Of a DNA stretch of 28,523 nucleotides, positions 1-28,523 are shown in pieces (the first letter of the stretch is position 1; the number at the start of each line of letters is the position of its first letter). A model generated the notes under the pieces. That model did no database searches, was not told where the DNA came from, and was given only the letters and a program-made list of their open reading frames with translations. The position numbers and the translations under genes were made by a program. Source of the stretch: Bacteroidales bacterium (GTDB lineage Bacteria > Bacteroidota > Bacteroidia > Bacteroidales > WCHB1-69); the NCBI GenBank assembly GCA_017527945.1, contig JAFXPL010000132.1, forward strand, positions 1 to 28,523, written 5' to 3'.

Positions 1-17
1 ACTTGAAACTTGAAACC
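1..17. repeat. Partial ACTTGAA heptamer array at window edge
   Basis: Two copies of ACTTGAA followed by a decayed copy lie directly before the first gene, which starts about 10 bp further on. The same heptamer is repeated four times near 18613-18641 and occurs once near 1224. The array probably continues to the left of the window. Confidence 0.6.
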
Positions 18-27
18 TAAAACCACC

Positions 28-1194
28 ATGCTCATCGCTTTAATCATCGTTTTGATCCTTTTTCTTCTTCCAGATTTGTACATTTCCCTCGCGTTTCTTC
101 GCGGGGCTGCGCTTGTGTGGCGTGTTTTGTTTTTCGTCCCCACGCTTGTGGGGCTCTTCTCGGTGGTCGGCTTTCGCTTCTTCGGGATGACAAGCGGCCT
201 CAGTTCGTTGTTTTTGGCGATGCTCCTCTGCTTCGCGCTTCCCAAGTTCGTGTTCACGCTTATATCGTTGACGGCGAAGCTGTTGGGGCTGTGGAGTGCC
301 ACGGCTTTCACGGTGGTGAACACCTTTGGCCTCGTGACCGCCTGTGCGGTCTCCCTGATGGCGCTGTATGGTCTCACCCTCGGGTGGAAACGCTTGGAAA
401 CCAAGCATGTGGACCTCTACTTTGAGGATCTTCCGGAAGCCTACGACGGCTACCGCATTGCGCACCTCAGCGACTTGCACGTGGGCACCTATGGGCGCAA
501 GACCGCCTTTGTGGAGAAAGTGGTGCGCAGCGTGAATGAGGAAAATCCTGATTTGGTGGTGTTTACGGGCGATATTGTGAACGTTGACCCGGATGAGTTG
601 ACGCCCTTTGTGCCGGTGTTGTCTCGGCTTGCGGCAAAGGACGGTGTGATTTCCGTGCTCGGCAACCACGACTACTGTTTTTACGGCAACCCTGACCGGT
701 GGTCGCATGTGCGTGAAGGTGCCATGCAAGTGGTTGATAGGGAACGCTCCATGGGATGGGATGTGCTGATGAACGAGTCAAGGGTGCTGAAGAGGGGGGA
801 AGCGCGTCTTGCGGTTGCGGGGGTGGAGAACACGGGCAAGCCGCCGTTCCCGCAGATTGGCGACCTGCGGGCGGCCGTGAACGGGATAACGGACTATGAC
901 ACTGTTGCATGTGCTGAGGATGTCTTCACCATACTTCTTTCGCACGATCCGTCGCATTGGCGCATGGAGGTCTTGCCGGAGACGCACATCGCGCTCACCT
1001 TGTCGGGGCACACGCACGCGGCGCAATTCAAGCTGGGCCGCTGGTCGCCCTCCAGTTGGTTGTATCCGGAGTGGGGTGGGGCATATCAGTCTGACGGACA
1101 GCAGCTTTACATCTCCGAAGGCCTGGGCGGCACCCTTCCGTTCCGTTTTGGCGCCACTCCGCAGTTGGTGCTTCTCACGTTGCATCGCCGGTGA
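28..1194 (+). CDS. Membrane-anchored metallophosphoesterase (YkuE/YaeI-like)
   Basis: This is a predicted calcineurin-like metallophosphoesterase of 388 aa. About 120 N-terminal residues are hydrophobic and form roughly four membrane segments, with the catalytic domain after them. The metal-binding motifs appear in the family order: SDLH at 148-151, GDIV at 181-184, GNHD at 212-215, SHDP at 305-308 and GHTH at 327-330. Relatives with this layout are annotated as phosphohydrolases acting on envelope substrates such as UDP-sugar lipids, but the substrate cannot be read from this sequence. I chose the ATG at 28. A TTG at 10 is in frame but falls inside a heptamer repeat. The gene stands alone, with a new promoter-like box before the next gene. 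The fold call is firm; the substrate is unknown. Confidence 0.9.
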   Translation: MLIALIIVLILFLLPDLYISLAFLRGAALVWRVLFFVPTLVGLFSVVGFRFFGMTSGLSSLFLAMLLCFALPKFVFTLISLTAKLLGLWSATAFTVVNTFGLVTACAVSLMALYGLTLGWKRLETKHVDLYFEDLPEAYDGYRIAHLSDLHVGTYGRKTAFVEKVVRSVNEENPDLVVFTGDIVNVDPDELTPFVPVLSRLAAKDGVISVLGNHDYCFYGNPDRWSHVREGAMQVVDRERSMGWDVLMNESRVLKRGEARLAVAGVENTGKPPFPQIGDLRAAVNGITDYDTVACAEDVFTILLSHDPSHWRMEVLPETHIALTLSGHTHAAQFKLGRWSPSSWLYPEWGGAYQSDGQQLYISEGLGGTLPFRFGATPQLVLLTLHRR

Positions 1195-1264
1195 AAGGCT
1201 TTCCCAAAATCATGTGAACCCGAAACTTGAAACGCCCCCTCATACATCTTTAACCAAACTTTTG

Positions 1265-1272
1265 TATATTTG
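1265..1272 (+). promoter_or_regulatory. Bacteroidota -7 box (TATATTTG) for the PPIase operon
   Basis: TATATTTG matches the Bacteroidota TAnnTTTG consensus and lies about 54 bp before the ATG at 1327. The flanking GCCG resembles that after the other -7 boxes in this window. No clear -33 TTTG was found upstream. Confidence 0.55.
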
Positions 1273-1326
1273 CCGTTTGGAAATATATTGTGTTTTTGAA
1301 TCTAAAAATTTGATATAGAGGATATT

Positions 1327-3072
1327 ATGAAAAAGATGCTTTCACTGGCGATTTCCTTTGCCACCTTGTTTGGCGGATTTTTGTGCGCCCAGACGAACGA
1401 CCCGGTTCTGATGACCGTGGGTGGTGAGAAGGTGACCAAATCCGATTTCATCAAGGCTTACCAGAAAAACAGCTCGTTGAGCGAGGCCACGGAGGCCGAT
1501 CTGCGCGAATACCTGCGGCTTTACACCGACTACCGCATGAAGGTGCAGGAGGCCAAAGCCATGCAGTTGGACACGGCCAAGGCCTTCCAGCGGGAATGGG
1601 AGTCCTACAAAGGACAGTATGCGCAACAGTATCTTATTGATACAGAGGTAAGCGACCAACTTCTGCAGGAAACGGTGGACAGATCCCGCTACCATGTCCG
1701 TGCCTCCCATATCCTGGTGCGGATTCCGCAGGATGCCTCCCCGAAGGACACGCTTGCCGCCTACCATAAAATCATGAAGATTCGTGACGAGATTGTCGGC
1801 GGACTGGACTTCAATGAGGCTGCCGCCCGCTATTCCGAGGACGAGTCGGCGCGGGATTTCGTGAACCCGCAGACCGGGCGCCGTCAGCCGGGCAACCGCG
1901 GCGAACTGGGCTATTTCTCCGTCCTTGAAATGGTCTATCCGTTTGAGACTGCCGCCTACAGCACGCCGGTGGGACAGGTCTCCATGCCCGTTCGCAGCCA
2001 GTTCGGCTACCATTTGGTGTATGTGCAGGACAAGATTCCGGCGATTGCGAAACTCTTTGTGTCTCAGATTTTTGTGAAAGACACAGCGGCCCTTGATGCC
2101 AAGGCGGACCATCGGGAGATGCTGCGGAAGTGCGCGCTTATACGGGAGCAGTACCAGCAGGGCGTGCCGTTCGACACGCTGACCGTCCGCTACTCCGACG
2201 ACATTGCCACGCGCTCGCATGGCGGCCGCATGGAGCCGTTCACCCCCAACCGCCGTCCGGGCAATTATGTGAGCGCCGCCCTCAAGCTGAAGAAAGGCCA
2301 GATTTCCGACCCGGTACCGTCCATGATCGGTTGGCACATTCTGCGCCTCGATTCTGTCGTCTATACCACTGTGAACGAGGAATTTGAGTATATGGTCAAG
2401 AATCGGCTCGGCCGCGACTCGCGCTCCAAAAAAAGCAAGGAGTCGCTGGTGGAGAAACTGAAAAACGAGTACAACTACCAGGAAAAAGGCAAGGCTGCCG
2501 CGATGAAGTTCTTCCGCAAGAACATGCCCGACAACTTCTTCCAGGCCAAGCGTGTGGCCGCTGACTCGCTGAAAGGCATCGAGAAGCTGAAGCCGATGTG
2601 CTCGTATGCCGACAGAACTCTTTCCGCACGCGATTTCGGTCGCTATCTGTCTCGCTATCAAGGGGCGCAAATCAGTACGTCAATGGAGGCTTTCTTAGAA
2701 CAGACGTTCTCTAATTTTGTGATGGAGAACATGTTGCGCTATGAAAGCTCTCGCTTGATGGACAAGTATCCGGAATACCGGGATGTGGTGAACGAGGTGT
2801 ATGATGGTTTGCTGATTTACGAGGTCAACGCCAAGATGGTCTGGAACGCAGCCATTCAGGACACCGTGGGGGCGGAGCGTTTCTATGAGACGATCAAGTC
2901 TCAGTTCGCTACCGGCGACACGCTGCAGCCCTATAAGCCCTTCGGGGAGGTCCGCGCCCTCGTCATCAGCCAGTATCAAGACAAATTGGAGAAAGACTGG
3001 GTGGCCAATCTGCATAAGAAATATCCTGTCAAACTGAACGAGGAGGTTTTCCGTTCCATTTTGAAACGATAG
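1327..3072 (+). CDS. Secreted peptidylprolyl isomerase with two parvulin (PpiC) domains
   Basis: A 581-aa periplasmic folding factor of the SurA/PpiD type. A signal peptide occupies residues 1-21 and ends in CAQ. A helical SurA_N-like segment (about 25-115) follows, then two parvulin domains. The first spans about 122-236 (RASHILVRI, then GELGYFS and FGYHLVYV). The second spans about 243-343 (VSQIFVKDT, then HGGRMEPF and IGWHILRLDS). The C-terminal 240 residues look helical and lysine-rich and are probably a chaperone region. It is the first gene of a compact operon, with 1 bp before the next gene, which is a second SurA-like protein. Its likely job is folding of outer-membrane proteins. Family assignment is strong; the choice between SurA and PpiD orthology is not resolved. 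Confidence 0.92.
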   Translation: MKKMLSLAISFATLFGGFLCAQTNDPVLMTVGGEKVTKSDFIKAYQKNSSLSEATEADLREYLRLYTDYRMKVQEAKAMQLDTAKAFQREWESYKGQYAQQYLIDTEVSDQLLQETVDRSRYHVRASHILVRIPQDASPKDTLAAYHKIMKIRDEIVGGLDFNEAAARYSEDESARDFVNPQTGRRQPGNRGELGYFSVLEMVYPFETAAYSTPVGQVSMPVRSQFGYHLVYVQDKIPAIAKLFVSQIFVKDTAALDAKADHREMLRKCALIREQYQQGVPFDTLTVRYSDDIATRSHGGRMEPFTPNRRPGNYVSAALKLKKGQISDPVPSMIGWHILRLDSVVYTTVNEEFEYMVKNRLGRDSRSKKSKESLVEKLKNEYNYQEKGKAAAMKFFRKNMPDNFFQAKRVAADSLKGIEKLKPMCSYADRTLSARDFGRYLSRYQGAQISTSMEAFLEQTFSNFVMENMLRYESSRLMDKYPEYRDVVNEVYDGLLIYEVNAKMVWNAAIQDTVGAERFYETIKSQFATGDTLQPYKPFGEVRALVISQYQDKLEKDWVANLHKKYPVKLNEEVFRSILKR

Positions 3073-3073
3073 C

Positions 3074-3916
3074 GTGAGAAAAACAGCCTTTTTGTTCTGC
3101 ATTCTGCTGCTGTGCTGCGCCGCCTGCCGCAAAAAGGGCGACGCGGTCGTGGCGCAGGTCTATCAGTACAAGCTCTACGCCTCCGAAGTGCAGGCCGGCA
3201 TGCCGCGCGGCCTCTCCCAGGAGGACAGTCTGTCGCTCGTCCGCGACTTCATCGACAGCTGGGTCAAGGAAAAACTGATCCTGCACGAAGCCGAGAAAAA
3301 GCTCTCCCCCCGAGAAAAGAATTTCGAGAAGGAGATGTCGGAGTATCGCAATGCGCTGCTAATCAACAGGTATTATGAGAAACTGTGGCAGAAAGATACC
3401 GCCCAAGCCGTGGTTTCCGACCAGGAAATCGACGAGTTCGTCCGCTCGTTGGACGACCGCTACACGGTGGAGAAGGAAATTGTCAGGGTCAACTATGTGA
3501 AAATGCCGTCCGCGGACGCGCAGCTGCCCCAGGTGAAGGCCATCCTCTTCGACGAGAGCCGCCGCAAGGACGAGAAAGAGGCGCTGGTGGCGATGCTCGG
3601 CGACACGATTGAGTATCTGCTCGACGACGATGCATGGCTCTATCTTGACGACCTGCAAAACGAGGTCTCTTTCCAGATTAACGCGGAGGCGGCCATGGAG
3701 AAGGGAAACGTGCAGCGCATGGAGAAGCAAGTCGGCGACCAGACGGTTCTGCTGGTGGTTCTCGACTATCGGTCGCAACGCTCGGTGAACGAGACGAAAG
3801 AGGAACGCGCCGCCGCAGGCATGCTCCTCCAGAACCAGCGCAAGAGCCAGTTCGTCAACCGCTACATTCAGGAACTTTATGACAAGGCCATCAAAGAAGG
3901 CAAAATTGTGCAATGA
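3074..3916 (+). CDS. SurA N-terminal-like lipoprotein (non-catalytic PPIase paralogue)
   Basis: A 280-aa protein starting at GTG 3074, one base after the preceding stop. That start gives a good lipoprotein signal with the lipobox cysteine at residue 18 (CAAC), followed by RKKGD. The body is charged and helical, and residues about 45-125 resemble SurA_N chaperone helices (the segment beginning FIDSWVKEKLILHEAEKKL). No parvulin motifs are visible, so isomerase activity is unlikely. Bacteroides species often place such a lipoprotein between two SurA-type genes. Here dut follows after 12 bp, so the usual third member is not present. It is inferred to act as an envelope chaperone with the upstream PPIase. 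Confidence 0.8.
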   Translation: MRKTAFLFCILLLCCAACRKKGDAVVAQVYQYKLYASEVQAGMPRGLSQEDSLSLVRDFIDSWVKEKLILHEAEKKLSPREKNFEKEMSEYRNALLINRYYEKLWQKDTAQAVVSDQEIDEFVRSLDDRYTVEKEIVRVNYVKMPSADAQLPQVKAILFDESRRKDEKEALVAMLGDTIEYLLDDDAWLYLDDLQNEVSFQINAEAAMEKGNVQRMEKQVGDQTVLLVVLDYRSQRSVNETKEERAAAGMLLQNQRKSQFVNRYIQELYDKAIKEGKIVQ

Positions 3917-3928
3917 TTTAACAACCAA

Positions 3929-4369
3929 ATGATACGAATCTACAACAAATCCAAGAATGCCCTGCCGACGTATGCGTCGGAACGGGCTGCCGGCATGGAT
4001 CTGCGTGCGGACCTTGCGGCCCCCGTCATGCTCCAGCCGATGGAGCGCAAGCTCATCCCGACGGGACTGTTCATCGAACTGCCGGACGACTGCGAGGCGC
4101 AGGTGCGCCCGCGCAGCGGCTTGGCTCTCAAGCACGGCATCACCGTTCTGAACAGTCCGGGCACCATCGACGCCGATTACCGGGGCGAAGTGTGCGTGAT
4201 TCTCATCAACCTGTCGGACGAGCCGTTCGAGATCCAGCCCGGTGAACGCATCGCCCAGATGGTCGTCGCCCCGTTTCGGCAAGTGAAACTCCAGCCTGTT
4301 GAAACCCTGGAAGAGTTATCGTCCACGGAGCGCGGCACAGGCGGATTTGGACATAGTGGAAAGAAATAA
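3929..4369 (+). CDS. dut: dUTP diphosphatase
   Basis: A 146-aa trimeric-type dUTPase that hydrolyses dUTP to dUMP and pyrophosphate. This supplies the dTMP precursor and keeps uracil out of DNA. All five family motifs are visible: AAGMDL at 20-25, RPRSGLAL at 60-67, [13 protein letters not shown] at 78-90 with the catalytic Asp, GERIAQMV at about 105-112, and the flexible C-terminal RGTGGFG at 135-141. The length is typical. It is the third gene of the operon that starts at 1327, with gaps of 12 and 10 bp to its neighbours. It is cytoplasmic. Confidence 0.97.
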
Positions 4370-4379
4370 CTAATTGATT

Positions 4380-5336
4380 ATGAAAAGATTGTCGGTTTTT
4401 CTTGCAGTAATACTTTTGGTGGTTTCCGTAGATGCGCAATCCACCCAAAAGACGCGCCGGACGGCCTCGAACTCGAAGGAGGCGGTGACGGAACGGCAGA
4501 TTTCCAGCCGCTTCAACCAAGGACTGCGGGCCTATTACACGGCGCAATATGACGAGGCGGTGCAGGCCTTTTCCGGCATCCTTTCAGACAACCCCAAGCA
4601 TGCACCCTCGTATTACATGCTGGCGCGTGTGTATGCCGGGCAGCAACGTTATACCGAGGCGGAATCGGCCTGCAGACAGGCGGTCAAGCTTGACAAGAAC
4701 AACATTTGGTACCAGGTTGCCCTGGCGCAGTCCCTTATGACCAACGAGAACTTCAAAGAAGCCCTGCCGCTTTGGGAAAAAGTGTGCCGTGAATATCCTA
4801 ATAACACGGACTACCTCGCCGCTTTGGTTTTGTGCTACGAGAAGACGGCCCAGCCGGCCAAGGCAGCGGAAACCCGCGCCCAGCTCGCGGCATTGCAGCA
4901 GGAGGATTCACAGAAGCCCTCTGTCGCGCATTCAGAAGGCTCTTCCGGAAACTCGAAGGCGGCCGGACAGGCGGCGCTGAAGGCTCAGCAGTATGAAAAG
5001 GCTGTGGCACATTTGGAGCAAGCCCTGCGGGAAGACGACACCGACTACGAGGTGTGGGAGGCCTTTTCTGAGGCCGTCTCCAAGTCGGGACAGTGGGCGA
5101 GGCTCACCGCCTACGAAGACGACCTGACCACGCTTTTCCCGCAGTCGGCGGCACTGCTGACCACCCTCGCCGACGCGTTCTTGCAACAAGGAAACAACGA
5201 AAAGGCGGTGGAATACTACCGCCAGGCGCTTGCCTTCTCTTTTGACGAGACGTTGACCAAGCAGATCCGCCGGGGACTGCATGACGCCTACACGCGCATG
5301 GGCGATGCCGATAAGGCTGCGCGCTATCGCGATTAG
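4380..5336 (+). CDS. Secreted tetratricopeptide-repeat protein
   Basis: A 318-aa protein with a signal peptide ending near VDAQ (about residue 20), so it is probably periplasmic. TPR units are visible from about 40 onwards: ITR-like helices around AYYTAQYDEAVQAFSGIL, YMLARVYAGQQRYTEAESACRQA, then KAGQAALKAQQYEKAVAHLEQAL and a final unit around LADAFLQQGNNEKAVEYYRQAL. It is probably a protein-interaction scaffold. I chose the ATG at 4380; an upstream TTG at 4374 would add two residues and spoil the signal peptide start. It is the last gene of the operon. A 9-bp tandem array begins at the base after its TAG stop. Confidence 0.85.
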   Translation: MKRLSVFLAVILLVVSVDAQSTQKTRRTASNSKEAVTERQISSRFNQGLRAYYTAQYDEAVQAFSGILSDNPKHAPSYYMLARVYAGQQRYTEAESACRQAVKLDKNNIWYQVALAQSLMTNENFKEALPLWEKVCREYPNNTDYLAALVLCYEKTAQPAKAAETRAQLAALQQEDSQKPSVAHSEGSSGNSKAAGQAALKAQQYEKAVAHLEQALREDDTDYEVWEAFSEAVSKSGQWARLTAYEDDLTTLFPQSAALLTTLADAFLQQGNNEKAVEYYRQALAFSFDETLTKQIRRGLHDAYTRMGDADKAARYRD

Positions 5337-5381
5337 TAAGTTTAGGGAGTTTAGGGAGTTTAGTAAGTTTAGGGAGTTTAG
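5337..5381. repeat. Five 9-bp units, NNAGTTTAG, in phase with the TPR gene stop
   Basis: The units are TAAGTTTAG, GGAGTTTAG, GGAGTTTAG, TAAGTTTAG and GGAGTTTAG. Because the unit is 9 bp and starts directly after the stop codon, every unit places another TAG (and two units also a TAA) in the reading frame of the upstream gene. The trxB array at 17521-17565 has the same unit in the same relation to its gene. Confidence 0.9.
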
Positions 5382-5420
5382 AGCTAACGTCCAATAGTTA
5401 GTGAAAGGAAAGTGAAAAAG

Positions 5421-7925
5421 ATGAGATTGGATCAACGTGAGTTTGAAAAGAGCCCTGACTACATTCGTGTGCGCGGGGCTCGAGTGCATAATCTGAAAGA
5501 CATTGATGTGGATGTGCCGTTGCACCGGATTGTGGCTGTGGCGGGTGTTTCCGGCTCTGGAAAGTCTTCGTTGGCTCTCGGGGTGCTCTATGCGGAGGGC
5601 TCGCGCCGTTATTTGGAGTCGCTATCCACCTATACGCGCCGCCGCATGACGCAGGCCGCCAAGGCCGATGTCGATGAGATTCTTTATGTGCCTGCCGCTC
5701 TCGCCCTGCACCAGCGGCCTGCCGTCCCGGGCATCCGCTCCACTTTCGGCACGGGCACGGAGCTGCTTAACAGCTTGAGACTCATGTATTCCCGCTTGGC
5801 CGAGCATCGCTGTCCCAATGGGCATTACTTGTTGCCTTCCCTTGCTGTGGCCGCCGGTCAGGAGTGTGTCTGCCCGGAATGCGGCGAGCATTTCTATGCG
5901 CCGGGCGCAGAGGAGCTGGCCTTCAACAGCCAGGGAGCCTGTCGGCACTGCGGCGGCACCGGCATGGTGCGCACCGTTGACAAGGCCTCTCTCGTGCCCG
6001 ATGAGTCGCTCACGATCGACGATGGGGCCGTTGCGCCGTGGAACAGCCTCATGTGGTCGCTCATGACCGACGTGTGCCGCGCCATGGGGGTCCGCACCGA
6101 CGTGCCATTCCGCGAACTGACGGACAAAGAGAAGGATATCGTCTATAACGGTCCTGCCGAGAAGAAACATATTTTCTATAAGTCCAAGACCACGAACGTG
6201 GCCGGGGAGATGGACTTCACCTACTTCAATGCCACCTATACGGTGGAGAATGCGCTGTCGAAAGTGAAGGACGAGAAGGGGATGAAGCGCGTGGAGAAAT
6301 TCCTGAAGGAGGATGTCTGCCCCGAATGCCACGGCACCCGACTGTCGGAGGCTGCCCGGGCACCCAGGCTGCGCGGCATCGGGCTCGACGAGGCCTGCCA
6401 GATGACACTTTCGCAGCTGTCGGAGTGGGTGGACGGAGTGCCCGCGTCGTTGCCTGAAGAGATGCGTCCCATGGCCGAAAGCATTTGCGAGTCATTTCGG
6501 ACTGCCGCCAATCGGTTGATGGACTTAGGGTTAGGGTATCTTACCCTCGACCGAGCCGCCTCCACGCTCTCCACCGGCGAGCGGCAGCGGATGCAGCTTG
6601 CCCGCGCCGTCCGAAACCGCACTACGGGCGTGCTCTACGTCTTGGACGAACCCTCCATCGGTCTGCATCCTTCTAACATCGTGGGACTTAATGGGGTGAT
6701 GCACGACCTCGTGGCCGACGGCAACACGGTGCTGCTGGTTGACCACGACACCCAAATCCTGCAGGAGGCCGATTGGCTCATCGAGTTGGGACCGGATGCG
6801 GGTGCCAAAGGCGGACAGGTCATCGCCGAGGGCACCATCGCCGACATCATACGGAACCCGGGTTCGCGCATAGGCCCTTTCTTGGACCTGAAACGCGAGC
6901 ATGGCTGGAGCGACCCCGACAAGGAACGACTCTTTGAATTTGGCAATATCCACTTGTCAACCAAACAGATACATACAGTGAAGCCGTTGGAAGTCGATAT
7001 TCCCAAAGGACGGCTCACCGTGGTGACGGGTGTGTCGGGATCCGGCAAGACAACGCTGATTCTGGAAAGCCTTGTGCCGGCGTTGGAGGCACTGACCCGC
7101 AAGAAGCGGATGCCGGACCATGTCACGGACATCCTCGCCGAGGGTATCGAGCACGTGAAACTCATCGATGCCACGCCCATCGGCATCAATGTGCGCTCCA
7201 CCGTGGCCACTTACGCGAACGCGCACGACGAGCTGCGCAAAATCTACGCTCGAACCCCTGAAGCCAAGCGGCGCGGTTACAAAGCCGGCGACTTCTCCTA
7301 CAACACCGGTGACCTGCGCTGTCCGGTCTGCGACGGCACCGGCTCCATCAGCCTTGACGTCCAGTTCCTCCCCGATGTCGATATTCCTTGTCCCGAGTGC
7401 CGCGGCTCGCGCTACGCCAAAGCCGCCTACGCGGTCAAGCACACCAACAAGCGCCACGAAAGTGTCTCCCTGCCGGCGCTGATGGACATGGACATCAACA
7501 CTGCCATGGAGTTCTGCCAGGATATGAAGACGGTCTTTCCGAAGCTTCAAGTGCTGCAAAGTCTTGGTTTAGGGTATCTTACGCTTGGTGAGGAGACGCC
7601 GAGCCTGTCGGGCGGCGAGGCCCAGCGGCTGAAGCTGGCCACCGAAATGGGACGTCTGCAGCACGATTCGGTGTTTGTGTTCGACGAACCCACCATCGGG
7701 CTGCATCCTTTGGATGTGCAGACGCTGTTGCAGGTGTTCGACACGCTGATCCGGAACGGGGCCACGGTGGTTGTCATCGAGCACGACTTGGACGTGATCC
7801 GGGCGGCCGACTACATTATCGACATGGGACCGGGCGGCGGCGAGGACGGCGGCCGCGTCGTGGCCGTGGGCACGCCGAGGGATATCGCGAGGAACCCGGA
7901 GAGCATCACGGGGCGGTTCCTGTGA
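5421..7925 (+). CDS. UvrA-like ABC ATPase (class II-like excinuclease subunit A paralogue)
   Basis: An 834-aa soluble twin ABC ATPase of the UvrA family, about 100 residues shorter than canonical UvrA. The ATPase motifs are Walker A GVSGSGKSS (about 42-50) and GVSGSGKTT (about 537-545), Walker B LDEPSIGLHP and FDEPTIGLHP, and signatures STGERQRMQLA and SGGEAQRLKLA. The zinc modules are CPECGEHF/CRHCGGTG (about 151-180), CPECHGTR (300-307) and the larger CPVCDGTG...CPECRGSR (634-664). The region after the first Walker A is short, consistent with loss of the UvrB-interaction insert, as in UvrA2/DrrC-type proteins linked to DNA damage or drug tolerance. The ATG at 5421 is preferred over GTG 5412 because an AGGAA lies about 10 bp upstream of it. 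The gene is monocistronic and convergent with the caspase cluster. Confidence 0.88.
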   Translation: MRLDQREFEKSPDYIRVRGARVHNLKDIDVDVPLHRIVAVAGVSGSGKSSLALGVLYAEGSRRYLESLSTYTRRRMTQAAKADVDEILYVPAALALHQRPAVPGIRSTFGTGTELLNSLRLMYSRLAEHRCPNGHYLLPSLAVAAGQECVCPECGEHFYAPGAEELAFNSQGACRHCGGTGMVRTVDKASLVPDESLTIDDGAVAPWNSLMWSLMTDVCRAMGVRTDVPFRELTDKEKDIVYNGPAEKKHIFYKSKTTNVAGEMDFTYFNATYTVENALSKVKDEKGMKRVEKFLKEDVCPECHGTRLSEAARAPRLRGIGLDEACQMTLSQLSEWVDGVPASLPEEMRPMAESICESFRTAANRLMDLGLGYLTLDRAASTLSTGERQRMQLARAVRNRTTGVLYVLDEPSIGLHPSNIVGLNGVMHDLVADGNTVLLVDHDTQILQEADWLIELGPDAGAKGGQVIAEGTIADIIRNPGSRIGPFLDLKREHGWSDPDKERLFEFGNIHLSTKQIHTVKPLEVDIPKGRLTVVTGVSGSGKTTLILESLVPALEALTRKKRMPDHVTDILAEGIEHVKLIDATPIGINVRSTVATYANAHDELRKIYARTPEAKRRGYKAGDFSYNTGDLRCPVCDGTGSISLDVQFLPDVDIPCPECRGSRYAKAAYAVKHTNKRHESVSLPALMDMDINTAMEFCQDMKTVFPKLQVLQSLGLGYLTLGEETPSLSGGEAQRLKLATEMGRLQHDSVFVFDEPTIGLHPLDVQTLLQVFDTLIRNGATVVVIEHDLDVIRAADYIIDMGPGGGEDGGRVVAVGTPRDIARNPESITGRFL

Positions 7926-7956
7926 TCGGGAGCGGTTATGGATTATTGCGTCTGTC

Positions 7957-10206
7957 CTATTGGCATCCATTGTAAAAATGGATGGCCTTCTGGTAGCCAC
8001 GCGCCATCGCCATCATGATCCATTTTTCCGCCTCCTTTGGGTTCCCTTTCACTCCTTCTCCGTTATACAAGCACCATCCGACCATATATTGGGCCGGGGC
8101 ATACCCTTCTTTTGCGCTTTTCTTGAAGCAGGCGTATGCTTTTTTGTAGTTTTTGTTGGTCGGGTCTATGATCCCGTCCTTGTGGCATAATCCAAGCCAG
8201 TAAAATCCCTCGGGGTCTTTGCGTGCGGCGGCCTTTTGCCATAGCGCTACGGCCTGGTTGGTGTCTTTCTCCAATCCGCACCAGCCGTTGAAGTGGAATT
8301 TCCCGAGCTGGGTGCATGCCTTGGGATGTCCTTTTTCGGCAGCCTGCCGGAAATAGGTATAGGCTTGAACGGAGTCTTTCTCCACGCCTAAACCGTTCAT
8401 ACACAGCACACCCATGCCGTAAAGCCCGTCGGCGTTGCCTTGCTTGGCAGACTCATTGTACCAATAATATGCTTGAGTGTAGTCTCTGTTACGTAAAATC
8501 TTGTTCCAATTGTATAGAAACAGATCTCCTGCTTCTGCTTGCGCCTTCGCCTTGCCCGCTTTTGCATTTGCGATAATTGAACTGTCTCTTTGGGGATCCA
8601 CAATTCCTCTGTAGATTTCTGAAGGGTTAAAGACGAGGATTTGTCCATTAATCCTTTCCGTGCGGATGGTGGTGATTTCGGGTGCGGAATAAGATGAAAT
8701 CAGAAAGGCTGTCCTTTCCTTTTCCCAAGATTTTTTTAGTTCGCTGTCCCAATAGGCAATCTCTTTGAAATAGCGTTTGGCCTTGGCGGGATTGGTTTTC
8801 ACCCCTCGCCCTTTGGCATAGCACACCGATAGGTAGTAGCGTCCGAGGTCGCAGTGTTGATAGGCAGCTTCCTGGAAAAGCTTGAACGCGGAGTCGTAGT
8901 CGGGCTGGGGCTTGTAATAATGATACATGCCGATGCGGCAGGCGGCCATTGGGTCTCTGCCCTGTTCATAGGCCATTCGGTAATAATACATGGCCGTGTC
9001 GCTGTTGTTCCGTGATGCGTAGAGGTCCCCTAATTGGACCATGGCGCAAACGTTGCTATCTTGTTTTACTTGATAGTTGAGGCTGTCGAACAGGTTGGGC
9101 TTGATTTTCCAGAGTAATTCATCCTCTCTGAAATTGAAGAATTTACGTTCCGGACGCTGGTTTTTGTCCTTGAATTCACTCTCCACATATTGCCTGATGT
9201 AACGGAAAAGATTCTCTATGGTTACACTATCTGTTGAAAATCGTTTCAGATAGTGTAATTCATTGCCGGAGACGGAATTGACCAGCGCCTTTTCCAACGG
9301 GGTGAAGTCGCGTGTGGGAATGTACGAAGTGTCGTATTCGCTGCTGGAAAAGAAGAATGCGCACTTGTCATCCTTGTGATTCATCGAATCGAGCTTGTTG
9401 ACAAGGGATTTGGCGCAGCATGCATCGACAAAGACGAGAACTTTGGCGCCCTTGGCGGCCATTTTTTTGAAGTAGGCGTTCAAGGTGTCGGCGTCGAGTT
9501 GCGTGTCGGAGGTGACGAGACGGTAGGTCTTGTCGTTTATACGTTCGCCGTGGCTTAGAAGATAGACCATCACCATGTCTTTGTTGTTATGCTTGACCGA
9601 GTCGGAGAGGAGCTTGAGGGAGTGCAGCAGACTCGCTGTCGAGGTCTTTTCGGCGCTGGTGGCCACATCATGCCAGGAAAGCTGGAATTCGTTGTCGGGG
9701 ACCATTTTCTTCTCAATGGAATTGGCCAGATTCAGGAAATTGCCTGTCTGGTCGGGCAGCGAAGGCCAACTGTCCGGGAAGTCGCGGATGCCGACAAGGA
9801 AATAGTGGAGGTTCTCAGGGAAGGTTTCCGTGGTGACTTCGGGCTTGTCCACGGTGTTTTCCTTACCCGCCGGAGCGAGTGTCCCGCGTGGCTGCTCTTC
9901 AAAGCCTTTTGCGGGTTCTTTTGGCTGTTGTCTGTATTTTCCGTATCTATTGATTAGTACATCCACCTTTTCACCGTCGAGGCTAGTTGCGGGAAATTTA
10001 TAGTACTTGTCGCCTTTTTTTAAGACGAAATTGGAATCCGACCGGACTCTGGAGTGGTCGTAAAGCGGAGTCCTATTCGACACGGGTCGCCACTCCAAAT
10101 TGTATTTATATTCGACTTTTCCGCGTACATATATGTACGTTTGCGCGAAGGTTTCTGTCGTGAAGACAACGCATAGCGTGATCAGTAGAAAGTTGATGTT
10201 TTTCAT
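7957..10206 (-). CDS. Secreted caspase-fold (C14-like) protein with Sel1 repeats
   Basis: A 749-aa protein with a signal peptide (1-22, ending FAQ), so it should be periplasmic or surface-exposed. Residues about 23-90 form a small beta-rich domain (VRGKVEYKYNLEWRPVSNRTPL) resembling the FecR/SH3-like heads of other Bacteroidota caspase-family proteins. A linker follows, then a caspase-like domain at about 130-345 with the dyad His219 (LLSHGE) and Cys263 (VFVDACC) and a preceding LVGIRDF strand. Residues about 385-480 and 550-740 contain Sel1-like repeats (AMVQLGDLYASRNNSDTAMY; YGMGVLCMNGLGVEKDSVQA; YMVGWCLYNGEGVKGNPKEA). I chose the ATG at 10206, four bases after the CHASE2 gene, because it gives a clean signal peptide. 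Targets and activation are unknown. The Cys-His pair suggests an active protease, but this is inferred. Confidence 0.88.
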   Translation of the reverse strand: MKNINFLLITLCVVFTTETFAQTYIYVRGKVEYKYNLEWRPVSNRTPLYDHSRVRSDSNFVLKKGDKYYKFPATSLDGEKVDVLINRYGKYRQQPKEPAKGFEEQPRGTLAPAGKENTVDKPEVTTETFPENLHYFLVGIRDFPDSWPSLPDQTGNFLNLANSIEKKMVPDNEFQLSWHDVATSAEKTSTASLLHSLKLLSDSVKHNNKDMVMVYLLSHGERINDKTYRLVTSDTQLDADTLNAYFKKMAAKGAKVLVFVDACCAKSLVNKLDSMNHKDDKCAFFFSSSEYDTSYIPTRDFTPLEKALVNSVSGNELHYLKRFSTDSVTIENLFRYIRQYVESEFKDKNQRPERKFFNFREDELLWKIKPNLFDSLNYQVKQDSNVCAMVQLGDLYASRNNSDTAMYYYRMAYEQGRDPMAACRIGMYHYYKPQPDYDSAFKLFQEAAYQHCDLGRYYLSVCYAKGRGVKTNPAKAKRYFKEIAYWDSELKKSWEKERTAFLISSYSAPEITTIRTERINGQILVFNPSEIYRGIVDPQRDSSIIANAKAGKAKAQAEAGDLFLYNWNKILRNRDYTQAYYWYNESAKQGNADGLYGMGVLCMNGLGVEKDSVQAYTYFRQAAEKGHPKACTQLGKFHFNGWCGLEKDTNQAVALWQKAAARKDPEGFYWLGLCHKDGIIDPTNKNYKKAYACFKKSAKEGYAPAQYMVGWCLYNGEGVKGNPKEAEKWIMMAMARGYQKAIHFYNGCQ

Positions 10207-10210
10207 TTGT

Positions 10211-11437
10211 TTAGTTGTTTTGGTTTGAGATTTGCTGGCACCAGTTATATGCAGGCTTGACGAATGCAAAAGAGAGGAATAGCAGGCTGATGTTTGGAAT
10301 TATGAAGCACTTTGCGGTGAGGAAAAAACAACAGAGAAGGACACCGCATTCGAAAAGAATCACAAGAATAGGGGATAGAATCACATGAAAAGCGGATAGA
10401 AAGATTTTGATTAGTTCGCACTTGGGATTGCAACGTTTTTTGAGGAAATTGAAAAAGATGACACATAGATAGTATAGGAAAGAGAATAAAACGAAAAGGA
10501 GGAAATTTACACAGCAACGGCAAAAAGTATAGGGGTAAGAGGAGTTTTTTTTGTCTCCATTATGGAGGGCCAAAATCGAGGCCAGTTCGTAGGCGATGAT
10601 TTTTATGCCGGAAATCTGGCAGGAGTTCCCAGTGTCCCGGAACGGCGCTATGTGCATGTCGAAAGGGGAGTTGGTTTGGCCTATCAGGACAATGCTGTTG
10701 GTGTCGATGTTTTTCAAGGAAGACAAGGAAGTTGAGTCTGAGATGTCGAATTTGTTGAGGAACATGTACGATGTGTCGAATGTCTTTGCTCTGAAATTGG
10801 TGTAGAAATGTTCGGGCAATTTGCAGGTGTCCACACCTAACATCATGGCGGCTTTCAATGAGATTCGGGGAAGTGATTCATGGGTGCGGACATATTCGCC
10901 AAAGCCATAGAACGCGGCCGATCCGAAGGGGATGTCCAGCTGTTTCGTGAAGAAGCTGTGACAAATGGAATCGTCTTTCCCCATGCTTCTGACCACAACA
11001 AGCTTTGTGGAATCCTTGATGCGCTCAAGAGTACTGCTCAGGATTTTGTTTTGAACGGTGTCGAAGCTTTTGGTGTCCTGAAACAGGACGTCGATGCAAA
11101 TAAGTTTCGGGTGTTGGTCCGCCACGGCTTGGATGACTTCGGCAAAATTTTTCCGGCTATAGAAAGTCTCCCTCATATCCACAATCACGATGTCGTCAGC
11201 GGTGATGTCGTTTTCGTAGTGGCTGTTTTGAGTGTCAAAGAAGAGATTCATGTACCATTCGTGGTTGATGGATTCGATTAGCTTGCCGATCAAAGGGCAA
11301 TTTCTGACCGCTTTCCCAACCCCCAATAGGGCACAAGCACCTGCAATTACCAGTAGGGGCGATAGAAATCTACACAATTTACTATGCTTGAATCGGCATT
11401 CGGAATCCTTGTCGTGGTTAGTTGTCTGTTTTTCCAT
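10211..11437 (-). CDS. CHASE2-domain membrane sensor without cytoplasmic output
   Basis: A 408-aa protein with a CHASE2-like layout. One membrane helix lies at about 25-43. A large extracytoplasmic domain (about 45-300) carries the family-like features IVIVDMRETFYSR, LICIDVLFQD, SIVLIGQTNSPFDMHIAPF and GIKIIAYELASIL. Three C-terminal helices follow (about 307-333, 343-375 and 376-392), and the protein ends soon after. CHASE2 proteins usually carry a kinase, cyclase or caspase-like output domain, and none is present here. The next gene, 4 bp away, encodes a secreted caspase-fold protein, and the upstream gene ends 15 bp before this start. The coding sequence is visibly more AT-rich than its neighbours, and the helical part is unusually rich in cysteine. 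The domain call comes from pattern recognition, not a search. Confidence 0.75.
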   Translation of the reverse strand: MEKQTTNHDKDSECRFKHSKLCRFLSPLLVIAGACALLGVGKAVRNCPLIGKLIESINHEWYMNLFFDTQNSHYENDITADDIVIVDMRETFYSRKNFAEVIQAVADQHPKLICIDVLFQDTKSFDTVQNKILSSTLERIKDSTKLVVVRSMGKDDSICHSFFTKQLDIPFGSAAFYGFGEYVRTHESLPRISLKAAMMLGVDTCKLPEHFYTNFRAKTFDTSYMFLNKFDISDSTSLSSLKNIDTNSIVLIGQTNSPFDMHIAPFRDTGNSCQISGIKIIAYELASILALHNGDKKNSSYPYTFCRCCVNFLLFVLFSFLYYLCVIFFNFLKKRCNPKCELIKIFLSAFHVILSPILVILFECGVLLCCFFLTAKCFIIPNISLLFLSFAFVKPAYNWCQQISNQNN

Positions 11438-11452
11438 ATCGTAGAATTTTGG

Positions 11453-13444
11453 TTATTCCTCCCCAATCATCGCCCGCAGCTCCTCCACGGTGAAGCAGAA
11501 GCTCTTCGCGGCGGTTGAGACGGTTTTCTTGTTTTTCTTGGGCTTTTGCGGGACTCGGTAACGATAACACAGTCCGTAGCCCGCGCTGATGTACAGGTCG
11601 ATTATTTCGCGGATGTCCTCGCCGCCGGCCGCCATGGAGGACTCTAACTGCCAGCGGATTTCGTCGTCGTTGACCATGTCGAGCGGGAATCCTTCTGCCA
11701 TGGTGTAGTAATAGATAACCATTCCATTTTCAACGCCCATCGAGTCGAGGGTCGTGAACTCGTCCGTACGGGCAGGGCATTCCCGGTTGAGCACAGGCAA
11801 GACATCCTCCAAGATGGTTTTCTGCAGCTCCGCGCGGATTACTTCGGACGGCACCGCCAACGCAGAGTCGATGTCGCTCGTGGAGTAGGCGAGTGTCCGG
11901 ATCTGCCCGTCCGGGAATCGCCAGTGCAGGGTGATGCCAGCATCCAATTCGGCCAAGGTCGCCAGTGTGGTGGTGTCGATGTCGAGGAGGTCGCGGTAGT
12001 CTTTTTCCCCGACGGAGCTGAGGAAGAGTTCCGCCATGTCGGGGGCTACCGAGTAGTGGTAGTGGAGGACGCTGTTTCGGAAAGCCACGCTGTCGAGGGT
12101 GCCAAAGTCGAGCTCGATCGTGAGACTGTCGCGGTTGAACCCCTCCATTTCCCGCAACAGCTGTTCCTTTATCATCTGCCGCTGGATGCGGGCCGTGACC
12201 CCGACGTAGGTGCTCTCTTCCATTTCCGGACTGTTCCGGATCTCGTCCGACGGGATGAAGATGTCGATGGTGCGGCGGGTGTCCGCCTCCATGTAGAGCA
12301 GCCGGACCCCTTTCAGGCGCTGGTAGAAGCGTTCGAGGGTGAGGATTCCGCCGTCATACACAGCGGAACTGCCGATGAACCTCTCGTAAGCCCGTCGGAG
12401 GTTCACGGCGGTGCTTCTTCGGATGAGCTCCTCGTTTTCGGCAGAACTCCCTTCGCCGTAAAGCTCCGGCGCCAAGGTGTAGGTGTATTGCAGAACCTGG
12501 TCGGTATATTCGACATCGGTCAGGCGAATGTCTGGGTCAGGACTCAATTCGTCCTTTTTTTGGGCAAGCATAAACTCTTGATGGACAATCTGTTTCTGAA
12601 TAAAGGCATCGATTTGGGCATCGGTGGCGGGCTTGATCTTGTTGGAGGTTTTCATCCAGTCCTCCAGTTCGGCGTGGGGGACGAAGAGGTGGTCGATTTC
12701 GTTGCGGAGGGTGTCGCGGAATCGGAACAGGAGGTGAATGTCTGCATTCACATAGATTTCAAACAAGTCAAGGTTCGTCTGGAAGAAGCTCTTGTACTGC
12801 AGTTTGAACGTCGGGAGAACCATCTCCACATGTTCCCGCTTGTAATTTTTGTCTTCAAAGAAGGTGTAGAGGTAGAATAGGGTGTCGCCAGTGAGATAAA
12901 CAGTGTCGATGCGGGTGTGTTCGTCGATCCGGTTGGGCATATTCCGGTTGTTGCTGTTGTTGATATAGCGTATGTTTTCCCGGCCCTGCCATTTCTTGCT
13001 GTTTTTGTAATCGGGTTTGGTGCGGTCGGCCCAAATTTGCCGGGCTTCCGAAGGCGAGTAACGGAGTGTGAGCCGCGCGTCGGAACTGTCGATGGTGATG
13101 TCATAGACAAAACCGCCCTTGATGTCGCCCAGCTTTTCATACAGGTAGTTGAACTCCACGGGCTCCAGCCGGTAGCGGAGGCGGTCGGCGAAATACCGCC
13201 GCAGGTCCGCACTGTCGCGCCCTTCCGCGAACAACTTCCTCAGGGTGAGGTCGAAATGCAGGTAGCCGGACTTGTAGCTCAGCTTGTTGACCGTCCAGGT
13301 CAGCTCATGGCGGGGGCAGTTCCGCTTGTTGTTCATGCCCGCCACCTTGGCATACATCTCCCGGTCGATGGGCTGCGCCTGCAGCGTGCCCGCGAGCAGC
13401 GCTGCGACGAAGAGGAGGCAAGTTGTTGCTTTGACGGGGTTCAT
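11453..13444 (-). CDS. Secreted protein with five divergent repeats, function unknown
   Basis: A 663-aa exported protein (signal peptide 1-24, ending LQAQ) that I do not recognise. Internally it repeats about every 110-130 residues. Each unit has a strand pair of the type L/V-x-Y-x-Y-T-L and later an amphipathic strand plus a polar 'S/H-x-E-I/L' end. Examples are VNADIHLLFRFRDT..VPHAEL (about 232-260), VLQYTYTLAPEL with LKGVRLLYMEAD..IPSDEI (317-402), VLHYHYSVAPDM with LDAGITLHWRFPDG..STSDI (459-525), and MVIYYYTMAEGF with ISAGYGLCYRYRV..TVEEL (575-656). A first, more divergent copy covers about 42-135. CP pairs (NCPRHE, ECPART) start the first and last units. It leads the cluster with the CHASE2 and caspase genes, 15 bp upstream of the former, so a shared envelope role is plausible but inferred. 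Confidence 0.8.
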   Translation of the reverse strand: MNPVKATTCLLFVAALLAGTLQAQPIDREMYAKVAGMNNKRNCPRHELTWTVNKLSYKSGYLHFDLTLRKLFAEGRDSADLRRYFADRLRYRLEPVEFNYLYEKLGDIKGGFVYDITIDSSDARLTLRYSPSEARQIWADRTKPDYKNSKKWQGRENIRYINNSNNRNMPNRIDEHTRIDTVYLTGDTLFYLYTFFEDKNYKREHVEMVLPTFKLQYKSFFQTNLDLFEIYVNADIHLLFRFRDTLRNEIDHLFVPHAELEDWMKTSNKIKPATDAQIDAFIQKQIVHQEFMLAQKKDELSPDPDIRLTDVEYTDQVLQYTYTLAPELYGEGSSAENEELIRRSTAVNLRRAYERFIGSSAVYDGGILTLERFYQRLKGVRLLYMEADTRRTIDIFIPSDEIRNSPEMEESTYVGVTARIQRQMIKEQLLREMEGFNRDSLTIELDFGTLDSVAFRNSVLHYHYSVAPDMAELFLSSVGEKDYRDLLDIDTTTLATLAELDAGITLHWRFPDGQIRTLAYSTSDIDSALAVPSEVIRAELQKTILEDVLPVLNRECPARTDEFTTLDSMGVENGMVIYYYTMAEGFPLDMVNDDEIRWQLESSMAAGGEDIREIIDLYISAGYGLCYRYRVPQKPKKNKKTVSTAAKSFCFTVEELRAMIGEE

Positions 13445-13472
13445 AATTTATAGGGGGTTGAGAATCACGGCG

Positions 13473-13480
13473 CAAAGATA
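13473..13480 (-). promoter_or_regulatory. -7 box (TATCTTTG) for the five-repeat/CHASE2/caspase cluster
   Basis: Read on the minus strand, the sequence is TATCTTTGCG, a perfect match to TAnnTTTG. It lies about 30 bp before the ATG at 13444. It probably drives all three genes, because the later gaps are only 15 and 4 bp. No -33 TTTG lies at the expected spacing. Confidence 0.6.
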
Positions 13481-13597
13481 CTTTTTTTCGATTTGTCCCG
13501 TTCGCAAAGCAGCCTGGCTCAATGGCTGCTGTCCTTGCGGGATTGTATGAGAGGTATTATCAATGGTAAAATTCAGCCCATTAAAGCAGCTGTTCTG

Positions 13598-15292
13598 CTA
13601 TTTCGTGCCGATGAGCACCCCCGACACGTTCCAGGCACTGAAGTAGGAACCTTCGCGCTGCCCCTGCGGAATGGCGACGGTGATCGTGTGTTCGCCCGGG
13701 GTAAGGCCCGTGAGGTCGAAATAGACCGGCTGCGTGGCGGTGCCGGGACACCAGCCCGAACGCGAGTAGTCCGATGAGGAGAGCCCGTTCCAGAAATTGC
13801 CCGACGCGGGGTTATAGACCCGGAAAGTGCCGCAGTCGCTGCGCCACGGCGTGTGGCGGAAGCGCGGCTCCCCGTCGATGAGGATCACGTTCTCCTTCGG
13901 AACGAACTCGTCGCCCGTGTCCCAGCCGCCGTGCCCCGTGCTGATGTAGCGCAGACGCAGCGAGGTGAGCCCCTCCGGCACCGTGAACGTCACCGTCAGG
14001 CTGTCGCTGCCGAAAAGCGTCCCGTAGTTCTGCCCCGACATCTCCATCACGTTGCAGGTGTTGAAGAGCGGCAGCGTCCAGCAGTGCTCGTCGGCGTTGC
14101 CCGACCATTCGTAGCTCTCGGGGTAGGCCTTCAGGTCGAGGGTGACCTTGTGCCCGCCGGCGTCGTAGTTGCCGATGAACGCCCCGATATAGACATCGCC
14201 TTGCAGATACTGTCGCAAGTCGCTGACATCCTGCTTGTAGTAGGCGGCGTCCTCCCACTCTTTGTCATTGAGGGAGCGGTACTGGTTGAAATGGTGTACG
14301 CCGAACGGGGTGAAGAAGCGGACGAGCTCCACCAAAGGCGTGTAGTCCTTCTCCAACCGGATGCCCTGGTATTGTCCTCCGTTCTTGTCGGTGAAGACAG
14401 GTAAGACACCTACGCTGTCAATCAGCGCGTTGAGGAAATTAACCTTCTGCGAGGCGGGAATCACGAAGATGGAGCCGGTGCGGTCGTAAGCGTCGCCGTT
14501 GGACTGCTCAGTCAGCTCCGCGAAAATCTGATAATGAGGCGGTAACTGTTTGAGGTTGAGTCGTTTCAGAATGATGGTGCCGTTGGAGTAGGGGAGAACG
14601 GTGTCGAAAGGGACGACGCGGGATTTCTCCAATTTCGGGTTGAAGCAGATCTGCGCGTCGTGGAAGACGGGGATGGTGATGACGAGTTTCTCCTTTTCGA
14701 GGTTGCCGAGGGCGCGACGGTCGGTGTATTGCCCGAGGTTGTCGGGAATGATCGGTTCGATGTCCTTGTATTTCTCCACGGAAGCCAGCCGTGTGGTGGT
14801 GTTGCCGTTGCGGACAATCTGCACGACAACGCCGGGGAGGTTGCCGAACGAGGCGGAAGGCGTACCGCGATGGTTCTTCAGATCCTCCGTGACCCAGAAC
14901 TCCATTTTGTTGGAAAAGAGGCTGGTGGTGTATTTCTTGCAGTTATAGCCGTGGAGTTTCTCGGTTTTCTCCAGCGTGTATTCGTTGCCGTTGTTGAGGC
15001 TGTAGCCCGTGTAATATTTCTCATCCTTCGAATAATGAAGCTGATAGAAAACCGTGTCGCGCTTGTAGTCGATGTAGGTGAAGTGCTTCGCGACACCGGG
15101 GATGGGGTTGGCCTCCTCCGGGTCGAAGGAGCTGATTAGGGCGGCGTTCTGGTTCGGGGAGGTCGCCACGAGGGTGCGCGACGTGTCGGAACTGCCGTCG
15201 GAGAAAGTCTCATAAATCAGCCAGCGCTGGGCATTGGCGGCGAAGACGGCCATCATGGCGACGGCGAAAAGGGTTAGTGCTCTTTTTGTCAT
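13598..15292 (-). CDS. GLPGLI-like domain fused to PNGase F-type peptide N-glycosidase
   Basis: A 564-aa exported protein (signal peptide 1-22, ANAQ). Residues about 23-215 resemble GLPGLI proteins: YKRDTVFYQLHYSKDE, then LHGYNCKKYTT, TEDLKN and the signature-like GNLPGVVVQIVRNGN at 150-164. Residues about 225-564 resemble PNGase F. GDAYDRTGSIFVI (266-278) aligns with the WDR segment holding catalytic Asp60, VRFFTPFGV (324-332) with the following FITPYWV segment, TGDEF (459-463) with the segment holding Glu206, and SGWCPG (512-517) with the conserved GWCPG. This suggests release of N-glycans from glycoproteins in the periplasm or at the surface. The Glu118 equivalent is not obvious. It has its own promoter and is separated from the next minus-strand gene by 153 bp. 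Domain calls are from memory of the families. Confidence 0.82.
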   Translation of the reverse strand: MTKRALTLFAVAMMAVFAANAQRWLIYETFSDGSSDTSRTLVATSPNQNAALISSFDPEEANPIPGVAKHFTYIDYKRDTVFYQLHYSKDEKYYTGYSLNNGNEYTLEKTEKLHGYNCKKYTTSLFSNKMEFWVTEDLKNHRGTPSASFGNLPGVVVQIVRNGNTTTRLASVEKYKDIEPIIPDNLGQYTDRRALGNLEKEKLVITIPVFHDAQICFNPKLEKSRVVPFDTVLPYSNGTIILKRLNLKQLPPHYQIFAELTEQSNGDAYDRTGSIFVIPASQKVNFLNALIDSVGVLPVFTDKNGGQYQGIRLEKDYTPLVELVRFFTPFGVHHFNQYRSLNDKEWEDAAYYKQDVSDLRQYLQGDVYIGAFIGNYDAGGHKVTLDLKAYPESYEWSGNADEHCWTLPLFNTCNVMEMSGQNYGTLFGSDSLTVTFTVPEGLTSLRLRYISTGHGGWDTGDEFVPKENVILIDGEPRFRHTPWRSDCGTFRVYNPASGNFWNGLSSSDYSRSGWCPGTATQPVYFDLTGLTPGEHTITVAIPQGQREGSYFSAWNVSGVLIGTK

Positions 15293-15319
15293 AATTTTGA
15301 AGGCTTGAAAAATACGGCG

Positions 15320-15352
15320 CGAAGATACGATTTTTTTTGGGTCGGAATCAAA
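15320..15352 (-). promoter_or_regulatory. -33/-7 promoter for the GLPGLI-PNGase F gene
   Basis: On the minus strand, TTTG (15349-15352) is followed after 21 bp by TATCTTCG (15320-15327). This is close to the Bacteroidota TTTG-N19/21-TAnnTTTG arrangement, with one mismatch in the -7 box. It lies about 28 bp upstream of the ATG at 15292. Confidence 0.6.
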
Positions 15353-15385
15353 GCGCGTCAGATTGATGTTGAATCGGGATTAAAG

Positions 15386-15416
15386 TTTGCTCGTATAACA
15401 AAAAAGTGTATTTTTG
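15386..15416 (+). promoter_or_regulatory. -33/-7 promoter for the class V aminotransferase
   Basis: TTTG (15386-15389), a 19-bp spacer and TATTTTTG (15409-15416) match the Bacteroidota housekeeping promoter. It lies 27 bp before the ATG at 15444 and is divergent from the promoter at 15320-15352. Confidence 0.7.
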
Positions 15417-15443
15417 CCGCTTTGAAATTCCAAATTGAAAGAT

Positions 15444-16598
15444 ATGATATACTTAGACAATTCCGCAACATCTTTCCCGAAACCTAATGAGGTTTACGAG
15501 TTCATGGATCATTTCTATCGTGTGCACGGCGTGAGCCCCGGACGCGCGGGCTACGATGCCGGCATCGAGACCGGCGAGGTGCTCACTGAAACCCGCCGTA
15601 TGCTCACCAAGCTCTTCAATGGCGGCACCGACGAGAAACGTCTGACGTTCAGCTATAACGCCACCGACTCTTTGAACATCCTGATCCAAGGCTTGGCTCA
15701 AAAGGGCAGCCATGTGATTACCACAATGCTGGAGCACAACTCCGTCCTTCGTCCGCTTTATCATCTTGAGAAAGAGGGGATTATAGAAGTCACCTACCTC
15801 CCGTTCGATGCGGCTGGCTACGTGCATCCCGAGCAGTTTGAGGAAGCCATCCGTCCCAACACGAAGATGGTGGTCTGCACGCAGTGCTCCAACGTCATCG
15901 GCACGGTGCAGCCCATCAAGGAAATCGGTGCGGTTTGCAAGAAACACGGCCTCACCTTCGTGGTCGATGGCAGCCAGGGCGCCGGCGCGGTGAAGATGGA
16001 CATGATTGACTACAATGTTGACGCGTACGCCTTCACGGGCCACAAGTGCCTGATGGGACCCACCGGCATCGGCGGCAGCTACGTGCGCGAAGGCGTGGAG
16101 GTGCGCCACACCCGCTTCGGCGGCACCGGCGTGAAGTCGGCCGTGCGCGACCACCTCGACGAATATCCCTACCGTTTGGAAGCTGGTACTATCAACATGT
16201 TGGGCATCAGCGGTTTGCACGCAGGTGTGAAGTGGATTACCGAGAAGGGCATCGAAAACATCCATGCCCAGGAAATGGCCCTGTGGAAACGCCTCCGCGA
16301 CGGCATCAAGGATGTGCCCGGTGTGATTATCTACTGCGCCACCTCCACGGAGAACCAGAACCCCGTGCTCTCCATCAACATCAAGGGATTCGAGGCCATG
16401 GACGTGGGCACCATGCTCGACGTTGACTACGACATCGCCTGCCGCACCGGCCTGCAGTGCGCCCCGCTGGTGCACGAAGGCCTCGGCACGATGAAAATCG
16501 ACGGCACCGTCCGCCTCAGCATCGGCGCCTTCAACACGGAAGCCGACATCGACGCCTGCATCAACGCCGTCAAGGAGATTGCCGCGCTGAAGAATTAA
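15444..16598 (+). CDS. Cysteine desulfurase family protein (class V aminotransferase, EGR-type)
   Basis: A 384-aa PLP enzyme of the NifS/SufS/CsdA fold. MIYLDNSATSFPKP is a typical N-terminus. The PLP lysine is Lys201 in FTGHKCLMGPTG, the cofactor-binding Asp/Gln are in VVDGSQGAGA (174-182), and the likely catalytic cysteine is Cys339 in RTGLQCAPLVHEGLGT. The C-terminal GTVRLSIGAFNTEADID matches the desulfurase subfamily often called am_tr_V_EGR. It probably releases sulfur (or selenium) from cysteine (or selenocysteine); the acceptor is not apparent, as no suf, isc, sel or tusA gene is nearby. The ATG at 15444 is used; a TTG three codons earlier is less likely. prmC follows on the same strand. 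Confidence 0.88.
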   Translation: MIYLDNSATSFPKPNEVYEFMDHFYRVHGVSPGRAGYDAGIETGEVLTETRRMLTKLFNGGTDEKRLTFSYNATDSLNILIQGLAQKGSHVITTMLEHNSVLRPLYHLEKEGIIEVTYLPFDAAGYVHPEQFEEAIRPNTKMVVCTQCSNVIGTVQPIKEIGAVCKKHGLTFVVDGSQGAGAVKMDMIDYNVDAYAFTGHKCLMGPTGIGGSYVREGVEVRHTRFGGTGVKSAVRDHLDEYPYRLEAGTINMLGISGLHAGVKWITEKGIENIHAQEMALWKRLRDGIKDVPGVIIYCATSTENQNPVLSINIKGFEAMDVGTMLDVDYDIACRTGLQCAPLVHEGLGTMKIDGTVRLSIGAFNTEADIDACINAVKEIAALKN

Positions 16599-16691
16599 CA
16601 GTGCGTTACCGTCATAAAAACTTGGGCAGGGAAAAGAGAAAGCTTGTAGTACGTGACGATTAAAGACTTACAAACCGAATTGTCCTGCTGA

Positions 16692-17504
16692 TTGCAGCCG
16701 CTTTACGATCCTCGTGAGGCGGCTGCAATTGCTTCTTTATATGTGCAGGCGCGTTTAGGATTGGAACGGTATGAACTGGTGTTGCGCAGAACCGAGCCCG
16801 TGCCCGAACGGCTCCTCCCTGTCTTTCGTTCCGACATGGAACGGATGGCGGAAGGCTGCCCGGTGCAATATATCCTCGGCGGGACGGAATTCTACGGACT
16901 TCCTTTCGAGGTCTCCCCGGCGGTGCTCATCCCGCGCCCGGAGACCGAGGAACTGGTGCAGATGGTGACGGAAAAGTGCAAGGGCAGGGGAGTGTCGCTT
17001 TGGGACGTGGGCACGGGCAGCGGCTGCATCGCCGTGTCGCTGGCCAAGATGCTGCCCGATGCGGCGGTCTTTGCCACCGACATCTCCGAAGAGGCCTTGG
17101 AAGTCGCCCGGAGGAACGCGGAACGCAACGGCGTCATGGTGGACTTCGCGTGCCACGACATGCGCGACATCGCCCATCTCCCCTTCGGAAACACCCGTTT
17201 CGACGTGCTGGTGAGCAACCCGCCCTACATCCCTATCGCTGACCGCCCATCGATGCACCGCAATGTGACGGGCTACGAGCCTGCAACCGCCCTCTTCGTT
17301 CCCGACGACGACAAACTCTGGTGCTATGCCGCCATTGCCCGCATCGGGCAGCGGGTGCTGAAACCCGGCGGGATGCTTTTCGTGGAAACCTACCACGACT
17401 TCCACACCGAATTGGTCGAAATGTTCCGCAAATCGGGCTTCTCAGACGTTCACAGCCTCCACGACCTCAACGGCCGCCCACGCTTCCTCACAGCGGTGGT
17501 TTAG
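16692..17504 (+). CDS. prmC: Peptide chain release factor N5-glutamine methyltransferase, N-terminus interrupted by TGA
   Basis: PrmC/HemK methylates the GGQ glutamine of release factors using SAM. The 270-aa frame shows the substrate loop PAVLIPRPETEEL (76-88), SAM motif WDVGTGSGCIAVS (104-116), TDIS (129-132), the catalytic NPPY (176-179) and a C-terminal KPGGMLFVETY (224-233). No normal start is available. The codon before the TTG at 16692 is TGA (16689-16691). Upstream in the same frame, GTG 16653 opens an MTIKDLQTELSC segment that looks like a genuine PrmC N-terminus and continues past the TGA into LQPLYDPREAAAI. The gene therefore either starts at TTG, is read through, or carries a nonsense mutation or sequencing error. 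The methyltransferase domain is complete, so product identity is secure. Confidence 0.88.
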   Translation: MQPLYDPREAAAIASLYVQARLGLERYELVLRRTEPVPERLLPVFRSDMERMAEGCPVQYILGGTEFYGLPFEVSPAVLIPRPETEELVQMVTEKCKGRGVSLWDVGTGSGCIAVSLAKMLPDAAVFATDISEEALEVARRNAERNGVMVDFACHDMRDIAHLPFGNTRFDVLVSNPPYIPIADRPSMHRNVTGYEPATALFVPDDDKLWCYAAIARIGQRVLKPGGMLFVETYHDFHTELVEMFRKSGFSDVHSLHDLNGRPRFLTAVV

Positions 17505-17520
17505 CTTTTGGCTGTTGGCA

Positions 17521-17565
17521 CTAAACTTCCTAAACCTCCTAAACTTCCTAAACTTCCTAAACTTC
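17521..17565. repeat. Five 9-bp units (GAAGTTTAG on minus) including the trxB stop
   Basis: On the minus strand the last 9 bases of trxB, GAAGTTTAG (Glu-Val-stop, 17557-17565), are followed by four more copies, one of them GAGGTTTAG. Each copy repeats the TAG in the trxB frame. The array looks like an iteration of the gene's own 3' end, with the same unit as at 5337-5381. Confidence 0.92.
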
Positions 17566-18498
17566 CATCAAGAACCGCGACGCCTCAATGCCGGCCATGC
17601 TGCCGGTGCCGGCGGCGATGACGGCCTGGCGGAAGACGGGATCCTGCACGTCGCCCGCGGCGAACACGCCCTCAATGTTGGTCTTCGTGCTGTCGGGCTT
17701 CGTGACGATGTAGCCTTGCTCGTTCATATCCAATTGTCCCACAAAGAGTTCGGTGGTCGGCACCACGCCGATGGCCTCGAACACGCCATCGACCTCCAGG
17801 GTGCGCTCCTCGCCGCTCTGCGCGTGTTTCACCTTCAGCCCCGTCACCTTCTTGATGAAACCCTTCTGCTCGCCAGTGATTTCCACGGGCACGTGGCTCC
17901 ACACCACCTCGATGTTCGGGGTGTTGAGCACGCTCTTCTGCAGGGCCATGGTGCCCCGGAACTGGTCGCGGCGGTGCACGATATAGACCTTCGTGCAGAG
18001 CTGCGACAGGTAGAGGGCGTCCTCCAAGGCCGTGTCGCCGCCGCCGATCACCACGGTGGTCTTGCCGCGGAAGAAGTTGCCGTCGCAGGTGGCGCAGGTG
18101 GAGACGCCGAAGCCGCGGAACTCCTCCTCGCCGGGCAGGTGCAGCCAGCGCGCGCTCGCGCCCGTGGCCACAATCACGGTCTCGGCCACCACTTCCTCGC
18201 CGTCATCCAACAGGCAGTGGAACGGACGGCTGCTGAAATCGACCTTCGTCACGCTCTTGGGCTGCATCTCCACGCCGAGCTTCAGCGCCTGCTCGCGCAG
18301 CTTGTCCATGATGACCGGGCCGCCCGCGCCGCCCGGGAACCCCGGGAAGTTCTCCACTTCGTTGGTGATGGTCAGTTGGCCGCCCTGCTGCATGCCCTCA
18401 ATCAGAAGAGGCTTCAGGTCGGCACGCGCCGTATATACGCCGGCCATGTAGCCCGCAGGACCCGAACCGATGATAAGGCATTTCACGTTTCTTGACAT
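17557..18498 (-). CDS. trxB: Thioredoxin-disulfide reductase
   Basis: A 313-aa cytoplasmic flavoprotein that passes electrons from NADPH to thioredoxin. FAD-binding GSGPAG is at 11-16, the redox-active CATC at 135-138 lies within GVSTCATCDGNFF, NADPH-binding GGGDTA is at 152-157 followed by HRRDQFR (175-181), and the C-terminal FAD motif is VFAAGDVQD. Length and motif order are typical of bacterial low-molecular-weight TrxR. The ATG at 18498 is preceded by a -7-like box at 18553-18560. It is convergent with prmC, and the 3' ends are separated only by one TTTGGCTGTTGGC element and the 9-bp array. Confidence 0.97.
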   Translation of the reverse strand: MSRNVKCLIIGSGPAGYMAGVYTARADLKPLLIEGMQQGGQLTITNEVENFPGFPGGAGGPVIMDKLREQALKLGVEMQPKSVTKVDFSSRPFHCLLDDGEEVVAETVIVATGASARWLHLPGEEEFRGFGVSTCATCDGNFFRGKTTVVIGGGDTALEDALYLSQLCTKVYIVHRRDQFRGTMALQKSVLNTPNIEVVWSHVPVEITGEQKGFIKKVTGLKVKHAQSGEERTLEVDGVFEAIGVVPTTELFVGQLDMNEQGYIVTKPDSTKTNIEGVFAAGDVQDPVFRQAVIAAGTGSMAGIEASRFLMEV

Positions 18499-18552
18499 AT
18501 CTTTCTGTTTTTTAATGTTTTATGTAACTGTTTCAGACTTATTTTGTCAACG

Positions 18553-18560
18553 CGAAAATA
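18553..18560 (-). promoter_or_regulatory. -7-like box (TATTTTCG) for trxB
   Basis: The minus-strand TATTTTCG has one mismatch to TAnnTTTG and lies about 55 bp before the trxB ATG. No properly spaced -33 TTTG was found. The region just upstream is occupied by the heptamer array. Confidence 0.4.
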
Positions 18561-18571
18561 CACTTTTTTGG

Positions 18572-18645
18572 GTTTCAAGTTTCAGGATTCAGAATTCAAG
18601 TTTTAACCACCTGAACTTGAAACTTGAAACTTGAAACTTGAACCT
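18572..18645. repeat. AACTTGA heptamer array with inverted partner
   Basis: Four tandem AACTTGA units (about 18613-18641) lie just downstream of the stop of the minus-strand WG-repeat gene. About 30 bp away the opposite orientation appears as GTTTCAAGTTTCAGG (18572-18586), nearly the reverse complement of the CCTGAACTTGAAAC end of the array. The transcript could fold into a long stem. The same heptamer is seen at 1-17 and once near 1224. Confidence 0.75.
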
Positions 18646-18652
18646 GAATCTA

Positions 18653-19705
18653 TTACTTAGAAACCGTGGACAGCACTCTTCCTTTCTGGTCAATGATCAC
18701 GATGGAGGTCCAGTCCTGCAGCCGTGCCTTGAACAAGGTGGGAGTGAGGCTGGAGATATCGGTGTAGATAGGCGGGGTGATGATGGTGCCTTTGCTGTCA
18801 ATCAGGCCGGAGTAGGACCCGACACGATATTCGTAATAATCGTTGTTCTTCGCGCTCCCCACTTTGGGTTCCCCAGTCTGCGCATCGGTGTACTTCACGT
18901 CGTAGTAGATGTCATAGATATCGTCAATGATCCCCTCTTGCAGAACATTCCCTTCGAAGTCAACCTGTTTCTTGAAATCCCCGTCATTATAGACAATGGC
19001 ATAGTCTTTGGCCAGTTCGATATGGTCGTAACGCGGCTTGATGGCCCAACGTCCCTTTTTGTCGATAACACCGATCCGGTTCGACGAATCCGCCACCACG
19101 CAGTACCCGTTGTGGAAAACGAAGTCGGAGAGCGGATTGCCACGATAAGAGTATCTGAAGTTAATGGCGACTTCACCGTTCGTGTTCACGAAACCGATGT
19201 AACCGTCCTTCTCCACGGCGGCCAGGCCTTCCGAGAATATCCACGCCCGCGTGTAGGTGTTGGGCTCCACGATAATCCTGTTCGTCACGATGTTGCAGTA
19301 TCCCCGTTTCCCGTTCTTCGCGAACAGGACAATCGGATCCTCATCGCTTTCTCCGCAGTAGTGACACCAGTCGATGTCCTTGACGATGACCTCCCGGCTG
19401 TCCGGGTTGACGATGTTGCTGACACCGCTTGAGTAGGAGACATAGCCGTACGAGGGCTCGTCCCCGTATTCATAGCCGTATTCGCAGTCATCCTCCTGGT
19501 GGCGCGACTTGAAGAAGTGCCACGCCGAAATGCCCACCACTGCGGCGACCATCAAAAAGATGATGACCCGTCCCAGATGGTTTTTCTTCTGCGGCTGTTG
19601 TTCGGCATTCGTTGCCGACACGCCGTCCTTTTGAGTTTCCTGCCGTTGCGGTTCCGCTGCGTTGGTCTCATTGATTTGTTTTTTGATTTCCTCTGTCTTT
19701 TCCAT
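18653..19705 (-). CDS. WG-repeat membrane protein
   Basis: A 350-aa protein with a 40-residue polar N-terminus rich in Glu and Gln, one membrane helix at about 45-64 (LGRVIIFLMVAAVVGISAW) and an extracytoplasmic C-terminal domain. From about 125 on, WG-type repeats are visible: NGKRGYCNIVTNRIIVEP, DGYIGFVNTNGEVAINFRY, NRIGVIDKKGRWAIKPRYD and a late copy SYSGLIDSKGTIITPPIY. Such repeats form beta-propeller-like or binding modules of mostly unknown role. A Tyr/Gly-rich stretch (EYGYEYGDEPSYGY) and a CHYC pair follow the helix. The ATG at 19705 was chosen; an upstream in-frame extension to 19786 overlaps the promoter. Topology and repeat class are well supported; function is not. Confidence 0.8.
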   Translation of the reverse strand: MEKTEEIKKQINETNAAEPQRQETQKDGVSATNAEQQPQKKNHLGRVIIFLMVAAVVGISAWHFFKSRHQEDDCEYGYEYGDEPSYGYVSYSSGVSNIVNPDSREVIVKDIDWCHYCGESDEDPIVLFAKNGKRGYCNIVTNRIIVEPNTYTRAWIFSEGLAAVEKDGYIGFVNTNGEVAINFRYSYRGNPLSDFVFHNGYCVVADSSNRIGVIDKKGRWAIKPRYDHIELAKDYAIVYNDGDFKKQVDFEGNVLQEGIIDDIYDIYYDVKYTDAQTGEPKVGSAKNNDYYEYRVGSYSGLIDSKGTIITPPIYTDISSLTPTLFKARLQDWTSIVIIDQKGRVLSTVSK

Positions 19706-19767
19706 AGTGGTAATGATTTGAACTGTTTGTTTTGAAAAAAAAGGCTCTTTCCCAATGAAAGCGGCGG

Positions 19768-19775
19768 CAAAAATA
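19768..19775 (-). promoter_or_regulatory. -7 box (TATTTTTG) for the WG-repeat gene
   Basis: The minus-strand TATTTTTGCCGCC matches TAnnTTTG and the flanking GCCG seen at other promoters here. It lies about 63 bp upstream of the ATG at 19705. Confidence 0.55.
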
Positions 19776-19969
19776 TATATTGCCAAAACACCGAGTTATG
19801 GTCCAACAGGGGAAATGTACGAGATGCGGGGGGTACTGTATGAAATGGCTTGACGAGGTGCAAATCCGCGGATGTCGCCAAAAAAAGAATCATCCAACGA
19901 CTTTCTCTCCTGGCAATCTGTAGTCTGGGAATCCTATAACCACGCGACCTACTAACCCAATAAAAATTG

Positions 19970-19977
19970 TATCTTTG
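19970..19977 (+). promoter_or_regulatory. -7 box (TATCTTTG) for pgi
   Basis: A perfect TAnnTTTG followed by CCG, 42 bp before the ATG at 20020. The identical 11-mer TATCTTTGCCG occurs before the sugar kinase gene at 25694. Confidence 0.65.
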
Positions 19978-20019
19978 CCGTCTCAAAACAGAGTCAGAAA
20001 AAACATAAAATCAATCATT

Positions 20020-21324
20020 ATGAATATCCGGTTTTCCAATCAAGACGCATTGTTTTTTGTAGAAAAACAAATTGCCAATCCCCGCAAGGCCGACGCACAG
20101 GCCGCGCTCCAGACCACGTTGAACCGCACCGGCCGAGGCAGTGATTTCCTCGGCTGGGTCACGCTTCCCAACGACGTGACGGAAGCCGACATCGCCCGCA
20201 TCGAGGAATGCGCCGCCCGCCTGGCGGCCAAGTCGGAGGTCGCGGTGGTGGTCGGCATCGGCGGCTCCTACCTCGGCGCCCGCGCCGTCATCGAGGCCCT
20301 GCAGCACTCCTTCGCCCCCTACGTGGACACAAAGCACCCGCACATCCTCTACGCCGGCAACAACATCAGCGAAGACTATCTCCACGACCTGCTGGATGTC
20401 CTCGACCGCAAGGACTACTCCGTGGTGGTGATTTCCAAGTCTGGCACGACCACCGAGCCGGCTCTCGCTTTCCGCATCCTCAAGGAGCACTGCGAGAAAA
20501 AGTACGGGATCGAGGACGCCCGCCAGCGCATCGTGGCCGTCACCGACAAGGCCCGCGGCGCCCTGAAGACCCTCGCCGACAAGGAAGGCTATCCCACCTT
20601 CGTGATTCCCGATGACGTGGGCGGCCGCTACTCCGTGCTCACTCCCGTGGGGCTGCTACCCATCGCCATGGCCGGCTTCAACATCCGCCAGCTGCTGCAA
20701 GGCGCGAAGGACATGCAGGCATTCGTGGCCGAGCACCCGACCTACGACGAGAACCCCGTCCTGCAATACGCGTTGATTCGCAACTTGCTGTATGAAAATG
20801 GGTTGAAAGTCGAGCTGGTGGCCTCTTTCGAGCCGCAACTCTTCTACTTCATCGAATGGTTCAAGCAACTTTTCGGCGAGAGCGAAGGCAAGGAACACAA
20901 AGGCATCTTCCCCGCCGGCGCCATCTTCTCCACCGACCTGCACTCCCTCGGCCAGTACATCCAGGAGGGCACACGCCAGATGTTCGAGACTATGCTCGCC
21001 GTGGAGAAGTCCCACCATCACGTGAACATCCCCGAGGATGCCGAAAACCTCGATAACCTCAACTACCTGCAGCACCGCACGATCCACGAAATCAACCAGA
21101 TAGCTCGCAAAGGCACGCTGCTCGCCCATGTCGATGGCCAGGTCCCGAACCTCTGCGTCTCCATCCCCGAAATCAACGAATACCACCTCGGCGAACTGAT
21201 TTACTTCTTCGAAATGAGCTGTGCGGTAAGCGGTTACATGCTCGGCGTGAACCCGTTCGACCAACCCGGCGTGGAAGCGTATAAGAAAAATATGTTCCGC
21301 CTGCTCGGAAAACCCGGCGTGTAA
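20020..21324 (+). CDS. pgi: Glucose-6-phosphate isomerase
   Basis: A 434-aa cytoplasmic enzyme interconverting glucose-6-phosphate and fructose-6-phosphate. Family motifs include VVGIGGSYLGARAV (77-90), the phosphate-binding SKSGTTTE (139-146), the DDVGGRYSVLTPVG signature (198-211) and the downstream QYIQEGTRQMFET. The length matches the short bacterial form (about 430-450 aa). The ATG at 20020 is supported by homologous N-terminal spacing; an upstream in-frame TTG overlaps the -7 box. Codon use is strongly C-ending, as expected for a highly expressed gene. A long heptamer array begins within 30 bp of its TAA stop. Confidence 0.96.
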   Translation: MNIRFSNQDALFFVEKQIANPRKADAQAALQTTLNRTGRGSDFLGWVTLPNDVTEADIARIEECAARLAAKSEVAVVVGIGGSYLGARAVIEALQHSFAPYVDTKHPHILYAGNNISEDYLHDLLDVLDRKDYSVVVISKSGTTTEPALAFRILKEHCEKKYGIEDARQRIVAVTDKARGALKTLADKEGYPTFVIPDDVGGRYSVLTPVGLLPIAMAGFNIRQLLQGAKDMQAFVAEHPTYDENPVLQYALIRNLLYENGLKVELVASFEPQLFYFIEWFKQLFGESEGKEHKGIFPAGAIFSTDLHSLGQYIQEGTRQMFETMLAVEKSHHHVNIPEDAENLDNLNYLQHRTIHEINQIARKGTLLAHVDGQVPNLCVSIPEINEYHLGELIYFFEMSCAVSGYMLGVNPFDQPGVEAYKKNMFRLLGKPGV

Positions 21325-21331
21325 TTGACCT

Positions 21332-21526
21332 TTGGCTATTGGCTATTAGCCTTTAGCCAACAGCTAACAGCCAACAGCTAACAGCCAATAGCCAACAGCT
21401 AACAGCTAACAGCCAACAGCTAACAGCCAACAGCTAACAGCCAACAGCTAACAGCCAACAGCTAACAGCTAACAGCTAACAGCTAACAGCTAACAGCCAA
21501 CAGCTAACAGCTAACAGCTAACAGCC
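21332..21526. repeat. CAGCTAA/CAGCCAA heptamer array with a 13-bp inverted repeat
   Basis: From 21361 there are 23 gap-free 7-bp units of the form (C/T)AGC(C/T)AA, ending in a partial unit at 21526. Before them the opposite orientation occurs: 21332-21344 (TTGGCTATTGGCT) is the exact reverse complement of 21383-21395. The units carry TAA in a 7-bp period and so place stops in all three plus-strand frames. A single antisense-oriented copy (TTTGGCTGTTGGC) lies after the prmC stop near 17507-17519. Confidence 0.92.
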
Positions 21527-21583
21527 TTTTCGTATGAAAAAAATAGTTTGAAGTATCAAAAGTAAGAACGAAACAACAAACAG

Positions 21584-23056
21584 GTGCAGACCTTCATATT
21601 CACTTTTTTCGCCCTCTATGTGGTGATGCTGTTCGTGATCACGGGGATTACCTCCCGCAAGACGGACAAAATGAGTTATTTTACCGGCAACCGTAAGTCA
21701 CCCTGGTTTGTGGTGGCTTACGGCATGATCGGCAGTTCGCTGTCGGGCGTGACCTTCATGTCGGTGCCTGGCGATGTCTATACTACCCAGTTCACCTACT
21801 TGGGGGTCGTGTTCGGCTACATTCTCGGCTACATCGTCATCGGGCTGCTGCTGCTGCCGCTCTACTACCGGCTCAACGTGACCTCCATCTACGAGTATCT
21901 CGGCAAGCGGATCGGACCGGAGGCGCACAAGACGGGTGCGCTGTTTTTCTTTCTGTCGCGGTTGCTCGGCTCGGCACTGCGTATGTATCTGGTTATCTTT
22001 GTCTTGCAGATTTTCGTCTTCGATGGATGGAACATCCCGATCTGGGCAACGGCCATCGTGATGATTGCCATCATCCTGCTCTACACGTTCCGCGGCGGCA
22101 TCAAGACCGTGGTGTGGACGGACATGCTGCAGACCACCTTTCTCATTGGCGCACTGATTATTACGATTGTGGTGATTATGCGCAACATGGGCGGCTCGTT
22201 CAGCGACATCTGGGCGCAGATGGCCACGGTGGGCAAGGACGGCACCGACTGCCGCACAATCCTCAACACCGACTGGCGCAACAACAGTTATTTCCTGAAG
22301 CAGGTGTTCGGCGGCATGTTCATCACCATCGCCCTGACGGGCCTGGACCAGGACATGATGCAGAAGAACCTCTCTTGCAGGACGTTGCGAGAGTCGCAGC
22401 GAAACATGTTCTCGTTTACCTGCATTCTGGTGGTGGTCAACCTGCTGTTTCTGCTGTTGGGCGGCATGTTGCTGGTGTTTGCGCAGCATAACGGGGTGGA
22501 TGTCAGTCAGTTCCCGACCGACCGCATCTATCCGGAGATTGCGTTCAACTATTTAGGCAAGGTGGGGGCGTTGGTCTTTGTCTTCGGCCTTATCTCCGCC
22601 GGTTTTTCCAGCGCGGACGGCACTTTCACGGCGCTCACGACCACGGTCTGCTACGACCTGCTCGACATCGAGAAGCGTTTCCCGACGGAGCAGCAGCAGA
22701 TTCGGGTTCGCCGCATCGTGCATTTGGTCATCTCCACGCTCTTTTTGATGGTCATCCTGATTGTGGCCAATCACCACAACGACGCGCTCATCCGCATCAT
22801 CTTCATGGTGGCCTCCTACACCTACGGACCGATTCTCGGCTTGTTCGCGTTCGGCATGTTCACCAAACGGGAAATTCCGCAGTCGCGCCGCTGGCTGGTG
22901 CCGGTTCTCTCTCTTGCAATCCCGGCCTTCTGCTACGTCTTGGCGACGCATTCCCAACAGTGGCTCTTCGGCTACAAGTTCGGCTATGAGCTGCTGATTG
23001 TCAACGGGTTACTGGTGTTTGGGGCATTGGTCGCAGTGAGTCGGAAAGAAAGGTAG
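21584..23056 (+). CDS. Sodium:solute symporter family transporter
   Basis: A 490-aa inner-membrane protein of the SSS family, which couples Na+ entry to uptake of a sugar, amino acid, vitamin or anion. About 13 hydrophobic helices are visible. Typical features are the early loop TSRKTDKMSYFTGNRKSPWF, the GMIGSSLSGVTFMSVPG helix break (47-63), the TFRGGIKTVVWTDMLQT segment and GLISAGFSSADGTFTALTTT, which contains serines near the expected sodium site. The substrate cannot be deduced. The start is GTG 21584; no upstream ATG is available. It lies downstream of pgi but is separated from it by 259 bp of repeat array, so shared transcription is uncertain. Confidence 0.9.
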   Translation: MQTFIFTFFALYVVMLFVITGITSRKTDKMSYFTGNRKSPWFVVAYGMIGSSLSGVTFMSVPGDVYTTQFTYLGVVFGYILGYIVIGLLLLPLYYRLNVTSIYEYLGKRIGPEAHKTGALFFFLSRLLGSALRMYLVIFVLQIFVFDGWNIPIWATAIVMIAIILLYTFRGGIKTVVWTDMLQTTFLIGALIITIVVIMRNMGGSFSDIWAQMATVGKDGTDCRTILNTDWRNNSYFLKQVFGGMFITIALTGLDQDMMQKNLSCRTLRESQRNMFSFTCILVVVNLLFLLLGGMLLVFAQHNGVDVSQFPTDRIYPEIAFNYLGKVGALVFVFGLISAGFSSADGTFTALTTTVCYDLLDIEKRFPTEQQQIRVRRIVHLVISTLFLMVILIVANHHNDALIRIIFMVASYTYGPILGLFAFGMFTKREIPQSRRWLVPVLSLAIPAFCYVLATHSQQWLFGYKFGYELLIVNGLLVFGALVAVSRKER

Positions 23057-23081
23057 AGTCATAGGTTGAATTCTGTTTCCT

Positions 23082-24107
23082 TCACAGTTCCCAGGTGAAC
23101 CGCAGCGTGTCGATGCCGTCCGGGTAGTCGGTCAGGGTAGGTGACTGTGCGCTGCCAAAAGGCTCGGCGCGGTCGATGGCCGGGTTGTGGCTCACGATGC
23201 ACTGCAGCTGCTCGCGATCATCGGTCAGCCGTTGGTTCACCGCCTGAAGGTCCTGGTAGTGTTCAAAGTGCAGCATCCCGATGGGGGAGGCGTATTCCGG
23301 CCGCTCGACCAGCAGGAAGGTGCCCGCGTCCATGTAGAAGATCTGGTTCATCAGGTGGACGGCCTTCTGGTACTCCAGGTTGTTGTTGAACTGGTGGTGC
23401 TGCGCGATGGGGCGGCTCTCTTGTGTTAAAATTTGCAAAAACGGCACGAAATCGTAATCTTCCGGCACAAACAGTTTGGAGACGGAGCGGCAGCCTAAGC
23501 CAAAGTAAAGGTAGATGTCGTTGGCGAGGGCGCGAAGTTCCGCCTCGGTTTCGGTACCGTCGATCACGGCCACGCTGTTGCGGTTTTTGCGCAGGATGTG
23601 CGGATATTTGCTGAAGTAGTAGTCGAAATAGCGGGCGGAATTGTTGCTGCCGGTGGCGATGACGGCGTCGAAGTCGGTCACCTTCTCCACAAACTGGATG
23701 CGTTCTCCGAAGCCGGGTTCGATGTGCACGAGTTCCTGAGCGAGCACGGGCAGGAGGATTTTGTCTTGCGAGGAGAGTTTCCCCTGGTAGTCGTTGCCGC
23801 CCGCGAGGATGCAGAAGAAGTCGTGGAAGGCGGCGACGGGGATGTTGCCGGCGGAGATGACGGCGATGCGCCGGCGCGGGGCCTCGGCCGGTGCAACGTG
23901 CTGATAGCGGGCGAGGTACGCATCCAAAGCCTCGGGCGCGAGCATCTGTCCGATGGCGCGAAGCGCATGGCGGCAGAAATCCGGCGTGAACCAGCTGTTC
24001 TCGCGATACTGCCGCTCGATGGCCGCCCCGAAGGTGTCTTCCAGCCTTTGCGGGTTGCGTAATAGTTCTCCTAATTGTTTGAATGCTTGTATGTTGGTGG
24101 TGAACAT
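23082..24107 (-). CDS. Acyl-CoA reductase, LuxC-like
   Basis: A 341-aa member of the LuxC/acyl-CoA reductase family (aldehyde dehydrogenase fold), expected to reduce acyl-CoA or acylated enzyme to an aldehyde with NAD(P)H. Visible are AVISAGNIPVAAFHDFFCIL (82-101), GKLSSQD, VIATGSNNSARYFDYYF (149-165) and the catalytic cysteine Cys206 in LYFGLGCRSVSKLFVPEDYD. Luminescence genes luxA/B are absent, so a metabolic role is likely; many Bacteroidota carry such an orphan. It lies 75 bp downstream of the malic enzyme on the same strand, with only a GGGTTAA-type array between them that ends at its start codon. The physiological acyl substrate is unknown. Confidence 0.88.
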   Translation of the reverse strand: MFTTNIQAFKQLGELLRNPQRLEDTFGAAIERQYRENSWFTPDFCRHALRAIGQMLAPEALDAYLARYQHVAPAEAPRRRIAVISAGNIPVAAFHDFFCILAGGNDYQGKLSSQDKILLPVLAQELVHIEPGFGERIQFVEKVTDFDAVIATGSNNSARYFDYYFSKYPHILRKNRNSVAVIDGTETEAELRALANDIYLYFGLGCRSVSKLFVPEDYDFVPFLQILTQESRPIAQHHQFNNNLEYQKAVHLMNQIFYMDAGTFLLVERPEYASPIGMLHFEHYQDLQAVNQRLTDDREQLQCIVSHNPAIDRAEPFGSAQSPTLTDYPDGIDTLRFTWEL

Positions 24108-24172
24108 TGGGTTAATGGGGTGATGGGTTAATGGGTTAGTGGGGTAATGGGTTAAGGGGTTAAGGGGTTGGT
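24108..24172. repeat. CCC(M)TTAA 7-9-bp array abutting the LuxC-like start codon
   Basis: On the minus strand the array reads CCCCTTAA, CCCCTTAA, CCCATTA, CCCCACTAA, CCCATTAA, CCCATCA, CCCCATTAA, CCCA and then ATG. It fills the gap between the malic enzyme stop and the next gene and leaves no room for a Shine-Dalgarno. A related CCCTTAA/CCCAATAA array abuts the glyS ATG. Confidence 0.85.
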
Positions 24173-24182
24173 TCAGAGATTT

Positions 24183-25631
24183 CTAATCGTGGATGGTGTC
24201 CACCACATTTTTCAGAATCCGCTTCATCTCCTCCTCGGGAAAGGCCTTCAGGATGCCCTCGCGCATGAAGAGGTCCATGGCGCGGTGCGTCTCGTCGATG
24301 TCGTGCTTGGCTAAGGAGTAGATTTCGGCGCGGCTGAGCGGATGGCGGGCGATGCCGCTGTTGACGGCGCACTCGCCCACGGCGGCGGCCACGGTGGGGA
24401 AGAGGTCGCTGTCCATCATCGTGGGCATGATGCGGTCGGCATGGATGCCCTGCCGCTCGGCGAAGTCGGCGATGGCGTGCGCGGCGCAGACGGCCATCTC
24501 GTCGGTGATTTTGCGGGCGGACACGAGAAGGGTGCCCTTGAGGATGGAGGGGAAGCAGACGGAGTTGTTGACCTGGTTGGGGAAGTCGCCGCGGCCGGTG
24601 GCCACGATGAAGGCGCCGGCGGCCTTGGCGGCGTGCGGGTAGATTTCGGGCACGGGGTTGGCGCAGGCGAACACGACGGCCTTCTCCGCCATCCTGGAGA
24701 TCCACTCCGGCTTGATGGTGTCGGGGCCGGGGTGGGAGAGGGCCACCAAAACATCAGCCCCGGCGAAGGCCTCCTCAGGCGTGGTGACGCACTGCGGGTT
24801 GGTGATCTGGCAGAGCCGCCACTGCGGGTAGAACCGCGTGTCGTTCTCGTAGTCTGAACGGTTGCGGTGCAGCGTGCCGTCCTTGTCGAACAGGATGATG
24901 TGCCTGGGGTCGGCGCCGTCCTGGATCATCAGTCGGGCGATGCTGCTGTTGGCCGCTCCCGCGCCGTAGAGCACGATTTTCGCGTTCTGTAACTTTTTGC
25001 CCGCGATTTTCAGCGCGTTGAGCACACCGGCGAGGGTCACGCAGGCGGTGCCCTGCGCGTCGTCGTGCCACACCGGGATGTCGCACGCCTCGCGCAGCTC
25101 GTCCAGCACGCGGTAGCAGTTGGGCTGCGAGATGTCCTCCAGGTTCACCGCCCCGAAGCTGGGTTGCACCATCTTCACGAAGTCGATGATCTTGTCGGCC
25201 TGGTGCACCCCGTTCTCGTCGCGGCTGTCGATGCAAAGCGCGGTGGCATCGATGCCGCCCAAGTACTTCATCAGCAGGGCTTTGCCCTCCATCACGCCGA
25301 GACCGCCGGGAGGGGTGCAGTCGCCGTCGCCCAAAACGCGCGTGCTGTCGCTGACCACCGCCACCAGGTTCGCGCGGTTGCTGAGCCGGAACGAGCGGTC
25401 GTTGTCGTCGCGGATGGTCGTGGAGACGGCCGACACGCCGGGCGTGTACCAGGCGTTGAACCAGCCCAGACTCTCGATCGGCACCTTCGGCAGCGTCTGG
25501 ATCTTGCCGCCGTAGTATTCATGCGCACAAAGCGACAATTTCTTGAAAAACAATGTTTTAGCCTTGGCTTTCTGCTCTTCGCTGAAGGATTCGGGAAGGA
25601 AATCCCCGATATGGTCGATGATGTTGCTCAT
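24183..25631 (-). CDS. Malic enzyme (NAD(P)-dependent malate dehydrogenase, decarboxylating)
   Basis: A 482-aa cytoplasmic enzyme converting malate to pyruvate plus CO2 with NAD(P)H formation. It is the short bacterial form without the phosphotransacetylase-like tail found in MaeB. Motifs are WYTPGVSAVS (61-70), TPPGGLGVMEGKALLMKYLGG (106-126), PSFGAVNLEDISQP (157-170), the metal-binding VWHDDAQGTA (187-196), Rossmann IVLYGAGAANSS (219-230) and FACANPVPEIYP. The more usual FHDDQ(H)GTA appears here as WHDDAQGTA. The ATG at 25631 is preferred; 30 upstream in-frame residues cover the promoter and are unlike the family. It is divergent from the sugar kinase. The cofactor preference is not assigned. 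Confidence 0.93.
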   Translation of the reverse strand: MSNIIDHIGDFLPESFSEEQKAKAKTLFFKKLSLCAHEYYGGKIQTLPKVPIESLGWFNAWYTPGVSAVSTTIRDDNDRSFRLSNRANLVAVVSDSTRVLGDGDCTPPGGLGVMEGKALLMKYLGGIDATALCIDSRDENGVHQADKIIDFVKMVQPSFGAVNLEDISQPNCYRVLDELREACDIPVWHDDAQGTACVTLAGVLNALKIAGKKLQNAKIVLYGAGAANSSIARLMIQDGADPRHIILFDKDGTLHRNRSDYENDTRFYPQWRLCQITNPQCVTTPEEAFAGADVLVALSHPGPDTIKPEWISRMAEKAVVFACANPVPEIYPHAAKAAGAFIVATGRGDFPNQVNNSVCFPSILKGTLLVSARKITDEMAVCAAHAIADFAERQGIHADRIMPTMMDSDLFPTVAAAVGECAVNSGIARHPLSRAEIYSLAKHDIDETHRAMDLFMREGILKAFPEEEMKRILKNVVDTIHD

Positions 25632-25659
25632 AATTTTGTTACCTACATTTTTCAAGCTG

Positions 25660-25667
25660 CGAAGATA
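25660..25667 (-). promoter_or_regulatory. -7-like box (TATCTTCG) for the malic enzyme
   Basis: The minus-strand TATCTTCG, identical to the -7 box of the PNGase F fusion gene, lies about 29 bp upstream of the ATG at 25631. Confidence 0.55.
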
Positions 25668-25693
25668 GGATTTTTTCGGGTACAAAAAAAATG

Positions 25694-25701
25694 TATCTTT
25701 G
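25694..25701 (+). promoter_or_regulatory. -7 box (TATCTTTG) for the RfaE1-like kinase
   Basis: A perfect TAnnTTTG followed by CCG, only 18 bp before the ATG at 25720, implying a very short leader. It is 26 bp from the divergent malic enzyme box, so the two promoters overlap. Confidence 0.65.
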
Positions 25702-25719
25702 CCGACTAATTTTTTGAAC

Positions 25720-26730
25720 ATGAAAAAGGAAAACGTAGATCAGATTTTTGAGGAATTCAAGAATGCTAAGATACTGGTAATCGGGGATGTGATGATCGAC
25801 TGCTACCTCACTGGCAAGGTCACGCGCATCAGCCCGGAGGCACCGGTGCCGATTGTGAACGTGCAAAACCGCAGCTACCGCCTCGGCGGCGCCGCCAACG
25901 TTGCGCTCAATCTCAAGTCGTTGGGTGCCGACCCGATTCTCTGCTCCGTCATCGGCAGCGACTCCAAGGCCAAGGTCTTCTACAACTTGATGGAGGACTG
26001 CGACCTCACTTCCGATGCCATCGTGCCCATGTATGGCCGCCGCACCACCATCAAGTACCGCATCATCGGCAACAATTGCCACATCGTGCGGGTCGATGAC
26101 GAGCGCGTGCAGCAGCTCAAGGAACGTGAGAAACGCCAGTTCCTCACCACCGTGGAGCAGATCATCGACCATAACGACATCGATGCCGTGATTTTCGAAG
26201 ATTATGACAAAGGTTTGTTTTCCAAGGAGTTAATATCTGAAATCATCAATTTCGCCCATAAGAAGAACATCTATGTGGCCGTTGACCCCAAGGAGAAAAA
26301 CTTCAATAATTATATGAACGTCAATCTCTTCAAGCCCAACATGAAGGAACTCTCGAAAGGCCTTCACGTGGAGGAGAATACGGAACTCACCTTGGAGGAG
26401 ATCCACGACCTGGCCAAGGAGTTCGCCGAGCGCCAGCACATCGACAAGGTGATGGTCACCATGTCGGCGCGCGGCATCGCCTTCTATGACCGCGAGCACG
26501 ACAAATTCTTCCACCAGCCCGCCTTCCACCGCCGCGTGAGCGACGTTTCCGGCGCCGGCGACACGGTCATCTCCGTGGCCACGCTCTTCCTGCTGAAAGG
26601 CCATTCCGTGGAGGAGACCTGCCTCGCCTCCAACCTGGCCGGCGGCCTCGTGTGCGAATACGTGGGCGTGGTGCCCATCAACGGCGCCCAGCTGAAGGAC
26701 GAAATGGTGAAAAACGCACCCAATCACTAA
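25720..26730 (+). CDS. PfkB-family sugar kinase, RfaE1/HldE N-domain type
   Basis: A 336-aa ribokinase-fold kinase closest in pattern to the heptose-7-phosphate kinase domain of HldE/RfaE. GDVMIDCYLTGKVTRISPEAP (22-42) is the characteristic N-terminal signature, followed by RLGGAANVALNLKSLGA (54-70), DYDKG (161-165) and the catalytic DVSGAGDT (275-282). If it is HldA-like, it phosphorylates D-glycero-D-manno-heptose-7-phosphate at C1 for LPS core or surface glycan synthesis. The adenylyltransferase domain of bifunctional HldE is absent, so that step would need another gene. The ATG at 25720 is used; a TTG at 25699 overlaps the -7 box. The next gene encodes an outer-membrane protein 64 bp downstream. 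An alternative sugar-phosphate substrate cannot be excluded. Confidence 0.85.
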   Translation: MKKENVDQIFEEFKNAKILVIGDVMIDCYLTGKVTRISPEAPVPIVNVQNRSYRLGGAANVALNLKSLGADPILCSVIGSDSKAKVFYNLMEDCDLTSDAIVPMYGRRTTIKYRIIGNNCHIVRVDDERVQQLKEREKRQFLTTVEQIIDHNDIDAVIFEDYDKGLFSKELISEIINFAHKKNIYVAVDPKEKNFNNYMNVNLFKPNMKELSKGLHVEENTELTLEEIHDLAKEFAERQHIDKVMVTMSARGIAFYDREHDKFFHQPAFHRRVSDVSGAGDTVISVATLFLLKGHSVEETCLASNLAGGLVCEYVGVVPINGAQLKDEMVKNAPNH

Positions 26731-26794
26731 AAAAAATCGTGTCACATACACTAAAACTCTCGTGATCTCGTTACTGCACTTTTGATTCGGAATT

Positions 26795-27517
26795 ATGAGA
26801 TTGAAAAGAACGATTGCGATAGTACTCTTTGTTGTGGCGATGGCCGCGCAGGCCCATGCGCAGTACCAGTTCGGCGTGCCCAACCTGTTGAAATACGACA
26901 AGAAGCCCTTTCATTTCGGATTCACCTTGGGCTATAACCTCTTCGACTACCGCATCTCCTCAAAGCCGGATTTGGCGGAGTATGACTCGCTGATGGTCAT
27001 CAACACCCATGCCATGAGCGGATTCAGCCTCGGCATCGTCACCAACCTGCGCCTCGGCAAGTACTTCGACCTCCGTTTCATCCCCGGCCTCTCCTTCGGC
27101 GACCGGTACATCAACTATACCATCCGCTACGGCGACGGCTCGGAGCTTGTCACCGCCAAGAACGTGGAGTCCGTCTATCTCGAAATGCCTATCCTGTTCA
27201 AGTACAAGTCGTCCCGGATGCTTAACAACATCAGGGCTTACGTGCTCGCCGGCGGGCAATATACCTTCGACATGATCTCCGCCAAGAAGAAAAAGGCTCC
27301 CGAGAACGGTGAAGTCGTGCTCAAACTCAACCCTCACGACGTGCAGGCGCAGGTCGGCGTCGGCTTCGACTTCTACTGCACCTACTTCAAGTTCACCACC
27401 GAGCTCAAGATGTCGTTCGGCTTCCTCAACATGCTCGTCCCCGAAGACAACATGTACGCCACCAGCGTCACCTCCCTCAAAGCCAAAAACCTGCAAATCT
27501 CCTTTATCTTTGAGTAG
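26795..27517 (+). CDS. PorT-like outer-membrane beta-barrel protein (type IX secretion)
   Basis: A 240-aa protein with a signal peptide ending AHAQ (about residue 23), then YQFGVPNLLKYDKKPFHFGFTLGYNLFDYRI. Alternating hydrophobic and aromatic strands end in the barrel-type C-terminus LQISFIFE. Size and the N-terminal 'FHFGFTLGYN' pattern fit the PorT/SprT proteins needed for the Bacteroidota type IX secretion system, though generic porin-family barrels are similar. A loop with KKKKAPENGEV separates two strands. It follows the sugar kinase on the same strand after 64 bp. No recognised T9SS C-terminal sorting domain was noticed on other proteins in the window. Beta-barrel localisation is more certain than the PorT identity. 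Confidence 0.75.
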   Translation: MRLKRTIAIVLFVVAMAAQAHAQYQFGVPNLLKYDKKPFHFGFTLGYNLFDYRISSKPDLAEYDSLMVINTHAMSGFSLGIVTNLRLGKYFDLRFIPGLSFGDRYINYTIRYGDGSELVTAKNVESVYLEMPILFKYKSSRMLNNIRAYVLAGGQYTFDMISAKKKKAPENGEVVLKLNPHDVQAQVGVGFDFYCTYFKFTTELKMSFGFLNMLVPEDNMYATSVTSLKAKNLQISFIFE

Positions 27518-27557
27518 AACTTAGAACTTAGACATAGAACTTAAACTTAGACTTAGA
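27515..27557. repeat. AACTTAG array starting at the porT-like stop codon
   Basis: Directly after the TAG stop (27515-27517) come AACTTAG, AACTTAG, ACATAG, AACTTAA, ACTTAG and ACTTAG. Every unit ends in TAG or TAA. This array is joined directly to the different array that precedes glyS. Confidence 0.85.
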
Positions 27558-27558
27558 A

Positions 27559-27626
27559 CCCTTAACCCAATAACCCTTAACCCAATAACCCTTAACCCAA
27601 TAACCCTTAACCCAATAACCCAATAA
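27559..27626. repeat. Four 15-bp units CCCTTAACCCAATAA plus a half unit before glyS
   Basis: Four perfect copies at 27559-27573, 27574-27588, 27589-27603 and 27604-27618 are followed by CCCAATAA (27619-27626), two bases and the glyS ATG. The 15-mer is a dimer of CCCTTAA and CCCAATAA, related to the array before the LuxC-like gene. Confidence 0.95.
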
Positions 27627-27628
27627 TA

Positions 27629-28523
27629 ATGAACGACGACCTTTTCAAACAAATCATAGCCCATGCCAAGGAGTATGGTTTCATTTTCCCGTCGAGTGAG
27701 ATTTACGACGGTCTCAGCGCGGTGTATGACTACGGCCAGAACGGCGTGGAGCTGAAGAACAACATCAAGCAGTACTGGTGGAAGGCAATGGTGCAGTACC
27801 ACGAGAACATCGTGGGCTTGGACAGCGCCATCTTCATGCACCCCACCATCTGGAAGGCCTCCGGCCATGTCGATGCGTTCAATGACCCGCTCATCGACAA
27901 CAAGGACTCCAAGAAGCGCTACCGCGCCGACGTGCTGATTGAGGATCACATCCAAAAGATTGAGGATAAGATAGATAAGGAAATAGAGAAGGCGAAAAAG
28001 CGCTTCAACAACTTCGACGAGGTGCTCTACCGCCAGACCAACACCCGCGTGGTGCAATACCAGGCTCAGGTCGATGACATCCGCTCCCGTTTCGCCGAGC
28101 TGATGAACAACAACGACTTGGTCGGGCTGAAGGCGCTGATTGAGGAGCTGGGCATCGCCTGTCCGATTTCCGGCACGCGCAACTGGACCGACGTGCGTCA
28201 GTTCAACCTGATGTTCGCCACCAAACTGGGTTCCGTGGCCGACGGCGCCGACACCATCTACCTCCGCCCCGAGACGGCCCAGGGCATCTTCGTGAACTTC
28301 CTCAACATCTACAAGACCGGCCGCATGAAACTGCCGTTCGGCATTGCGCAGATCGGCAAGGCCTTCCGCAATGAGATCGTGGCTCGCCAGTTCATCTTCA
28401 GCATGCGCGAGTTCGAACAGATGGAGATGCAGTTCTTCGTGAAACCCGGTGAGGAACTCAAATGGTTCGACTATTGGAAACAGACCCGTCTTCAGTGGCA
28501 TACGGACCTGGGTATCGCTCCGG
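27629..28523 (+). CDS. glyS: Glycyl-tRNA synthetase, 5' part (runs off the window)
   Basis: The frame is open to the window end: 298 codons with no stop, so the 3' part is missing. The translation begins MNDDLFKQIIAHAKEYGF and shows the homodimeric class II GlyRS features IFPSSEIYDGLSAVYDYG and a later NWTDVRQFNLMF, then YLRPETAQGIFVNF and the motif 2 region FGIAQIGKAFRNEI, followed by REFEQMEMQFFV. The enzyme charges tRNA-Gly in the cytoplasm. Homodimeric GlyRS has about 450-520 residues, so perhaps 60% is present. A lysine-rich stretch (about 110-135) is a normal insertion. The ATG at 27629 follows a 15-bp repeat array with no Shine-Dalgarno. Confidence 0.95.
   Translation, partial: MNDDLFKQIIAHAKEYGFIFPSSEIYDGLSAVYDYGQNGVELKNNIKQYWWKAMVQYHENIVGLDSAIFMHPTIWKASGHVDAFNDPLIDNKDSKKRYRADVLIEDHIQKIEDKIDKEIEKAKKRFNNFDEVLYRQTNTRVVQYQAQVDDIRSRFAELMNNNDLVGLKALIEELGIACPISGTRNWTDVRQFNLMFATKLGSVADGADTIYLRPETAQGIFVNFLNIYKTGRMKLPFGIAQIGKAFRNEIVARQFIFSMREFEQMEMQFFVKPGEELKWFDYWKQTRLQWHTDLGIAP

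What the first reader, a model, noticed from the sequence alone, without database searches (positions are those of the whole stretch)
7957..13444. CHASE2 sensor and secreted caspase-fold protein in one cluster: possible envelope proteolysis module
Three minus-strand genes are spaced 15 and 4 bp apart behind one TATCTTTG box: an exported five-repeat protein, a CHASE2 membrane protein and an exported caspase-like/Sel1 protein. CHASE2 domains normally sense outside the cytoplasm and pass the signal to a fused cytoplasmic output, and bacterial caspase-like proteins are mostly cytoplasmic. Here the sensor has no output domain and the protease has a signal peptide, so both active parts would sit in the periplasm. 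I infer that the CHASE2 protein activates, tethers or inhibits the caspase, with Sel1 repeats and the five-repeat protein giving binding specificity. A defence, stress or self-lysis role is possible but unproven.
Basis: partly seen in the sequence, partly recalled or inferred. Interest (0 to 1): 0.8.

Follow-up and report, generated by a model that had tools for sequence, protein, structure and literature searches.

The report
Membrane sensor paired with exported caspase
A Bacteroidales-type bacterium carries a membrane sensor next to a caspase-like enzyme that is probably exported to the same side of the membrane, and looser versions of this pairing recur in related bacteria, which suggests a protein-cutting switch that works outside the cytoplasm.

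Summary
Three minus-strand genes lie 15 and 4 bp apart: an exported repeat protein, a stand-alone CHASE2 membrane protein (PF05226, 2e-11) and a probably exported caspase-fold/Sel1 protein with His219/Cys263 intact. The repeat protein is probably not part of the module: 0 of 11 genomes carrying a relative match CHASE2.

The CHASE2-caspase link is real but loose. Of 45 CHASE2 loci read, 11 have a caspase-fold gene (C14 or CHAT) within about 6 kb. In the class sample this is 8 of 40 genomes against 0.89 expected. CHASE2 without an output domain is normal there (42 of 45 ORFs at most 455 aa).

The steadier partner, beside CHASE2 in 33 of 45 loci, is an exported protein that weakly resembles MtxA, a CHASE2-cyclase neighbour elsewhere. 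Its first domain is what the window's caspase carries at its own N-terminus, so the adaptor looks fused to the protease.

I read it as CHASE2 holding or gating a caspase on the outer side of the inner membrane. The anatomy is well supported; the mechanism is inferred.

The parts
7957..10206 (-). caspase-fold gene, 749 aa, probably exported, with C-terminal Sel1 repeats
   Evidence: Pfam C14 3.8e-9 and Sel1 9.2e-40; caspase fold by model comparison
10144..10206 (-). probable signal peptide, residues 1-21, predicted cut before Gln22
   Evidence: simple rule passed by the window protein and 6 of 6 relatives P0010-P0015; 'AQ' kept in the same six; the 19-residue hydropathy rule marked no segment in this protein; no trained predictor run
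9931..10143 (-). small beta domain, residues 22-92, homologous to the first domain of the separate exported MtxA-like partner
   Evidence: profile-profile 92% vs at most 0.61% for 34 other segments; 75% and 64% vs at most 0.88% for 74 others after trimming signal peptides from the partner profile; 94% and 60% vs at most 0.89% for 74 others with the partner set gathered without any window seed; strands 31-71 in the model at pLDDT about 60-74
9097..9840 (-). caspase-fold protease domain, residues 123-370
9550..9552 (-). catalytic His219 codon
   Evidence: SHG motif, column invariant in A2
9418..9420 (-). catalytic Cys263 codon
   Evidence: DAC motif, column invariant in A2
7972..9093 (-). Sel1/TPR helical repeats, residues 372-745
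   Evidence: 7 Pfam Sel1 stretches; helices in the model
10211..11437 (-). stand-alone CHASE2 membrane protein, 408 aa, no output domain
   Evidence: PF05226 2e-11 and no other family
11303..11380 (-). first transmembrane segment, residues 20-45
   Evidence: hydropathy
10535..11209 (-). CHASE2 sensor domain, residues 77-301, outside the cytoplasm
   Evidence: Pfam boundaries
10250..10531 (-). C-terminal transmembrane region, residues 303-396, read as three segments, then a tail of about 12 residues
   Evidence: hydropathy stretches 303-333, 340-393 and 377-396; helices 308-335, 341-377, 381-406 in a low-confidence model
11453..13444 (-). exported repeat protein, 15 bp upstream; co-directional but judged not part of the module
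   Evidence: 0 of 11 genomes bearing a relative match CHASE2; in L001 (90% identical) it lies just after a PNGase F-like gene and is followed by a gene on the other strand

Best explanation
The CHASE2 protein and the caspase form a receptor-protease pair that works on the outer face of the inner membrane. The CHASE2 protein sits in the membrane with its sensor domain outside (shown by profile and hydropathy only). The caspase is exported, and its first domain, related to the first domain of the MtxA-like protein that stands beside CHASE2 in other genomes, docks it onto the CHASE2 domain (inferred from gene fusion and neighbourhood). When CHASE2 meets its signal, the docked caspase is released or activated and cuts substrates bound by its Sel1 repeats, perhaps after Arg or Lys because the residue two before the catalytic Cys is Asp, as recalled for metacaspases (inferred; the fold comparison does not separate it from legumains). 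CHASE2 thus needs no cytoplasmic output domain in this arrangement. The biological purpose, envelope stress or turnover of envelope proteins, is a guess.
For: Domains, topology and dyad. Caspase-fold gene near CHASE2 in 11 of 45 loci, 10 of them backed by Pfam matches; 8 of 40 class-sample genomes within 6 kb against 0.89 expected. In L020, L022 and L107 a caspase directly abuts CHASE2 on the same strand. 39 of 40 CHASE2 genomes have C14 or CHAT somewhere against 22 of 40 controls without CHASE2. Export-like N-termini in 15 of 18 caspase-fold ORFs of the loci against 73 of 202 background ORFs. Partner next to CHASE2 in 33 of 45 loci; its first domain matches the caspase's first domain; L023 has the order CHASE2, partner, caspase as separate genes. 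Among close relatives, three CHASE2/caspase hit pairs share a longest-contig length (36822, 25552, 5258; 3 of 9 CHASE2 hits and 3 of the 6 hits that cover the whole caspase).
Against: 34 of 45 CHASE2 loci have no caspase-fold gene within about 6 kb (7 of the 45 have a flank under 4.5 kb), so the CHASE2-partner pair often stands without one. One CHASE2 genome (G1161) has neither C14 nor CHAT. C14 alone is only mildly enriched (28 against 18 of 40, P 0.04), and the counts are not corrected for kinship. In L087 both caspases are on the other strand. The domain match rests on 32-41 aligned columns; in a single-profile search only the window protein, P0010 and more weakly P0011 of the 7 family members stood out. 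The CHASE2 model is poor (pLDDT 52), so no docking surface could be examined. Pfam and fold comparison also fit legumain (C13). Binding, export and activity are untested. No second window-type locus was read directly: searches found none, and 0 of 104 genomes of the family of G001 matched (which had no positive control).
Confidence: 0.45

Rival explanations
1. The caspase acts upstream of the sensor: it cuts an envelope protein or the adaptor, and CHASE2 senses the product and signals inward through its C-terminal transmembrane helices to an unlinked cytoplasmic protein.
For: CHASE2 normally signals across the membrane (established knowledge); CHASE2 and its MtxA-like partner stand without a caspase nearby in most loci read; the C-terminal transmembrane region is kept in the window protein. 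Some subgroups have recurrent other neighbours that I did not identify, for instance a divergent ORF of 868-916 aa beside CHASE2 in L084, L085, L099 and L103.
Against: The adaptor-like domain is fused to the caspase itself in the window family; the cytoplasmic tail is only about 12 residues. A search for a recurrent cytoplasmic partner was not made.
Confidence: 0.25
2. A defence or self-killing executioner: phage or damage is sensed at the envelope and the caspase kills the cell.
For: Bacterial caspase-like proteins are discussed as cell-death proteins in the literature (PMC3501461, PMC7475262, passages seen).
Against: No PADLOC match for any of the three proteins; no match of the window CHASE2 in phages or plasmids; several CHASE2 loci lie among genes that look housekeeping by eye.
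Confidence: 0.13
3. The genes are neighbours by chance and work separately.
For: Most CHASE2 loci read have no caspase nearby; the pair has lower G+C (0.48 against 0.56 for the window), so it may be a recent arrival.
Against: 8 genomes against 0.89 expected within 6 kb; 4 bp spacing here; domain fusion; three shared contig lengths among close relatives.
Confidence: 0.12
4. All three genes, with the repeat protein, form one proteolysis module.
For: 15 and 4 bp spacing on one strand.
Against: 0 of 11 genomes with a relative of the repeat protein match CHASE2; its neighbour in L001 and L002 is the PNGase F-like gene.
Confidence: 0.05

Closest known systems
MtxA and the CHASE2-adenylate cyclase gene of magnetotactic bacteria (PMC4439547, passages seen)
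   Same: A secreted protein of about 35 kDa with an N-terminal part, an Ig-like domain and a TPR domain, encoded next to a CHASE2 gene. The partner in the loci read has an export-type N-terminus, a conserved beta-rich-looking middle and a TPR-like C-terminus and also lies next to CHASE2. MtxA_C matches fall on the CHASE2 neighbour in G540, G677 and G1169, one of 22 partner proteins gives MtxA_C at E 0.034, and the partner profile matches the MtxA chain 4z29_A at E 0.044.
   Different: All sequence matches are weak, the MtxA_C ones below the family cut-off, and a shorter partner profile did not list MtxA. In the window the first domain is fused to a caspase, and CHASE2 has no cyclase.
LysM-FecR protein with CHASE2 histidine kinase, the biofilm operon of Burkholderia (PMC5192318, passages seen)
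   Same: An exported protein encoded directly beside a CHASE2 receptor.
   Different: Output is a histidine kinase and response regulator. Pfam FecR was not among the families listed for the partner here.
Metacaspase-CHASE2 fusion of Trichodesmium erythraeum (PMC3501461, PMC2853523) and EACC2-caspase proteins with a variable C-terminus that can be CHASE2 (PMC8195603); passages seen
   Same: A caspase-fold domain coupled to CHASE2; [quoted passage not shown]
   Different: There it is one protein, and PMC3501461 places the Trichodesmium caspase in the cytoplasm; here two proteins with the caspase probably exported to the sensor side.
Exported caspase-fold proteases of Bacteroidota such as gingipains and C11 proteases (recalled, no call)
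   Same: Caspase-fold cysteine proteases that leave the cytoplasm.
   Different: No CHASE2 partner known to me; different families (C25, C11).

Membership tests
CHASE2 receptors (PF05226) | Profile match over the curated cut-off | tested here: met
   44.4 bits against 26.3, E 2e-11
CHASE2 receptors (PF05226) | N-terminal and C-terminal transmembrane segments around the sensor domain | tested here: met
   hydropathy segments 20-45, 303-333, 340-393, 377-396
CHASE2 receptors (PF05226) | Fused cytoplasmic output domain (usual, not defining) | tested here: not met
   no other Pfam domain, about 12-residue tail; 42 of 45 ORFs in related loci are at most 455 aa
Peptidase C14 (caspase/metacaspase/orthocaspase) | Profile match over cut-off and caspase fold | tested here: met
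Peptidase C14 (caspase/metacaspase/orthocaspase) | His-Cys dyad | tested here: met
   His219 and Cys263, invariant in 9 rows
Peptidase C14 (caspase/metacaspase/orthocaspase) | Distinct from C13 (legumain) | tested here: inconclusive
Peptidase C14 (caspase/metacaspase/orthocaspase) | Proteolytic activity and cleavage preference | not testable with these tools
   needs purified protein
MtxA-like CHASE2 partner | First domain homologous to that of the exported partner | tested here: met
   with 34, 74 and 74 control segments under 1%; short alignment of 32-41 columns
MtxA-like CHASE2 partner | Ig-like middle and MtxA_C | tested here: not met
   the window protein has the caspase domain there and no MtxA_C or Ig match at E 1, so it is not filed as an MtxA
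Known anti-phage defence system | Match to a PADLOC model | tested here: not met
   0 matches for the three proteins at E 1

The most novel reading that the evidence does not exclude
CHASE2 in Bacteroidales-type bacteria is a docking receptor whose output is a protease on the sensing side of the membrane: an MtxA-like domain, free or fused to a caspase, links sensor and enzyme, so the signal never crosses the membrane. The same adaptor-sensor pair would serve cyclases and kinases in other phyla.
Probability: 0.3. Interest if true: 0.8.

Novelty: new variant of a known kind. Interest (0 to 1): 0.55.

Why it matters
The factors that CHASE2 recognises were called unknown in a paper seen here (PMC5192318), and the purpose of bacterial caspases outside the cytoplasm is open. 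A gene fusion that joins a recurring CHASE2 neighbour to a caspase gives a direct, testable guess for the CHASE2 binding partner, and a possible case of proteolytic signalling that stays in the envelope. It may also tie together three scattered observations in print: MtxA beside CHASE2-cyclase, LysM-FecR beside CHASE2-kinase, and CHASE2-metacaspase fusions.

Tried and rejected

Clean empty site: not shown. In G001 the PNGase F-repeat pair lies on a contig of 102190 bases and the uvrA-like gene on one of 98889.

Limits of counts: the 47 neighbourhood loci are 6 from the order search and 41 of the 43 matches listed by the class search, the other two being repeats of the first six; L123 and L124 were dropped from the 45 because the local CHASE2 model did not match them (L123 holds two C14-like ORFs and a sub-cutoff CHASE2 match). 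Seven of the 45 have a flank under 4.5 kb. Local caspase and partner profiles were iterated four times on the same loci; the first partner profile had the window's own N-terminus among its five seeds, so I repeated it without: the same 35 ORFs in 33 loci came back and the domain match stood. L023's caspase has no Pfam check. Of the 18 caspase-fold ORFs, two sit in L123; the three that fail the signal rule are L022_3 and L108_3, cut at the locus edge, and L098. The signal rule is lenient (73 of 202 background ORFs pass). The eight genomes with a caspase within 6 kb were picked by me from the tables. The 40 control genomes are the first handles by number, G881 to G925, that were not among the 40 matches; that they belong to that class sample is inferred from the numbering, only 20 non-matching genomes were listed by handle, and one control is only 0.5 Mb. 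Kinship was not corrected for.

Full report

The repeat protein is a neighbour, probably not a partner. Eleven loci with a relative were found. None of those 11 genomes has a CHASE2 match. In L001, 90% identical, the gene follows the same PNGase F-like gene within a few bases and is followed by a gene on the other strand; L002 also has the PNGase F-like gene in front, and the other nine loci gave no PNGase F-like match. A TATCTTTG box precedes the gene in the window, but such matches are common by chance.

How CHASE2 behaves in related bacteria. In a sample of the class of G001, 40 of 395 genomes match CHASE2 at E 0.001 and 39 exceed the family cut-off. With a profile of the window family, 5 of 393 genomes of the order and 0 of 104 of the family matched. 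I read 47 neighbourhoods; 45 hold CHASE2 by a local model. In 42 of 45 the ORF is 364-455 aa, too short for an extra output domain; the other three are 544-552 aa. So the missing output is a property of the group, not of this gene. In 33 of 45 loci the gene next to CHASE2 encodes a protein with a shared first domain, 146-395 aa by stop-to-stop length; 32 of 35 such ORFs have a signal-peptide-like start against 73 of 202 background ORFs.

Caspases near CHASE2. A C14 or CHAT ORF lies in 11 of 45 loci: C14 in L020, L022, L023, L087, L088, L107, L121 and CHAT in L018, L092, L098, L108. In the 40 class-sample genomes, Pfam matches put one within 6 kb in 8, with 0.89 expected. In L020, L022 and L107 the caspase directly abuts CHASE2 on the same strand; in L087 both caspases are on the other strand. 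Across whole genomes, 39 of 40 CHASE2 genomes have C14 or CHAT (28 and 36 of 40) against 22 of 40 controls (18 and 14 of 40); the C14 difference alone is slight (P 0.04), and kinship was not corrected for. Fifteen of 18 caspase-fold ORFs in these loci have export-like starts. Against the link, 34 of 45 loci have no such gene nearby. In a tree of 53 CHASE2 proteins, caspase-linked ones are scattered; the window clade joins L023, but on long branches that the program flags as possibly false.

The fusion. A profile of the partner's first domain was compared with segments of the three window families. The N-terminal segment of the caspase family scored 92% probability, the best of 34 others 0.61%. 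With signal peptides trimmed from the partner profile, the two N-terminal segments scored 75% and 64%, the best of 74 others 0.88%; with both sides trimmed the direct comparison gave 67%. Because the window's N-terminus had been one of five seeds when the partners were gathered, I repeated the gathering without it: the same 35 ORFs came back, and the segments scored 94% and 60% against at most 0.89% for 74 others. The aligned part is short, 32-41 columns, and in a one-profile scan only P0010, the window protein (E 0.0077) and, weakly, P0011 (0.19) led the list. L023 shows CHASE2, partner and caspase as three separate genes in that order. In the window the partner's first domain and the caspase are one protein.

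What the partner is. Its C-terminus looks like TPR. The MtxA_C family, searched in the 40 genomes at a lenient limit (E 5), gave matches below the family cut-off in 22, and in 3 of 14 named control genomes; in G540, G677 and G1169 the best match is the CHASE2 neighbour, while in the other 19 it lies elsewhere. G540 and G677 may be close kin. The full partner profile matched the MtxA chain 4z29_A at E 0.044 over its N-terminal part, but a shorter profile did not list it. The MtxA paper, of which I saw passages, describes an Ig-like and a TPR domain and a gene with adenylate cyclase and CHASE2 similarity next door. I therefore call the partner MtxA-like, with moderate confidence.

Print. I searched for CHASE2 with caspase (7 papers), with CHAT domain (0), with FecR (3), 'CHASE2 domain' with Bacteroid- (5), CHASE2 with periplasm and protease (3), with MtxA (1), and orthocaspase with signal peptide (3) and caspase, metacaspase, Bacteroid- and periplasm (7). 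I saw these listings and passages of seven papers, plus one whole section of PMC3501461. They describe CHASE2 fused to caspases, with the caspase placed in the cytoplasm for Trichodesmium, and CHASE2 receptors beside exported proteins; none of the passages I saw describes an exported caspase paired with a stand-alone CHASE2. The library lacks most subscription papers, and I did not read the supplements.

Verdict. The module is real as a gene pair and as a recurring theme; its steady core is CHASE2 plus an MtxA-like exported protein, with the caspase an occasional, here fused, addition. Docking and control of the caspase by CHASE2 are the most economical reading but are inferred.

Noticed in passing
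window 13598-15292: Exported-looking protein with both PNGase F domains (PF09112 7.5e-50, PF09113 4.4e-48) and a GLPGLI-like stretch, upstream of the repeat protein and next to its relatives in L001 and L002.
   Followed up: partly
window 5412-7925: UvrA-like ABC protein of 837 aa converging on the caspase gene with 31 bp between the ORF ends; 89-91% identical copies occur in G001, G003 and G004.
   Followed up: partly
window 5339-5381, 17521-17566, 18614-18642, 21355-21526, 24108-24169, 27515-27626: Short tandem arrays with units of 6 to 24 bases; some spurious ORFs run through them.
   Followed up: partly
L109 7206-9073 and L111 3865-5762: Two tandem MtxA-like partner genes next to one CHASE2 gene.
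   Followed up: no
genomes: Many CHASE2 genomes list a CHAT ORF of about 1350-1730 aa; in G984, G1101 and G1169 a long CHAT ORF lies near CHASE2, in G1153 and G1081 some 18-26 kb away. A dedicated CHAT partner is possible.
   Followed up: no
L084, L085, L099, L103: A divergent ORF of 868-916 aa beside CHASE2 recurs in these four loci; not identified.
   Followed up: no
phylum sample, L024-L053: CHASE2 frames listed from the wider phylum sample are mostly 700-900 aa; several have an upstream gene of about 470 aa. Six of ten tested neighbours gave no Pfam match at E 0.01, five of them 467-476 aa.
   Followed up: partly
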